The notes below the pieces were generated by a model. That model made no database searches. It saw only the letters and a program-made list of their open reading frames with translations, and was not told the origin of the DNA. A DNA stretch of 64,000 nucleotides, from the NCBI RefSeq assembly GCF_000382285.1, contig NZ_KB907925.1, forward strand, positions 434,001-498,000, given 5' to 3'. Positions 1-64,000 of the stretch are shown here, one piece after another. The DNA comes from Solimonas variicoloris DSM 15731 (lineage in GTDB: Bacteria; Pseudomonadota; Gammaproteobacteria; Nevskiales; Nevskiaceae). Position 1 is the stretch's first letter. Every line of letters begins with the position of its first letter. A program made the translations under genes and the position numbers.

Positions 1-895
1 CCAGCAGCGCCTGGCCGGCGACCGCGCCGGGCGCCGGCTCCGGCGCGCGCTCGACCTGATAGCGCTGCGCCAGATCCGGGCTCTGCGCGAGCCGCTGGTG
101 CTGCTTGAGCGCCGAATTGACGGCGATCTTGCACTGGCTGTCGTGGATCGGCTTGGTGATGAAGCGGTAGATCTGGCCCTGGTTGATGAGGTCGATCGCG
201 CTGCCGGCGTCGGCGCGCTCGGTGAGGATCACCGACACCAGTTCCGGGCGGTGCTGCTTGAGCGTGCCGATCAGCGCGACCACCGGATTGTCCTGCACGC
301 GCGTGTCCGAGATCACGACGCCGATCGGCTCGCGCTCGAGATGGCCGACGGCGTCGTCCATGGTGCGCGCGCCGAACACGCGGAAGTCGCCGCCGAGAAT
401 CGCCTGGATCTTCGGCGGAACCTGCGGGTCGTCGTCGAGCACCAGTACGCCGGGCGTCGGGCCGCTGCCGGCCTCCGGCGCGCTGTCCGGCCGCGCCGCC
501 GCCTGCGTCGCGCGCGCGGCGCTGACGGCGCGCGCGACGGTCGCCGTCAGATCCTCGTTCGACCACGGCTTGTTGACGAAGCGGAAGATCTCGCCCTCGT
601 TGATCGAGCCGATGATCGCGTTGAGATCGGAATAGCCGGTCAGCAGGATGCGCATCGCCTGCGGATTCAGCTCGCGCGCGGCGCGCAGCAGCTCGATGCC
701 GCTCATGCCGGGCATGCGCTGGTCGCTGACGATGACGTCGACCGGCTGCGTCTTCAGCAGTTCGAGCGCACTGTTGCCGCCGTCGGCGAAGAACAGCTCG
801 TAGCGGCTGCGGAACAGGATGCGCATCGTCGTCAGCACGCGCGGCTCGTCGTCGACGAACAGCACGCGGGCGCGGGTGGCGGCGGTCTCGCTCAT
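1..895 (-). CDS. Response regulator with two receiver domains (partial, runs off the left edge)
   Basis: Reading leftward from the ATG at 893-895, the frame stays open to the window edge, giving about 298 residues without a stop. Residues about 10-125 form a receiver domain: acidic pair after the first strand (FVDDEP), phospho-acceptor Asp58 in the stretch IVSDQRMPGM, and the conserved Lys in RFVNKPW. After a short Ala/Pro-rich linker a second receiver follows (VLVLDDDP, candidate Asp197 in VISDTRV, FITKP). It lies 86 bases after the histidine kinase on the same strand, so it is probably that kinase's partner. Tandem receivers are common in proteins of phosphorelays or with HD-GYP or other outputs, but any output domain lies outside the window. 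The role as two-component regulator is firm; the target is unknown. Confidence 0.9.
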   Translation of the reverse strand, partial: MSETAATRARVLFVDDEPRVLTTMRILFRSRYELFFADGGNSALELLKTQPVDVIVSDQRMPGMSGIELLRAARELNPQAMRILLTGYSDLNAIIGSINEGEIFRFVNKPWSNEDLTATVARAVSAARATQAAARPDSAPEAGSGPTPGVLVLDDDPQVPPKIQAILGGDFRVFGARTMDDAVGHLEREPIGVVISDTRVQDNPVVALIGTLKQHRPELVSVILTERADAGSAIDLINQGQIYRFITKPIHDSQCKIAVNSALKQHQRLAQSPDLAQRYQVERAPEPAPGAVAGQALL

Positions 896-981
896 GGCGC
901 CGCGCGCCGCGCGTGGCGGCTTCCTGTGCGGGGGGGATGGGGAGCGGTGCATGCGGCGTCCTTGCGCGGGGGTGGGGGAAA

Positions 982-2817
982 TCAGGCGACGAGCGCGTCG
1001 GCCTCGATCGGCGCCGCGTTGGCGCGCGGCTGGCGCAGCGGCAGGCGGATCGTGAACGCGCTGCCCTTGCCGGGCGTCGAGCGGACCTCGATGCGGCCGC
1101 CGTGGTCCTCGATGATGCGGAACACGATCGACAGGCCGAGGCCGGTGCCGTGGCCGACCGGCTTGGTCGTGAAGAACGGCTCGAAGATGCGCGCGCGCAC
1201 GTCCTCGCTCATGCCGACGCCGGTGTCGAGGATGCGGATCGCGATGCCGTCGCCCTCGGCCTGCGTGTGCAGGTAGATGCGCCCGTTTTCCTGGCCGGCC
1301 TCGACGATCGCCTGCGCGGCGTTGGTGATGAGATTCAGGAACACCTGGTTGAGCTGCGACGGCGAGCACTCGATCGCCGGCAGCGCGCCGTACTGGCGGA
1401 TCACCTCGACGCGGCCCTTGAGCTGGTTGTGCGCGATCTTCAGCGCCGAGTCGAGGCCGTCGTTGACGTTGAACAGGTCGTGGCGCGAACGGTCGACGCG
1501 CGAGAAGTCCTTGAGGCTGGCGACCAGCTCCGCGATCTGCAGCAGGCCGTGATCGGTGTCGGCGAGCAGGCCGTCGAGGTCGCCGGCCAGCGCCTCGGCG
1601 TCGATCGATTCGCGCAGCGCCTGCGCGGTCGCCATCGCCTGCGCGACTTCGTCCTCGCGCGCGCGCTCGTCGGTCAGCAGGTCGAGCGCGCGGTTCTGCG
1701 CGCCGCACAGCTGGCGCAGGTCGGCGAGCGAGCCGCGCACGATCTCGGCGTTGCTGCGCGCGTAGCCGAGCGGCGTGTTGATCTCGTGCGCGACGCCGGC
1801 GACCATCTGGCCGAGCGAGGCCATCTTCTCCGACTGCACCAGCTGCGCCTGCGAGGCGCGCAGCTCGTCGAGCGCCTGCGACAGATCGTGCGTACGCGTT
1901 TCGACCTGCTCTTCGAGGTGCTCGTTGGCGTGCGACAGCTCGGCGTTGGCGCGGTCCAGCTCGCGGTAGCTGCGGCGCAGACGCAGGCCGAGCCAGGCCA
2001 GGATCAGCAGCAGCAGCGCGGTGTAGGCGGCGAGGATCAGGCGATAGCGATTGACCTCGGCGAGCTGGCTTTCGTACCAGCCGAGGTAGGCCTGCTCGAC
2101 CGCCTGCAGCTGCGCGCCGGTCGGGCGCGACAGGAACTCGCGGAACATGCCGACCAGCTCGCCCTTGTCGTCGAGCGCCTGCTCGCCGAGCGTGCGCAGC
2201 TCGCGCACCGCGTCGCGCAGCGGTGCCGGCTGCGCTGCCGACAGCTTGTCCAGCTCGTCGAGCGTGGCACGGATTTCCGGTGCGTTGGTCGGCGTCGGCG
2301 TGACACCGTAGTTGGTGATCTGGCTCTGCAGCTGGCCGAGCAGCGTGCGCAGCGCCTCGGGCGCGCCCGGCGGCAGCGCGGCGGTGGCCGTGGCGATGCG
2401 CGCCGGCACCGCGTCGATGGTGTTGATCGCGCGCTGCGTCAGCAGCGTGCTGCGCGCCTCGAAGTCGAAGCCGAGCTCGAACTTGGAGTCGATGGTGTCG
2501 AGGAAGGCGTCGAGGCTGCGGTCGAGCTCAGGCGTCAGGCCGCGCAGCGCCTGCTCGCCCTTGTCGAGCGCGTCGAGCGTCGCGCCGAGTTCGGCGGTGA
2601 TCTTCGAGCGGTCGGCGGCGGCGTCGGTCAGCGAGCTGGCGCGCGTCTGCGTGAAGGCGCGGTTCAGCGCGATGTCGAGGTTGTCGGCGCGGCGCAGCAG
2701 TTCGAGGCGCGCACGATGCAGGTCGGTGTCGACGCTCTGCGTCATGCGCACGAGAAAGATCAGTATCCCCAGTGCGACGGCCGCGAGCGCGGCCGGCCAT
2801 AGCCATCTCAGCTTCAT
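982..2817 (-). CDS. Membrane-bound sensor histidine kinase
   Basis: 611 residues from the ATG at 2815-2817, chosen over an upstream in-frame ATG (2841) because AGGGGG lies just upstream and the protein then begins directly with a membrane segment (residues about 5-25). A second hydrophobic segment near residue 260 (TALLLLILAWLGL) brackets a largely helical periplasmic domain of about 230 residues with no sensor family I can name. A coiled linker leads to the HisKA region with the phospho-acceptor His344 (AHEINTPL). The ATPase domain shows an N box (NLITNAAQAI), G1 (DTGVGM), F box (FEPFFTTK) and G2 (GTGLGLSI). It is the first gene of a two-gene unit with the double-receiver regulator. Catalytic residues look complete; the stimulus is unknown. 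Confidence 0.95.
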   Translation of the reverse strand: MKLRWLWPAALAAVALGILIFLVRMTQSVDTDLHRARLELLRRADNLDIALNRAFTQTRASSLTDAAADRSKITAELGATLDALDKGEQALRGLTPELDRSLDAFLDTIDSKFELGFDFEARSTLLTQRAINTIDAVPARIATATAALPPGAPEALRTLLGQLQSQITNYGVTPTPTNAPEIRATLDELDKLSAAQPAPLRDAVRELRTLGEQALDDKGELVGMFREFLSRPTGAQLQAVEQAYLGWYESQLAEVNRYRLILAAYTALLLLILAWLGLRLRRSYRELDRANAELSHANEHLEEQVETRTHDLSQALDELRASQAQLVQSEKMASLGQMVAGVAHEINTPLGYARSNAEIVRGSLADLRQLCGAQNRALDLLTDERAREDEVAQAMATAQALRESIDAEALAGDLDGLLADTDHGLLQIAELVASLKDFSRVDRSRHDLFNVNDGLDSALKIAHNQLKGRVEVIRQYGALPAIECSPSQLNQVFLNLITNAAQAIVEAGQENGRIYLHTQAEGDGIAIRILDTGVGMSEDVRARIFEPFFTTKPVGHGTGLGLSIVFRIIEDHGGRIEVRSTPGKGSAFTIRLPLRQPRANAAPIEADALVA

Positions 2818-2999
2818 GTCTGCGCTCCCCCTGACGCCCATGTCAGTCGCCGGTCATCTTCCGGCGTCGGCTGGGCCGCGCCGGCATGCCGGCGCTTTTT
2901 CGAATCCGAGCATTTACGCGGCCGCGCCGGGCGCGCGCCTCACCCTTCTGAGGGAGGTCGCGCGCGCTGACCCGGCTTTGCGCGCCTGCCGGCAGTCAC

Positions 3000-3005
3000 T
3001 AGAAT
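3000..3005 (+). promoter_or_regulatory. Candidate -10 box upstream of the UPF0114 gene
   Basis: TAGAAT at 3000-3005 resembles a sigma70 -10 box, with a weak -35-like TTTGCG at 2978-2983 (16-base spacer), 31 bases before the start codon at 3037. Pattern match only; the -35 is poor. Confidence 0.3.
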
Positions 3006-3036
3006 CGCGCTTCCCGCGTTCGTTCCCGGTCTGCCG

Positions 3037-3618
3037 ATGTCCGCTCCGTCCCCCAAGGATCTCAGCCCCTTGCCTGCCCTGATCTTCTCCTCGCGCTGGC
3101 TGCAGCTGCCCCTCTACCTCGGCCTGATCGTCGCCCAGGGCGTCTACGTCATCCTCTTCGTCAAGGAGCTGTGGCATCTGATCCACGGCGCCTTCGAGCT
3201 GCGCGAGCAGGAGGTGATGCTGATCGTGCTCGGCCTGATCGACGTGGTGATGATCTCCAACCTGCTGGTGATGGTGATCGTCGGCGGCTACGAGACCTTC
3301 GTGTCGCGCCTGCGCCTGGAGGGCCATCCGGACCAGCCGGAATGGCTGTCGCACGTCAATGCCTCGGTGCTGAAGGTCAAGCTGGCGATGGCGATCATCG
3401 GCATCTCCTCGATCCATCTGCTGAAGACCTTCATCGAGGCCGGTGCGCTCGGCCTGCCGCTGTGCGGCGCGGCCGACGCCGGCGCGCGCTGCACCAACTC
3501 GACGCCGGCCGGCGTGATGTGGCAGACCATCATCCACTGCGTGTTCATCGCCTCGGCGATCGGCATCGCCTGGACCGATCGCCTGATGGCGAGCACGAGC
3601 GGCAAGCACGCGCACTGA
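3037..3618 (+). CDS. UPF0114 family integral membrane protein
   Basis: 193 residues. Hydrophobic segments lie at about 25-45 ([17 protein letters not shown]), 62-85 ([29 protein letters not shown]), 110-130 and 165-185. The pattern of a Gly-Gly-Tyr-Glu-Thr-Phe turn followed by a cytoplasmic loop and a SSIHLLK segment is characteristic of the UPF0114 (YqhA) family, whose function is not established. It is slightly longer than typical members because of the Cys/Thr-rich loop at about 145-160. It is transcribed divergently from the histidine kinase and stands alone; the next gene is convergent. Confidence 0.85.
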
Positions 3619-3799
3619 CGCGCCGCGGCCGCCTCGCCGCCGGCCGCCGGCGGCGCCACTGCGCGCACAGGTACGGTCGGAACCACGCCGGCATCGCCAG
3701 GCCGCGCAGCGGCCGTGGCGACCCGGGTGCCTTGCGCCACCGGCTGCGCATCGCCTGCCGCGCTTCGCGCCGACGGCGGATGAACCTTTACAGAGGTTC

Positions 3800-5038
3800 C
3801 TAGGCGGCGGCCGGCGTGTGATTCAGCGTCGCGTCGTTCGGCGCGTGCAGCACGCAGCTGGTGCCGCCCGGCGTGTACATCATCACCACGCAGCGATTGC
3901 AGGCGGTGCAGCCGGAGGTGGTGGCGCGGCCGTCGCGGAACTTGTTGACGAGCTCGGCGTCGTGGATCAGCGCGCGGCCCATGACCACGCAGTCGAAACC
4001 GTCGGCCATCAGCGCCTCGACGCCGGCCAGCGACTTGGCGCCGCCGAGATAGGCGAGCGGCATCTTCACCGCGGCACGGACCTGACGCGAGTATTCGCGG
4101 AAGTACAGCTCGTGGAATTCGATCTTCGGTGCCACCAGCTCCTGCAGGCCGGCGGCGAAGCGCACGATCGGGTTCTCGATCGAGGTCAGCGCTTCCTTCG
4201 GCATCGGGCTGCCGAAGATCGCCCACGGCGCCTCGACGTTCATGCCGCCGCTGAGCACCAGCAGATGCGCGCCCTCGCGCTCCAGCACGCGCGCCACGGT
4301 CGCCGCGTCGGCGGCGGTGGCGCCCTTCCGGGTGCCTTCGGTGACGCAGATCTTGCAGGTCACCGCCATCTCGTGGCCGACCGCGTCGAGCACGCGGCGC
4401 AGCACCATTGCCGGGAAGCGCGCGCGCTGCTCGGCCGGGCCGCCGTAGCCGTCGCGGCGCTTGTTGTACATCGGCGACAGGAACTGGCTCAGCAGGTAGC
4501 CGTGGCCCATGTGGATCTCGGCGGCGTCGAAACCGGCTTCGCGCGCCAGCCGCGCCGCCGCGACGAACTCGCCGGCGACGGCGTCCATGTCGGCCTCGGT
4601 CATCGCCGTGCGGAACAGCCGCCCGCTGAGCATGCCGGCGGCGTTGAAGCCGCCGGACGCCGACTTCGGATAGCGCGTCGTCAGCTGCGGCAGGAAGGTG
4701 AAGGCGCCGCCGTGGGTGATCTGCGCGCAGATCGCCGCGCCCTCGCGATGCACGGCCTCGGTCAGCGCGCGCAGATGCGGCAGGCTCTCGCGGTTCAGCG
4801 AGACCTGGTCGACGAAGGTGCGGCCGTCCGGGCTGACCGCGCAGTAGGCGACGGTGGTCATGCCGACGCCGCCGGCGGCGATGCGGCGGTGATGCTCGAC
4901 CAGCATCTTCGACGGTATGCCGCCCTTGGCCATGCCCTCGTTGGTGGCCGACTTGATGAAGCGGTTGCGCAGCTTCAGCGGGCCGATCCGGGTGCTGGAG
5001 AACGGCGAGGGAATGCTGTCGGGGGCGGGCGTGATCAT
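3800..5038 (-). CDS. Old Yellow Enzyme-family NADH:flavin oxidoreductase
   Basis: 412 residues forming an FMN TIM barrel of the Old Yellow Enzyme family. N-terminal IGPLKLRNRFIKSATNE is the usual first strand; HGGAF and EIHMGHGYLLSQFLSP followed by KRRDGYGG are family hallmarks around the flavin and substrate pocket. The C-terminus carries CTACNRC plus a fourth Cys eleven residues later (residues about 380-400), recalling the 4Fe-4S ligand set of dienoyl-CoA reductase-like members but with CX2CX2CX11C spacing rather than the usual CX2CX3CX11C. The linked NAD(P)-binding C-terminal domain of those larger enzymes is absent. A GGAG lies 6 bases before the ATG. It is first on the minus strand downstream of an oxygenase group, so reduction of an enone or enoyl intermediate is plausible. 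Confidence 0.9.
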   Translation of the reverse strand: MITPAPDSIPSPFSSTRIGPLKLRNRFIKSATNEGMAKGGIPSKMLVEHHRRIAAGGVGMTTVAYCAVSPDGRTFVDQVSLNRESLPHLRALTEAVHREGAAICAQITHGGAFTFLPQLTTRYPKSASGGFNAAGMLSGRLFRTAMTEADMDAVAGEFVAAARLAREAGFDAAEIHMGHGYLLSQFLSPMYNKRRDGYGGPAEQRARFPAMVLRRVLDAVGHEMAVTCKICVTEGTRKGATAADAATVARVLEREGAHLLVLSGGMNVEAPWAIFGSPMPKEALTSIENPIVRFAAGLQELVAPKIEFHELYFREYSRQVRAAVKMPLAYLGGAKSLAGVEALMADGFDCVVMGRALIHDAELVNKFRDGRATTSGCTACNRCVVMMYTPGGTSCVLHAPNDATLNHTPAAA

Positions 5039-5120
5039 GGCGGCTCCGATGGGGACGGCCGCTACGCTGCCTTGCCGGCGCCGATCCGGCCTCGTCCGGA
5101 TGGAGCGGGTCGGCGCCGGC

Positions 5121-5852
5121 TCAGGCCTGGCGGCGGAAGGTCACGACCAGCACGTCGCGGTACGCCGGCTGCGCCGCGTCGAGCGGCTGCACCGGCGTCA
5201 CGCCGTGGAACACGCGATGGTCGTCGACCAGCACGGCGTCGAGCGGCGCGGTCAGCGTGAAGGCGCCGAGCCGGCGCCCGTCCGGAGCGTGGATCGTGGT
5301 CGTGCCGCTGGCGATGTTGTGGCGGCGCACCATCAGCACCAGCACGTAGTCGACGCCGTCGCGGTGCACGCCTTCCGGCGTCGGCTGGCCGTCCATGCCG
5401 GCGGCCGCCTCGATGCGGAACTGGTGGACCTCGATATGCCAGCGCGCGACGTCCGGCGCCAGCGCGGCGCACTGCGCGCGGCACCAGGCCAGCACCGCCG
5501 GCAGCGTCGAACCGGCGTCGAGCGCCGCGTCGATCGGCTCGAACCAGCGTGCGATACCGCCGTTCAGCGGGTTGTAGTCGCGGCTCTGCCAGTGCGGCTG
5601 GTGATGCTCGCGGACGATCGCCTCGGCGCTGCCCGCGTAGACCGCGTAGCGCCGGCGCCGGTAGCGGCCGCCGTCCGCCATGTAGGCGTCGAGCGGCATG
5701 CCGTCCCAGCTCGCCGCGAAGGCGTCCCAGTCGGCGAGGGCGCCGTGCGGCGCCAGTGCGGCGTGCAGCTGCGCCGCCGGCAGGAAACGATGACCGTGCT
5801 CGCGCAGCGCGGCGAGCAGTTCGGGATCGGCGGAGAAGTGCGGCGAGAGCAT
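5121..5852 (-). CDS. 2-oxoglutarate/Fe(II)-dependent oxygenase, 2OG-Fe_Oxy_2-like
   Basis: About 243 residues from the ATG near 5852 (a TTG at 5916-5918 would add 22 residues; the ATG is preferred because the protein then begins near the first predicted helix). The double-stranded beta-helix core shows the HxD metal pair (GVHRDGVDYV, residues about 165-175) and a distal His in VFHGVTPV (about 220), followed by an Arg-rich last strand. This resembles the 2OG-Fe dioxygenase group that includes bacterial amino-acid hydroxylases such as L-isoleucine 4-hydroxylase; the assignment is from recognised motifs. Same strand as the ferredoxin and ene-reductase genes, with 88 bases separating it from the ferredoxin. 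Confidence 0.75.
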   Translation of the reverse strand: MLSPHFSADPELLAALREHGHRFLPAAQLHAALAPHGALADWDAFAASWDGMPLDAYMADGGRYRRRRYAVYAGSAEAIVREHHQPHWQSRDYNPLNGGIARWFEPIDAALDAGSTLPAVLAWCRAQCAALAPDVARWHIEVHQFRIEAAAGMDGQPTPEGVHRDGVDYVLVLMVRRHNIASGTTTIHAPDGRRLGAFTLTAPLDAVLVDDHRVFHGVTPVQPLDAAQPAYRDVLVVTFRRQA

Positions 5853-5940
5853 GGCGCGTCCACGACCCGGAAGCGGGTCAAGGCCGCGTATTGGACTCCA
5901 CTTGCGCCGCCGCGGCAATGCGCGGCGGCGGCGCCCGCCG

Positions 5941-6264
5941 CTAGACCTGCGGCGCGACTTCCACCGTCAGGCCGTCGAGCGTGTCGTCGACCGGAATCTG
6001 GCACGACAGCCGCGAACTCGGCCGCAGCTCGACGAAATCGGCCAGCGCTTCGAGCATCGCCGCCTCGTCGGCGCTCCTGGCCGGCAGGCGCGGCGCCCAG
6101 GCGGCGTCGATGTAGACATGGCAGGTGCCGCAGGACATCGCGCCGCCGCAGGTGCCGTCGATGCCGAAGCCGGCGTCGCGCAGCGTCTCCATCAGCGGTG
6201 CGCCGTTCATTGCCTCGACGTCGCGCTCGGCGCCGTCGCGGTCCTTGACCCGTACAACCGTCAT
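5941..6264 (-). CDS. 2Fe-2S ferredoxin, adrenodoxin/putidaredoxin type
   Basis: 107 residues with the vertebrate-type 2Fe-2S ligand pattern: Cys39, Cys45, Cys48 in TCGGAMSCGTCHV (CX5CX2C) and a fourth Cys in RLSCQIPV near residue 87. The acidic stretch between the third and fourth Cys (ADEAAMLEALADFVEL) is the usual partner-docking helix. GGAG lies before the ATG. It follows the KshA-like Rieske oxygenase on the same strand and is the obvious electron donor candidate for it, although an intrinsic terminator separates the two. A ferredoxin reductase is not present in the window. Confidence 0.93.
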   Translation of the reverse strand: MTVVRVKDRDGAERDVEAMNGAPLMETLRDAGFGIDGTCGGAMSCGTCHVYIDAAWAPRLPARSADEAAMLEALADFVELRPSSRLSCQIPVDDTLDGLTVEVAPQV

Positions 6265-6276
6265 TCGTGACTCCAG

Positions 6277-6305
6277 AAAAAAGCCCCGGTCTCGGCGACC
6301 GGGGC
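6277..6305 (-). terminator. Intrinsic terminator between the Rieske oxygenase and ferredoxin genes
   Basis: A perfect 9-bp stem (GCCCCGGTC / GACCGGGGC) with a 5-base loop at 6283-6305, followed on the minus strand by a run of six T (6282-6277). It lies 25 bases past the Rieske oxygenase stop and 12 bases before the ferredoxin ATG, so it should end or attenuate transcripts between the two genes. Confidence 0.85.
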
Positions 6306-6330
6306 GCTGAAACGTCCGGCGGGGCTCGCG

Positions 6331-7350
6331 TCAGATCTTGGCGAGCGTCGCGGCGTCGAGGTTGGTGTAGAACTGCCGGAACCACTTGCGGAACTGCAGC
6401 ACCGGGCCGTCGCCGTCGCAGAGCAGCGGGTTCGGGCGGTACTTCTTGTTGTTCCAGACGATGAAATCGACGCTCTCGAAGCCGGCGCTCTCCTCGCCCT
6501 CGGCGGCACCGATCATGTGGTCGATGACCTTCTTCGAGGCCGCCAGCTCCGGCGTGCCGGCCGGGTAGTCGACATGGCGGAAGCTCATGTTCATGCGGCT
6601 CTTCTCGGCGCTGATCGGCTGCGTGTACGAGATCATCGTCGCGGTGATGCCGTGCTGGTTGAAGCGCATCACGTTGAGGCCCGGGCCGTAGACGTCGCCG
6701 ACGATGTAGCCCTTGCCGATGTCGAGCTTCATGCGCGGGCCGTCGTAGGTCGCCTCGACCGGCGGGATCATCGGCGCGCCGTGCAGGAACTTCAGATGCG
6801 CGGTGTCGACGCCGTTCTCGGCGATCTCCTGGATGCAGGTGTCGGCCGTCCAGCTGCCGCGGCGCGAGCCGGTGTAGCCGGTCGGATCTTCCATCTCCGG
6901 GATGTACGGCAGCTCCCAGGTCGGCTCGGCGCACAGCGGGTGATACCAGGCCCACATCATTCCGTACTTCTCGACCATCGGCAGCGTGCGCAGGATCGCC
7001 TGCTTCTTGACGATCGGCGGCGTGACCTTGCCGTACGGGATGTTCTTGCACCAGCCGGCGGTGTCGTATTCCCAGTGATGGAACGGGCAGCGGATGTGCT
7101 CGCCGCAGACCTTGCCGCCGTGGCCCATGTGCGCGCCGAGGTGCGGGCAGTACGGATCCGACATGCCGGGCTTGCCGGATTCGGTGCGGAACAGCACCCA
7201 CTCCTGGCCGAACAGCGTTACGTTGCGCAGCTCGCCGGCCTTCAGGGCGTCGGAGTAGTCGACGAAGAACCAGCCGGTCGGGATCGGGAACGGGCTGCGT
7301 TCCAGGCCCTGCGACTCGAGCAAGATCTTGAGATTGATTTGGTCACCCAT
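6331..7350 (-). CDS. Rieske non-heme iron oxygenase, KshA-like
   Basis: 339 residues. The N-terminal Rieske domain has Cys68-x-His70 (CPH) and Cys88-x2-His91 (CPFH) binding a 2Fe-2S cluster. The catalytic domain has the mononuclear iron motif at residues 178-190 (ENGVDTAHLKFLH: Asp182, His185, His190). Length, single-subunit layout and motif spacing fit the group that contains 3-ketosteroid 9alpha-hydroxylase oxygenase KshA and cholesterol 7-desaturases. GGAGG lies 10 bases before the ATG. Neighbours on the same strand are a 2Fe-2S ferredoxin, a 2OG oxygenase and an ene-reductase. The steroid assignment is an inference supported by the KstD-like gene at 28.3 kb; another terpenoid or aromatic substrate is possible. 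Confidence 0.9.
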   Translation of the reverse strand: MGDQINLKILLESQGLERSPFPIPTGWFFVDYSDALKAGELRNVTLFGQEWVLFRTESGKPGMSDPYCPHLGAHMGHGGKVCGEHIRCPFHHWEYDTAGWCKNIPYGKVTPPIVKKQAILRTLPMVEKYGMMWAWYHPLCAEPTWELPYIPEMEDPTGYTGSRRGSWTADTCIQEIAENGVDTAHLKFLHGAPMIPPVEATYDGPRMKLDIGKGYIVGDVYGPGLNVMRFNQHGITATMISYTQPISAEKSRMNMSFRHVDYPAGTPELAASKKVIDHMIGAAEGEESAGFESVDFIVWNNKKYRPNPLLCDGDGPVLQFRKWFRQFYTNLDAATLAKI

Positions 7351-7623
7351 TGCGGCCCGTCCTCCACGGCGTGCAGTTTGCGGCCCCGGCGTCCTGCCGG
7401 GCGTACAGCGAATGGTCGCCCCAAGTTTGCAGGTCGTCTTAGTCCTTTCGGGGGAGAGTGGGAAAGCGGCCCCGGCAGCGCGTCGCGCGACGATTGCGGG
7501 TAAGTCCCTAGGCCGAATTTACCGTGGCCGCACGCTAGCCGGGCGGATGCGCTCCCGGCCTATACTCGGACACAAATAATTCACAGAACGCGGCGTCAGC
7601 GCGCCGTGGGGAGCGAGGGGACG

Positions 7624-10620
7624 ATGTCGGCGAGCAAGCTGCGCAGGCTGCGCATGATGTGCGTGCTGTTCACGGCGGCCGTGCTGGCCGCGTGCGGCGG
7701 CGGTGGCGGCGGCGGCGGGAGCAACGACGGCGGCGGCGATCCGGGCGGCAGTGGCCGCACCTTCAAGATCGCGGCCGGCGAGAACGCCACGCGCGACATG
7801 ATCGCGGCCATGGTGCAGGCCGCGCCCGGCGACGTCATCGAGTTCGGCAAGGGTTACTACGAGCTGACTTCGTCCTTGCAGCTGACCAACACCGAGGACG
7901 TGCTGATCAAGGGTGCCGGCAAGGACGAGACGGTGCTCTCGTTCAAGCACAACAACTCGCCGGAAGGCATCCTCGCCGTCAACGTGCACGGCCTCACCGT
8001 GCAGGATCTCACCGTGCTCGATACCGGCGGCAACGGCATCGAGCTGCGCGGCGTCAACCACGGCACGCTGCAGCGCGTGCGCGCGATGTGGTCGTCGGGT
8101 GGCGGCCGCGAGAGCGCCGATCCGATCAACGCCACGAACTACGCCAGCCGCATCGCGGTGCCCTGCACCGATCCGGCGACGCAGGATCCGGAAGACCCGC
8201 AGAACCGCTTCGGCGACATCAGCTCGCCCGACTACACGGTCAGCAAGAAGTCGGGCCGCTACGGCATCTATCCGGTGGCATCCGAGAACATCCTGATCGA
8301 GGAAGCCGAATCGGTCGGCGCCTCGGACGCCGGCATCTACGTCGGCCAGACCAACAACGCGATCATCCGCAAGAGCCGCGCCGCCTACAACGTGTTCGGC
8401 TTCGAGATCGAGAACGTGCGCGGCGGCGAATACGACAGCAACCTCGCCGAGTGCAACACCGGCGGCTTCCTGATCTACGACCTCGACAACCTGCGCCAGT
8501 ACGGTGACCGCTCGCTGATGCACGGCAACACCGCGCGCAACAACAACACCTACAACTTCACCTCGGGCGGCATCGTCGGCAACGTGCCGTCGGGCAGCGG
8601 CATGATCACGCTGTCGTACGACCGCATCGACATCTTCAACAACACCTTCGAGAACAACAACACCGCCGGCATCATCCACACCAGCTACGAGCTGTTCCCG
8701 GAAGGCATGGGCCGGCCGAGCGAAAAGCGCATCGACTGGTACACGGAAGGCCTGCACATCTACAAGAACACCTTCAAGAACAACGGCAACCACTTGCCGC
8801 TGCCGACGCTCAACGACATCACCTCGTTCGACGTCGCCAAGATCCTGCCGGCGATCGTCGGCCTCAAGAACCAGGCGGCCTGCCTCAAGCTCGGCAACAT
8901 CGGCCAGTGCCTGAGCTCCTCGCTGCTCAACGTGCGCGGCGCGCACATCATCTGGGACGGTCTGCTCGACACCTACGACGCCAGCTGTCCGTATCCGAAG
9001 GACGCCAATGGCAACGACGTGCCCAAGGACGAACGCGGCAAGCCGCTGTTCACCAACGAGCACCCGAATCCGTCCTGCCACTACAACAAGTACAAGTTCG
9101 ACACCAGCAAGACCGGCGCGCCGCGCATCAAGCCGGACTGGTTCTCGTGCATCGATGACGACAACGACTTCAGCGCCGACAGCCTGAAGTACGCGAACTT
9201 CCACGGCACCAAGGGCCTCGAACTGCTGATCGAGAGCAAGCTCGACGTGCGCGCGATCCTGCAGTTCGCGTCCGACTTCGATATCACCCCGCACAAGTGC
9301 CAGGCGCAGTACGGCAAGAATCTGGAGCCGCTGCCGGCGGTGGTGATCCCGCCGTTCCAGCGCAGCGGCGACTACGATCCGGCGCCGAGCGACGAGCAGG
9401 TCGCCAAGCTCTGCAAGGCCAGCGTGCCGTCCGGACAGGTCAACTTCGACGCCGCCAAGGTCAACTGCCCGACGCTCGACCAGTACCACCTGTTCAGCGA
9501 TGCCGAGGATCCGACCAGCACGCCGAACGGCGGCGGCGTGCCGTACTCGCTGAACAGCAAGCTGTTCTCCGACTATGCGGTGAAGTATCGCGTCGCCTAT
9601 CTGCCGCCCGGTACCAAGGCGGTCTACCGCGACGCCGCGACCGACGGTGCGAACGCGGTGATCGTGTTCCCCGCCGGCACCATCATCGCCAAGACTTTCT
9701 CGTTCGCCGACGAGGCGAACGGCACCGAGACGCCGGTCGAGACGCGCCTGCTGATCAAGCGCACCGACGCCAAGGGGCGCGCGCGCTGGGACGGCGCCGC
9801 CTATATCTGGACGACGGAGAACGGCAAGAAGGTCGCCAAGCTTGCGCTCGGCGGCGGCACGGCGAGCGTGCACTGGGATATGACCGACGTCGATTCCGGC
9901 ATGCGCCATACCGGCGCCACGCAGAGCTATCTGATTCCGCACGCCAACCAGTGCCTCAGTTGCCACTCGCGCGAGGATCAGGAAGCCGGCTCGGCGCCGA
10001 TCGGATCGAAGGTGCGCTTCATGAACAAGCCCTTCCGCACGGAGTCGACGCGCGTCACCGGCCAGAGCCGGCACGCGGTCGCCGGCGTCAACCAGTTGCA
10101 GTACTGGTGCAGCAAGGGCCTGCTCGCCGGCTGCCCGGCCGACCTCGGTGTCAACGAGCAGCAGATCGCCACCAAGCTCGAGCGCTCGCCGGTCTTCAAC
10201 AAGCCGGGCGACACCGGCTTCGCTGCCAACTCGGCGCAGGACGTCGAGGCGCGCGCGCGCGCCTGGCTCGAGGTCAACTGCCAGCATTGCCACAACGTGC
10301 GCGGCTTCGCGGCGAGCACCGGCTTCTATCTCGATGCGCTGCGCAAGGTCGACGTCAGCTACGGCATCTGCAAGCGCCCGACCGCGACCGGCCAGGAGGG
10401 CAACGGCGGGCGCACCTACGACATCCATCCGGCGAACGTCGCCGACTCGATCGTCGAATACCGCATCGGCCCGAATGCGACGACGCCGGCCGCGCGCATG
10501 CCACCGCTGGGGCGCAGCGTCGTCGACGAGGAAGGTCATGCGCTGATCGCGCAGTGGATCCAGAACGTCACCAAGGCTGACGAGGCGGCCTATCCCGGCT
10601 CGACGAGCTGCGCGAACTAG
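7624..10620 (+). CDS. Lipoprotein fusing a parallel beta-helix domain to a diheme cytochrome c domain
   Basis: 998 residues from the ATG at 7624 (GAGGGG just upstream; an in-frame GTG at 7606 would disrupt the signal peptide). The N-terminus is a lipoprotein signal with lipobox LAAC followed by a Gly-rich flexible tether. Residues about 50-400 are a right-handed parallel beta-helix with recurring Asn-rich turns (VLIKGAG, LTVQDLTVLDTGGNGIELRG, NTFENNN, KNTFKNNG). The C-terminal 400 residues contain two heme motifs, CLSCH (777-781) and CQHCH (886-890), and resemble the SO_2930/HNE_0200-type diheme cytochrome family. In other genomes I recall the beta-helix and the cytochrome as separate neighbouring genes; here they are one frame with no break. 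Likely periplasmic or outer-membrane anchored; function unknown. At least eight further Cys in the middle section may form disulfides. Confidence 0.9.
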   Translation: MSASKLRRLRMMCVLFTAAVLAACGGGGGGGGSNDGGGDPGGSGRTFKIAAGENATRDMIAAMVQAAPGDVIEFGKGYYELTSSLQLTNTEDVLIKGAGKDETVLSFKHNNSPEGILAVNVHGLTVQDLTVLDTGGNGIELRGVNHGTLQRVRAMWSSGGGRESADPINATNYASRIAVPCTDPATQDPEDPQNRFGDISSPDYTVSKKSGRYGIYPVASENILIEEAESVGASDAGIYVGQTNNAIIRKSRAAYNVFGFEIENVRGGEYDSNLAECNTGGFLIYDLDNLRQYGDRSLMHGNTARNNNTYNFTSGGIVGNVPSGSGMITLSYDRIDIFNNTFENNNTAGIIHTSYELFPEGMGRPSEKRIDWYTEGLHIYKNTFKNNGNHLPLPTLNDITSFDVAKILPAIVGLKNQAACLKLGNIGQCLSSSLLNVRGAHIIWDGLLDTYDASCPYPKDANGNDVPKDERGKPLFTNEHPNPSCHYNKYKFDTSKTGAPRIKPDWFSCIDDDNDFSADSLKYANFHGTKGLELLIESKLDVRAILQFASDFDITPHKCQAQYGKNLEPLPAVVIPPFQRSGDYDPAPSDEQVAKLCKASVPSGQVNFDAAKVNCPTLDQYHLFSDAEDPTSTPNGGGVPYSLNSKLFSDYAVKYRVAYLPPGTKAVYRDAATDGANAVIVFPAGTIIAKTFSFADEANGTETPVETRLLIKRTDAKGRARWDGAAYIWTTENGKKVAKLALGGGTASVHWDMTDVDSGMRHTGATQSYLIPHANQCLSCHSREDQEAGSAPIGSKVRFMNKPFRTESTRVTGQSRHAVAGVNQLQYWCSKGLLAGCPADLGVNEQQIATKLERSPVFNKPGDTGFAANSAQDVEARARAWLEVNCQHCHNVRGFAASTGFYLDALRKVDVSYGICKRPTATGQEGNGGRTYDIHPANVADSIVEYRIGPNATTPAARMPPLGRSVVDEEGHALIAQWIQNVTKADEAAYPGSTSCAN

Positions 10621-10649
10621 CGCGTCCCGCTCGTTTCGCCTGCTGCAGA

Positions 10650-10677
10650 ACAAAGGCCCGCACCCGCGGGCCTTTGT
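10650..10677 (+). terminator. Bidirectional intrinsic terminator
   Basis: A perfect 12-bp inverted repeat (ACAAAGGCCCGC and its complement) with a 4-base loop lies 30 bases after the beta-helix/cytochrome gene. Each outer end carries TTTGT, so it can work in both directions between this gene and the convergent pseudouridine synthase gene. Confidence 0.85.
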
Positions 10678-10818
10678 TCGTTGCGGCGTGACGGGTGTGC
10701 GCCGGCAGAGAAACCCGCGTCATGGCGCGGAGCGCGGCGACGAAGCGATCCGGCAGCGCTGCGCCGGGGCGAAATGAACGACGCGGCCGAGCGGCCGCCC
10801 GCATCCGCCCGGCGAGGG

Positions 10819-11727
10819 CTAGTCGCCGGACGAAAGGCGTCGTCCGCTCGTGAACACGTGCCGCCGGCCGCTGAGCGGATCGGTGAACGCCAGCTCCTTG
10901 GCCAGCAGCTGCAGCGGCTTCGAGAAATCGCTGCCCGCCGGATCGTCGGTCAGCTGCGGATAGAAGCTGTCGTTGACGATCGGCGCGCCGAGCGCGGCGA
11001 GATGCACGCGCAGCTGGTGCTTCTTGCCGGTGACTGGCCGCAGGCGGTAGAGCGCGTGCCCGCCGTGCGGCGTCGCGCTCTCGAAGACGGTTTCGCTGTT
11101 CGCCTCGCCGGCGGCTTCGCGCATGCGGAAGAACGGCTCGCCGGCGACCAGGCGCGTGCGACGCGTGAACGGAAAGGCGAGGCCGTCGACGAGCGGCGCG
11201 AGCGCCTCGTAGCGCTTGTCGACGCTGCGCGTCGCGAACAGGCGCTGGTAGGCGCCGCGTGTCGCCGCCTGCGCCGAGAATGCGACGAGTCCGGCGGTGC
11301 CGCGGTCGATGCGATGCAGCGGCGACAGCTCGGCGAGGCCGAGCTGCTTCTTCAGGCGCACGAGCAGCGTCTGCTGCACGAAGCGGCCGGACGGCAGGAC
11401 TGGCAGGAAATGCGGTTTGTCGGCGATCAGCAGGTGCTCGTCGCGGTACAGCAGCTCGGCCCCGAACGGAATCTCGGGTTCGGATTCGAGCTCGCGGTAG
11501 TACCAGAGCGTCGCCCCGGCGCGGTACGGCGTGTCGGGCGCGACGCGCAGGCCGGCATCGTCGAGCACCAGCCCGCGCGCCATGCGCGAGCGCCATGCAC
11601 GCTCATCGATCGCCGGGAAGCGTTCGATCAGAAAGGCGAGCGCGCACGGCCAGGCGCCGGCCGGCAGCAGCACGTAGCTCGGGCCGACGCCGTCGCGGAC
11701 CGGCAGCGGCGCAGGCGGGGACGTCAT
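10819..11727 (-). CDS. RluA-family pseudouridine synthase
   Basis: 302 residues. The catalytic motif HRIDRGTAGL (Asp near residue 142) is the RluA-family active site, preceded by LLIADKPHFLPVLPSG, the usual strand and loop leading into the catalytic domain, and followed by KKHQLRVHLAALGAPIVNDSFY, the conserved RNA-binding and closing motif. There is an N-terminal extension of about 90 residues that is not a clear S4 domain. Start placed at the ATG at 11725-11727, one codon after a GTG. The protein should isomerise specific uridines in rRNA or tRNA; the target site cannot be read from sequence. It stands alone, convergent with the cytochrome fusion. Confidence 0.9.
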   Translation of the reverse strand: MTSPPAPLPVRDGVGPSYVLLPAGAWPCALAFLIERFPAIDERAWRSRMARGLVLDDAGLRVAPDTPYRAGATLWYYRELESEPEIPFGAELLYRDEHLLIADKPHFLPVLPSGRFVQQTLLVRLKKQLGLAELSPLHRIDRGTAGLVAFSAQAATRGAYQRLFATRSVDKRYEALAPLVDGLAFPFTRRTRLVAGEPFFRMREAAGEANSETVFESATPHGGHALYRLRPVTGKKHQLRVHLAALGAPIVNDSFYPQLTDDPAGSDFSKPLQLLAKELAFTDPLSGRRHVFTSGRRLSSGD

Positions 11728-11826
11728 CACGCGCTGATGATCGCACGCACCGACGAGAAATTGCGTGGCCGGATGATCCCGGCACGGAGCCGTGGCGGGC
11801 CACGACCGCTAACCCCAAGGCCTGAA

Positions 11827-12473
11827 TCAGACGCCCTTGTGAATCCAATCCAGCACCGGCTCGGTCCATTCCTTCATCGGCGTGTAGAACGCGCCATGCG
11901 ACCGGCCCATGGAGATGGATATTTCTTCAAAGGACTGCGGTTTCTCCGGGTGCTGAGCGCGCGGCGCGCAGCGGTTGCCCGCAAGCGTGGCACTGGCTTC
12001 GTGGATGGATAGAAGCCGGCCGGTCAAGCGAAGTTGAGGTTCGCCCGGCCGCGGCCAGCATGCGGCAAGCAGTACGAAACGCATCTGTGGTCGACGCAGG
12101 AAGCTGGAAACATCAATGGCGATATCTCCGCGCTCGGAGAAGCCGACGACGACGATGTGCCAGGGGCACGCTGCTGCGAAGCGCCGCCTCGGTCCGGGAA
12201 CCGCCGAGCCCGGCGTACGCATTGACGTCGGCATGGGCTCTGCGCTGAGCGGAAAATCACTGTAGCCCCCTTGCCGGCAAGGGGCTCAAGGATGGCCGGG
12301 TAGTCGTACAAGCCAAAGCCCGAATCTGTCGGGCGTGGCCCGAGGTTCTCGACAACCCGGCCATGCAGATAGAGGCGATACGTCGCGGACGGATCGGTCG
12401 TCGATGGGAAAGCGGTGACATCTTCCGTGCGAAAGCCGCAGCGGCGACCAGACAGAGCAAGACGGCCGATCAA
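11827..12473 (-). pseudogene. Decayed alpha/beta-hydrolase-like gene with several frameshifts
   Basis: Coding sense is scattered over all three minus-strand frames in one consistent order. A signal-peptide-like LLCLVAAAAFAR lies near 12460-12425, followed in a second frame by TEDVTAFPSTTDPSATYRLY and VENLGPRPTDSGFGLYDYPA to about 12245. A third frame covers about 12235-12170 (ADVNAYAGLGGSRTEAALRS), and then another change of frame gives HIVVVGFSERGDIAID (GxSxG-like nucleophile elbow) through to GRSHGAFYTPMKEWTEPVLDWIHKGV and a stop at 11827. At least three indels are needed to join them, so no intact product is made. The catalytic His context (RSHGAFY) is preserved. The stretch also looks slightly less GC-rich than its surroundings. 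Apart from this remnant, 11731-12497 shows nothing else I can support. Confidence 0.75.
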
Positions 12474-12497
12474 GCTTTCAGCCGCTCTCCGGAACGC

Positions 12498-12944
12498 CTA
12501 GCGCTGGTTCTGGACCAGCTTGGTCTGGCTGACGCCTTTCTGTCCGGTCGCCGGATCGACGATCTGCAGTTTGCTGCGTGCCGACATGACGCCCATTTTG
12601 ACCTCCTGCCATACGTAGTAGACCTCGCCGGCCTTGGCGTCGATCTGGACTTCGGAATTGTTCTCGGCGTGCGAGCGGATCGTGTGCGGCCCCGGCGCCA
12701 GCAGGGTGTAGACGTAGGTATTGGCGGCGGTCTGGGCGAGCGGTGCGTCGTCGACATAGATGCCCATCTTGATCGCCGCGCCCATGTTCTCGTTGCGATA
12801 GATGTAGACGCTCGCCTGGTCGGCGACCGGTGCGAACTGCTTTGCGGTCTGATCGGCGGTCGCAGGCGCCATCGGGACGGAGGCGCAGGCGGCCAGACAC
12901 AGTGCGGCTGCGACGGCGGCAAAGCCGCCAATAGGCTTGATCAT
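12498..12944 (-). CDS. Small lipoprotein, DUF2846-like
   Basis: 148 residues with a lipoprotein signal peptide ending in lipobox LAAC (residues 17-20). The mature part has the pattern of DUF2846 proteins: VYIYRNENMGAAIKMGIYVDD, a PGPHTIRSH turn and a Tyr-Tyr-Val strand (GEVYYVWQEV). Proteins of this kind are small surface or periplasmic beta-sandwiches of unknown role. AAGGGG lies 6 bases before the ATG. It is divergent from the aldo/keto reductase gene, with 273 bases between them, and lies just upstream of the decayed hydrolase, possibly a former operon partner. Confidence 0.8.
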   Translation of the reverse strand: MIKPIGGFAAVAAALCLAACASVPMAPATADQTAKQFAPVADQASVYIYRNENMGAAIKMGIYVDDAPLAQTAANTYVYTLLAPGPHTIRSHAENNSEVQIDAKAGEVYYVWQEVKMGVMSARSKLQIVDPATGQKGVSQTKLVQNQR

Positions 12945-13217
12945 TCGTTTCCCCTTCAGGTGATGCAGCTGGATGGCAGGCCCCCCGGCCTGCCTGACTC
13001 GACTATAGCGGGCCGTTCCGCTTGCGATGTGCGGCGTGTCACTCGATGGACGGCGTCGCAGACCTGACGATTCGGTCGGTTGCGGAGCAGACCCGGTGCG
13101 AGCGCCGGGCGCGCCCGGAACGCGGCGGCGGCTCGTGTAAACTCGCCGGTGTTACCGCTCGGTACGGGCCGGGCCGGCATCCCCCGAAATCCCCCAAACG
13201 CAAAGAAGGAAAGGATC

Positions 13218-14249
<1,032 letters not shown>

Positions 14250-14274
14250 GCGCGCACACGCCTGGCGCAGCGCA

Positions 14275-14310
14275 CGCCGTCCGCGGACATCGCCGCGGAC
14301 GGCGTTTTTT
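14275..14310 (+). terminator. Intrinsic terminator after the aldo/keto reductase gene
   Basis: A perfect 12-bp stem (CGCCGTCCGCGG and its complement), 6-base loop, then six T (14305-14310), starting 25 bases after the stop codon. Confidence 0.93.
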
Positions 14311-14330
14311 GCGCCCGCGTGGCGCGCGCC

Positions 14331-15395
14331 TCAGGGCTGCGGCGGATTGAGCTGGGCGAGGATGTCGGGGCGCGCGGCGTTCCACATCGCCACGCCGTTG
14401 TCGGTGGTGCTGTTGAGCAGCACGACGGCGGTGTAGCGCTGGTCGAAGTCGAGCCACGGCGTGGCGCCGAGCAGGCCCGGATCGCTGAGTTCGGGGCCGG
14501 CGCTGCCCGGGTGCTGGGCGGCATCCGAAATCCACCAGCCGAAGCTGTAGCCGTGCAGGCCGCTGCCGTCCGGCACCGGCGTGTAGTAGACCGGCAGGCC
14601 TTCGATCTGGCTGGTCTTCGCCGTCTCGACCTGCGCGGCGCTGACGATCGCCGTGCCGCCGACCGAGCCGCCATTCAGATACAGCTGCGCGAACTTCAGG
14701 TAATCCGTGGCGCTGGCGACGGCACCGCCGCCGATGCGCGGATTCTGCGTGTCGCCGTAGCTGAAGGTGCTCATGCCGAGCGGGCCGGCGAGGCGTTCCT
14801 GGACCAGCGTCTGCCAGGACTTGCCGCTGACGTGCGTGGCCACGAAACCGGCGACCTGATAGCCGGCGCCGCTGTAGCCGAAGCGGTTGCCGGGCAGCGA
14901 GTTCAGCGTCGTGTCGGCGATCTCCTGCGTGCAGGCCTGCAGCGTCGTGTTGTCGTCGTCCATGCACGGCGAGCTGAACGGCAGGCCCGAGGTGTGGTTC
15001 AGCAGCATGCGCAGCGTGATGTCGCGCTTGGCGAGCGGCCAGGCGATGACATCGCCGAGATAGTCGGCGACCGGCGTGTCGAGATCGAGGAGGCCATCCT
15101 TGACCAGCGACAGGATCACGGTCGCCGACGGCGCCTTGCTCGCCGAGGCGATCGGGATCACCGCATCGGCCGCCATGTCGCCGCCGGCGCGGGTGTAGCG
15201 CAGGTGGCCACCGACGGCGAGCGCGAAGCTGTAGCCGCTGACCTTGCCCTCGCTGCTGCCGACGAAGCCGTCGAGCGTCGTCGCCAGCGACGACCAGTCG
15301 TAGGCGGGCGCCGATTCGCCATCACCGCCGCCGCAGGCGCCGAGCAGCAGCGCAGAGGCGAGGGAAACGGCGGGCAGCAGAGTCTTGACGCGCAT
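14331..15395 (-). CDS. Lipoprotein serine hydrolase of the beta-lactamase (class C)/esterase fold
   Basis: 354 residues. Signal peptide with lipobox LGAC followed by GGGDGE. Serine-hydrolase motifs: SASK (SxxK, residues about 85-88, nucleophile Ser and base Lys) and YSGAGY near residue 160 (YxN/YxG class motif), with the helix LRMLLNHTSGLP that is a hallmark of the beta-lactamase/transpeptidase-like (PF00144) family. The third KTG-type motif is not obvious; HGYSFGWW occupies that region. Likely an outer-membrane or periplasmic esterase or peptidase. GGAAGGA precedes the ATG. Faces the aldo/keto reductase terminator and stands apart from the SDR gene upstream. Confidence 0.88.
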   Translation of the reverse strand: MRVKTLLPAVSLASALLLGACGGGDGESAPAYDWSSLATTLDGFVGSSEGKVSGYSFALAVGGHLRYTRAGGDMAADAVIPIASASKAPSATVILSLVKDGLLDLDTPVADYLGDVIAWPLAKRDITLRMLLNHTSGLPFSSPCMDDDNTTLQACTQEIADTTLNSLPGNRFGYSGAGYQVAGFVATHVSGKSWQTLVQERLAGPLGMSTFSYGDTQNPRIGGGAVASATDYLKFAQLYLNGGSVGGTAIVSAAQVETAKTSQIEGLPVYYTPVPDGSGLHGYSFGWWISDAAQHPGSAGPELSDPGLLGATPWLDFDQRYTAVVLLNSTTDNGVAMWNAARPDILAQLNPPQP

Positions 15396-15512
15396 GAGGC
15401 GGATCCTTCCGAAGGGCGGGCGCGCGACTCTAGCGGAGGCTGGCTGAACGCAAACCGTCGCACGCCCTGCCCGGACCGCGGCAAACGTGCAAGAACCCGG
15501 GAAGACGGCGCC

Positions 15513-16448
15513 TTACGGCGGGTAGCGAACCCCGGTCAGCGCTTCGGAGACGGTCCAGAGCCGGTCCTGCGCGGCGGGGTCCTGCGCGTGCCGGGCCGGC
15601 TGCACGCGGACCGGCGCGCCGCGCAGCTCGCCCAGGCCGCGCGGACCGTAGAAGCCGCCGCCGCTCGCGTGCGGATCGGTCGCCGCGTAGAGCAGCGGCA
15701 GCGCCCCGTCGGCCGCGGACTGGCCGCCCCAGCGCATCACGGCGCGATACAGCAGCACCTCGACGCGATCGCGCCAGCGCCGGCTCGGTTCGGTCATGCG
15801 CGCTTCGCCGATCGCCGTGCGGGCGACGCCGGGATGCGCGGCGAGGCTGGCCAGCGGCCAGCCGGCGGCGAGCGCGCGGCGCTGCAGCGCCAGCGCGTAC
15901 ATCAGGCAGGCGAGCTTGGTCTGCCCGTAGGCGCGCTGCCCTTCGTAGTGGCGCTCGGCCTGCAGATCGTCGAAGTCGATCGCCGCGTGGCGATGGACGA
16001 TGCTCGACACGCTGACGACGCGCGCCTGCCGGCTGCGCAGCAGCGCCGGCAGCAGCAGGCCGGTCAGCGCGTAATGGCCGAGATGGCTGACGCCGAACTT
16101 CAGTTCGAAGCCGTCGCGCGTGGTGGCGCGGTCGAGGCGCGGCAGCAGCCCGGCGTTGTTGACGAGGATGTCGAGCGGCTGCGCCTCCGCGACGAGGTCG
16201 GCGGCGAAGCTTCGCACCGACGCCAGATCGCCGAGATCGAGCGCCGCGAAGCGGGCGCGGCCGCCGCCGGTCGCGAGCTGCCGCGCGGCGGCTTCGCCGC
16301 CGGCGACGTTGCGGTCGGCGATCAGCACCTCGGCACCGGCCGCGGCGAGTGCGCGCGCGACCTCGAAGCCGAGCCCCGCGGCGCCGCCGGTGACGAGCGC
16401 GCGGCGGCCGGGCAGCGGCGGGATGTCCGCGGTCGACCAGCCGGCCAT
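15513..16448 (-). CDS. Short-chain dehydrogenase/reductase, retinol dehydrogenase-like
   Basis: 311 residues. Rossmann motif TGGAAGLG at residues about 20-27, LVNNAG near 97 and the catalytic Ser...Tyr-x3-Lys (SSIVH, then YGQTK). The long C-terminal extension is typical of the retinol dehydrogenase/WW-oxidoreductase-like SDRs. The ATG at 16446-16448 lies 5 bases after the stop of the aldolase gene, so it is the last gene of the lower-pathway operon and probably oxidises or reduces a pathway alcohol or ketone. Confidence 0.9.
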   Translation of the reverse strand: MAGWSTADIPPLPGRRALVTGGAAGLGFEVARALAAAGAEVLIADRNVAGGEAAARQLATGGGRARFAALDLGDLASVRSFAADLVAEAQPLDILVNNAGLLPRLDRATTRDGFELKFGVSHLGHYALTGLLLPALLRSRQARVVSVSSIVHRHAAIDFDDLQAERHYEGQRAYGQTKLACLMYALALQRRALAAGWPLASLAAHPGVARTAIGEARMTEPSRRWRDRVEVLLYRAVMRWGGQSAADGALPLLYAATDPHASGGGFYGPRGLGELRGAPVRVQPARHAQDPAAQDRLWTVSEALTGVRYPP

Positions 16449-16453
16449 GTGCT

Positions 16454-17506
16454 TCAGGCCGCGCTGGCCGTCTTCAGCAAGCCGCGCTCGCGCGCCATGG
16501 TGATGGCGGTGTCCTCGATCATGTCTTCCTGGCCGCCGACCATCTTCTGGCGGCCGAGCTCGAGCAGGATCTCGCGCGCCGGCACGCCGTACTTGGCTTC
16601 GGCGCGTTTGGCGAATAGCAGGAAGCTCGAATAGACGCCGGCGTAGCCGAGCGTCAGCGAGTTGCGGTCGATGCGCACCGGGAAGTCCATGATCGGCGTA
16701 ACCAGGTCCTCGGCGACGTCGCTGACCTTGAACACGTCGACGCCGGTCTCGATGCCCATGCGGTTGCACACGGCCACGAACACTTCCATCGGCGTGTTGC
16801 CGGCGCCGGCGCCCATGCCGCCGCAGGCGCAGTCGATGCGCCGCGCGCCGGCGGCGACCGCGGCGATCGAGTTGGCGACGCCCATCGACAGGTTGTGGTG
16901 GCCGTGGAAACCGATCTCGGTCTCGGGCTTCAGCGCTTCGCGCAGCGCGCCGATGCGCGCCGTGACGTCGTCCGGCAGCATGTAGCCGGCCGAGTCGGTC
17001 GCGTAGATGCAGTTTGCGCCGTAGCTTTCCATCAGCCTGGCCTGCTCGATGAGCTGCGCCGGCTCGATCATGTGCGCCATCATCAGGAAGCCGACGGTGT
17101 CGAGGCCCATCTTGCGGCCGAGGCTGATGTGCTGCTCGGAGACGTCGGCTTCCGTGCAGTGCGTGGCGACGCGGATCGTCGGCACGCCGCAGTCCGCCGC
17201 CATCTTCAGGTGATCGACCGTGCCGATGCCCGGCAGCAGCAGGGCACTGACTTTCGCCTGCTTGAGCAGCGGAATCACCGCGCGCAGGTATTCCTCGTCG
17301 CTCGCCGCCGGGAAGCCGTAGTTGACCGACGCGCCGCCCAGGCCGTCGCCGTGCGTGACCTCGATCAGCGGCACGCCCGCTTCGTCGAGACCCTTGGCGA
17401 TGGTCTTCATCTGCTCGATCGTGATCTGGTGCCGCTTCGGGTGCATGCCGTCGCGCAGCGACATGTCGTGCACCTTGATGCTGATGCCCTTGATATTCTG
17501 GCTCAT
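16454..17506 (-). CDS. dmpG: 4-hydroxy-2-oxovalerate (4-hydroxy-2-oxohexanoate) aldolase
   Basis: 350 residues, the usual length for DmpG/MhpE/BphI/TesG aldolases. The N-terminal metal and substrate motif [10 protein letters not shown] (Arg and Asp of the active site) and the metal-binding [15 protein letters not shown] are both intact, as is the C-terminal domain that channels aldehyde to the partner dehydrogenase. It cleaves 4-hydroxy-2-oxoacids to pyruvate plus an aldehyde. AAGGAG precedes the ATG at 17506. The acylating aldehyde dehydrogenase gene is immediately upstream, separated by a 144-base gap that holds an inverted-repeat element. The pairing as a channelling complex is known for the family. 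Confidence 0.95.
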
Positions 17507-17530
17507 TGCAAAAAACTCCTTCGTCTTGCT

Positions 17531-17643
17531 CCCCTCTCCCGCCTGCGGCAGAGGGGTTGGGGGAAAGGGCCGCGCGTCGGCGCGGAAGCTCGCCGGCTGC
17601 GCTGGCGCTCTCTCCCTGACCCTCTCCCGCAAGCGGGAGAGGG
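17531..17643. repeat. Two GC-rich hairpin elements of an interspersed repeat type
   Basis: Two related inverted repeats lie in the gap between aldolase and dehydrogenase genes. At 17531-17556 CCCCTCT pairs with AGAGGGG; at 17620-17643 an 11-bp perfect stem, CCCTCTCCCGC with its complement, closes on a 2-base loop. Both are built on the CCCTCTCCC / GGGAGAGGG theme that recurs between genes in many high-GC proteobacteria. It may stabilise or attenuate the operon mRNA. Confidence 0.65.
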
Positions 17644-17650
17644 AATGGGT

Positions 17651-18559
17651 TCAGGCCGCTTCGAGCGTCAGCCGCCCGGAGAGGATTTCCTCGGCGAACA
17701 TCTCGGCGGTGCGCGTCGCGCTCGCGGTCATGATGTCGAGATTGCCGGCGTACTTCGGCAGGAAGTCGCCGAGTCCTTCGACCTGCATGAAGCTGGTCAC
17801 GCGATGGCCGTCGAACACCGGGCCGTTGACGAGGCGGTAGCCCGGCACGTACTTCTGCACTTCGGCGACCATGTCGCGCACCGAAGCTTCGATTTCCTTC
17901 TGCTTCGGCTCGTCGACCGTCAGGCAGTGGATGGTGTCGCGCATGATCAGCGGCGGGTCGGCCGGGTTGATGACGATGATCGCCTTGCCCTGATCGGCGC
18001 CGCCGATCTTGGCGACCGCGCCGGCCGTGGTGCGCGTGAACTCGTCGATGTTCTTGCGCGTGCCGGGGCCGACCGACTTGCTCGACACCGTGGCGATGAT
18101 CTCGGCGTACTTCACCTTCTGCACGCGCGACACGGCATAGACCATCGGGATCGTCGCCTGGCCACCGCAGGTGACCATGTTGACGTTCATCTCGCGCTTG
18201 CCGGCGTGCTCCTTGAGATTGATCGGCGGCACGCAGTACGGGCCGATCGCCGCCGGCGTGAGATCGATCATCATCACACCGAGCGCGTTGAGCTTGTCGG
18301 AGTTGTCCTTGTGCACGTAGGCGCTGGTCGCGTCGAAGGCGATCTGCACGCCGTCGGCCTTGACGTGCGGCACCAGGCCGTCAACGCCCTTGTCGGTCGT
18401 CTTCAGGCCGTACTCACGCGCCCGCGCCAGACCTTCCGAGCTCGGGTCGACGCCGACCATCCACACCGGTTCGAGCACCTTCGAGCGGCGCAGCTTGTAG
18501 AGCAGATCGGTGCCGATGTTGCCGGGACCGATGATGGCGCATTTGATTTTCTGTGACAT
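17651..18559 (-). CDS. dmpF: Acetaldehyde/propionaldehyde dehydrogenase (CoA-acylating)
   Basis: 302 residues, matching the short DmpF/MhpF/BphJ/TesF family. Nucleotide-binding GPGNIGTDL at residues 10-18; catalytic Cys in [12 protein letters not shown] near residue 130; conserved [10 protein letters not shown] and INPADPP motifs. It converts the aldehyde released by the aldolase to acetyl-CoA or propionyl-CoA with NAD+ and CoA. It begins 7 bases after the hydratase stop, so the two are one transcript. The substrate chain length cannot be read directly. Confidence 0.95.
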
Positions 18560-18566
18560 CGCGATG

Positions 18567-19364
18567 CTAAGCCTCGAAGCCGATAGCCGCTTCGCCGATG
18601 CCGGCGAGCGTCAGGTGGAAACGGTCGCCCGGCACCGCCGGCAGCAGCGGCGCCAGCGAACCGGACAGGATGATTTCGCCCTTCAGGAAGGGAATGCCGT
18701 AGCGGCCGAGCGTGTTGGCGAGCCAGGCGACTGCGGTCGCCGGATGGCCCTGCACGGCGGCGCCGGTGCCGGACGCGGCGTGCGCGCCGTTCTTGGTGAT
18801 GTCCATCTTCACCGCGGCGAGATCGAGCGCGTGCGGCCGGACGCGATCATCGCCGACCACGAACACGCCGCAGGAGGCGTTGTCGGCGACGGTGTCCTGG
18901 ATCCGGATCTTCCAGTCGTCGATGCGCGAATCGACGATCTCGAAGCAGGGCAGCACGTAGTCGGTCGCGTCGAGCACCTGATCCTCGGTAACGCCCGGCC
19001 CCTTGAGATCCTTCTTCAGCACGAAGGCGATCTCGCCCTCGGCGCGCGGCTGGATCAGGCCGGCAGCGGCGATGCCGACGACGGCGCCGTTGTTCACCTG
19101 CATGCGGTCGGTCAGAAAGCCGAAGTCCGGCTGGTGCACGCCGAGCATGTCCTGCACCGGCTTGCTGGTGACGCCGATCTTTTTGCCGATCAGCTTCTCG
19201 CCGTCAGCGAGGCGGCGGTGCAGGAAGTGCAGCGAGATGTTGTAGGCGTCGTCGATGTCGATGCCATCGACGCGTCCCGACAGCGGCGCGATCGTGCGGC
19301 GCGCGCGCAGTGCGGTATACAGCTCGTCGCCGAGCGCGACGATGGATGTCTGGGGCAGGGCCAT
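18567..19364 (-). CDS. 2-keto-4-pentenoate / 2-hydroxyhexa-2,4-dienoate hydratase
   Basis: 265 residues of the DmpE/MhpD/TesE hydratase family (fumarylacetoacetase-like fold). Metal-binding acidic residues sit in AEGEIAFVL and CFEIVDSRI; the conserved [15 protein letters not shown] near residue 60 and the C-terminal SGSLAPLLP are family features. It adds water to a 2-hydroxydienoate to form the 4-hydroxy-2-oxoacid used by the aldolase. Its ATG lies 4 bases after the hydrolase stop, showing tight coupling. Confidence 0.93.
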
Positions 19365-19368
19365 CGCG

Positions 19369-20220
19369 TCAGCCGTTCCGCAGGAAGTCGGCGACCATGC
19401 GATTGAAGAACTCGCGATGCTCGACCATCACCCAGTGCCCGCAGTTCGGCACCGTGATCATGCGCAGATTGGGAATGCCCTTGGCGAGCTTGAGGATGCC
19501 GGTCTCCGGCATCATCTTCTCGTTGATGCCCCAGAAGGCGAGCGCCGGGCAGCGGATTTCGCCGAGGCGCGCCGTCATGTTCGGCACCTTCATCGTCTTG
19601 ACGACCTGCGGGTTCTGCAGGCGCATCAGCGCGTGGCGCTCGGCGACCAGCGCATCGTCGATCAGCGACTTGTCGTGGACCAGCGCGTTTTCCATGAAGT
19701 AGCGCAGGCGTTCCGACGTCACCGGTTCCGCCGACATGAACACTTCCTTCATGAACGCCATCGCCGGCATCTTGAAGTAGTCCGGCTGGTCCTCGACGCC
19801 GCCCGGCGCCATCAGCACCAGCTTCTCGACCTGCTGCGGATAGTCGAGCGCGTAGCCGAGCGCGATCGCGCCGCCCAGCGAGTTGCCGATCAGCGTGCAT
19901 TTCGCGATGCCGATCTGATCGAGCGTCTGCTTCACGCACTCGATGAAGAACGACAGCGGGTACTCGACGTCGTCCGGCTTGTCCGAATAGCCGTAGCCGA
20001 TCAGGTCCGGCAGGATCACGCGGTACCCGGCGGCGACCAGCTCCCGATAGTTGCCCTTGAAGTTCGAGTAACCGCAGGCGCCGGAGCCGGAGCCGTGCAG
20101 GAACACGACGACCGGACCCTGTCCTTCGTCGAGATAGTGGATGCGATAGCCGTTCGGCAGCTGCGCGTACCGGCCTTCGGGAACCGGCTTGCTGGGAGTG
20201 TTTTGCGCGGGGGCGTTCAT
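19369..20220 (-). CDS. Meta-cleavage-product alpha/beta hydrolase (C-C bond hydrolase)
   Basis: 283 residues from the ATG at 20220 (AGGA upstream); an in-frame ATG at 20253 is a possible alternative. Alpha/beta hydrolase fold with oxyanion motif HGSGSGACGYSNF, nucleophile Ser in IGNSLGG near residue 110 and catalytic His in NCGHWVMVEH. The position of the acid residue reads WGINEKMMP, where relatives such as HsaD or BphD have Asp, so Glu may serve. It should hydrolyse a ring-cleavage product into the 2-hydroxydienoate handled by the next gene. It is the first gene of the operon hydrolase-hydratase-dehydrogenase-aldolase-SDR. Confidence 0.9.
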   Translation of the reverse strand: MNAPAQNTPSKPVPEGRYAQLPNGYRIHYLDEGQGPVVVFLHGSGSGACGYSNFKGNYRELVAAGYRVILPDLIGYGYSDKPDDVEYPLSFFIECVKQTLDQIGIAKCTLIGNSLGGAIALGYALDYPQQVEKLVLMAPGGVEDQPDYFKMPAMAFMKEVFMSAEPVTSERLRYFMENALVHDKSLIDDALVAERHALMRLQNPQVVKTMKVPNMTARLGEIRCPALAFWGINEKMMPETGILKLAKGIPNLRMITVPNCGHWVMVEHREFFNRMVADFLRNG

Positions 20221-20322
20221 CGTCCTGGCCTTGGCGGCACGTGTGGCCGGCATGGTCCCGCATGCGAGGCCCCGCACTCTTCGTCCTTTTGGGTGATCGG
20301 CCGGCGCCTGCGGCCGCGATGG

Positions 20323-21384
20323 CTATCCGCCGTGCGCCGGCCCGGCGAAATGCCGTTGCCGGTATTCGCCCGGAGGCAGGCCGAGCCAGCTCTTGAATGC
20401 GGCGGTGAAGGAGCTTTGCTCGCCGTAGCCCAGCAGCAGCGTGATTTCGGACAGGCCCAGATCCGGCTGGGCGAGGTAGTGCAGTGCCAGTTCGCGACGC
20501 ACCTGCACGAGCAGATCGCCGAACGACACGTGCTCGGCCTGCAGACGGCGGCGCAGGCTGCGCTCGCTCAGGTCCAGCGCCTGCGCGACCTCCGAAGCCG
20601 TCGGCGCCCGCTGCGGCAGGCGCTGGCGGATGGCCACGACCACGCGCGGCGTCAGTTGCGCGCCGTGAATCTGCTGCAGCTGTTCGCGCGCCCTTTGCTC
20701 CATCAGCAGGCGCAATTGCGCGTCGTGCTGGACCAGCGGCGTCGCCAGCAGGGCGATGTCGAAGCTCAGGGCGTTGTCTTCGGCATTGAAGCGCACCGGG
20801 CAGCCGAACAGGCGCTCGTACTCGTTCCCGCCGGTCGGCCGCCGGTGCTGGAAGCAGGCTTCGCGGATCTCGCCGCGGATGCCGGTGATCCAGCGCCCGA
20901 AGCTGAGCCAGCCGGCGACGATCGCTTCGTTGACCGGGCGCATGCGCTCGCCGTCCGGCATGCCGGAGCGCCAGGCCAGCCGCACCCGTCCGCCGCTGGT
21001 GCTCACCACCGTGCTGCCGCCGTCGTAGACCAGGCTTTCGTAGCGCGGGATCAAGGCCACCGCTTCGCCGAGCGTGTTGCAGCTCATGGCCGCGTAGCCC
21101 AGCGCGCTGAAGGTGCGCGGCCGCACCTGCATGCCCATGTGCAGGCCGATCAGGTCGTCGCCGCCGGCGTGGCGCGCGAGGTCGAACAAACGCAGCAGAC
21201 CGTTGAGGTCGAGACGCCAGGCGGGATCGTCGAGATGCCGCATTTCGATGCCGGCTTCGGTCGCAAGCCGGCTGCGCTCGACGCCGCGCGCCGTGGCCGT
21301 ATCGAGCAGCGCCTGGACATAAGCCGCCGATACCGAGCCGAGCACCGACTGGCCGTTGTGCCTAAGGATCTGGCCGGCCGTCAT
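20323..21384 (-). CDS. AraC-family transcriptional regulator
   Basis: 353 residues from the ATG at 21384; an ATG at 21423 in frame is also possible. The N-terminal about 200 residues match the arabinose-binding-like ligand domain (PF12625 type) found in OruR/ArgR-like AraC regulators. The C-terminal AraC DNA-binding domain has two helix-turn-helices (ASEVAQALDLSERSLRRRL and LSEITLLLGYGEQSSFTAAF) and ends with the LPPGEYRQ signature. It lies directly upstream of, and on the same strand as, the lower-pathway operon, with 102 bases between them, so it probably controls that operon. It could equally act on the divergent membrane protein operon 63 bases away. Confidence 0.93.
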   Translation of the reverse strand: MTAGQILRHNGQSVLGSVSAAYVQALLDTATARGVERSRLATEAGIEMRHLDDPAWRLDLNGLLRLFDLARHAGGDDLIGLHMGMQVRPRTFSALGYAAMSCNTLGEAVALIPRYESLVYDGGSTVVSTSGGRVRLAWRSGMPDGERMRPVNEAIVAGWLSFGRWITGIRGEIREACFQHRRPTGGNEYERLFGCPVRFNAEDNALSFDIALLATPLVQHDAQLRLLMEQRAREQLQQIHGAQLTPRVVVAIRQRLPQRAPTASEVAQALDLSERSLRRRLQAEHVSFGDLLVQVRRELALHYLAQPDLGLSEITLLLGYGEQSSFTAAFKSWLGLPPGEYRQRHFAGPAHGG

Positions 21385-21447
21385 TACCGCAGCTTGGCGT
21401 GGCGACGGAAAAATACCGCGCATCTATTTTTGTTCTCCCCGGTCCTC

Positions 21448-22086
21448 ATGATATCCGCCGAATCCGCTGCGCGCGCGCTGGGTCTCCTGCGCGATCCGAC
21501 GCACTTCAAGTGGTACGTCATCCCCCTGCTGCTGATCGTCGTGTATGTCTACGCGGAGCAGGTTCGTGCGCGCCGGTGGCCGGTCGTGCTCGGCGGTCTG
21601 GCGTTCTGGTTCATGGACTGGATCAACGAAATCTGGAACGGCCTGGTCTTTCATTTCACGCAGTACGCGCCGGTCTGGGGCGCGCCCGGCGACACGGCCT
21701 ACCTGATCCTGATCGGCCTCAACGTCGAGATCTGCCTGATGTTCGCGGTCATGGGCGTGAGCTCGCTGCTGCTGCTGCCGGCCGACCCGCGGCTCAGGAT
21801 TCTCGGCATCAACAACCGGCTGTTCTTCGCCGCGCTGAATTCGGCGCTGGCGGTGGCGGTCGAGTGCTGGCTCAACGCCATCGGGGCGCTCACCTGGGAA
21901 TACCGTTACTGGAATCGCGGCTTTCCCTATCTCGTATTCGTCATCGGCTATCTGCCGTTCTTCCTGGTGGCCTACTGGGTCCACGACCTGCCGGATACGC
22001 GCCAGCAGCTCAAGGCGGTCGGTGCGCTCGGCGGCGTGGTCGCGGCGAGCCTGTTGCTGTTCGGCTGTCTGCTGGGCTGGCTGTGA
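21448..22086 (+). CDS. Conserved multi-pass membrane protein of unknown function
   Basis: 212 residues, about six hydrophobic segments: WYVIPLLLIVVYVY, VVLGGLAFWFMDW, AYLILIGLNVEICLMFAVMG, FFAALNSALAVAVECWL, YLVFVIGYLPFFLVAYWV and VAASLLLFGCLLGWL. Strikingly rich in Trp, Tyr and Asn, including the polar motif MDWINEIWN and the turn HFTQYAPVWGAPG. I do not recognise a characterised family. Its stop overlaps an upstream in-frame ATG of the following lipoprotein frame (TGATG), and the third gene is a GH5 glycosidase, so a role with envelope lipids or glycolipids is a reasonable guess only. Confidence 0.85.
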   Translation: MISAESAARALGLLRDPTHFKWYVIPLLLIVVYVYAEQVRARRWPVVLGGLAFWFMDWINEIWNGLVFHFTQYAPVWGAPGDTAYLILIGLNVEICLMFAVMGVSSLLLLPADPRLRILGINNRLFFAALNSALAVAVECWLNAIGALTWEYRYWNRGFPYLVFVIGYLPFFLVAYWVHDLPDTRQQLKAVGALGGVVAASLLLFGCLLGWL

Positions 22087-22100
22087 TGCGGAGCTTGTCG

Positions 22101-23750
22101 ATGAAAAAGCTGCTGGCGGTCCTGCTTCCCGTGCTGCTGACGCTCGGTGCCTGCGGGCGCAGCGAAACATCGGCGAGCGATCCCCCGGCCATGCCGTGGC
22201 CGGATACGCCGTTCATGCCGCAGCCGGACCCGTCCGCCGTGCTGCTGCCGTGCATCCCGGTCGGCACGATCGGACTCGAAGGCACGCTGGGCCGGGAGGA
22301 CGATACCCGGCCCGCAGCGACCGGCCCGGACCTCGGCAACGGTCTGGCCGCCGATGCCGTCGGCAGCGGCCCCGCGGACCTGCCGGAACAGGTTTTCCTG
22401 CGTACGGACACCGAGACCTTCAACCGCCGCTACCAATTCGCGCTGCGCGACGGCAAGGTCTGGTTCAAGTCGAACACCGCCGTCACCGGCATCCGCCAGC
22501 CGTGGGCCGCGGTGACGATGCCGGCGTGCCTCGCCGGCACCGTGATCGGCATCGCCGTCGACGACGACGAGCTGATCGCCATCCGTGCCGACGGCGGTAT
22601 CTACGGCATGGACAACGCGCTCAAGGACTACGCGCGCTTCAACTGGTCGTCGCGATGGGGCGCGCCGCTGTGGCTAGGTCTCGGCTACCAGCTGCCGCCG
22701 GACTACCGGGCCTGGAGCTGGACCGTGATTTCGCCCGCCGAGGACGTGCACTGGACCGATCCCGCCGACAACCTGCACGCGGTCGGCAACGGCAAGGTGT
22801 CGCACATCTGGTCGCTGCGCGCGGACGGCCAGCGCTACACCCTCAACGATCCCTGGCTGCCGCCCGACGGCAGCTACGAAATGTGCGGCCCGCGCCGCGG
22901 CCAGTTCCGCGGCGTGAATCTGTCGGCCAGTGGTTCGACGATCTTCACCGTCAATCGCTACGGCGATCTCTACACGCGCAACTACGATTTCGATCTGTGC
23001 GGCGACGATGGCGTGTTCTTCGACTATTCCTACGAAGACCAGCGCGGCGTCAGCAATCCGGCGATCCAGCTGCCGACCTTCGACTGGCAGCGGCAGCCGA
23101 AGATCCGCGGCGCGATCACGCAGAACATCAGCGTGCACAAGGTCGGCGTCGACATGGCGCACCGCATCCTTCGCGTTGAAGGCGAGGATGCCGCGGGCCA
23201 TACCGGCTACTGGGAGAAGGACTACCGGGACATGGACGCCTCGCACTGGGCCTTCATCCGCACCGACCAGCCCTTGCGCGGCGTGCTGCTCGACAACCGG
23301 CCGTACGACAGCTCGCTGGACGACGCAGCGCCGAGCGAAGACGCGTACTTCTCCCGCAACATGGACCAGCTCGCGGCGCTGGCTGCGCATTCTTCGGTCA
23401 GCGGCGATGACGACTGGGCCGGCGAGCTGCCCGATTTCAACTTCTACTGCCCGCCGCAGGCGCTGCGCATCTGGTTCGCGCCGGATCAGCATCTCGATCT
23501 GATCCTGCACACCGTCGACACCATCCGCCAGCTGCCGGCCAGCCGCGGTCTCGGCGCGACGCCGCGCCGTTTCAGCGGCGACATCGAAGTTCCGGCCGAG
23601 ACTCTGGCCGCGCTCGACACGCTGCCGGCGAAATCGCGGCAGTTCATCCAGCTCTATCTGAAAGACCAGCGCCACACCGGCGTCACGCTGCGCGGCACCA
23701 GCACGCGGATCACGATCACGGAGTTCGGATGGCAGTTCGAAAGCCCGTGA
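22101..23750 (+). CDS. Large lipoprotein of unknown function
   Basis: 549 residues from the ATG at 22101 (GGAG 8 bases upstream; an ATG at 22086 overlapping the previous stop is the alternative). Lipoprotein signal with lipobox LGAC at residues 13-16 or so. The mature protein has repeated Trp/Asp-rich strands (IAIRADGGIYGMD, HIWSLRADGQRYTLND, IFTVNRYGDLYTRNYD) that look like blades of a beta-propeller. The segment DLCGDDGVFFDYSYEDQRG adds a Cys and a dense acidic patch. No catalytic motif recognised. It sits between the membrane protein and the GH5 glycosidase with overlapping ends, so the three probably act together at the envelope. Confidence 0.82.
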   Translation: MKKLLAVLLPVLLTLGACGRSETSASDPPAMPWPDTPFMPQPDPSAVLLPCIPVGTIGLEGTLGREDDTRPAATGPDLGNGLAADAVGSGPADLPEQVFLRTDTETFNRRYQFALRDGKVWFKSNTAVTGIRQPWAAVTMPACLAGTVIGIAVDDDELIAIRADGGIYGMDNALKDYARFNWSSRWGAPLWLGLGYQLPPDYRAWSWTVISPAEDVHWTDPADNLHAVGNGKVSHIWSLRADGQRYTLNDPWLPPDGSYEMCGPRRGQFRGVNLSASGSTIFTVNRYGDLYTRNYDFDLCGDDGVFFDYSYEDQRGVSNPAIQLPTFDWQRQPKIRGAITQNISVHKVGVDMAHRILRVEGEDAAGHTGYWEKDYRDMDASHWAFIRTDQPLRGVLLDNRPYDSSLDDAAPSEDAYFSRNMDQLAALAAHSSVSGDDDWAGELPDFNFYCPPQALRIWFAPDQHLDLILHTVDTIRQLPASRGLGATPRRFSGDIEVPAETLAALDTLPAKSRQFIQLYLKDQRHTGVTLRGTSTRITITEFGWQFESP

Positions 23751-25228
23751 TGCGGTGGTGCCGCGCTGCGGCGGCCGCGGCCCTGATCCTCGGCGTGGCC
23801 GGCTGCGGCTCGTCCGACGCACCGACGCCGGCCGAGGCGCTGCCGCGTTCGACCGGGCCGCTGCGCGCGGACGGCCGCTGGCTGCGCGACCAGCAGGGCC
23901 GGGTGGTGATCCTGCACGGCCTGCAGCTCGCGCACAAAACCGCGCCGTACTATCCGCCGCCGGAGAGTTTCACTGCGGACGACGTGCGGCTGATGCGCGA
24001 CGCCGGCTTCAACGCGGTCCGTCTGGCCTGGTTCTGGAAAGGGCTGGAACCGGAGCGCGGGCAGTACGACGCCGACTATCTGGCCCAGTACCTGCGGCAG
24101 GCGCGGCTGATCGCCGAGCAGGGCTTGTTCGTGATGCCGGAGTTTCATCAGGATCTCTACAACGAGCAGACCCTCGGCGCCGGCTTTCCCGACTGGGCCA
24201 CTCTGAGCGACGGTCTGCCGGCCGTGCCCGACGCGGGCGCGCTGAACCTCTACAACCTCGCCGCTGCGCGCGCGTTCGACAATCTGTACGCCAATCGCGA
24301 CGGCCTTCAGGACGCCTTCGCCGACGCCTGGCGGCAGGTCGTCGTCGCCCTGCGGCCCTATCGCGCGCAGCTGGCCGGCTACGACCTGTTCAACGAGCCG
24401 GCGGCCGGCACGCAGAACCTGCTCTGCTCGCAGCCGGCCGGTTGCCCGCAGTTCGATCGGCTGTCGCTGCAACCTTTGCAGGACAAGCTCGCGGCGGCGG
24501 TGCGGGCCGAGGATGCCGACGGCATCGTCTGGTACGAGCCGCATACCTTCTTCGACTTCAGCGTGTCGTCCTGGCTGGCCGCGCCGCCGGCGGGCATCGG
24601 CGCGGTCGGCTTTGCCTTTCATGCGTACTGCCTGCCGGCGATCCTCACCGGCCAGCCGGATCAGGAATCGCAGGCGCCGGCTTACGGCCTTTGTCCCGCG
24701 CTCGACGGCCGGGTTTTCGATAACGCCGAGGCCACCGCGGCGCGCATGGCGGCGCCGCCGCTGTTCAACGAATTCGGCGACACCCAGGATCTGCACCAGA
24801 TCCGGCGGCTGATCGCGCTCGCCGACAGCCGTCGCATCGGCTGGATGTACTGGGGTTACAAGGACTGGGTCGACGTGCCCGGCGGCGCCGGCGACGGCGG
24901 CCTGTTCGACGATGACGACGACAACCGTACGCTGCGCGGCGCCAAGCTCGACGTGCTGTCCGAGCCCTATCCGATGGCCGTCGCCGGCACGCCCGAGCAA
25001 TACGGCTACGATCCGGACCGCCGCACGTTCGAGCTGCGCTACACGCCGGACCCTGCGCTTGCCGCGCCGACGCTCGTGTTCACGGCGCCGCGCCAGTACC
25101 CCGCAGGCTATCGGCTCGAACTCAGCGGCGGGCGCGTCGTGTCCGCCGAAGGCGCGGCCGTGCTCGGCGTGCAGCCCGTGCCCGGCGCCAGTACCGTGAT
25201 CCTCCGCCTGCGGCCGCCCGACGCCTGA
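23729..25228 (+). CDS. GH5-family glycoside hydrolase lipoprotein, endoglycoceramidase-like
   Basis: 499 residues from 23729 (GGAG upstream); a second ATG at 23750 overlaps the previous stop and would give a cleaner lipoprotein signal, so the true start is unsure. Lipobox GVAGC. The catalytic (beta/alpha)8 barrel begins with RDQQGRVVILHGLQ, continues with FNAVRLAWFWKGLEPERG and shows the acid/base Glu in YDLFNEP (about residue 223) and the nucleophile Glu in LFNEFG (about 349), as in clan GH-A enzymes. The order and the C-terminal beta-sandwich resemble endoglycosylceramidases rather than cellulases. It overlaps the preceding lipoprotein gene by 22 bases. Glycolipid cleavage is an inference. 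Confidence 0.88.
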   Translation: MAVRKPVMRWCRAAAAAALILGVAGCGSSDAPTPAEALPRSTGPLRADGRWLRDQQGRVVILHGLQLAHKTAPYYPPPESFTADDVRLMRDAGFNAVRLAWFWKGLEPERGQYDADYLAQYLRQARLIAEQGLFVMPEFHQDLYNEQTLGAGFPDWATLSDGLPAVPDAGALNLYNLAAARAFDNLYANRDGLQDAFADAWRQVVVALRPYRAQLAGYDLFNEPAAGTQNLLCSQPAGCPQFDRLSLQPLQDKLAAAVRAEDADGIVWYEPHTFFDFSVSSWLAAPPAGIGAVGFAFHAYCLPAILTGQPDQESQAPAYGLCPALDGRVFDNAEATAARMAAPPLFNEFGDTQDLHQIRRLIALADSRRIGWMYWGYKDWVDVPGGAGDGGLFDDDDDNRTLRGAKLDVLSEPYPMAVAGTPEQYGYDPDRRTFELRYTPDPALAAPTLVFTAPRQYPAGYRLELSGGRVVSAEGAAVLGVQPVPGASTVILRLRPPDA

Positions 25229-25328
25229 GCGCCGGCCCTGCGCGGCCGGCTCGTTCAGAGAGATGAGGCCGGCACCGCCGCGGCTGCGTACAGTGCGCGG
25301 GAACACTCGCCGAGGCTGCAGAACGAGG

Positions 25329-26099
25329 ATGGCGCAATCACCGAGAACCGTGCTCGTCACCGGCGGCGCCAAGGGCGTCGGCCGCGGCATCAGCGAGCGC
25401 TTCCTGGCGCAGGGCGAGGCGGTCGTCGTCTGCGGCCGCGAGGCGCCGGACGCGCTGCCGGAGGTCGACGGCCGCCGCGCCGAGTTCATCGCCGCCGATG
25501 TGCGCGATGCCGCCGCGGTCGAGGCGCTGTTCGCGCAGATCGCGCAGCGCCACGGCCGCCTCGACGTGCTCGTCAACAACGCCGGCGGCGCGCCGTTCGC
25601 GATGGCCGACAAGGCCTCGCCGCGCCTGCACGAGAAGATCATCCAGCTGAACCTGCTGGCGCCGCTGCACCTGGCGCAGAAGGCCAACGCGATGATGCAG
25701 GCGCAGCCGCGCGGCGGCGTCATCGTCTTCATCGGCAGCGTCAGCGGCCTGCGCGCCTCGCCGGGCACCGCCGCCTACGGCGCCGCCAAGGCCGGCGTGC
25801 TGAATCTGGTGCAGACGCTGGCCGTCGAATGGGCGCCGAAGACGCGCGTCGTCGCCGTCAGCCCCGGGCCGGTGCTGACCGAGCATGCCGACCTGCATTT
25901 CGGCGATGAGGCGGGCGTCGCCGCGGTGGCGCGGACGATCCCGCTCGGGCGCCTGGCGACGCCGGCCGACATCGGCGAGGCCTGCGCCTGGCTGGCCTCG
26001 GACGCTGCCGCCTATCTGTCCGGCACCAACCTCGTGCTGCACGGCGGCGGCGAGCGGCCGGCCTTCCTCGACGCGGCGACCGCGAACCGGGACGGCTGA
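25329..26099 (+). CDS. Short-chain dehydrogenase/reductase (SDR)
   Basis: 256 residues from the ATG at 25329 (GAGG immediately upstream). Classical SDR: TGGAKGVGRG cofactor loop, LVNNAGG, Ser in IGSVSG, and YGAAKAG active site (YxxxK). SPGPVLTEH follows the catalytic helix. First of two SDRs in a row on the same strand; the second starts 82 bases later. Substrate unknown; the setting with SnoaL-like and KstD-like genes suggests a hydroxysteroid-like or other cyclic alcohol. Confidence 0.92.
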   Translation: MAQSPRTVLVTGGAKGVGRGISERFLAQGEAVVVCGREAPDALPEVDGRRAEFIAADVRDAAAVEALFAQIAQRHGRLDVLVNNAGGAPFAMADKASPRLHEKIIQLNLLAPLHLAQKANAMMQAQPRGGVIVFIGSVSGLRASPGTAAYGAAKAGVLNLVQTLAVEWAPKTRVVAVSPGPVLTEHADLHFGDEAGVAAVARTIPLGRLATPADIGEACAWLASDAAAYLSGTNLVLHGGGERPAFLDAATANRDG

Positions 26100-26181
26100 A
26101 CGCCGGCCGGGGCGGCCGGATCGACGCCGCCGTGCAGGCGCGGACGTGAACGCGGCGGATCACCGCCAGGCAGCGGGAGAC

Positions 26182-26949
26182 ATGGCGATGCGCAGACTGG
26201 CAGGCAAGGTGGTGATCGTCGCCGGTGGCGGCTCCGGCATCGGCGCGGAAACGGCGCGGCGTCTGGCCGATGAGGGCGCGGCCGTGCTGGTCGGCGATCT
26301 CGACGGCGTCGCCGCCGAGCGCGTCGCCGCCCGCATCGTCGCCGACGGCGGCACGGCGCGCGGCCAGCACTGCGACATCGCCGACGAGGCCAGCGTCGCG
26401 GCGCTGGTGCAGGCCGCGGTCCGGGACTGGGGCGGTCTCGACGGCATTCACGTCAACGCCGCCGACATGCGCGCGCTGCTCGACGACACCGACGCGCTCG
26501 ACGTGCCGCTGGACATCTTCGACCGCACGCTGCGCGTCAATCTGCGCGGCCATCTGCTGTGCACGCGCGCCGCGCTGCCGGCGCTGCTCGCGCGCGGCGG
26601 CGGCGCGATCGTCTATACCAGCTCCGGCGCCGCCGACATGGGCGAGCCGACGCGCGTGTCGTACGCCGTCAGCAAGAGCGGCCTGCAGGCACTGATGCGG
26701 CACGTCGCGACACGCTGGGGCAAGGCTGGCGTGCGCGCCAACGCGATCGCGCCCGGCCTGGTGCTCACCGAACAATTGCGCGAGCACTTTCCCGAGGATC
26801 TGCGGCAGGCGACGCTGGCGATCACGCGCAGCCCGCGCCTCGGCCGTTCCGAGGACATCGCGGCGGTGGTGGCGATGCTGATGTCGGACGACGGCGCCTG
26901 GATCAACGGCCAGGTGCTGGGCGTCGACGGCGGCGCGCGGCTGCGCTGA
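26182..26949 (+). CDS. Short-chain dehydrogenase/reductase (SDR)
   Basis: 255 residues. GGGAG precedes the ATG at 26182. Rossmann motif AGGGSGIG, a variant NNAG motif (HVNAADM), Ser in YTSSGAA and the catalytic YAVSKSG. C-terminal GQVLGVDGG is the standard cofactor-side ending. Probably co-transcribed with the preceding SDR. Substrate unknown. Confidence 0.92.
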   Translation: MAMRRLAGKVVIVAGGGSGIGAETARRLADEGAAVLVGDLDGVAAERVAARIVADGGTARGQHCDIADEASVAALVQAAVRDWGGLDGIHVNAADMRALLDDTDALDVPLDIFDRTLRVNLRGHLLCTRAALPALLARGGGAIVYTSSGAADMGEPTRVSYAVSKSGLQALMRHVATRWGKAGVRANAIAPGLVLTEQLREHFPEDLRQATLAITRSPRLGRSEDIAAVVAMLMSDDGAWINGQVLGVDGGARLR

Positions 26950-26961
26950 GCGTGCGGGCGC

Positions 26962-27606
26962 TCAGTGCGCCGGGCTGCCGAGCACCGGGAACAGCACCAG
27001 CAGTCCCGAGGCGATGAAGCCGATCGCGATCGCCGACAGGATCAGGCCCATGATGCGGGTCGCGATGTTGAGGCCGGTCTGGCCGATGAAACTGGTGAGG
27101 AAATCGCTGGAGCGCATCGCCAGCCAGGTCAGCAGCGCGACGATGAGGATGTCGACGAGCAGCACCGTCATGCCGAGCGGGCCGCCGGATTTCTGCGCGT
27201 AGATGATCGCGGCGCTGATCGCGCCGGGGCCGGCGAGCAGCGGGATGCCGAGCGGCACGACGCCGACCTGGCGCTTGTCATGCGCCTCGCTCTGTTCCTC
27301 GGGCGTCTGGCGCGTGTTGCCGGGGCTGGCGTTGAGCATGGCGATCGCCATCAGCAGGATCAGGATGCCGCCGCCGACCTTGAACTCGGGGATGCTGATG
27401 CCGAACAGCGCGAGCAGGAATTCGCCGGCCAGCGCCGAGACGATCAGGACCACGGCGATCGTCATCGCCGCGTAGCGCGCGGTCAGTGCCCGGTGCGCGC
27501 GGCTGTCGCCGGCGGTGAGCGTGGCGATTGCCGAGACGCCGAGCAGCGGATTGACGATGACGATCAGGCCGATCAGCGTGTGCAGGCCGCTCAGCAGCAG
27601 GCTCAT
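26962..27606 (-). CDS. MarC-family integral membrane protein
   Basis: 214 residues from the ATG at 27606. Six hydrophobic segments with the family signatures IVIVNPLLGVSAIATLT near the N-terminus and PLGIPLLAGPGAISAAI in the middle. MarC-type proteins (UPF0056) are inner-membrane proteins of unclear function; the old link to multiple antibiotic resistance is not supported for MarC itself. Convergent with the SDR gene (12 bases between stops) and divergent from the SnoaL-like gene. Confidence 0.92.
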   Translation of the reverse strand: MSLLLSGLHTLIGLIVIVNPLLGVSAIATLTAGDSRAHRALTARYAAMTIAVVLIVSALAGEFLLALFGISIPEFKVGGGILILLMAIAMLNASPGNTRQTPEEQSEAHDKRQVGVVPLGIPLLAGPGAISAAIIYAQKSGGPLGMTVLLVDILIVALLTWLAMRSSDFLTSFIGQTGLNIATRIMGLILSAIAIGFIASGLLVLFPVLGSPAH

Positions 27607-27706
27607 GGGAATTCCGGGTCGGCGCGGGATCGGCGGCAATGGCCGGACTGTAGCGAATCGGCGGCGCGCTGCGTAGCGGACGCCGTGGACGACGGGGGAG
27701 ACGGGC

Positions 27707-28150
27707 ATGGACGACGCACGCGCGATCGAGCATCTGCTGTACCGCTATGCCGAGCACATGGATGACGGCGACTTCGCCGCGATCGGCGCCCTGTTCGCGC
27801 GCGGCCGCATCGTCGCGCCGGCGCTCGGGCTGGCCTACGAAGGCGCCGAGGCGGTGCGGGCGCTGTACGAGGCCAGCGCGCGGCGCTACGCGGACGGCAC
27901 GCCGCGCACGCAGCACCTGGTCAGCAATGTGCGCATCGAGATCGACGCCGGCGCTGCCGGCGCGCGGGCCTGGTCGCGCTATACCGTGTTCCAGGCCGTC
28001 GAGCGCCTGCCGCTGCAGGCCATCATCGCCGGCCGCTACGAAGATCGCTTCGCGCGCGACGCGGCCGGCTGGCACTTCGTCGAGCGCGTCCTGCGCACCG
28101 ACCTGCTCGGCGAGCTCGGCCATCACCTGCTCTACGAACTGCCGCGCTGA
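27707..28150 (+). CDS. SnoaL-like / NTF2-fold small protein
   Basis: 147 residues of the NTF2-like cone fold: N-terminal helix AIEHLLYRYAEHMDDGDFAA, the loop GALFARG, the conserved TQHLVSNVRIEI strand with its His, and a C-terminal strand RYEDRFARDAAGWHF. Members include ketosteroid isomerase-like and polyketide-cyclase-like enzymes and ring-hydroxylating dioxygenase beta-like proteins. GGGGGAG is upstream of the ATG at 27707. It lies just upstream of the KstD-like flavoprotein on the same strand, so an isomerase, dehydratase or cyclase step in the same pathway is plausible. Confidence 0.82.
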   Translation: MDDARAIEHLLYRYAEHMDDGDFAAIGALFARGRIVAPALGLAYEGAEAVRALYEASARRYADGTPRTQHLVSNVRIEIDAGAAGARAWSRYTVFQAVERLPLQAIIAGRYEDRFARDAAGWHFVERVLRTDLLGELGHHLLYELPR

Positions 28151-28275
28151 AGACCGCGCGCGCGGCGCTCACCTCATCCGCTTGAGCGATTTTTGCGTGC
28201 CGGCCAGCCACTAGGCTGCGCCTATTCGAGACGGCGCACCGACGCCGCACTGGCAGGCCCGAGAGGAGAATCCGC

Positions 28276-29766
28276 ATGAGCGAGGCGTCCGCCCCGTATT
28301 CGCGTCATCGTCCGTGCCGGCCGCACGAAGTGCCGCGCTGGGATCTGGAGACCGAGGTCGCGATCGTCGGCTTCGGCGCCGCCGGCGCCAGCAGCGCGAT
28401 CGAAGCGGCCGGGCTCGGCGCGAAGGTGACGCTGTTCGAAGCCGGCTCCGGCCACGGCGGCACCTCGGCACTGTCCGGCGGCGAGATTTATCTCGGCGGC
28501 AGCGGCGGCACGCCGATCCAGCGCAGCGCCGGCTTCACCGACGACACCGAGGATCTGTACCAGTACCTGCTGATGGCCGGCGGCCCGGACGCCGACGCCG
28601 ACAAGTGCCGGCTCTACGCCGAGCAGAGCCTCGCGCACTACGAATGGCTGGTCGCGCAGGGCGTGGTCTACAAGAATTCCTTCATTGCGCAGCGCATCGT
28701 CGAGCCGGTCAGCGACGATTGCCTGATCTGGAGCGGCAGCGAGGAAGCCTGGCCGTTCCGCGAGCGGGCGCGGCCCTGTCCGCGCGGCCACACGCCGCAG
28801 TGGATGGGCATGGGCGGCGGCAAGTATCTGATGGACGTGCTCGCCGCGCGCGTGCAGGCACTCGGCGTCGATGTCCGCTGCGATGCGCGCGCGGTCGCGC
28901 TGATCGCCGACGACGCCAACCGCGTGATGGGCCTGGTCGTGCGCCGCGACGGCCGCGACCGTTTCGTGCGCGCGCGCCGCGGCGTGATCCTCTGCGCCGG
29001 CGGTTTCATCATGAACCGCGCCATGCTGCAGCAGCACGCGCCGCAGCTGCTGCGCGCCAACACGCCGATCGGCACCGTCGACGACGGCGCCGGCATTCAT
29101 CTGGCGCAGAGCGTCGGCGGCCATGCGATCCACATGAGCGAGGGCTTCGTGACGCTGCCCTGGTATCCGCCGGAATCGCTGATCCGCGGCATCTTCATCA
29201 ACGAGCAGGGCCAGCGCTTCATCAACGAGGACGGCTATCACGGCCGTACCGCGCAGGCGATCCTGCAGCAGCCGGGCACGCGCTTCTATCTGCTTGCCGA
29301 CGGCGAGATCTTCAAGGAGCCGGAGTTCAGCGACTTCGCGCGCATCCGCATCGCCACCGCCGGCGAGAGCTGGGCGGAAGTCGAGCGCGATCTCGAACTG
29401 CCGGCCGGCGCGCTGACCGGCACCGTCGAGCTTTACAACGCGCATGCGGCGCGCGGCGCCGACCCCTTGTTCCACAAGCAGCCGAAGTGGCTCAAACCGC
29501 TGACGCAGCCGCCGTTCGTCGCGCTCGACTGCCGTATCGACTACTGCACCTACTTCACGTTCACGCTCGGTGGCATCGACACGCGGCCGGGCGGCGAGGT
29601 GCTCGATGCCGGCCGCGCGCCGGTGCCGGGGCTCTACGCCGCCGGCCGCACGACCAGCGGCCTGCCGCGCTGGGGCGCCGGCTACAGCTCCGGGCTGTCG
29701 CTCGCCGACGCGACGTTCTTCGGGCGTCAGGCCGGACGCAGCGCCGCGCTGCGCAACGGGGTTTGA
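28276..29766 (+). CDS. FAD-dependent dehydrogenase of the KstD / fumarate-reductase flavoprotein family
   Basis: 496 residues. FAD-binding GFGAAGASSAIEAA at residues 32-45 with the downstream acidic end LFEAGSGHGGTSALSGG, and the second dinucleotide motif GVILCAGGF in the middle. The C-terminal YTFTLGGIDTRPGGEVLDA and GLYAAGRTTSG...WGAGYSSGLSL is the flavin-closing region of the 3-ketosteroid delta-1-dehydrogenase/fumarate reductase flavoprotein family. AGGAGAA precedes the ATG. First of a three-gene run with an NAD-binding epimerase-like gene (11-base gap) and a SnoaL-like gene. A steroid-type desaturation is the likely reaction class; exact substrate unproven. Confidence 0.88.
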   Translation: MSEASAPYSRHRPCRPHEVPRWDLETEVAIVGFGAAGASSAIEAAGLGAKVTLFEAGSGHGGTSALSGGEIYLGGSGGTPIQRSAGFTDDTEDLYQYLLMAGGPDADADKCRLYAEQSLAHYEWLVAQGVVYKNSFIAQRIVEPVSDDCLIWSGSEEAWPFRERARPCPRGHTPQWMGMGGGKYLMDVLAARVQALGVDVRCDARAVALIADDANRVMGLVVRRDGRDRFVRARRGVILCAGGFIMNRAMLQQHAPQLLRANTPIGTVDDGAGIHLAQSVGGHAIHMSEGFVTLPWYPPESLIRGIFINEQGQRFINEDGYHGRTAQAILQQPGTRFYLLADGEIFKEPEFSDFARIRIATAGESWAEVERDLELPAGALTGTVELYNAHAARGADPLFHKQPKWLKPLTQPPFVALDCRIDYCTYFTFTLGGIDTRPGGEVLDAGRAPVPGLYAAGRTTSGLPRWGAGYSSGLSLADATFFGRQAGRSAALRNGV

Positions 29767-29777
29767 AAGGAGGCGCC

Positions 29778-30707
29778 ATGCCAGACGATGTTCTCGTGCT
29801 CGGCGGGACCGGCCTGATCGGCGGCCACGCCGCGCTGCACCTGCAGTCGCTCGGCCATCGCGTGACGATCGCCGCGCGCCGTCCGCCGCAGCCCGGCAGC
29901 GCGCTGGCCTCGCTGCCGTTCATCGAAGGCGATTACATCAGCGGCGAGGGCTTTCCGCCGCCGCGGCTCGCCGGCTTCGACACGCTGGTGTTCGCCGCCG
30001 GCAACGATATCCGCCACCTCGCGCGCGACGCCGACGCCGACGCGCACTGGCAGCGCGCCAACATCGAGGGCGTGCCGCGCTTCTTCGCCCGCGCCCGCGC
30101 CGCCGGTGTGCGCCGCGCCGTGCACGTCGGCAGTTTCTATCCGCAGGTGCGGCCGGAGCTGGTCGAGCGCGTGCCGTATGTGCGCTCGCGCCATCTCGCC
30201 TGCGCCGGCGTGCGCGCGCTGGCGACGCCGGATTTCCACGTGACCTCGATCAACGCGCCGTTCGTGGTCGGCCGCGTGTCGGGCCTGAAGGTGCCGATGT
30301 TCGATCTGTACACGCGCTACGCGCTCGGGCAGATGGCGCCGATGCCGGTGTTCGCGCCGGCCGGCGGCGTCAACTTCATCTCGACGCGCTCGCTGAGCGA
30401 GGCGATCGCCGGGGCGCTCGCGCGCGGCGAATCGGGCAAGGCCTATCTGGTCGGCGACGAGAATCTCAGCTTCGCCGATTACATGACGACGGTCTTCCAC
30501 GCCGCCGGACAGGACATCGTCGTGCCGGCGCGCGACGAGAATCATCCGCTGCTGCCGGACGCGATGATCTATGCCGGCCGCGGCACGCTGCTGTACTACG
30601 AGCCGGACGCCGCCGAGGTGGCGCTGCTCGGCTACCGGCGCGGCGACGCGCGGCCGGCGATCGTCGAGGCCGTGCGCCAGGCCAAGGCGATGATCGGGGC
30701 GGGCTGA
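29778..30707 (+). CDS. NAD(P)-binding epimerase/3beta-HSD-like extended SDR
   Basis: 309 residues. VLVLGGTGLIGGHAA is a classical extended-SDR nucleotide motif, followed by RRP (NADP-preferring Arg) and VFAAGND. The active-site Tyr would be in VGSFYPQ or YVRSRHLA, but the YxxxK is not textbook (Lys is replaced by His in YVRSRH), which points to an atypical or 3beta-hydroxysteroid dehydrogenase/isomerase-like branch. A perfect AAAGGAGG precedes the ATG at 29778. Lies between the KstD-like and SnoaL-like genes in one operon. Confidence 0.83.
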   Translation: MPDDVLVLGGTGLIGGHAALHLQSLGHRVTIAARRPPQPGSALASLPFIEGDYISGEGFPPPRLAGFDTLVFAAGNDIRHLARDADADAHWQRANIEGVPRFFARARAAGVRRAVHVGSFYPQVRPELVERVPYVRSRHLACAGVRALATPDFHVTSINAPFVVGRVSGLKVPMFDLYTRYALGQMAPMPVFAPAGGVNFISTRSLSEAIAGALARGESGKAYLVGDENLSFADYMTTVFHAAGQDIVVPARDENHPLLPDAMIYAGRGTLLYYEPDAAEVALLGYRRGDARPAIVEAVRQAKAMIGAG

Positions 30708-30711
30708 GGCC

Positions 30712-31164
30712 ATGCTCCCGAACGAAGTGGCCGACGCGCTCGAAGCGATCCGCTGCCTGAAGGCGCGCTATTTCCGCGGCGTCGACGGCAAGGACGCCGC
30801 GCTGCTGCGCAGTGTCTTCACCGACGATGCCGTCACCGACTTCCGCAGCGAGTCGCCGGACGGCGATGCGTCATTGCTGCAACGCGACCCCGACGCCTTC
30901 GTCCGCAACACGCTCGCCGTGCTCGACGGCACGGTCACCGTGCACAGCGCCAGCATGCCGGAGATCGAGCTGTTGTCGGCCGACGAGGCGCGCGGCCGCT
31001 GGACCCTGCACGACCGCATCTGGGTGATCGACGCGGCGCGCTGCCCCTTGCCGTTCCGCTCGCTGCAGGGCTGGGGCTATTACCACGACCGCTACCGGCG
31101 CGGCGCGCAAGGCTGGCGGATCGCCGCGACGCGGCTCGAACGGCTCAAGGTGCTTGTCGACTAA
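30712..31164 (+). CDS. SnoaL-like / NTF2-fold small protein
   Basis: 150 residues with the NTF2-like pattern: helix IRCLKARYFRGVDGKD, LLRSVFTDDAVTDFRS (catalytic-site Asp region in this family), HSASMPEIELLSADEARGRW and the closing strands GYYHDRYRRGAQGWRIAATRLERL. TGAGG upstream of the ATG, 4 bases after the preceding stop. It is the second SnoaL-like protein around the KstD-like gene and is probably a non-redox partner such as an isomerase or dehydratase. Distinct in sequence from those at 27707 and 37470. Confidence 0.83.
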   Translation: MLPNEVADALEAIRCLKARYFRGVDGKDAALLRSVFTDDAVTDFRSESPDGDASLLQRDPDAFVRNTLAVLDGTVTVHSASMPEIELLSADEARGRWTLHDRIWVIDAARCPLPFRSLQGWGYYHDRYRRGAQGWRIAATRLERLKVLVD

Positions 31165-31170
31165 CGAAGG

Positions 31171-31279
31171 CTGGATCGCGCCGTCGTCGCGAGGCCGCGC
31201 CGCGGCCGTGGTGATCCAGCACCCCACTGGCGTCGTGCGCGGCTGGACGGCTTCGTCGCCTGCGCCTCGCAATGACGGT
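31171..31279. repeat. Candidate dispersed intergenic repeat
   Basis: Between a SnoaL-like gene and the TetR gene. CTGGATC at 31171 pairs with GATCCAG at 31213-31219, followed by GGACGGCTTCGTCGCC and CGCAATGACGG (to about 31278), a phrase that recurs between genes in many proteobacterial genomes. No copy elsewhere in this window was found, so the call rests on resemblance only. Confidence 0.35.
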
Positions 31280-31282
31280 GGA

Positions 31283-31960
31283 TCAACTCTTACGAGCTTT
31301 CCTGGCGCTGCCGGCGGCCTTCACGCGTGCCGCCGGCGTGCGCCGCCGCGCCGCGGGCTTCGCCGGCGCCGCGCCGCGCAGGTAGGCCGCGAGCAGGTCG
31401 GCGAGCGCGTCGATCACCTCGTCGCGCGACAGCAGCGGCGCGTCGAGGCTCAGGTAGTGCGCGACCGTGTAATGCAGCGAATTGATCGCCACGAACAGCG
31501 CCGCCGGCAGGTTCGGCACGCGGTATTCGTCGTGATGGCGCAGCAGGTAGAGGCGGCAGTGCTCGAACATGCGCTGTTCGAGCGCCTGAAAGGTTGCCCC
31601 GGTGCGCAGGCGGTGCCAGTGGCGGACCAGTTCGCGCTGCGCCGGATCGCGCTCGACCTGCTCGAACACGGCCTCCAGCACGCGCTGCGTCACCGTATGC
31701 GGGTCGGCGTCGAGCAGCGTGCGCAGGCGGGCGTCGACGGCGGCGAGCAGACGCTGCGCGTGTCGCTGCAGCAGCGCCTCGACGATCGCATCCTTGCCGG
31801 CGAAGTACTGGTACAGCGAGCCGATGCTGACGCCGGCACGCGCGGCGACGTGGTTGGTCGTGGTCGCATCGAGGCCGCGCGTGCCGATCTCGCGCTCGGC
31901 GGCGTCGAGCAGCGCATCGACCATCTGCCGGGACCGTTGCTGCGCGGGCTGTTTTCTCAT
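31283..31960 (-). CDS. TetR-family transcriptional repressor
   Basis: 225 residues from the ATG at 31960. N-terminal helix-turn-helix ATTTNHVAARAGVSIGSLYQYFAGKDAI is the TetR/AcrR DNA-binding motif. The ligand domain is helical and ends in a Lys/Arg/Ala-rich tail of about 35 residues. An in-frame ATG at 31999 would lengthen the protein by 13 residues but would place the start inside the palindrome at 31979-32000; the shorter start leaves that palindrome free as an operator. Divergent from the DUF2236 oxygenase gene, which it most likely represses together with itself. Confidence 0.92.
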   Translation of the reverse strand: MRKQPAQQRSRQMVDALLDAAEREIGTRGLDATTTNHVAARAGVSIGSLYQYFAGKDAIVEALLQRHAQRLLAAVDARLRTLLDADPHTVTQRVLEAVFEQVERDPAQRELVRHWHRLRTGATFQALEQRMFEHCRLYLLRHHDEYRVPNLPAALFVAINSLHYTVAHYLSLDAPLLSRDEVIDALADLLAAYLRGAAPAKPAARRRTPAARVKAAGSARKARKS

Positions 31961-31978
31961 CGGCACGGACGCGAGTTG

Positions 31979-32000
31979 AATGCGAGCAAATGCTCGCATT
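31979..32000. promoter_or_regulatory. Perfect palindrome, likely TetR operator
   Basis: Two perfect 10-base arms (AATGCGAGCA and its exact complement) around a central AA, in the 51-base gap between the divergent TetR and DUF2236 genes. Size, symmetry and place are those of a TetR operator controlling both promoters. Confidence 0.8.
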
Positions 32001-32011
32001 AGCGTGCCGGC

Positions 32012-33238
32012 ATGGACAAGGCCGCCGCTCCCGCATCGCCCGTGCCGCGCCGTCACGGCGCCGATCCGCAGGTCGCACGCCGCATCGCGCGGCCGCTGCG
32101 CCGCCTGATCGACGGCGATCCGGAACCGACGCCGGCGCAGTGGCAGGCGCTCGGCGCCGCGTGGACGCAGGGCGATGCGCCGATGGACCGGCTGCTGGCG
32201 TGGATGGTGAGCGAAGGGCTGGCGCGCAGCCGGCCGCTGTTCGATCTCGCTGCCGCGCGCGGCATCGAGGCGCTGCCCGACGCGCCGGTGCCGCTGCGCG
32301 AATTCTTCTGCCGGATCGAGGCGACGCCGGACTGGGTCGATGCGGCGCGGCGCGACGAGGGCGCCCGCGTGTCCGGCATCGCCGGTCTGACCGGGCTCGA
32401 CGTGCTGCGTGATCTCGGCCTGCTCGCCGGCTATCAGGCCGCGGCGATCAATCGCACGCTGCTGCTCACCGGCGCCCTGGAGAAGGGCGCGCAGCGTCGC
32501 GTCGCCGAGACCACGCAGTGGTGGGTCGCCTGCACGCGGCCCGGCGGCATGGCGCGCGGCGCGCCGGGCTACGTGGCGACGCTGCAGGTGCGACTGATCC
32601 ACGCGCTGGTGCGGCGCCGCGTCGCCGCGCGGCCGGATTGGGACGCCGACGAATACGGCCTGCCGATCAACCAGGGCGATCTGCAGGCGACCTACCTCGC
32701 GTTCTCGGTGATCTACCTGTTCGGTCAGCGCCTGCTCGGCGTGCCGCTGCGCCGCCGCGAGGGCGCGGCGGTGATGCATCTGTGGCGCTACATCGGCTGG
32801 CTGATCGGCGTCGAGCCGCGCTGGCTCTGCGATACCGAGCAGCAAGGTCGCGTCGCCCTCTATCAGAACCTGCTGGCGCAGGCGCCGCCGGACGAGAGCA
32901 GCCGCCTGCTCGGCCGCGCCCTGCGCGACGAGCCGCTGCAGCGCCACTACGCGAACTTCGCCGCGCTGCGCGGCCGCTGGAACCGCGCCAAGCATCTCAG
33001 CATCGCGCGCAGCTTCATCGGCGCGCGCGGCATGCGCGCGCTGGGCCTGCCCGACGGGATCTGGCCCTGGTATCCGCTGCTGAGCGCGCCGCCGCGCCTG
33101 CTCGTGCACCTCGGCTGGCGCGCCTGGCCGGGCGGCCGCGAGCGGCTGATCCGCCGCGGGCTCGCCGCGCAGCAGGACTATCTGCGCGTGCTGTTCGGGC
33201 GCGACCGTCCGGCGCTCGCCGCCGCGGACGGCGTTTGA
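32012..33238 (+). CDS. DUF2236 oxygenase, MpaB / latex-clearing-protein-like heme protein
   Basis: 408 residues, almost wholly helical. Features of the DUF2236 (ER-bound oxygenase MpaB/Lcp) family: the helix ISGIAGLTGLDVL-type region, VRLIHALVRRR (candidate heme-ligand His), PINQGDLQATYLAFSVIYLFGQRLLG and the downstream HLWRYIGWLIGV. Lcp proteins are b-type heme oxygenases that cleave poly(cis-1,4-isoprene); MpaB cleaves a prenyl chain in mycophenolic acid. Divergent TetR regulator, as seen with lcp genes. No secretion signal is visible here, so a cytoplasmic isoprenoid-chain substrate may be more likely than rubber. Confidence 0.8.
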   Translation: MDKAAAPASPVPRRHGADPQVARRIARPLRRLIDGDPEPTPAQWQALGAAWTQGDAPMDRLLAWMVSEGLARSRPLFDLAAARGIEALPDAPVPLREFFCRIEATPDWVDAARRDEGARVSGIAGLTGLDVLRDLGLLAGYQAAAINRTLLLTGALEKGAQRRVAETTQWWVACTRPGGMARGAPGYVATLQVRLIHALVRRRVAARPDWDADEYGLPINQGDLQATYLAFSVIYLFGQRLLGVPLRRREGAAVMHLWRYIGWLIGVEPRWLCDTEQQGRVALYQNLLAQAPPDESSRLLGRALRDEPLQRHYANFAALRGRWNRAKHLSIARSFIGARGMRALGLPDGIWPWYPLLSAPPRLLVHLGWRAWPGGRERLIRRGLAAQQDYLRVLFGRDRPALAAADGV

Positions 33239-33311
33239 CGCAAATCATCGCGGGGGGAGGGGGCTGGAGTTGTATCATTGCGCCCCTTCCAGTCATGCAA
33301 GGGATCCGCAC

Positions 33312-34973
33312 ATGATCGCGGTCGTCGAGGCAGCGAGGGCCGGCCTGTTCGGGCGCCGGCACTGGGTGCCCAATCTGGTCGCCGGCCTGATCGTCGGCAT
33401 CGTCGCCCTGCCGCTCGCCATGGCCTTCGCCATCGCCAGCGGCGCCAAGCCCGAGCAGGGCATCTACACCTCGATCATCGCCGGCCTCGCCGTGTCGCTG
33501 TTCGGCGGCTGCCGCATCCAGATCGCCGGTCCGACCGGCGCCTTCATCGTCATCCTCGCCGGCATCACCGCGCACTACGGCATCGACGGCCTGATGCTGG
33601 CGACGCTGATGGCCGGCATCATCCTGATCCTGCTCGGCGTCGCCCGTTTCGGTGCCGTCATCCGCTTCATTCCCGATCCGGTCATCACCGGCTTCACCGC
33701 CGGCATCGGCGTCATCATCTGGGTCGGCCAGTGGAAGGAATTCTTCGGCCTGCCGGCGGCCGGCGGCGCGCACTTCCACGAAAAGCTGCTGCATCTGCTG
33801 CAGTCGCTGCCGCAGCTGCATCCGGCGACCACCGCGCTGGCGGCGCTGAGCCTGCTGCTGGTGCTGTACGGGCCGCGCCTGCCGGGTCTGGCCCGCGTGC
33901 CGGGGCCGATGCTCGCGATGGTCGTCGCCACCGTGCTGCAGTCGGTCTTCCACTTCGAGGGCGTTGCGACCATCGACAGCACCTTCGGCGGCATCCCGCG
34001 CGGTCTGCCGCACTTCGCGCTGCCGGACGTCAGCTTCGACCGTCTCATCACGCTGGTGCCGGCGGCGTTCACGATCGCCATGCTCGGCGCGATCGAATCG
34101 CTGCTGTCGGCGGTCGTCGCCGACGGCATGGCCGGCACCCGCCACGACTCCAACCAGGAGCTGATCGGCCAGGGCATCGCCAACGTGCTGACGCCGCTGT
34201 TCGGCGGCTTCGCCGCGACCGGCGCGATCGCGCGCACCGCGACCAACTTCCGCAACGGCGGCACCGGGCCGCTGGCCGGCATCGTGCACTCGGTCACGCT
34301 GGTGCTGATCCTGCTGCTGGTTGCGCCGCTGGCCGGCCGCATCCCGCTCGCCGCGCTCGCCGCGATCCTCTTCGTCGTCGCCTGGAACATGAGCGAGGCC
34401 AAGCACTTCGTGCGCATGGCCCGCACCGCGCCGCGCGCCGACGTCGGCATTCTGCTGATCACCTTCGGCCTGACCGTGTTCACCGACCTCGTCGTCGCCG
34501 TCAACATCGGCGTGATCCTGGCGATGCTGCAGTTCCTGCGCCGCATGTCCTCGTCGGTCGAGGTGCAGAAGCTCGACGAAACCAAGCTGCAGGCCGAACT
34601 CGCCGCCGCCGGCCACGCCGCGCTGCCGCACGACGTCATCGTCTATTCGATCGACGGGCCGTTCTTCTTCGGCGCAGTCGAGAACCTGGAGCGCGCGCTG
34701 CAGCAGACGCACACCGATCCGCGCTGCATCGTCATCCGCCTGAACCGCGTGCCGTTCATGGACATCACCGGCATCCAGACGCTCGAAGAGGCGATCCAGA
34801 ACCTGCAGCGCCGCGGCGTGCGCGCGATTCTCTGCGAGGCCAATCACCGCGTGCTGCGCAAGCTGGTGCGCGCCGGCCTCGTGCGCCGCGACGAGCGGCC
34901 GATTCGCTACTACCGCGAGTTCGCGCACGCCATCGACAGCGCTGCCGCTACCCCCGCCGCCGCGCCGGCATGA
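33312..34973 (+). CDS. SulP-family anion transporter with STAS domain
   Basis: 553 residues. About 12 hydrophobic segments of the SulP/SLC26 fold, with family motifs near residues 25-75 (VGIVALPLAMAFAIASGA, PEQGIYTSIIAG, IAGPTGAF) and the mid-region GGFAATGAIARTATNFRNG. A C-terminal STAS domain follows (about residues 440-540: IVYSIDGPFFFGAV, RLNRVPFMDITGIQTLE). DauA-like sulfate, bicarbonate or dicarboxylate transport is the class; the ion cannot be chosen from sequence. The stop overlaps the next ATG by 4 bases (ATGA), coupling it to the GNAT gene. Confidence 0.94.
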   Translation: MIAVVEAARAGLFGRRHWVPNLVAGLIVGIVALPLAMAFAIASGAKPEQGIYTSIIAGLAVSLFGGCRIQIAGPTGAFIVILAGITAHYGIDGLMLATLMAGIILILLGVARFGAVIRFIPDPVITGFTAGIGVIIWVGQWKEFFGLPAAGGAHFHEKLLHLLQSLPQLHPATTALAALSLLLVLYGPRLPGLARVPGPMLAMVVATVLQSVFHFEGVATIDSTFGGIPRGLPHFALPDVSFDRLITLVPAAFTIAMLGAIESLLSAVVADGMAGTRHDSNQELIGQGIANVLTPLFGGFAATGAIARTATNFRNGGTGPLAGIVHSVTLVLILLLVAPLAGRIPLAALAAILFVVAWNMSEAKHFVRMARTAPRADVGILLITFGLTVFTDLVVAVNIGVILAMLQFLRRMSSSVEVQKLDETKLQAELAAAGHAALPHDVIVYSIDGPFFFGAVENLERALQQTHTDPRCIVIRLNRVPFMDITGIQTLEEAIQNLQRRGVRAILCEANHRVLRKLVRAGLVRRDERPIRYYREFAHAIDSAAATPAAAPA

Positions 34974-35527
34974 GCGAGGCGGCGTTCGTCGTCGCCAGCC
35001 CGCGCCTGCGCCTGCGCGAGGTCGACGACGGCGACGCCGCCTTCATCGTCGAGCTGCTGAACACGCCGGGCTTCCTGCGCTACATCGGCGATCGCGGCGT
35101 GCGCGATCACGCCGGCGCCCTGCGCTACATCGCCGAGGGCCCGCGCGCGAGCTACGCGCGCCACGGCTTCGGGCTCTATCTCGTCGGGCTGCGCGCGACG
35201 GCGACGCCGATCGGCCTCTGCGGCCTGCTGCGCCGCGAGACGCTGGATGCGCCCGACATCGGTTTCGCCTTCCTGCCGGCCTACGAAGGCGGCGGCTACG
35301 CGCACGAGGCGGCAGCGGCCGTGCTGCAGTACGGCCGCGACACGCTCGGCCTGCACCGCGTCGTCGCCATCGTGCAGACCGGCAACGCCCGGTCGATCCG
35401 TCTGCTCGAAAGGCTCGGTCTGCGCTACGAAGGTCCGGTCGAGCTGCCGGGCCACGGCGGGGAGGGCGCGCTGTACGGGGCGGCCGATCGCGAAACCGCA
35501 GTCCGGATGGCAACGGCCGCGAGCTGA
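34970..35527 (+). CDS. GNAT-family N-acetyltransferase (RimJ/RimL-like)
   Basis: 185 residues of the RimJ/RimL-type GNAT fold: LRLREVDDGDAAFIVELLNTPGFLRYIGDRGV at the N-terminus, DIGFAFLPAYEGGGYAHEAAAAVLQY containing the acetyl-CoA pyrophosphate loop region, and VVAIVQTGNARSIRLLERLGLRYEG as the closing motif. Start overlaps the SulP stop by 4 bases. Acetylates an amine, often a ribosomal protein N-terminus in this class; target unknown. Confidence 0.9.
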   Translation: MSEAAFVVASPRLRLREVDDGDAAFIVELLNTPGFLRYIGDRGVRDHAGALRYIAEGPRASYARHGFGLYLVGLRATATPIGLCGLLRRETLDAPDIGFAFLPAYEGGGYAHEAAAAVLQYGRDTLGLHRVVAIVQTGNARSIRLLERLGLRYEGPVELPGHGGEGALYGAADRETAVRMATAAS

Positions 35528-35606
35528 GTGGAAGCGGGGCCTGCGCCGCGGCGGAAGCAACGGCGATTGGTTCTGCGGCGGTTCTGCCGCCAAGCGATCC
35601 CAGGCG

Positions 35607-36428
35607 TCAGGGCGAGGCGGTCGATGTGCTGGCGAGTCCCGCTTCCAGTTCCGGAAAGCGGATGATGACCGACTGCAGATCGAGCTGGCCCGCAATCAGC
35701 TGCTGGCTGAAGCGCTCGCAGTAGCGTCCCCGTTCGTCGGGTGGCAGTGCTCGCAGCCAAGCCGCCGCCGACGCGACCGGCTGGTCGCTCGTCGACTGCA
35801 GCTCCCATTCGAGGCGCTGCTGTGGATCGCGGATCGTCGGATCGCCGGACTGGCGGCGCACCTGCTCGTAGTAGCGTTCTTTGTAGGCGTTGATCTGCGC
35901 GGCGACGCTGTCGTTGCGTTGATGCCAGGCCAGCAGCGCCGCCTGCACGGCGTCCGCCTGCTCCGGAGCGCGCGAACTGCAACCATGGCCCATGACCGCG
36001 ACGAACTTGCGCATGTGCAGCGCCTGCGACACGCCGGCGAGCGCCGGAGGGACCAGCCCCTGTTGCGGCGCGAACGTCACCTTCATTTTGCCCCAGGCGC
36101 TGGCAGGCTGGCCGTCGACGATGGGCGGCGTGAATCGGCAGGGGCGCATGGCATCGACCGCGGCGCGATCGAGACGCTCGAAGCCGCTGGATTGCGCCAC
36201 TTCGATCTTCTCCACATGACCATCTGCGGCCACGAGCAGCGACAGCAGCACCGAGCCGCTTTCGCCGGCGATCAGTGACTCTCGCGGATAGGCTGGCGTG
36301 GCGCAGGTACCGGGCAGGCCTTTCACGGCCGGCAGGTCGTCATGGTCCGCGCCGGCTCTGGCGCCGGCGAGCGGCAGCAGCAGCGGCAGTGTCAGCAGCG
36401 CGGCGCGGATCGATCGGGTGAGTCCCAT
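35607..36428 (-). CDS. TonB C-terminal-domain periplasmic protein
   Basis: 273 residues from the ATG at 36428. Signal peptide (LLTLPLLLPLAGARAGA) with a probable cleavage site near residue 25, then a TonB C-terminal-like domain at about 35-115 (CATPAYPRESLIAGESGSVLLSLLVAADGHVEKIEVAQSSGFERLDRAAVDAMRPCRF). It has no Pro-rich spacer or N-terminal anchor typical of TonB proper, so it is a soluble periplasmic TonB-box-domain protein rather than the energy transducer. The remaining 150 residues are Gln/Arg-rich helices of unknown role. Divergent from the SDR at 36624. Confidence 0.82.
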   Translation of the reverse strand: MGLTRSIRAALLTLPLLLPLAGARAGADHDDLPAVKGLPGTCATPAYPRESLIAGESGSVLLSLLVAADGHVEKIEVAQSSGFERLDRAAVDAMRPCRFTPPIVDGQPASAWGKMKVTFAPQQGLVPPALAGVSQALHMRKFVAVMGHGCSSRAPEQADAVQAALLAWHQRNDSVAAQINAYKERYYEQVRRQSGDPTIRDPQQRLEWELQSTSDQPVASAAAWLRALPPDERGRYCERFSQQLIAGQLDLQSVIIRFPELEAGLASTSTASP

Positions 36429-36623
36429 AGGGTGCGGCAAGCAGCGGCGGTTGGCGGGCATGGCGGGATCGAGTGAAGCTCCATGTCGACCATACCGCTT
36501 GCTGGCACGGCGTGCTCATCGAAGGCGTGCTTCGCGATCGTCCCTATGGAGGATGCCCCGGATGCCGCCAGCTCCGCATGATCGGCGTGGTTCGATCACA
36601 CGATGACAGACGAGGAGTGCGGC

Positions 36624-37385
36624 ATGGCGACGTTTCCGAAGGGCGCGGTGCTGGTGTTCGGCGGCAGCGGCGGCATCGGCCAGGGCGTCGCCCGGACGTT
36701 TGCGGCGGCCGGCAGCGATGTGGCGATCGCCTATCGCGCGAAGCAGGACGTCGCCGAGCGCGTCGCCGGCGAGATCAAGGCGCTCGGCCGCGCGGTGACG
36801 GCGCATCGTACCGACGTCACCGTGGCGGCGCAGGTGCAGGCGACGGTCGCCGAGGTACTCCAGGCGCACGGCCGCATCCATACCGTGGTCTGGGCGGCCG
36901 GCCCGGTCGTCGAGCAGGTGTTCCTCAGCCAGGCCGACGAGGCGCTGTGGAAGCGTTCGATCGACATCGAGGTGCATGGCTTCTATCACGCGGTGCAGGC
37001 GACGCTGCCGGCGATGCGCGAGGCCGGCGGTGGCTCGTACGTGCATCTCGGCTCGGCCGGCCACCTGTGGTTCCCGCAGCGCGACGGCCTGTCCGTCGTG
37101 CCGAAGGCGGCGAACGAGGCCTTCATCAAGGGCATCGCCAAGGAAGAGGGCGCGCACAACATCCGCGCCAACTCGGTGCTGGTCGGCGTGATCGAGGCCG
37201 GCATGTTCCTCGAACTGACCAAGCGCGGCGTGTTCGACCAGAAGTGGATCGACGAGACGCAGAAACTGCTGTGCCTGAAGCGCTGGGGCCAGCCGGAGGA
37301 CATCGGCAACGCCGCGGTCTACCTCGCCACCGCGAACTACGTCACCGGCCAGCAGATCAACGTGTCGGGTGGCTTCGGCGTCTGA
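36624..37385 (+). CDS. SDR-family oxidoreductase with an altered active site
   Basis: 253 residues; GAGGAG lies 6 bases before the ATG at 36624 (an ATG at 36603 is less likely). Cofactor loop GGSGGIGQG, WAAGPV in place of NNAG, and catalytic-region LSVVPKAANEAF. The Lys is kept but the position four before it is Ser where Tyr is expected, so the classical YxxxK is missing. Such divergent SDRs can be enoyl reductase-like, pseudoenzymes or use another base. C-terminal NYVTGQQINVSGGFGV is normal. First of a three-gene run with a SnoaL-like and an M50-like gene. Confidence 0.88.
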   Translation: MATFPKGAVLVFGGSGGIGQGVARTFAAAGSDVAIAYRAKQDVAERVAGEIKALGRAVTAHRTDVTVAAQVQATVAEVLQAHGRIHTVVWAAGPVVEQVFLSQADEALWKRSIDIEVHGFYHAVQATLPAMREAGGGSYVHLGSAGHLWFPQRDGLSVVPKAANEAFIKGIAKEEGAHNIRANSVLVGVIEAGMFLELTKRGVFDQKWIDETQKLLCLKRWGQPEDIGNAAVYLATANYVTGQQINVSGGFGV

Positions 37386-37469
37386 GCGGGTGTCATCCGG
37401 ACGCATGAGGCCGCGCCGCCGGCTTCGCGCCAGAGTCGTCGCGAATCCGCAGCCGACCGAGGAGAAGCG

Positions 37470-37964
37470 ATGTCCCTGCCGCTCGAAGACCTGGAACTGA
37501 TCCGGCGCCTGAAGTACGCCTATTGCCGCTGCATCGACACCGCCAATTTCGCGGAGCTCAAGGACCTGTTCACCGAGGACGTCAGCGTGCGCTACGTCGG
37601 CGGCAGCTACGTGTTCGAAGCCGCCGGCCGCGACGTGGTGCTCGAGGCATTGGCCAACGCCTTCCACTCGGAAGCGATCGCCGTGCATCACGTCAATCAT
37701 CCGGAGATCGATTTCGTCTCGCCGACCGAGGCGACCGGGCAGTGGTACCTGAAGGACTGGTTCCTCGATCTGCGCAACAAGATCATCACCGACGGCACCT
37801 CGTTCTACCGCGACACCTACGTCAAGCAGGACGGCCGGTGGAAGATCAAGCGCGCCAGCTACGAGCGCGTCTACGAGATCGTCACGCCGTTCACCGACGT
37901 GCCGAACATCACCGCGCACTACCTCGCCCGGCACGGCCGCAAGCTGCCGCCGCTGGCCGCCTGA
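37470..37964 (+). CDS. SnoaL-like / NTF2-fold protein
   Basis: 164 residues: helix DLELIRRLKYAYCRCIDTANFAELKDLFTEDVSVRY, then the conserved HHVNHPEIDF strand with two His, GQWYLKDWFLD and a C-terminal GRWKIKRASYERVYEIV. ACCGAGGAG lies before the ATG. This is the third NTF2-like protein of the region and closely resembles those paired with SDRs in steroid or polyketide metabolism. It follows the divergent SDR at 36624 by 84 bases. Confidence 0.85.
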   Translation: MSLPLEDLELIRRLKYAYCRCIDTANFAELKDLFTEDVSVRYVGGSYVFEAAGRDVVLEALANAFHSEAIAVHHVNHPEIDFVSPTEATGQWYLKDWFLDLRNKIITDGTSFYRDTYVKQDGRWKIKRASYERVYEIVTPFTDVPNITAHYLARHGRKLPPLAA

Positions 37965-37977
37965 AGCCCCGCTGCCG

Positions 37978-38475
37978 ATGCGCCTGCCGCGCCGCCTGAT
38001 CGTCCGCGATCTGGGCGTGATCGCGCTGGCGCTCGGCGTCTGGCGCGGCAGCCACGTCCTGCACGACGCCGCTTCGGCGTACGCGTGGCCGGCGGCGCTC
38101 GCCGCCGGGCTGCTGATTCCGCTCGCCGCTTTTCTCGTGCACGAATGGGGGCATCTGGTCGGGGCGCGGGCCAGCGGTGCGCGCGTCGTTTACGCCGAGC
38201 GGATCCGCAGCGTGTTCCTGTTCCGCTTCGACGTCGCCCGCAACGACCGCCGCCAGTTCCTGGCGATGTCGAACGGCGGTTTCGCCGCCAGCCTGCTGCT
38301 GCTCGCGCTGCTGGGTACGCGGCTGTCGGTGCGCTATCCGGGCGACGCGATCGCACTCGGCTTCGCGGCGCTCGGCGTGCTCGCCACACTCGTCCTCGAA
38401 GTGCCGGTCGCCTGGCGTGTCTGGCGCGGCGCCGCGTTGCCGACCGGCGCGGCGTTCGTGTCCGGTCGCGACTGA
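37978..38475 (+). CDS. Small membrane protein with HExxH motif (peptidase M50-like)
   Basis: 165 residues with about four hydrophobic segments. The segment LVHEWGHLVGARASGARVVY holds an HExxH zinc-binding motif inside a transmembrane helix, as in site-2 (M50) metalloproteases. The second motif expected in M50 (an NxxPxxxxDG-type sequence) is not visible in this short protein, so it may be a relic or a membrane protein that only resembles M50. It follows the SnoaL-like gene by 13 bases and ends 3 bases before the convergent TetR gene. Confidence 0.65.
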   Translation: MRLPRRLIVRDLGVIALALGVWRGSHVLHDAASAYAWPAALAAGLLIPLAAFLVHEWGHLVGARASGARVVYAERIRSVFLFRFDVARNDRRQFLAMSNGGFAASLLLLALLGTRLSVRYPGDAIALGFAALGVLATLVLEVPVAWRVWRGAALPTGAAFVSGRD

Positions 38476-38478
38476 AGC

Positions 38479-39105
38479 TCAGCGCGTTCCGCCGTTGCCG
38501 GCCGGCGGTTCGCGCAGCAGGGTCTGCATCGTCAGCCGCAGCGCCGCGAGCAGGCCCTCGCGGTCGAAGTCCGGATTGACCAGGGCGCGGATCGCCAGGC
38601 CGTCGAACAGGGCCGCGATCAGGTTGGTGCGGCCGTCGAGCAGGCGCGGGTCGGCGGCCAGCGCCGGATTGGCGGCGATCAGCGTTTCCTTCATCTTCGC
38701 CATCGCCACGCGGTCGGATTCGCACAAGGTGCCGAGAATGCCGGGGCTGCGCGCCGCCTCGGCGAGCACCTCGATCGTCATCGCCGCGCTGGCGCGCTCG
38801 GTCTGCTTGGCCATGCCTTCGTCGACTTTCTCGACGAGGGCGGCGAGCACGTCCGGGTGGCGGCGCAGCTCGTCCATCTTGTCGACGACTTCCTGCGCCT
38901 TGGCCTCGACCATCGCGCGAATGATCGCTTCCTTGTTCTCGAAGTAGTGATAGATGTGGCCGACGCTCATGCCGGCCGCTTTCGAGATCTCGGCCATGCT
39001 GGCGCTATGGAAGCCGCGCCGCTGAAAGCATTCGGCGGCGGCGGCCAGGATCTGGCGGCGACGCTGCTCGTTGCGTTCGGGGTTGCGGGGCGCTGCATCG
39101 GTCAT
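38479..39105 (-). CDS. TetR-family regulator of the adjacent RND efflux operon
   Basis: 208 residues from the ATG at 39105 (AAGAGGA upstream; a further upstream ATG would run across the operator). The helix-turn-helix SMAEISKAAGMSVGHIYHYFENKEAI is typical of AcrR/TtgR-type regulators. The C-terminal domain is helical, for ligand binding and dimerisation. Transcribed away from the efflux operon, with a 20-base palindrome at 39153-39172 in the shared upstream region. Local repression of the pump is the normal arrangement. Confidence 0.93.
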   Translation of the reverse strand: MTDAAPRNPERNEQRRRQILAAAAECFQRRGFHSASMAEISKAAGMSVGHIYHYFENKEAIIRAMVEAKAQEVVDKMDELRRHPDVLAALVEKVDEGMAKQTERASAAMTIEVLAEAARSPGILGTLCESDRVAMAKMKETLIAANPALAADPRLLDGRTNLIAALFDGLAIRALVNPDFDREGLLAALRLTMQTLLREPPAGNGGTR

Positions 39106-39152
39106 GGGGTCCTCTTGAGGTCGTCGGGCTTGTGGCGCGCGACACCCAGGCC

Positions 39153-39172
39153 TAGAATGAACGCTCATTCTA
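39153..39172. promoter_or_regulatory. Inverted repeat, likely TetR operator for the RND operon
   Basis: Perfect 8-base arms (TAGAATGA and TCATTCTA) around ACGC, between the TetR gene and the efflux operon. It is AT-rich against a GC-rich background and matches the AATGA...TCATT style of AcrR-type operators. Confidence 0.82.
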
Positions 39173-39298
39173 AACTCTTGCGTCGACTTCGTCGCGCCCG
39201 CACACTGGCTTTCGGTTCATGAGCCGGTGAAGCGCAAGCCCGTTATTGCGTTGCGCAGCGCTTCGACGCCCCTTCAGCCCGTCGTGCCCCCGCACTCT

Positions 39299-40495
39299 AT
39301 GGCCATGTCCCCGATTTCCGCACCGTCCGAAGCTGTGAAGCGCTCCGGCCTTCGTCCTGTCGCCTGCGTGGCGTTCGCCGTGCTCGCCGCCTGCGGCGGC
39401 AAGGCCGAGCAGGCCGCGCCGCCGCCGCCCGAGGTCAGCGTCGTGACGCTGAAGACGCAGGCGGTGCCGCTGACGACCGAGCTGCCGGGCCGCACCACGG
39501 CCTATCGCGTCGCCGAGGTGCGGCCGCAGGTCGGCGGCGTGGTCCTCAAGCGCCTGTTCACGGAGGGCGGCGAGGTTAAGGCCGGCCAGCCGCTGTACCA
39601 GATCGATCCGGCGACCTATCAGGCCAGCTACGAGAGCGCCAAGGCCGCGCTGGCGCGCGCCGAGGCGCAGGCCCAGTCGGCGCGGACGCTGGCTGAGCGC
39701 TACGAGGGTCTGGTCGCCGCCAACGCCGTCAGCAAGCAGAGCTATGACGACGCGGTCGCGGCGAATCTGTCCGCGCAGGCCGACGTCGCCTCGGCCCGGG
39801 CGGCGCTCGAGACCGCGCGCATCAACCTCGTCTATACCAAGGTGTTGGCGCCGATCTCGGGCCGCATCGGCCGCTCGTCGGTGACCGAAGGGGCGCTGGT
39901 CACCGCCGGCCAGACGACGGCGCTGGCGACGATCCAGCAGCTCGATCCGATCTACGTCGACGTCACCCAGCCGGCGACGATGCTGCTGCGCCTGCAGCGC
40001 GAGTTCGCGAGCGGCCAGCTCAAGAAGGTCGGCGAGCAGCAGGCCGAGGTGAAGCTCAAGCTCGAGGACGGCAGCGCCTACGAGCACGCCGGCAAGCTGC
40101 AGTTCGCCGAGGTCACGGTCGACCCGAGCAGCGGTTCGGTGACGCTGCGCGCGGTGTTCCCGAATCCCGAGGGCCTGCTGCTGCCGGGCATGTTCGTGCA
40201 CGAGCAGATCCAGGAAGGCATCGACGAGACCGCGCTGCTGGTGCCGCAGCAGGCGGTGACGCGCGACCAGCGCGGCGACGCGACGGCGCTGGTCGTCAAC
40301 GCCGAGAGCAAGGTCGAGCCGCGCGTGCTGCAGACCCGCCGCACGGTCGGTGACCAGTGGCTGGTGACCGGCGGCGTCAAGGCCGGCGAGCGCGTGATCG
40401 TCGAGGGCGTACAGAAGGTGCGGCCCGGTGCCGTGGTCAAGGCTGTCGAACAGGGCGCCGCGCCCGCCGCCGCTCCGCAGACCGGAGCGCGCTGA
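39299..40495 (+). CDS. RND efflux periplasmic adaptor (membrane fusion protein)
   Basis: 398 residues from the ATG at 39299; an ATG two codons on is possible, and no strong ribosome site is seen. Lipoprotein signal with lipobox LAAC, then AcrA/MexA-like order: barrel-sandwich ([20 protein letters not shown]), alpha-hairpin (about residues 75-150, rich in Ala/Gln heptads), lipoyl return ([20 protein letters not shown]), beta-barrel and membrane-proximal domain. It anchors in the inner membrane and joins transporter to outer-membrane channel. Its stop overlaps the transporter ATG (TGATG). Confidence 0.95.
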
Positions 40496-43400
40496 TGATC
40501 AATTTCTTCATCGACCGCCCGATCTTCGCGTGGGTGGTCGCGATCGTCATCATGCTCGCCGGCGTGCTGTCGATCCGCTCGCTGCCGGTCGCGCAGTATC
40601 CGGCGATCGCGCCGCCGTCGATCTCGATCAGCGTCAGCTATCCCGGCGCCTCGGCCGAGACCGTGCAGAACACGGTCACGCAGGTCATCGAGCAGCAGCT
40701 GTCCGGCATCGATCACCTGATGTACTTCTCGTCCGAGAGCAACAAGGACGGCAGCATGACGATCACGCTGACGTTCGAGCAGGGCACCAACCCGGACACC
40801 GCGCAGGTGCAGGTGCAGAACAAGCTCTCGCTGGCGCAGCCGCAGCTGCCGACGGAAGTGCAGCAGCAGGGCATCCGCGTCGCCAAGGCGACGCGCAACT
40901 TCCTGCTCGTGGTCGGTTTCGTGTCGCGCGACGGCCGCATGGACCGCAACGACATCGCCGACTTCATCGTCTCCAATGTGCAGGATGCGATCAGCCGCAC
41001 CAAGGGCGTCGGCGACTACCAGGTGTTCGGCTCGCAGTACGCGATGCGCATCTGGCTCGACCCCGCCAAGCTGAACAGCTACAGCCTGACGCCGGTCGAC
41101 GTGAAGAGCGCGATCCAGGCGCAGAACGTGCAGATCTCGTCGGGCGAGCTCGGCGGCCTGCCGGCGGTGGCGGGCCAGCAGCTCAACGCCACGGTCATCG
41201 GCCCGACGCGCCTGCAGACGGTCCAGGATTTCGAAAACGTGCTGCTGCGCGTCAACGCCGACGGCTCGCAGGTGCGTCTCGGCGACGTCGCCCGCATCAG
41301 CTTCGGCGGTGAGTCGGAAGCGATACACGCGCTGTACAACGGCCAGCCGGCCTCCGGCATCGCCGTCAAGCTGGCCAGCGGCGCCAACGCGCTCGACACC
41401 GCCGCCGCCGTGCGCGCGACCATCGAGAAGCTGCGGCCGAGCTTCCCGCAGGGTCTGGACGTGGTCTATCCGTACGACACCACGCCGTTCGTGCGCTTGT
41501 CGATCGAGGAAGTGATCAAGACGCTGTTCGAGGCGGTCGTGCTCGTCTTCCTCGTCATGTATCTGTTCCTGCAGAACCTGCGCGCGACCTTCATCCCGAC
41601 GATCGCGGTGCCGGTGGTGCTGCTCGGCACCTTTGCGGTGCTGGCCGCGGCCGGCTTCACGATCAACACGCTGACGATGTTCGGCATGGTGCTGGCGATC
41701 GGCCTGCTGGTCGACGACGCCATCGTCGTGGTCGAGAACGTCGAGCGGGTGATGGCCGAGGAAGGGCTGTCGCCGAAGGACGCGACGCGCAAGTCGATGC
41801 AGCAGATCACCGGCGCGCTGATCGGCATCGCCCTGGTGCTGTCGGCGGTGTTTCTGCCGATGGCGTTCTTCGGCGGCTCGACCGGCGTCATCTATCGCCA
41901 GTTCTCGATCACCATCGTCTCGGCGATGGCGCTGTCGGTGCTGGTCGCGCTGATCTTCACGCCGGCGCTGTGCGCGACGATCCTCAAGCCGGCCGCGCAC
42001 GGCGAGCACGCGCCGCGGCGCGGCTTCTTCGGCTGGTTCAACCGCTTCTTCGACGCCAGCAACCGCTGCTATGAATCCGGTGTGCACCGCGTGCTGCGCG
42101 GCACTGGCCGCTACATGGTGATCTACGTGGTGCTCGTCGTGGCGATGGGCTGGCTGTTCACGCGCATCCCGACGGCGTTCCTGCCGGACGAGGACCAGGG
42201 CCTGATGTTCATTCAGGTCACGGCGCCGCCGGGCGCGACCAACACGCGCACCGACGCAGCGCTGGCGCAGGTTCGCGATTACCTGCTCAACGAGGAGAAA
42301 GCGGTCGTCAACTCGGTGTTCACGGTCAGCGGCTTCAACTTCAGCGGACGCGGCCAGAACTCGGGCATGGCCTTCGTCATGCTCAAGGACTGGGCCGAGC
42401 GCCCCGGCGCGCAGAATCGCGTGCAGGCGATCGCCGGCCGCGTCATGGGCCGCTTCGCCGGCTACAAGGACGCGATGATCTTCGCGATCGCGCCGCCGGC
42501 CGTCGTCGAGCTCGGCAATGCGACCGGCTTCGACTTCGCGCTGCAGGATCGCGGCGGACTCGGCCACGCCAAGCTGATGGAGGCGCGGAACCAGCTGCTC
42601 GGCATGGCGGCGCAGAACCCGCTGCTGATCGCGACGCGTCCGAACGGCCTGTCCGACGAGCCGCAGTACAAGGTCGACATCGACTGGGAGAAGGCCAGCG
42701 CCTACGGCCTGACGATCGGCAACATCAACGACACGCTGTCCTCGGCCTGGGGCTCCTCGTACGTCAACCAGTTCATCGACCGCGGTCGCGTCAAGCGCGT
42801 CTACATCCAGGGCGACGCGCCGTCGCGCATGAAGCCCGAGGATTTCGGGCAGTGGTACGTGCGCAACAGCGCCGGGCAGATGGTGCCGTTCTCGGCCTTC
42901 TCCAGCGGCCACTGGATCTACGGCTCGCCAAAGCTCGAGCGCTACAACGGCATCGCCTCGGCCGAGATCCTCGGCCAGCCGGCGCCGGGGCACAGCAGCG
43001 GCGAGGCGATGCAGCAGGTCGAGGCGATGATCGCCAAGCTGCCGGCCGGCATCGGCTACGAATGGACCGGCCTGTCGTACGAGGAGCGCCAGTCCGGCGG
43101 CCAGGCCCCTGCGCTGTACGCGATCTCGATGCTGGTCGTGTTCCTGTGTCTGGCGGCGCTGTACGAGAGCTGGTCGATCCCGCTGTCGGTGATGCTGGTC
43201 GTGCCGCTCGGCGTGCTCGGCGCGGTGCTGGCGACGCTGCTGCGCGGCCTCGGCAACGACGTCTACTTCCAGGTCGGCCTGCTGACCACGATCGGCCTGT
43301 CGGCGAAGAACGCGATCCTCATCGTCGAATTCGCCAAAGCCAACTACGAACACGGCATGGGTCTGGTCGAGGCGACCGTGCACGCCGCGCAGCAGCGTCT

Positions 43401-43650
43401 GCGGCCGATCCTGATGACCTCGCTCGCGTTCATGCTCGGCGTGCTGCCGCTGGCGATTTCGACCGGCGCCGGCTCCGGCGGCCAGAACGCGATCGGCACC
43501 GGCGTGATCGGCGGCATGATCGCCGCGACCGTGCTGGCGATCTTCTTCGTGCCGGTGTTCTTCGTCTGGGTGCGCAAGTTCGTCGAAGGCGAGCGCGTGC
43601 GTTTGCAGAACGGCCCGGCGCCCGTGGCCAAGCAGACCGCGGAGCACTGA
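40495..43650 (+). CDS. RND multidrug efflux transporter, HAE1 (AcrB/MexB) type
   Basis: 1051 residues, full length for the family. Starts [21 protein letters not shown], with the two large periplasmic loops and twelve membrane segments. TM4 carries the proton-relay acids in [18 protein letters not shown]10 keeps the conserved Lys ([13 protein letters not shown]). AcrB-type porter signatures such as [19 protein letters not shown] are present. GGAG lies 6 bases before the ATG. Exports drugs, solvents or detergents by proton antiport in a trimer with the adaptor and outer channel of the same operon. Codon use matches its neighbours; no break seen. Confidence 0.97.
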
Positions 43651-43651
43651 C

Positions 43652-45076
43652 ATGAAACCGACCCTGAGCCTCGTCGCCATCGCCGCCACGGCCGCGCTCG
43701 CGGCCTGCACGCTGGAGCCGCGCTACCAGCGGCCGGACGCACCGGTCGCCGCCGCCTATCCCGCCGCGCCGGCCGCGGCCGCCGACCTCGGCTGGCGCGA
43801 TTTCTTCGCCGACGCGCGCCTGCAGAAGCTGATCGAGATCGCGCTCGCCAACAACCGCGATCTGCGCGTCGCCGTGCTCAACATCGAGGCGGCGCGCGCG
43901 CAGTACCGCATCCAGCGCGCCGATCTGCTGCCGGCGCTCGACGCCAGCGGCTACGAGACCGCGCAGCGCAGCGCCGACGACTTCACCGCCGCCGGCCAGC
44001 CGAACACCACGCATACCTACAGAGCCGGGCTCGGCATCACCGCCTACGAATTCGACCTGTTCGGTCGGGTGCGCAGCCTGAGCCGCAGCGCGCTGCAGCA
44101 GTACCTCGGCACCGAGGAAACGCGGCGCAGCACGCAGATCGCGCTGGTTGCCGAAGTCGCCAACGCCTATCTCAGCCAGCTCGCCGACCAGGCGCTGCTG
44201 CGGATGACCGAGGACACCTTCGCCAGCCGGCAGTCCTCGTACGACCTGACGCGGCGCAGCTTCGAGGCCGGCGCCGCCAGCGCGCTCGACCTGCGCCAGG
44301 CGCAGACCGCGCTGGAGACGGCGCGTGCCAATCTCGCCCAGTACCGGCGCTTCGTCGCGCTCGATCAAAACGCGCTGCTGCTGCTGCTCGGCGTGCCGGC
44401 GCTGCCGGCCGAGCTGCCGCCGGCGCGCGATCTCGACACCCAGCAGCTGCTCGCCGAGCTGCCGGCCGGCGTGCCGTCCGAAGTGCTGACGCGGCGTCCG
44501 GACGTGCTCGCCGCCGAGCACAGCCTGATGGCCGCGAACGCCAACATCGGCGCGGCGCGCGCGGCGTTCTTCCCGCGCATCACGCTGACCGGCAGCTACG
44601 GCACGATGAGCACGCAGTTCGACGGCCTGTTCGACAGCGGCACGCGGGCGTGGAGCTTCACGCCGACGATCACGCTGCCGATCTTCAGCGGCGGCGCCAA
44701 TCTCGCCAACCTCGATCTCGCCAAGACGCAGAAGAACATCTACGTCGCCCGCTACGAGAAAGCGATCCAGACCGCGTTCCGCGAAGTCGCCGACGGCCTG
44801 GTTGCGCGCGGCACACTCGATGAGCAGCTGGCGGCGCAGCAGACGCTGGTCGAGGCGACACAGGCGAGCTACCAGCTCGCCGACCTGCGTTTCCGCGCCG
44901 GTGTCGACGACTATCTCGCCGTGCTCGACGCGCAGCGCTCGCTGTACGCGGCGCAGCAGTCGTACATCGCCACCAAGCTCGCCCGGCTGCAGAATCTGGT
45001 GACGCTGTACAAGGCGCTAGGCGGCGGCTGGGACGAGCGCGGCGCCGCGCAGGACACGGCGCGCACCGCGCCATAG
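43652..45076 (+). CDS. RND outer-membrane channel lipoprotein (OprM/TtgC family)
   Basis: 474 residues. Lipobox LAAC followed by TLEPRYQRPDAP, the usual NodT/OprM start. Two repeats of long amphipathic helices and beta hairpins (NRDLRVAVLNIEAARAQYRIQRADLLPAL; RRPDVLAAEHSLMAANANIGAARAAFFPRI) form the TolC-type barrel and tunnel. Begins 1 base after the transporter stop, so it completes the adaptor-transporter-channel operon. Convergent with the XRE gene, 13 bases between stops. Confidence 0.96.
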   Translation: MKPTLSLVAIAATAALAACTLEPRYQRPDAPVAAAYPAAPAAAADLGWRDFFADARLQKLIEIALANNRDLRVAVLNIEAARAQYRIQRADLLPALDASGYETAQRSADDFTAAGQPNTTHTYRAGLGITAYEFDLFGRVRSLSRSALQQYLGTEETRRSTQIALVAEVANAYLSQLADQALLRMTEDTFASRQSSYDLTRRSFEAGAASALDLRQAQTALETARANLAQYRRFVALDQNALLLLLGVPALPAELPPARDLDTQQLLAELPAGVPSEVLTRRPDVLAAEHSLMAANANIGAARAAFFPRITLTGSYGTMSTQFDGLFDSGTRAWSFTPTITLPIFSGGANLANLDLAKTQKNIYVARYEKAIQTAFREVADGLVARGTLDEQLAAQQTLVEATQASYQLADLRFRAGVDDYLAVLDAQRSLYAAQQSYIATKLARLQNLVTLYKALGGGWDERGAAQDTARTAP

Positions 45077-45089
45077 GCGCGGCGCGGGT

Positions 45090-45929
45090 TCAGCGCGCCG
45101 CGCCGGCCAGCGTGCGCAACAGCGTCTCGCTGTCGGCGTCGGCCGGGAAGAAGCTTTCGACGCGCAGCTCGTCGGTGGTGACGTCGAGCGGCGTGCCGAA
45201 GGTCGTCAGCATCGAGAACAGGCGCAGACGCAGCGTGCCGGCGCGGAACTCGGTCGGCAGCACCGGCAGCGGCGCCACGCGCAGATCGATCTGGCGCCAG
45301 TGGCGCGGCAGGCCCGGATAGCGCAGCACCTCGTCGAGCAGTGCGGCGAGCGCCGGATGTTCGAGCGCCTCGCGCGCGGTGCGCGCCAGCAGCGGCGGCG
45401 CCACCTCGTCGAGGTTGGCGATGTACGGCCGCAGGCCGTGCTCGTGCAGCGTCAGCTTCAGCAGATTGCGCGGTCCGTCGCCGCAGACCGTGTGCCACAT
45501 CGTCGCGTCGACGCCGAGCGCGTCGAGCAGGCGCGGCGTTACGGCGTTGGTGCGCAGCACGTTCCAGGCGCGGTCGACGACCGCCGCCGGATAGGGCTCG
45601 TGATGACGCAGCAGGGCATCGAGCGCCTGCAGCGCCGGCTGCATGTCCGGCGCCTCGAGCGGGCGCTGCGGATAGATGCCGGCATAGCCGGCGGCGAGCA
45701 GCAGGCGGTTGCGCTCGCGCAGCGGCAGGTCGAGTGTCTCGGCGAGCTGCAGCACCATGTCGCGGCTCGGCTGCGCGCGTCCCGATTCGAGGAAGCTCAG
45801 ATGCCGCTGCGAGACCTCGGCCTGCAGCGCGAGCCCGAGCTGCGAGAGGCGCCGCGCGCGGCGGTTCTCGCGCAGCAGCGTGCCGAAGTCCGGCAGATCG
45901 GTGCCGTGCGTCGCGGGCTGGAAGCTCAT
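45090..45929 (-). CDS. XRE-family regulator with MmyB-like ligand domain
   Basis: 279 residues. N-terminal helix-turn-helix FGTLLRENRRARRLSQLGLALQAEVSQRHLSFLESGRAQPSRDMVLQLAETLDLPLRERNRLLLAAGY is the HTH_3/XRE module. The remaining 180 residues match the MmyB-like ligand-binding domain (PAVVDRAWNVLRTNAVTPRL, NLLKLTLHEHGLRPYIANLDEVAPPLLARTAREA), a PAS-related domain that can bind fatty acids. Divergent from the DUF2834/hydrolase operon; the palindrome at 45963-45979 between them is its likely target. Confidence 0.92.
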   Translation of the reverse strand: MSFQPATHGTDLPDFGTLLRENRRARRLSQLGLALQAEVSQRHLSFLESGRAQPSRDMVLQLAETLDLPLRERNRLLLAAGYAGIYPQRPLEAPDMQPALQALDALLRHHEPYPAAVVDRAWNVLRTNAVTPRLLDALGVDATMWHTVCGDGPRNLLKLTLHEHGLRPYIANLDEVAPPLLARTAREALEHPALAALLDEVLRYPGLPRHWRQIDLRVAPLPVLPTEFRAGTLRLRLFSMLTTFGTPLDVTTDELRVESFFPADADSETLLRTLAGAAR

Positions 45930-45962
45930 GGCCGGATGATGGCACGGGCCGGCGGCACGTCG

Positions 45963-45979
45963 ATTACCCGGCCGGTAAT
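45963..45979. promoter_or_regulatory. Inverted repeat, likely operator of the XRE/MmyB-type regulator
   Basis: ATTACC and GGTAAT arms around a 5-base centre, 34 bases from the regulator ATG and 73 bases before the DUF2834 gene, in the divergent intergenic region. The arms are distinctly AT-richer than the flanks. Confidence 0.7.
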
Positions 45980-46051
45980 TGAACGCCGGCAGCGCGGCGC
46001 GCACCGTGGCGGCCGACCGCTTCCGGTCGCTTGCCACGCAGGAGTTGCGCC

Positions 46052-46375
46052 ATGAACCGCACCGTCACGCTCGTGCTGCTGGGCCTCGTTCTCGCCGATT
46101 TCGCGCTGCTGTCCGGCTATGCGCTGGTGCAGCATGGCTACTGGGGGCTGTTCGCGCAGCAGCTGCAGAACAGCGCCGGCTGGCAGGTGCTCGCCGATCT
46201 GGTCATCGTCTGCGCGCTGGCGATGATCTGGATGCTCGCCGATGCGCGCCGCAGCGGCCGCATCGTCTGGCCGTACCTGCTGGCGACACTGGCGTTCGGC
46301 TCGTTCGGTCCGCTGCTGTATCTGCTGGTCGGCGCGCTGCGCGGTGCGTCGCGGCGCACGCCGGTCTACGGCTGA
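46052..46375 (+). CDS. DUF2834-like small membrane protein
   Basis: 107 residues, three hydrophobic segments (VTLVLLGLVLADFALLSGYAL, VLADLVIVCALAMIWMLAD, YLLATLAFGSFGPLLYLLVGAL). The order with DLVI...WMLADARRSG and the end FGSFGPLLYLL is the DUF2834 pattern. CAGGAG lies before the ATG. Function unknown; members often sit beside a hydrolase or regulator, as here. Confidence 0.75.
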   Translation: MNRTVTLVLLGLVLADFALLSGYALVQHGYWGLFAQQLQNSAGWQVLADLVIVCALAMIWMLADARRSGRIVWPYLLATLAFGSFGPLLYLLVGALRGASRRTPVYG

Positions 46376-46422
46376 GGCGGGCCCACCGCGCGTACGCCTT
46401 TGCGCCCTGGCAGGCCGAGCCG

Positions 46423-47285
46423 ATGTCCGACGCCGTGCCCGTTCCGCAGACGCTGAGCATCGCGGCCGCCGACGGCTATCCGCTGCGTCTCGAACACTGG
46501 GCGTCGGCCGCCGGCCCGGCCCGTCGCCTCATCGTCATCGCCCCGGCGCTCGGCGTGCCGCCGGCCTTCTACCGCGCGTATGCCGCCTTCATGGCGCAGC
46601 AGGCCGAGGTCGGCTGCATCGTCTGGCGCGGCACCGAGCCGGATCAGGCGCACGGTCGCGGGGCGGTGATGGCGGACTGGGGCCGGCTCGATCTCGAAGC
46701 CGCCCTGCGCTGGGCCGAGGCTCGCCACGCGCGGCGCGTGCTGGTCGGCCACAGCGCCGGCGCCCAGCTCGTCGGGCTGGCGCCGGCCAGCGCCGGGCTC
46801 GAGGCGCTGGTGCTGGTGGCCGGCTCGGCGCCGCACCGCCGCCACTATCCGCCGGCCACGGCGCTGAAGTTCTCGCGGCTGTGGACGCTCATTGCGCTGC
46901 GCAGCCTCGCGCGCCGTCGCCGCTGGCCGCCGGGCAGCTTCGGCGTCGCCGGCACGCCGCTGCCGGTCGGCGTGCTGCGCCAGTGGGCGCAATGGGCGCG
47001 CCGCCCGCACTACCTGTTCGATCCGGCTTCGCGGCTCGATCTCTCCGGCTACGGGGTGCTGCGCCAGCCGCTGCTGGCCTGGCGTGCCGATGACGACGAC
47101 TACGTCAGTGCCGCCGCCGAGGCGGCGCTGCTGGTGCGCTTCCCCAGGCCCGGATCGAGCAGCGCGCGCTGCGGGCGGCGCCGGGCGCGGCCGTCGGCCA
47201 CTTCGGCTACTTCCGCAAGCCGGCGCGCGCCGCATGGCAGCAGACGCTGGACTGGCTGGACGCGTCGGGGCCGCGCGTGGCGTAA
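46423..47285 (+). pseudogene. Alpha/beta hydrolase (COG4757-like) with a single-base frameshift
   Basis: The frame from the ATG at 46423 gives a good hydrolase: LIVIAPALGVPPAFYRAYAAFMA, WRGTEPDQAHGRG and the nucleophile elbow VGHSAGAQL. At about 47143-47145, in a run of four C, the sense moves to another frame, which continues with QARIEQRALRAAPGAAVGHFGYFRKPARAAWQQTLDWLD and a stop at 47283-47285. The catalytic His (GHFGYF) lies in this second part. One base appears to be missing. Without the repair the frame runs on as Arg-rich nonsense beyond 47285. Could be a true recent mutation or a sequencing error at the C run; the rest of the gene is intact. Confidence 0.82.
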
Positions 47286-47317
47286 GCTCGGCGTCCCGAA
47301 TCGCCGAGGAGCCCTTC

Positions 47318-47752
47318 ATGCTATTGCCCGAACTGCCGAACGCCGGCCAGCCCTTCCCGCAAGTCGCCACCGCCGGTCGCCCGAGCGCCGACCAGTTCGC
47401 GCTGGCCAAGCAGCGCGGCGTCGGCACCATCGTCAATCTCTGCCCGCCCGGCGAGCCGGCCGCGTACGACGAAGCGGCGCTGGTCCGTGAGCTCGGCCTG
47501 CAGTACGTCAACATTCCGGTCGCCGGTGCCGGCGATCTCAACGAGGCCAACGCGCGCAAGCTCGCCGAGGCGCTCGAACACGCGCACGGCGTCGCGCTGG
47601 TGCACTGCGCGAGCAGCAACCGCGTCGGCGCGCTGTTCGCGCTGAAGGCCTACTGGCTCGAGAAGAAGAGCGTCGACGAGGCGCTGGCGATCGGCCGCGC
47701 CGCCGGTCTGCGCGCGATGGAGCCGGCGGTCCGTCAGCTGATCGGCGCCTGA
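47318..47752 (+). CDS. Small DSP-like phosphatase, BLH-phosphatase family (DUF442)
   Basis: 144 residues. The P-loop signature is HCASSNRVG (Cys-x5-Arg), following the strand GVALV; the general-acid candidate is Asp in the GAGDLNEA loop. The order matches the beta-lactamase-hydrolase-like (BLH) phosphatase domain found alone or beside sulfur-transfer genes. GAGGAG precedes the ATG at 47318. It ends just before a strong terminator. Substrate unknown. Confidence 0.85.
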   Translation: MLLPELPNAGQPFPQVATAGRPSADQFALAKQRGVGTIVNLCPPGEPAAYDEAALVRELGLQYVNIPVAGAGDLNEANARKLAEALEHAHGVALVHCASSNRVGALFALKAYWLEKKSVDEALAIGRAAGLRAMEPAVRQLIGA

Positions 47753-47780
47753 GTCGCGCCCCGCGCGTTTCCGGACGCGC

Positions 47781-47819
47781 CAACAAAAAACCCCGCCGAG
47801 ACGGCGGGGTTTTTTGTTG
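47781..47819. terminator. Strong bidirectional intrinsic terminator
   Basis: A perfect 18-bp stem with a 3-base loop (47799-47801), containing six A on one side and six T on the other around a CCCCGCCG core. It sits between the convergent phosphatase and OmpA genes and serves both. Confidence 0.96.
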
Positions 47820-47831
47820 CGGCGACGGCGG

Positions 47832-49148
47832 TCAGGACATCGGCGCCGCGTCCGGCGCTGCCTCCGGTGCCGCGTCCGACGCCGGCGCGCTCGGCTCGGT
47901 GCCGACGTCCGCCGGTGGCGGGGCCGCGCCGCCGCCCTCGGTGATTTTCAGCTCGACGCGGCGGTTGTGCTCGCGGCCCTCGTCGGTGGCGTTGTCGGCG
48001 ATCGGCTTGGATTCGCCGAAGCCCACCGTCGTCATGCGCTCGGCAGCGATGCCCTTGCTGGCCAGATAGGCTTTCACCGCATCGGCACGACGCTGCGAGA
48101 GCTTCTGGTTGTAGGCGTCCGCGCCCTTCGAGTCGGTGTGGCCGTCGACCTCGATCTTGATGTCGGCGTGCCGCGTCAGCTCGGTGGCGACCTGATCGAG
48201 CAGGGCCTTGGCATTGAGCGTCAGCGTCGCCTTGTCGAAGTCGAAGTTGACGCCGTGCAGCACCAGCGTGTCGCCGACCGTGCAGCCGTCGAGGTTCAGC
48301 GGTTCGCCGGGCTGCGGCTGATGGCATTCCGGCGGCGGCGGGGGTGGCGGCGGTGGCGGCGGCTCGACCGGCTCGACCACTTCGACCGGCGTCTCCGGCT
48401 CGGCGACCGGCACCGGGGCCGGCGGCGTGCTGAAGAAGTAGCGCAGCGTCAGCATCGCCGACTGCGCTTCGTAGTTGGTCTCGACATGCGCGCCCGGCTC
48501 GTCCTTGACGAGGCTGAACTTGCCGGTGTCGGACTTCAGATAGCGGTAGTCGAGCGACACCGTCCAGCGCGGGCTGAGGTCGTAGGCGAAGCCGGCGCCG
48601 AACTGCCAGGCCAGCACCGTGTCGAAGCGGCTCTCCAGCTGGTTGCCGTTGAAGCTGACGTCGTCGATCGCGAAGCGCGCGGCGCCGATGCCGGCGCCGA
48701 GGTACGGATGGAGGCGGCGGGCGCGGAACAGGTCGTACCAGACGTTGAACATCGCCGTGGCGACGTTCTCGCCGCCGTCGACGTCGGTGGTGGTGCTGCC
48801 GGAGCCGCCGAAGGGGCCGAGCGGCGGCAGATGCATGCGGTCGAGATCGTTCTCGCGGTAGGCGAGTTCGAGTTCCGGCCGCCAGCCGTTGGCGTAGGCG
48901 TAGCCGAGGCTCAGGCCGCCGAGCCAGCCGGTGTCGAACTCGGCGTCCGCGACCTTGGTGCCGTCGGGCAGCGAGCCGATCAGCGGATCGTAGTCATAGA
49001 TCCGCAGGTTCTGTTCGCGGACCCAGTTGGCGCCGCCTTCGAGTCCGAGATACCAGCCGTCGCCGGCTTCGGCGGCGAGCGGCGCGGCGGCGGCGGCGAG
49101 CGCCAGCGGCAGCAGCCGCAGCCGGCTATGCAAGCGTTTGCGAGTCAT
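47832..49148 (-). CDS. OmpA-family outer-membrane protein with C-terminal peptidoglycan-binding domain
   Basis: 438 residues. Signal peptide ends near AEAGDGWY. Residues about 30-235 form an eight-stranded barrel (alternating Tyr/Trp/Leu strands such as WYLGLEGGANWV and WTVSLDYRYLK, ending in LRYFF). A Pro-rich linker with eleven Pro in a row follows, then an OmpA-C domain (NFDFDKATL, DGHTDSKGADAYNQKLSQRRADAV with the conserved Asp and Arg that bind diaminopimelate, GFGESKPIADN). The C-terminal Ala/Pro/Asp tail is unusual. Anchors the outer membrane to peptidoglycan. AAGGGG precedes the ATG. Confidence 0.95.
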   Translation of the reverse strand: MTRKRLHSRLRLLPLALAAAAAPLAAEAGDGWYLGLEGGANWVREQNLRIYDYDPLIGSLPDGTKVADAEFDTGWLGGLSLGYAYANGWRPELELAYRENDLDRMHLPPLGPFGGSGSTTTDVDGGENVATAMFNVWYDLFRARRLHPYLGAGIGAARFAIDDVSFNGNQLESRFDTVLAWQFGAGFAYDLSPRWTVSLDYRYLKSDTGKFSLVKDEPGAHVETNYEAQSAMLTLRYFFSTPPAPVPVAEPETPVEVVEPVEPPPPPPPPPPPECHQPQPGEPLNLDGCTVGDTLVLHGVNFDFDKATLTLNAKALLDQVATELTRHADIKIEVDGHTDSKGADAYNQKLSQRRADAVKAYLASKGIAAERMTTVGFGESKPIADNATDEGREHNRRVELKITEGGGAAPPPADVGTEPSAPASDAAPEAAPDAAPMS

Positions 49149-49285
49149 GCGTGTTCCCCTTGTTCTTCGTTGAACGCGACTCCGGCAACCCGTCCGTTCC
49201 GCTACCGGAGAATGGGTGCAGCAAAGGCAAGCATAAAGAACTTCGGCCGCCGGCGCCCGCGCCGCGGCATTGCCGGCGCGACCGT

Positions 49286-49978
49286 TCAGGCGCGGTCGGG
49301 GTAGTCGGTGAACAGGCCGTCGACGCCCATGCGGCGCAGGCGCAGCATCTCCTCGGGGTCGTTGACGGTGTACACGTAGAGCCGGAGGCCGCGCGCGTGG
49401 GCATCGCGGATCAGCTTGTCGTCGACGAACTCGCTGGACACCGACAGCACCGCGGCGCCGAGTTCGGCGGCCGGCCCGGCCCAGTCCAGCGGCACGCCGC
49501 AGACCAGCGCGCCGATCGGCACTTCGGGCAGCAGCTCGTGGAACTCCCACAGCTCGGGGTGATGGAACGAGGACACCAGCAGGCGCTCGGCCGGCCAGCC
49601 GTCGGCGAGATAGTCGCGCAGGATGCGGGCGACGGCTGCCGCGCAGCCGTTCCAGGTCTTCAGCTCGATGTTGACGCCGGCGCGATTGGCGACGAGGTCG
49701 AGCGCTTCGTTGAGCGTCGGCACCGCCTGGCCGCCGCCGGCGTCGAGCGCGCGGATCTGCGCGGCGCGCAGCGCGTCGAGGCGGCCGTGGCCGTTGGTGG
49801 TGCGGTCGATGGTGAGGTCGTGCATCAGCCAGCATTCGCCGTCGACCAGCTGCACGTCGAACTCCAGCCAGTGCGCGCCGAGGCGGATGCCGGTATCGAG
49901 CGCGAGCAGGGTGTTCTCCGGCGCGTGGCCGCGCGCGCCGCGGTGGCCGATGATGGTGAAGGCCGGGGTATCGGACAT
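49286..49978 (-). CDS. Glycerophosphodiester phosphodiesterase (cytoplasmic, UgpQ-like)
   Basis: 230 residues, TIM barrel. The signature HRGARGHAPENT near the N-terminus, the metal residues in EFDVQLVDGE and HDLTIDRTT and NIELK match UgpQ-type enzymes. There is no signal peptide, so it acts in the cytosol on glycerophosphodiesters, giving sn-glycerol-3-phosphate and an alcohol. It stands alone between ompA and pyk, all on the minus strand. Confidence 0.94.
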   Translation of the reverse strand: MSDTPAFTIIGHRGARGHAPENTLLALDTGIRLGAHWLEFDVQLVDGECWLMHDLTIDRTTNGHGRLDALRAAQIRALDAGGGQAVPTLNEALDLVANRAGVNIELKTWNGCAAAVARILRDYLADGWPAERLLVSSFHHPELWEFHELLPEVPIGALVCGVPLDWAGPAAELGAAVLSVSSEFVDDKLIRDAHARGLRLYVYTVNDPEEMLRLRRMGVDGLFTDYPDRA

Positions 49979-50038
49979 GTCGCGCCTCCGTTCTCTGCGC
50001 CTATCTTGGCACGCGCCGGCGGGCCGGTGCGGGCTTTC

Positions 50039-51475
50039 TCAGGTCTGGCCGACCGTCATGATTTTCATCGTGTTGGTGCCGCCCGGGCCGACGCCGTCGC
50101 CCTTGGTGATGAGCACCCGGTCGCCATCGGCGACCATGCCGCGCGCCTTGAGCAGGTCGATCGCCTCGAAGGTCTTGGCCAGGCCCGGCGCCGCTTCGTC
50201 GCTCGGCTGGAAGGCGTACGGATAGACGCCGCGGCACAGCGCCATGCGCCGGCGCGTGCGCTCGTGCGGCGTCAGCGCGTAAATCGGGATCTGGCCTTCG
50301 CTGCGCGACATCATCAGCGCGGTGGCGCCGGATTCGGTCATGGCGATGACCGCGCGCGCGTGCATGTGCCGCGCCGTCCAGCTCGTCGCCATCGCGATCG
50401 CCTCGTCGGTGCGCTCGAAATGCGTGTCGAAGCGCAGGCTGCGGCGGATCGTCACCGGCAGCGTCGCCTCGGCGCCGATGCAGACGCGCGCCATCGCTTC
50501 GACCACCTTGACCGGATAGCGGCCGGTCGCGGTCTCGGCCGACAGCATCACCGCGTCGGTGCCGTCCATCACGGCGTTGGCGACGTCGAGCACTTCGGCG
50601 CGCGTCGGGATCGGGCTGGTGATCATCGATTCCATCATCTGCGTCGCCGTGATCACCATTCGGTTCTGTTCGAGCGCCTCGGCGATGATGCGCTTCTGCC
50701 AGCCCGGCAGCTCGGCGTCGCCGATCTCCACGCCGAGGTCGCCGCGCGCGACCATCACCGCGTCGCTAGCGGCGACCAGCTCGCGCAGCACCGGCAGCGC
50801 TTCGGCGCGCTCGATCTTGGCGACCAGCCAGGCGCTGCCGCCGCAGGCCTGCATCAGCGCGCGCGCCTCGGCCATGTCGGCCGCCGAGCGCGGGAACGAG
50901 ACGGCGATGAAGTCGGCGTCGAGCGCCACCGCGGTGCGCAGATCGTCCTTGTCCTTCTCGGTCAGCGCCGCCGCCGACAGGCCGCCGCCCAGCTTGTTGA
51001 TGCCCTTGCGGTTCGACAGCGGACCGCCGACCAGCACCGTGCAGATCACGCGCATGCCGGCGACTTCGTCGACGCGCATGGTGATGGCGCCGTCGTTGAG
51101 CAGCAGCACGTCGCCGGCGGCGACGTCGCGCGGCAGCTCCTGGTAGGCGCAGCCGACCACGCTGGCGTCGCCGGCCTGCGCGCCGAGCGCGGTGTCGAGC
51201 GTGAAGCGTTGGCCCTCGTGCAACTCGACCGGCCCGGCGGCGAACGATTCGATGCGGATCTTCGGGCCCTGCAGGTCGGCGAGGATGCCGACGTCGCGGC
51301 CGAGTTCCTGCGCGGCGGCGCGAACCTGCGCGGCGCGGCGCCGATGGTCGTCGGCCGAGCCGTGCGAGAAGTTCAGGCGCACCACGTCGACGCCGGCGGC
51401 GAGCACCTTGCGCAGGACGTCCGGGGCATCGGTGGCGGGACCGAGGGTGGCGACGATTTTGGTGCGGCGGGCCAT
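50039..51475 (-). CDS. pyk: Pyruvate kinase
   Basis: 478 residues, the length of bacterial type II pyruvate kinase. [11 protein letters not shown] at the N-terminus, K and E/D of the active site in [10 protein letters not shown] and [12 protein letters not shown], and the K+/ADP loop [10 protein letters not shown] then [32 protein letters not shown] are complete. The C-terminal effector domain ends TNTMKI. Final step of glycolysis, phosphoenolpyruvate plus ADP to pyruvate plus ATP. Divergent from purT. Confidence 0.97.
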
Positions 51476-51495
51476 GGCTTCAGCGCTACTCCGAA

Positions 51496-51501
51496 TACAA
51501 T
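51496..51501 (+). promoter_or_regulatory. Candidate -10 box upstream of purT
   Basis: TACAAT at 51496-51501, 112 bases before the purT ATG, in the pyk-purT divergent gap. No convincing -35 at the right distance, so only the -10 is proposed. Confidence 0.3.
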
Positions 51502-51612
51502 GCGGGGCTGTACACGCAACGCTCCCGCGCGTTGGCGGGCCTCCAGTGTATGCCGGCGCCGGCCGCGGCGAGGCATCGCGTTTTCATCATCGTGGTTTCG
51601 GCGGAGATTGGC

Positions 51613-52803
51613 ATGACGGTTTTCGGGACGCCCCTGAGCGGCAATGCGACCAAGGTGCTGATGCTGGGCTCGGGCGAGCTCGGCAAGGAAGTCGTCATCG
51701 AGCTGCAGCGCTACGGCGTCGAGACCATCGCCGTCGATCGCTACGCCAACGCGCCGGCGATGCAGGTCGCGCACCGCAGCCACGTCATCAACATGCTCGA
51801 CGGCGCCGAGGTGCGGCGCGTCATCGAGCTGGAGCGGCCGGACCTGATCGTCCCCGAGATCGAGGCGATCCACACGCCGACGCTGCTCGCGCTGGAGCAG
51901 GAAGGCTACACGGTGATCCCGACCGCGCGTGCCGCGCGCCTGACCATGGATCGCGAGGGCATCCGCCGCCTCGCCGCCGAAGAGCTGGGCCTGCCGACCT
52001 CGCCGTACCGCTTTGCCGGCAGCATCGAGGAATACCGTGCCGCGGTCGACGCGCTCGGCCTGCCCTGCGTGGTCAAGCCGGTGATGTCCTCATCGGGCAA
52101 GGGCCAGTCGGTCGTCCGCTCGGCGGCCGACGTGCAGCACGCCTGGGATTACGCGCAGGCCGGCGGCCGCGCCGGCCAGGGCCGCGTCATCGTCGAGGGC
52201 TTCGTGCCCTTCGATTACGAGATCACGCTGCTGACGGTGAAGCACGCCGGCGGCATCAGCTTCTGTCCGCCGATCGGCCATCTGCAGATCGACGGCGACT
52301 ACCGCGAGTCCTGGCAGCCGCAGCCGATGAGCGAGGCGGTGCTGCGGCAGTCGCAGGAGATCGCCGCCAAGGTCGTCGAGGCGCTGTGCGCGCCGAACGG
52401 CCGCGGCCTGTTCGGCGTCGAGCTGTTCGTCCGCGGCGGCGAGGCGATCTTCTCCGAAGTCTCGCCGCGCCCGCACGACACCGGCCTGGTCACGCTGATC
52501 TCTCAGGACCTGTCCGAATTCGCGCTGCACGCGCGCGCGATTCTCGGCCTGCCGATTCCCAACATCCGCACGCGCGGCGCGGCCGCGTCGTGCGCAGTGC
52601 TGTTCGAGGGCGATCGCCGCGCGCCGCGCTACGCCGGCGCCGCCGAGGCGCTGGCCGAGCCCGACACCCAGCTGCGCCTGTTCGGCAAGCCGGAGATCGT
52701 CGGCAAGCGGCGCATGGCGGTGACGCTGGCGCTCGCCGAATCGATCGACATGGCGCGCGACAAGGCGCGCCGCGCGGCGGCGCAGCTGCGCCTGGTCGAC
52801 TGA
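51613..52803 (+). CDS. purT: Formate-dependent phosphoribosylglycinamide formyltransferase
   Basis: 396 residues from the ATG at 51613, with GGAG 8 bases upstream. ATP-grasp fold: [12 protein letters not shown] (N-terminal dinucleotide-like loop), [16 protein letters not shown] (ATP-binding Lys and Gly loop), and the metal-binding [26 protein letters not shown] near the C-terminus. PurT makes formyl-GAR from GAR, formate and ATP, an alternative to PurN in purine synthesis, found mainly in gammaproteobacteria. Divergent from pyk. Confidence 0.96.
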
Positions 52804-52858
52804 AGGCGCGTTCGGCGCGGCGTCGCGCTGGCGAAGCCGGACGCTGCGCGCGCGGCCT

Positions 52859-53731
52859 TCAGCGCGCCGGCAGCGGAATGAACTCGGTCTCGCCGGGCAC
52901 CGCCGCGAAGCGCTGCGCCAGCCAGTCGGCCTTGGCCTGCTCGATGCGCTCGGGCCGGCTCGACACGAAGTTCCACCACACCGTGCGCGCGCCGAGCGGT
53001 TCGCCGCCGAGCAGCATCAGGTGCGTGTCACGGTCGGCGACGATCTCGACCTCGGCGCCGGCCGCGAATACCGGCAGCATGCCTTCCGTGAAGTGCCGTC
53101 CGGCGGCGCTGACGCTGCCGTCGACGACGTAGAGCGCGCGCTCGCTGTACTGCGTGGGCAGAGCCAGGTGCGCGCCGGCCGCGAGGTGCGCCTCGACGTA
53201 AAAGGTCGGCGAATGGGTGGCGACCGGCGAGCGCAGGCCGTAGGCCTCGCCGGCGATCACGCACAGGCGCACGCCGTCGCCGGCGCTGCGCGGCAGCGTC
53301 GCGCCGGGGTAGTGGATGAAGGCCGGTTCGCATTCCTCGTCGGCTTCCGGCAGCGCGACCCAGGACTGGATGCCGTGCACGTGCGGGCCGGCCGCGCGTT
53401 CGTCGGCGGGACTGCGCTCGGAGTGCGCGATGCCGCGGCCGGCGGTCATCCAGTTGACGTCGCCGGGCACGATGGTCTGCACCGAGCCGAGCGAATCGCG
53501 ATGGTCGATGCGGCCTTCGAACAGATAGGTGACGGTCGACAGGCCGATGTGCGGGTGCGGGCGCACGTCGACGCCGCGGCCGGGCGCCAGGTTCCACGGC
53601 CCCATGTGATCGAAGAAGATGAACGGGCCGACCATCAGGCGATGGGCGATCGGCAGGACGCGGCGCACGATCTCGCCGTCGCCGAGGTCGCGGCTCCGGC
53701 CTTGCAGGATGTCGATGACGGCGTCGCTCAT
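52859..53731 (-). CDS. Pirin-family protein
   Basis: 290 residues from the ATG at 53731. Bicupin; the N-terminal cupin has the metal residues in VRPHPHIGLSTVTYLFEG and GIAHSER, the conserved iron-binding pattern of pirins (His56-type, His58, His101, Glu103). Some bacterial pirins have quercetinase or regulatory activity; this one's role is unknown. GAGAGC lies upstream. Confidence 0.92.
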   Translation of the reverse strand: MSDAVIDILQGRSRDLGDGEIVRRVLPIAHRLMVGPFIFFDHMGPWNLAPGRGVDVRPHPHIGLSTVTYLFEGRIDHRDSLGSVQTIVPGDVNWMTAGRGIAHSERSPADERAAGPHVHGIQSWVALPEADEECEPAFIHYPGATLPRSAGDGVRLCVIAGEAYGLRSPVATHSPTFYVEAHLAAGAHLALPTQYSERALYVVDGSVSAAGRHFTEGMLPVFAAGAEVEIVADRDTHLMLLGGEPLGARTVWWNFVSSRPERIEQAKADWLAQRFAAVPGETEFIPLPAR

Positions 53732-53820
53732 GTCGGCTCTCGCGGGGGTGGCCGCCAAGCATAAGCGAGGGCCCGCGGCGGCGCCGCGGACGGGCGTGTG
53801 CCCGTTCCCGTGGCGCGCCG

Positions 53821-54312
53821 TCAGTGCTGGCGGAGCGCGTCGTTCGCCGCGCAGCGCGGCGCGCCGCCGGCGCCGAGCAGCGGCGAGTGCTTGCCGCGGA
53901 ACGCCCAGTCGGCCTGCTCGGCGAAGATCTGGCGCTGGCGCTCGCAGGTCTCGATGGTCGCGCGCAGGTCGTTGAGCAGACCGCCGGCTTCGCCGTGCAG
54001 GTCGGGCGGCAGCGGCAGCAGGCGCTGCTCGCGGCGGTACGCGTGCAGGGCGTAGCGCGCCAGCGAAACCGGCGCCAGCAGCGCGTGGGTGAGCCAGATC
54101 GCCAGCGCCAGCGACAGCAATGTCGCACCGGCTGCCCAGGCGATCAGCGTCTGCGGCTGCCAGTCGTCCGGCGCCAGCAGCAGGAAGCCGATCAGGACCA
54201 GCAGCGGCATGCCGCCGGCGAACACCAGCACGCCGTAGAGCTGATCGGCGAGCAAGTCGAACGGCAGCAGGGGATGCAGCCGCCGGTAGCGTTCGAGAGG
54301 AAAATTCGTCAT
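53821..54312 (-). CDS. Hypothetical two-helix membrane protein with HAMP-like linker
   Basis: 163 residues. Two hydrophobic segments (YGVLVFAGGMPLLVLIGFLLLA and LIAWAAGATLLSLALAIWLTHALLA) followed at once by PVSLARYALHAYRREQRLLPLPPDLHGEAGGLLNDLRATIETCERQRQ, which looks like a HAMP-type linker and coiled coil as found before signalling domains. No catalytic domain follows; the protein ends after about 45 more residues. It could be a truncated sensor or a regulatory membrane subunit. I do not recognise a named family. Confidence 0.7.
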   Translation of the reverse strand: MTNFPLERYRRLHPLLPFDLLADQLYGVLVFAGGMPLLVLIGFLLLAPDDWQPQTLIAWAAGATLLSLALAIWLTHALLAPVSLARYALHAYRREQRLLPLPPDLHGEAGGLLNDLRATIETCERQRQIFAEQADWAFRGKHSPLLGAGGAPRCAANDALRQH

Positions 54313-54438
54313 GGCCCGCAGACTAGCGCCTGCCGCCGCCGCTGCGCCGCCGACGCGCCGAACGGCCGCAAACAGGGGATCAAGCGCGGGCCGGGGCGGG
54401 GGAAATCCCGCCGCCGCACCCGGCTGCGGGAACGATTC

Positions 54439-56442
54439 CTAGCGGATGCTGACGCGCGGCGGTGGCGCCACCGGGTCCGGCACCGCCAGCGGCACGATGT
54501 GCATGCGGTGGCCGTCGGCTTCGAGGCGCTGCTGGACGGCCAGCGGCATCTGGTTGTGCAGCCAGCGCGTCAGCAGGGTCTCGTCGCCGAACACCAGCTT
54601 GCTGGCGAACACGGTCGCGTTCGGGAAGTCGGCGAACACGCGCGGCAGGATGCCGAGCAGCTCGCCGAGCGGATCGCCGCCGTAGGCCTGGTAGGTTCTG
54701 GTCGCCAGCCCGCGGCTGGCGCAGTAGCTGGTGAAGTAGTTCAGCGAGTTTTCGATGCGCGCGCGCAGGCTCTTGAGCGTGCGTTCGCTGTTGAAGGCGT
54801 CCTTGTCGACTTCGCCGACCGACACGAATACGAAGTTGCGGAAGCGGCCGGGGAAGGTGTCGAGCACCCAGCGCAGCGCGTGCATGCCGGCACCGCGACT
54901 GTTGCCGACCAGGATCACGGCGGTCTCGCCGGCCGCATCGGTGGGCAGCGGGCGGGTGTCCTCGTCCCAGTCTGGCTTGATGGCGTAGACCTGGTCGACG
55001 CGCAGCATCAGCCGGCGGATGTGTTCGTAGTGGCGGTGGATCAGCAGGCAGAAGCCGACCACGCCGCTGGTGATCAGCACCGTGACCCAGCCGCCGAGCA
55101 TCAGCTTCTCGGCGAGGATCACCAGCAGGATCGCCACGCAGACCACGAAGCCGAGCGCGGCCATCGCGAACTTGGCTTTCCAGTCGAGCCGGTACAGGCG
55201 CTGCTCCCACCAGTGCCGGCAGAGGCCGAACAGCGACAGCGAGAAGGTCAGGAACACATTGATGCTGTAGAGCACCACGAGCAGGCCGACCTTGCCGCGC
55301 GTCAGCAGCAGGATCGCCAGCGCGGCGACGCCCATCACCAGCACGCCGTTCTGCGTGACCATGCGGCTCGACAGCTGGCGGAACTGGCGCGGCACCCAGT
55401 GGTCGGCGGCCATGCTGGCGAGCACCGCCGGACCGCCGAGGAAGCCGGTGTTGGCGGCGACCAGCAGCAGGCCGGCTTCGAGCGCGAGCACGATGATCAG
55501 CACCACGCGCGCGGTTTCGGCGTCCCACGGCAGGCTTTCGAGGATGGCGCGGAAGGTCACTGCGTTGAGCGTCTGGCCGGCGACCGGCTCGGCGTTCCAC
55601 AGCAGGTAGAGCAGGATGATGCCGCCGGCGGTGAAGGCCAGCGACAGCGCCATGTAGAACATCGTCCAGTGGCCGGTGCGCACGCGCGGCTCGGCCAGCA
55701 TGTTGATGTTGTTGGAGACGGCCTCGATGCCGGTGTAGGTGCCGGCGCCGACTGAGTACGCGCGCAGGAACAGGGCCACCGCGAACATCCAGCCCGACTC
55801 CTGGGTCAGTTTCGCGGTTTCCGACCAGGTCGCCGCGACCATGTCGTCGAGCGCCTCGGCGTGGAAGTTGATGCCGTAGACGATCAGGAAGACGTGCGTG
55901 ATGAAGAAGCCGAGGAAGATCGGCGCGAGCACGGCGATCGATTCCTTCATGCCGCGCAGGTTGAGCACGATCAGCATGACGATCAGGCCGATCTCGGCGC
56001 CGAGCTTGTAGCCCTGCGCCTGCGGCGACAGCAGGCTGAACAGCGCGTCGGCGCCGCTGGCGACCGAGATGGCGATGGTCAGCACGTAGTCGACGATCAG
56101 CGCCGAGCCGGACACCAGGCCGGCGTGCTTGCCGATCAGCTGCGTCGCCGCCTTGTAGCCGCCGCCGCCGGACGGGAACAGCTCGATGACCTGGTTGTAG
56201 GCCAGCGAGATGATGAACACCGTCAGCGCCGTGGCGCCGGCCAGGTAGAGGGCGATGTGGCGGTGCTCGCCGAGCGCCAGGAACGCTTCTTCCGGGCCGT
56301 AGCACGATGACGACAGGCCATCCGCGCCCAGCCCGATCCAGGCCAGAAATGCGACCAGCACGATGTGCTGGCGGGTCTTCGGATCGAAGGGGTCCAGCTT
56401 CCTGCCGAGGATCAGGCGCCGTAGGCCTTGCAGCACGCTCAT
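54439..56442 (-). CDS. APC-superfamily permease, KimA/KUP-like potassium transporter candidate
   Basis: 667 residues. The first 430 or so have twelve hydrophobic segments of the LeuT-type APC fold, beginning with the unwound-helix motif GADGLSSSCYGPEE and continuing with FPSGGGGYKAA, LNLRGMKES and GAGTYTGIEAVSNN. The C-terminal 200 residues are a soluble UspA-like domain (TAVILVGNSRGAGMHALRWVLDTFPGR). The motif near residue 45 and the cytosolic C-terminal domain recall KimA of Bacillus (c-di-AMP-regulated potassium importer). Whether it moves K+ or amino acids cannot be decided here. Divergent from typA. Confidence 0.85.
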   Translation of the reverse strand: MSVLQGLRRLILGRKLDPFDPKTRQHIVLVAFLAWIGLGADGLSSSCYGPEEAFLALGEHRHIALYLAGATALTVFIISLAYNQVIELFPSGGGGYKAATQLIGKHAGLVSGSALIVDYVLTIAISVASGADALFSLLSPQAQGYKLGAEIGLIVMLIVLNLRGMKESIAVLAPIFLGFFITHVFLIVYGINFHAEALDDMVAATWSETAKLTQESGWMFAVALFLRAYSVGAGTYTGIEAVSNNINMLAEPRVRTGHWTMFYMALSLAFTAGGIILLYLLWNAEPVAGQTLNAVTFRAILESLPWDAETARVVLIIVLALEAGLLLVAANTGFLGGPAVLASMAADHWVPRQFRQLSSRMVTQNGVLVMGVAALAILLLTRGKVGLLVVLYSINVFLTFSLSLFGLCRHWWEQRLYRLDWKAKFAMAALGFVVCVAILLVILAEKLMLGGWVTVLITSGVVGFCLLIHRHYEHIRRLMLRVDQVYAIKPDWDEDTRPLPTDAAGETAVILVGNSRGAGMHALRWVLDTFPGRFRNFVFVSVGEVDKDAFNSERTLKSLRARIENSLNYFTSYCASRGLATRTYQAYGGDPLGELLGILPRVFADFPNATVFASKLVFGDETLLTRWLHNQMPLAVQQRLEADGHRMHIVPLAVPDPVAPPPRVSIR

Positions 56443-56522
56443 TCAGGTCTTGCGGTCGGGCGAAGCGCCCGATTCTAGCACCGTGAGCAATTGTTGCCCT
56501 ATCGCTGCAATGGGCCGGCGCG

Positions 56523-56528
56523 TACAAT
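56523..56528 (+). promoter_or_regulatory. Candidate -10 box upstream of typA
   Basis: TACAAT at 56523-56528 in the divergent gap between the permease and typA genes, with a 119-base leader to the GTG start. No clear -35 at the standard spacing. Confidence 0.3.
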
Positions 56529-56646
56529 TCAGCCCCTTTTGCCGGACGCCGTTCGTTCCGGTCCGTTCCGGCCGCCGGCGCGGCCGGGCCGGGAATTCGG
56601 CAAAAAGCCCCCATCTTTCGGAAAACTTTCCGGTTTCGGTGCACCC

Positions 56647-58482
<1,836 letters not shown>

Positions 58483-58505
58483 GCCGCGCTCGGCCTTGCC
58501 ATCGG

Positions 58506-58534
58506 GGGGCGCATCGACGATGCGCCCCTTTTTT
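58506..58534 (+). terminator. Intrinsic terminator after typA
   Basis: GGGGCGCA / TGCGCCCC stem with a 7-base loop and six T (58529-58534), 24 bases after the typA stop. Confidence 0.92.
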
Positions 58535-58562
58535 GTTGAGAGCCCGCCAGGGGAACAAGAAC

Positions 58563-59180
58563 GTGGACGGCCTGCTGCCGGCATATCTGCAAGGCTTCGC
58601 GCTCAGCGCCGGCCTGATCGTCGCGATCGGCGCCCAGAACGCCTTCGTCCTGCGCCAGGGCCTGCGGCGCGAACACGTCTTCGTCGTCGCCACGATCTGC
58701 TTCGTCTCCGACGCCTTGCTGATCGCGCTCGGCTGCGCCGGGTTCGGCACGCTGGTGCAGGCGCATCCGGCGCTGGTCGCCGCCGTGCGCTGGATTGGCG
58801 CCGCTTTCCTGATCGCATACGGCGCGCGCAGCGCCTGGGCCGCTTTACGCGCGCAGGCGCTGGACGCCGCGGCCGCGGCGGCGCCGCTGAGCCGGCGCAA
58901 GGCCGTCGCCAGCGTCCTGGCGCTGACCTGGCTGAATCCGCACGTCTATCTCGACACCGTGCTGCTGGTCGGCGGACTCGCCGGGCGCTACGCGGAGACG
59001 CCGCGCGCGGCATTCGCGGCCGGCGCCGCGTCGGTTTCGGCGCTGTGGTTCTACGGGCTCGCCTACGGCGCGGCTTGGCTGGCGCCGCTGTTCCGCCGGC
59101 CGCTGACCTGGCGCGCGCTCGACGCCGTCATCGCCCTGACGATGTGGGCGATCGCCGCCAGTCTGCTGCGCGGCGGCTGA
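58563..59180 (+). CDS. LysE/ArgO-family amino-acid exporter
   Basis: 205 residues from the GTG at 58563 (GGGGAA upstream). A possible TTG at 58533 lies in the terminator T run and is rejected. Six hydrophobic segments; the N-terminal LQGFALSAGLIVAIGAQNAFVLRQGLRREHV and the middle LTWLNPHVYLDTVLLVGG are the LysE/ArgO signature motifs. Exports basic amino acids such as arginine or lysine; the exact one is unproven. Confidence 0.94.
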   Translation: MDGLLPAYLQGFALSAGLIVAIGAQNAFVLRQGLRREHVFVVATICFVSDALLIALGCAGFGTLVQAHPALVAAVRWIGAAFLIAYGARSAWAALRAQALDAAAAAAPLSRRKAVASVLALTWLNPHVYLDTVLLVGGLAGRYAETPRAAFAAGAASVSALWFYGLAYGAAWLAPLFRRPLTWRALDAVIALTMWAIAASLLRGG

Positions 59181-59195
59181 GCCGCGCCGGCCGGT

Positions 59196-60485
59196 TCAGC
59201 CGAGCTGCGCCGCCTCGTAGCGCGCGCCGCGTTCGGCGTCGTACTGGCCTTCCCATTTGGCGATGACCAGCGCCGCGAGCGAGTTGCCGACCACGTTCAG
59301 CGCCGTGCGCGCCATGTCGAGGATGCGGTCGACGCCGGCGATGAAGGCGAGGCCTTCGAGCGGGATGCCGACACTGCCGAGCGTCGCCAGCAGCACGACG
59401 AACGACACGCCGGGCACGCCGGCGATGCCCTTCGACGTCACCATCAGCGTCAGGATCAGCACGATCTGCTGGGTCAGCGTCAGGTCGATGCCGTACAGCT
59501 GGGCGAGGAAGATCGCGGCGATGCTCTGGTAGAGCGTCGAGCCGTCGAGGTTGAACGAATAGCCGGTCGGGATCACGAAGCTGGCGATCGGCTGTGGCGC
59601 GCCGTAGGCCTGCATCTTCTCCATGATCCGCGGCAGCACGGTTTCCGAACTCGCCGTCGAGTACGCCAGGATCAGTTCGTCCTTGATCAGGCGGATCAGG
59701 CGCGTGATGCGAAAGCCGAACAGGCGCGCGACCGCGCCGAGCACGACCAGCGCGAAGAACAGTACCGCGGCGTAGACCAGCACGACGAGCTTGGCCAGCG
59801 GCAGCAGCGAGGCGAAGCCGAAGGTCGCCACCGTCACCGCGATCAGCGCGAACACGCCGATCGGCGCGTAGCGCATCACCATGTGGGTGACCTTGAACAT
59901 GGTCTCGGCGATGCTGCGGAAGGTCTGCACCAGCGGCTCGCGGTGCTCGGCCGGCAGCGCCGAGAGGCCGAGGCCGAACATCACCGAGAAGAAGATGATC
60001 GGCAGGATCTCGCCCTTGGTGATCGCCTCGAAGACGTTGGCCGGGATCAGGCCGAGGATCGTCGTCACCAGGCTGTGCGGCGCGTGCTGAACGGCTTCGG
60101 TCGTCTTCTGGTACTGCGAGATGTCGGCGGCCGTCAGCTGCTGCATGTCGATCCCGGCGCCGGGCTGCAGCAGGTCGGCGAACAGCATGCCGACGAGGAT
60201 CGCGACGGTGGTGATGATCTCGAAGTAGACGATGGTCTTCAGGCCGATGCGGCCGAGCTTCTTGGCGTCGCCGACGCCGGCGATGCCGACGATCAGCGAG
60301 GAGATGACGATCGGCACGACGATCATCTTGATCAGCCGGATGAAGATCTGGCCGGCCGGCTGCAGGATGTTGACGATCAGCCAGTCGCGCGGCCCGCCCA
60401 TTTCGTGCAGCACGCTGCCGGCGACGACGCCGAGCGCGAGCGCGATGAGGATTTGCCAGGCGAGGCTGAGGCGGGGCAGGGGCAT
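59196..60485 (-). CDS. Dicarboxylate/amino-acid:cation symporter (GltP/DctA family)
   Basis: 429 residues from the ATG at 60485 (AGGAAA upstream). Eight membrane segments and two re-entrant loops of the DAACS fold: the Ser-rich HP1 (AYSTASSETVLPRIME), TM7 NMDGT-like IPTGYSFNLDGSTLYQ and HP2 TSKGIAGVPGVSFV. The C-terminal GVDRILDMARTALNVVGNSLAALVIAKWEG is canonical. The YSFNLDGS form is typical. Takes up glutamate, aspartate or C4-dicarboxylates with H+ or Na+. Convergent with the LysE gene. Confidence 0.96.
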   Translation of the reverse strand: MPLPRLSLAWQILIALALGVVAGSVLHEMGGPRDWLIVNILQPAGQIFIRLIKMIVVPIVISSLIVGIAGVGDAKKLGRIGLKTIVYFEIITTVAILVGMLFADLLQPGAGIDMQQLTAADISQYQKTTEAVQHAPHSLVTTILGLIPANVFEAITKGEILPIIFFSVMFGLGLSALPAEHREPLVQTFRSIAETMFKVTHMVMRYAPIGVFALIAVTVATFGFASLLPLAKLVVLVYAAVLFFALVVLGAVARLFGFRITRLIRLIKDELILAYSTASSETVLPRIMEKMQAYGAPQPIASFVIPTGYSFNLDGSTLYQSIAAIFLAQLYGIDLTLTQQIVLILTLMVTSKGIAGVPGVSFVVLLATLGSVGIPLEGLAFIAGVDRILDMARTALNVVGNSLAALVIAKWEGQYDAERGARYEAAQLG

Positions 60486-60670
60486 GGGCGGCGGATTTCC
60501 TTGCGTGAAGGACGGACCATAGAAAGCTTGCGGGTCCGGACGCAAATTTCGTCCCGCCGGCGGCGCCGCGGATCGCGTCTCCGGTGGTGCCGGCGCCACC
60601 GCGACGCTAGGATGCCGAACGGTGCCGCGCGCGGCATCGCCGCGTTCATTCCCCCTAGTCCGGAGCCCCC

Positions 60671-61735
60671 ATGAACCTGTTCTCGCCGCTGTCGCAGCGG
60701 TCCCTCACCCTGCGCAACCGCATCGCCGTGGCGCCGATGTGCCAGTACTCGGCCGACGAAGGCGTGCCGAACCAGTGGCATTTCGTGCACCTGGGTTCGC
60801 GCGCGGTCGGCGGCGCGGCGCTGGTGATCAGCGAAGCGACGGCGGTCGAAGCGCGTGGCCGCATCTCGCCGGCCGACACCGGGTTGTGGAACGAGGTGCA
60901 GGCGCAGGCCTGGGCGCCGATCACGCATTTCATCCGTGAAGCCGGCGCCGTCGCCGGCGTGCAGCTCGCGCATGCCGGGCGCAAGGCCAGCGTCGCGGCG
61001 CCGTGGAACGGCGGCAAGCCGGTCGCGCCCGCCGACGGCGGCTGGCGGCCGGTGGTCGCGCCGTCGGCGCTCGCGTTCGACGCTGGCAGCATCGAGCCGC
61101 AGGCGATGTCGCTCGCCGACATCGACGCACTGGTCGAGGCGTTCGTGGCGGCGGCGCGACGGGCGCTCGACGCCGGTTTCGAGCTCGCCGAGATCCACGG
61201 CGCGCACGGCTATCTGCTGCATGAGTTCCTGTCGCCGCTGTCGAACCGCCGCGACGACGACTACGGCGGCAGCTTTGACAACCGCATCCGCCTGCTGCGT
61301 CGCGTGATCGCCGCCGTGCGTGGCGTGTGGCCGGATCGTCTGCCGCTGTGGCTGCGCATCTCGGCGACCGACTGGGCCGCCGACGGCGGCTGGGATCTGG
61401 AGCAGTCCTGCGCGCTGGTCGAGGCGATCCGCGGCGACGGCGTCGATCTGATCGACGTGTCGAGCGGCGGCATGCTGCCGAAGGCGGAGATTCCGGTCGG
61501 CCCGGGTTTCCAGACGCCGTTCGCCGCCGAGATCCGCCGCCGCTGCGGCGTCGCCACTGGCGCGGTCGGCCTGATCACGGCGCCGGCGCAGGCCGACCAC
61601 ATCGTGCGCACCGGCCAGGCCGACGTCGTGTTGCTCGCGCGCGAACTGCTGCGCGATCCGTACTGGCCGCGCCGCGCCGCCGCCGAGCTGCGCCAGAAGA
61701 TCGAGGCGCCGCTCCAGTACCAGCGCGCCTGGTAG
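60671..61735 (+). CDS. NADPH-dependent ene-reductase, YqjM/XenA-like Old Yellow Enzyme
   Basis: 354 residues. The N-terminal APMCQYSAD holds the flavin-tuning Cys typical of the thermophilic-like (YqjM, XenA) OYE class; HAGRKAS gives the substrate His, and IHGAHGYLLHEFLSPLSNRRDDDYGGS is the family signature. GGAG lies before the ATG. Reduces activated alkenes such as cyclic enones. It is the second OYE of the window and, unlike the one at 3800-5038, lacks the C-terminal Cys cluster. Confidence 0.95.
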   Translation: MNLFSPLSQRSLTLRNRIAVAPMCQYSADEGVPNQWHFVHLGSRAVGGAALVISEATAVEARGRISPADTGLWNEVQAQAWAPITHFIREAGAVAGVQLAHAGRKASVAAPWNGGKPVAPADGGWRPVVAPSALAFDAGSIEPQAMSLADIDALVEAFVAAARRALDAGFELAEIHGAHGYLLHEFLSPLSNRRDDDYGGSFDNRIRLLRRVIAAVRGVWPDRLPLWLRISATDWAADGGWDLEQSCALVEAIRGDGVDLIDVSSGGMLPKAEIPVGPGFQTPFAAEIRRRCGVATGAVGLITAPAQADHIVRTGQADVVLLARELLRDPYWPRRAAAELRQKIEAPLQYQRAW

Positions 61736-61742
61736 GCCGGGC

Positions 61743-62769
61743 TCAGCCGGCGGCGGGCACGCGCACGATCCAGGCCTGCCGCGCCGGCGGATCGCGACGG
61801 ACCTTGGCCAGCGAGCGCTGCGCCGCGTCGCGCGTCGCATGGTGGCCGGCGAGCACGCGATAGACCGGCTTGCCGTTGGTGCGCATCAGCACCGTGTCGG
61901 CGGCGTAGCCGCGCGCGCCACTGCCGCGTCGCGCGCTGCGCGCTTGCGGCGTCCGGCAGCGAGGCCAGCACGATCCGCCATTCGCCGCCGCGCGCCGGAC
62001 TGCGCGCGGCCGCCGCGGTCGGCGGCGCTGACGCGGGGCGTGCGACGGGCGTCGGCGCCGGTTCGATTTCCGACACGACCAGCGTGGTGCCGGCCTGCTC
62101 CGCCAGCGACGGCCGCGCGCTGCCGTCGCGCTGCGCCTGTTCGGCGGCGTAGCGCGCCGCGTAATCGTCGGCGAAGCGGGTGCGCGCCAGACGCGGCGCC
62201 AGCGAGCCGACCTCGGCGACACCGAGACGCTGCCCGCCACGCGCCGTCCAGCGCAGGCATTCGCCCGGCTCGTCGAGGCGCTCGTGGCCGCTCGGCGTCT
62301 GCACCTCGGCGGCGCCGCCCAGCAGGCACAGCTCGTCGCCGGCCGCCGAGGTCTCGGCCCAGGCGTCGGCGCCGTAGAGGCGCGACTGCAGATGGCGCTG
62401 CGCGAGGCGCACGTCGCCGGGCGCGCCACCATCGGGCTTGCGGGCGTCGACGTGCACGGCGCCGGCCTCGAGCTGCAGGTGCAGCAGCGCGGCGCGGCCC
62501 GGCGGGTCCGGCGGCTCGCCGCCGGCGAAGCGCAGCCGGCCGTCGCCGCCGAGCAGCAGCGTGCCGCCGCCGGCGGCCTGCAGGCTGATGCGGCCGCTGC
62601 TGCCGGTGCTGACGAGGCTGCCGATCGCCAGCGCCTGGCGCGCTTGCAGCGCGGCGCCGCCGTCGAGGAAGGCCGGCGCCTCCAGGCGGCGCGCGAGCAG
62701 CAGCTCATCGGCCAGCGCCGGTGCGGCGACCAGTCCCAGCATCCAGGCCCACAGCGGTGCGCGGTGCAT
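61743..62769 (-). pseudogene. Periplasmic FecR-domain plus SPOR-domain protein with one frameshift
   Basis: From the ATG at 62769 (GTG at 62772 possible) the frame gives a signal peptide (WMLGLVAAPALA), a FecR-like beta domain (ALQARQALAIGSLVSTGSSGRISL) and a linker, to EWRIVLASLPDAASAQRATRQW. At 61909-61920, in a GC dinucleotide run, the sense moves to another minus-strand frame which continues GARGYAADTVLMRTNGKPVYRVLAGHHATRDAAQRSLAKV, a SPOR domain, to a stop at 61743. One indel, possibly loss of a GC unit, explains it. Together the parts make a coherent envelope protein that would bind denuded peptidoglycan. Sequencing error, phase variation or real loss cannot be told apart here. Confidence 0.82.
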
Positions 62770-62938
62770 CACGTGACGTCTCCCGAAACGGCGGCGAGGG
62801 TAGCAAATGCGGCGTCGATTCCGGCGGGCCGCGGTGCTAGCATGCGCCGCGGCTTTCAGGCCGCCCTCCGCCTCAGCCTTTCATGCCCGACGTGCCTTCA
62901 GAACCTCCGCCTGACGGGGCTCCCCGTCGCTACGCGCC

Positions 62939-64000
62939 ATGAGTGGCGTCGTCGTTGTCGACCATCGCGGCGACTGGCCGCTGAACATTCCGGGCATCGA
63001 GGTCGTCACCGCCTGGGACTACCTGACGCATGAGGACCTGACGCGCGCGCGCAAGGTGCGCGTCTACAACCTGTGCCGCTCGTTCGGCTATCAGACGACC
63101 GGCTACTACGTCTCCCTGCTCGCCGGTGCGCGCGGCCACAAGCCGCTGCCGGAAATCACGACGATCCAGGATCTCAAGCTCGCCGAATCGCCGCGCATCC
63201 TCAACGACGAGATCGAAGAGCTGATCCAGCACTCGCTGGCGCGCATCGGCTCGGCCGAATACGTGATGAACGTGTACTTCGGCCGTTCGATGGCCAAGCG
63301 CCACGAACGTCTCGCGCGGGCGCTGTTCAACCAGTTTCCGGCGCCGCTGCTGCAGGCCAAGTTCAGCTATCGCGGCGACGAATGGCGGGTCGACACGCTC
63401 GGCCCGATCGCGCTCGGCGAGGTGCCGGGCTCGCACCACGCCTTCCTCTACGAGGCCGCGCAGGACTACTTCGTCCGCCGCCGCCCGCTGCGCGTGCGCC
63501 GCGAGTCCTCGCGCTATGACCTGGCGATCCTCGTCAACGACGACGAGAAGGAGCCGCCGTCGAACGCGCGCGCGCTGAAATCCTTCGAGCGCGCCGCCGA
63601 GGATCTCGGCTTCGACGTCGAGTTCATCGACAAGTCCGACTACGGCCACGTCGCCGAGTTCGACGCGCTGTTCATCCGCGAGACGACCGCGGTCAACCAC
63701 CACACCTATCGCTTCGCGCGCCGCGCCGCGCGCGAAGGGCTGGTGGTGGTCGACGATCCGCTGTCGATCCTGCGTGCCGCCAACAAGGTCTTTCTCGCGC
63801 AGCTGATGGAGCGCCTGCGCATTCCGCAGCCGAATACCGTGCTGCTGCATTCGCGCAACCTCAAGCAGGTGGCGCGCGAACTGGGCTTTCCGTGCGTGCT
63901 CAAGCAGCCGGACTCGCAGTTCTCCAAAGGCGTGATCAAGGTCGAGTCCGAATCCGAGTTCCGCCGCGCGGCGTCGGAAATGCTGGAGCGCTCGGATCTG
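62939..64000 (+). CDS. RimK-like ATP-grasp protein with N-terminal RLAN domain (partial, cut by right edge)
   Basis: At least 354 residues; no stop before the window end. The ATG at 62939 opens with VVVVDHRGDWPLNIPGIEVVTAWDYL and YVSLLAGARGHKPLPEI, which match the RLAN (RimK-like ATP-grasp N-terminal) region. A second part with the pre-ATP-grasp YDLAILVNDDEKEPPSN, then IRETTAVNHHTYRFARRA and the ATP-grasp start PCVLKQPDSQFSKGVIKV follow. RimK relatives add amino acids to a protein or peptide carboxylate using ATP. The catalytic end lies beyond the window, and the target is unknown. Confidence 0.9.
   Translation, partial: MSGVVVVDHRGDWPLNIPGIEVVTAWDYLTHEDLTRARKVRVYNLCRSFGYQTTGYYVSLLAGARGHKPLPEITTIQDLKLAESPRILNDEIEELIQHSLARIGSAEYVMNVYFGRSMAKRHERLARALFNQFPAPLLQAKFSYRGDEWRVDTLGPIALGEVPGSHHAFLYEAAQDYFVRRRPLRVRRESSRYDLAILVNDDEKEPPSNARALKSFERAAEDLGFDVEFIDKSDYGHVAEFDALFIRETTAVNHHTYRFARRAAREGLVVVDDPLSILRAANKVFLAQLMERLRIPQPNTVLLHSRNLKQVARELGFPCVLKQPDSQFSKGVIKVESESEFRRAASEMLERSDL

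Follow-up and report, generated by a model that had tools for sequence, protein, structure and literature searches.

A beta-helix lipoprotein fused to a diheme cytochrome in Solimonas variicoloris, with a probably cytochrome P460-like first heme domain

In a 64,000-nucleotide stretch of the genome of Solimonas variicoloris DSM 15731 (hereafter the window), a single frame joins a lipoprotein signal, a parallel beta-helix and a C-terminal part with two CxxCH motifs. We asked whether this fusion is particular to one genome, what each half resembles and what a protein built in this way may do.

Anatomy of the fused protein

The domain layout was well supported. Translation of 7624-10620 (+) yielded 998 residues and one terminal stop in an uninterrupted frame; translation and profiles together confirmed the lipobox, Gly tether, beta-helix and two CxxCH motifs described in the earlier note, which had also placed the motifs correctly (residues 777-781 and 886-890). 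A GTG at 7606 opens the same frame upstream. The features of the gene are:

7624..10620, + strand: fused gene, 998 amino acids, encoding a lipoprotein with beta-helix, P460-like heme domain and class I-like cytochrome c (translation, profiles, model, homologous loci)
7624..7695, + strand: predicted signal peptide with lipobox LAAC and lipid-bearing Cys24 (sequence)
7696..7755, + strand: Gly-rich tether, residues 25-44 (translation; AlphaFold2 pLDDT)
7756..8793, + strand: right-handed parallel beta-helix, residues 45-390 (NCBIfam, Pfam, AlphaFold2, structural alignment, conservation)
8821..9393, + strand: middle region, residues 400-590 (profile scores, structural alignment)
9439..10146, + strand: first heme domain, residues 606-841, cytochrome P460/c'-beta-like (structural and profile comparison)
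9589..9591, + strand: Arg656, alignment counterpart of the capping Arg50 in M. capsulatus P460 (62/62 sequences)
9691..9693, + strand: Lys690, alignment counterpart of Lys78, which cross-links to heme in M. capsulatus P460 (62/62 sequences)
9952..9966, + strand: heme 1 site CLSCH, residues 777-781 (translation, conservation)
10225..10578, + strand: second heme domain, class I cytochrome c-like, residues 868-985 (AlphaFold2; Cytochrom_C below cut-off)
10279..10293, + strand: heme 2 site CQHCH, residues 886-890 (translation, conservation)
10498..10500, + strand: Met959, probable distal ligand of heme 2 (62/62 sequences)

The lipobox LAAC, ending in Cys24 and followed by GGGGGGGGSNDGGGDPGGSG, bore out the lipoprotein signal. 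A lax lipobox pattern was found in 15/18 fused proteins, and in 10/29 helix and 13/29 heme proteins of the split form. The AlphaFold2 model, built from an alignment of 39 sequences, had a mean pLDDT of 80 and a pTM of 0.80, with residues 1-42 at a pLDDT under 50. An antisense open frame of 1044 amino acids (7519-10653, minus strand), longer than the fused gene itself, is likely an effect of high GC content.

The helix half matched NCBIfam family TIGR03805 (beta_helix_1) with 233.4 bits, above the curated cut-off of 141.5, and Pfam Beta_helix with an E-value of 1.1e-9; the AlphaFold2 model also gave a beta-helix. Its polar face was nearly invariant (Y213, D235, Y239, E261, E263, N264, N273, N278, N302 and N307), with Tyr213 and Tyr239 each kept in 60/61 beta-helices when all forms were pooled; a 55-row helix conservation count excluded L112 and L113. 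Mannuronan C5-epimerases AlgE4 and AlgE6, the polysaccharide lyase RbmB and NosD share the parallel beta-helix fold; in the fused protein a heme part is attached, and none of these proteins was among the two weak, partial matches returned by a profile search of the helix half against solved proteins. A sequence search against solved structures gave no strong match for either half. Structural alignments of the helix extended to about residue 560, into the middle region, for which strong scores were confined to the subclade of the window and sister fused proteins scored weakly.

TIGR03806, the family of SO2930-type diheme c-type cytochromes, aligned with the cytochrome half from position 1 to 313 of its 314 (E 8e-78), with a score of 261.7 bits that did not reach the curated cut-off of 313.3 bits. 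In the bacterial family of the window, a match over this cut-off occurred in 1/50 genomes. The half is a diverged relative of TIGR03806, as elsewhere in its bacterial family. Two CxxCH motifs and a distal Met for heme 2, which in our reading define the TIGR03806 family, were present in 56/56 heme halves; the long-frame heme rows L133, L136, L145, L146 and L151 and the short, far outlying copy L140 were kept outside these 56-row counts and then shown apart, and L138 scored too low to enter the heme set. Pfam Cytochrom_C scored 18.4 bits on the second heme domain, below its cut-off of 21.3. Met959 was invariant in 62/62 sequences, and heme 2, with His890 and Met959 as its predicted ligands, is by sequence an ordinary electron carrier.

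Occurrence of the fusion and partners of the two halves

With the whole protein as query, genome contigs yielded 69 related loci in Solimonas, Hydrocarboniphaga, Stagnimonas, Algiphilus, Alcanivorax, Alloalcanivorax, Marinobacter and other genera, the closest in Solimonas flava (96 percent in the best segment). Both halves lay in one frame in 64/69 loci; among the remaining five, L056 had two frames, L067 was in pieces, and L052, L065 and L066 started at a contig end. Since the scan was seeded with this protein, it favours fused forms. Pairing was counted in an even draw of 397 Pseudomonadota genomes, of which 50 had a strong TIGR03806 match (E under 1e-40, a threshold that we set) and 53 had TIGR03805 over its cut-off. 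Both halves were present in 47 genomes, and in 47/47 they were adjacent, on the same strand and with the helix first, as separate genes in 39 and fused in eight. The statement in the earlier note that the halves occur as separate adjacent genes in other bacteria held for 39/47 genomes, and the contrary case that it named, in which all homologues are already fused, did not occur.

In the bacterial family of the window, TIGR03806 matched at an E-value of 0.001 or better in 41/50 genomes, mostly in frames of about 1000 residues. In quick domain trees with SH-aLRT support only, drawing on a thinned set of loci 2-70 (21/70, window included), the window belonged to a wholly fused 36-row group with a support of 100 in the heme tree and 86 in the helix tree. 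L114 and L131 formed a separate group of fused proteins, so that the halves either joined twice or joined once, with later losses. The earlier note was right that the fusion is real; the placement of the window in the 36-row group adds that this architecture is long-standing and conserved, not a one-off. An accident of a single genome, a frameshift or a sequencing artefact was ruled out by the intact fused frame in 64/69 loci, and the accident and the frameshift were also contradicted by the presence of the 36-row group in both trees. We take it that the TIGRFAM notes already say that TIGR03805 and TIGR03806 proteins may be fused. The gene directly after the fused beta-helix/diheme gene at L114:6623-10563 also encodes a diheme protein, and a few genes further lies one for a VolA-type phospholipase; our guess is that this layout is that of SO_2931/SO_2930 in Shewanella.

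The fused protein shares the order helix then cytochrome with the TIGR03805/TIGR03806 pairs and matches both families over most of their profiles. It differs from the pairs in being fused, in having about 190 additional residues in the middle and in a cytochrome half that scores below the curated cut-off. Already known are the NCBIfam names of both halves; neither family has a named function. In the available text of PMC3584217, TIGR03805 appears as a gene annotation only, and term searches in the accessible parts of two proteomics papers (PMC7822026, PMC6850023) returned no mention of a helix protein. Among the matches listed for beta-helix with Alcanivorax/Marinobacter and for MauG with beta-helix in the open-licence literature, there was no study of this protein.

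Each half also had other fusion partners, which are new here. Three genomes of the 397 had the cytochrome half without the helix, in long frames. In the one of these examined (G204, locus L133), and in L145 and L151 from the bacterial family of the window, the same kind of C-terminal heme module was fused to a glucose/sorbosone dehydrogenase domain (PF07995), so that two of the three scanned fusions were from that family. In these proteins a domain of the PQQ-dehydrogenase type takes the place of the beta-helix.

L145:7978-10215, L151:8136-10766 and L133:6869-10456: dehydrogenase/diheme fusions (PF07995)

Conversely, in six genomes with the helix and without the SO2930 half, the helix protein bore its own C-terminal CxxCH; most beta-helices of this family seen here therefore travel with a c-type heme protein. 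The exceptions, L113 and L190, came from other searches and had no heme partner seen beside the helix, and the TIGR03805 match of L190 was below the family cut-off. The neighbour-count script classed L111 as solo; its record annotates an adjacent SO2930 gene. The one-heme proteins (L184-L189 and L112) are a second fusion type, with a further cytochrome c gene nearby in most. Of three scanned, L186 and L188 had a Pfam cytochrome c match over the cut-off, and L112 a sub-threshold one.

In these six genomes and in Ruegeria pomeroyi, a MauG/CCP-type diheme gene lay within three genes of the one-heme helix gene (7/7 loci); by profile, membership of the MauG/CCP family was confirmed in L186 and fell below the cut-off in L112. 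Together with the conservation of Tyr213 and Tyr239, these neighbours could point to a protein-modifying pair, in which the heme part oxidises conserved Tyr residues of its own helix to a cofactor in the manner of MauG-type enzymes. We consider this very unlikely, given that the SO2930 module had no MauG/CCP match in Pfam (PF03150, none in the fused protein at E-values up to 1) and that Tyr is a common ligand-binding residue in the beta-helix fold.

The first heme domain and a possible function

The best 11 structural rows for the first heme domain, representing five distinct proteins, were all cytochrome P460/c'-beta, at low Z, and profile comparison pointed to the same superfamily. With only the heme half as query, Foldseek returned nothing below an E-value of 0.001. 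Among 62 heme halves compared with a P460 profile, the highest score was 17.9 bits (4.0 for shuffled sequences), and three of the four alignments printed were confined to the core and separate heme motifs. For Pfam PF16694 (gathering score 27), the window scored 7.7 bits and the best of five scanned sequences 19.4, neither reaching the cut-off. A P460/c'-beta-type fold is probable. The CxxCH lies at the C-terminal end, as in that superfamily, and two of its key positions were filled in 62/62 sequences: the cross-link position by Lys690 and the capping position by Arg656. In contrast, the position of the P460 distal carboxylate (Asp102/Glu96) was taken by Arg708 in the alignment spanning it (L115), with Glu706 two residues away. 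Solved P460/c'-beta chains have 135-196 residues, whereas here the domain is part of a chain that also carries the beta-helix and another heme domain. No conserved distal His or Met for heme 1 was seen across the compared heme halves, which makes an open heme 1 site probable. The simple electron carrier of the earlier note is not supported for both hemes. By the available tests the fused protein is not a cytochrome P460, and its first heme may work like one. Heme 1 is similar to the catalytic heme of cytochrome P460, itself unusual, so the protein may be more than a wire and act as an enzyme. This resemblance of the SO2930-type first heme domain is new here; no P460 assignment or study of this protein was found among the matches listed in the open-licence literature.

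The domains, the conserved residues and the constant pairing of the halves are supported by computation. The explanation that best accommodates them, which we put forward tentatively, is a redox enzyme tethered to the membrane, whose beta-helix docks a ligand. The lipid anchor would hold the protein at the outer membrane, on its periplasmic or its external face, and the helix would dock a ligand, probably glycan-like or another polar extended molecule, along its nearly invariant Tyr/Asp/Glu/Asn face. Heme 1, whose distal side in the P460/c'-beta-like domain would be open and bordered by the invariant Lys690, Arg656, Arg708 and Glu706, would be the ligand-binding and probably catalytic centre. 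Heme 2 would be the exit, handing the electron to a soluble cytochrome c. We infer the open site, the outer-membrane location and the direction of electron flow, and likewise catalysis and the nature of the substrate.

Of the two functions suggested earlier, oxidation of a bound ligand fits better than extracellular electron transfer. The latter is not supported: conduit partners were sought among the neighbouring genes, and Mtr-type Pfam matches were only sub-threshold (MtrC-type PF22113, 16.5 bits at a cut-off of 30). A plain electron conduit along the lines of the earlier note, in which the helix merely positions a diheme carrier at the outer membrane and neither heme is catalytic, would suit the two CxxCH motifs, the lipoprotein signal and the fusion of the heme module to dehydrogenase domains in relatives; the accessible part of PMC4837345 counts SO_2930 and SO_2931 among the c-type cytochromes of Shewanella that are located in the outer membrane or outside the cell. 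The P460 pocket residues of heme 1 and its lack of a conserved distal ligand argue against this alternative, as do the sub-threshold Mtr-type matches, and we regard it as rather doubtful.

Heme 1 could alternatively bind NO or CO for protection or sensing, like cytochrome c'-beta, with the helix docking it on the envelope. Structures of c'-beta were among the top structural rows, including the first, and gas binding in c'-beta pockets is proposed in the consulted part of a review (PMC11928373). According to Table 2 of that review, however, c'-beta has Met or Phe at the position of the P460 cross-linking Lys, where all 62 sequences here have Lys, and gas handling leaves the constant beta-helix partner unexplained; we consider it quite unlikely.

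With the tethered redox enzyme, a widespread family pair without known function gains a first structural handle in the predicted P460-like open heme and constant helix partner. If true, P460 chemistry would not be limited to hydroxylamine oxidation and would also serve an envelope enzyme found in oil degraders and many further bacteria. A doubtful extension would be that the SO2930 family as a whole carries a P460-type heme cross-linked via Lys690, forming envelope-anchored oxidative enzymes outside the nitrogen cycle to which a beta-helix or PQQ dehydrogenase domain delivers substrate or electrons.

Genomic context and alkane use

The surroundings of the fused gene in the window suggest no partner: upstream lies a divergent Rieske-type gene, downstream a convergent RluA-type gene, and between them the fused gene is on its own. 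At 5941-7350, the Rieske-type oxygenase gene, with a CPH..CPFHH motif read by eye and no NCBIfam match at an E-value of 1e-20, is accompanied by a ferredoxin-like gene. Elsewhere, an M19-like lipoprotein gene, identified as such from one representative, lay directly upstream in 37/70 loci (the 69 and the window), nearly all from Marinobacter, Alcanivorax and their kin. In the window genome a relative of this lipoprotein (L240, 45 percent) is on another contig, and it was therefore rejected as an obligate partner.

The fused loci were found mostly in Alcanivorax, Marinobacter, Solimonas and Hydrocarboniphaga, which we take to be oil degraders, and the protein could act in one step of using hydrocarbons or surfactants at the cell surface. 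An AlkB-type protein was encoded in 4/4 genomes of the window clade in the sample versus 68/397 overall (Fisher p 0.0008, with kinship ignored and small n), and the window genome itself has three AlkB-type alkane hydroxylases (L232, L233 and L235). Against this, AlkB was found in 0/4 genomes with other fused forms, and neither gene adjoining the fused gene in the window is an alkane hydroxylase. For split pairs there was no AlkB link (8/39, p 0.5), and an alkane link for the whole family was rejected. We consider a role in hydrocarbon use unlikely. The AlkB-type frame of L233 also holds a rubredoxin-like tail, as read by eye.

TonB-receptor/AraC genes occurred within three genes in 9/29 split, 4/7 one-heme and 3/18 fused loci, counted as sequence clusters; these raw counts hint at an association. 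Further along the window (16454-21423, minus strand) lies a meta-cleavage-type cluster with an aldolase, an acetaldehyde dehydrogenase, a hydratase-like protein, a BphD/HsaD-like hydrolase and a QhpR-like AraC regulator, which we read as a cluster for the degradation of aromatic or steroid rings.
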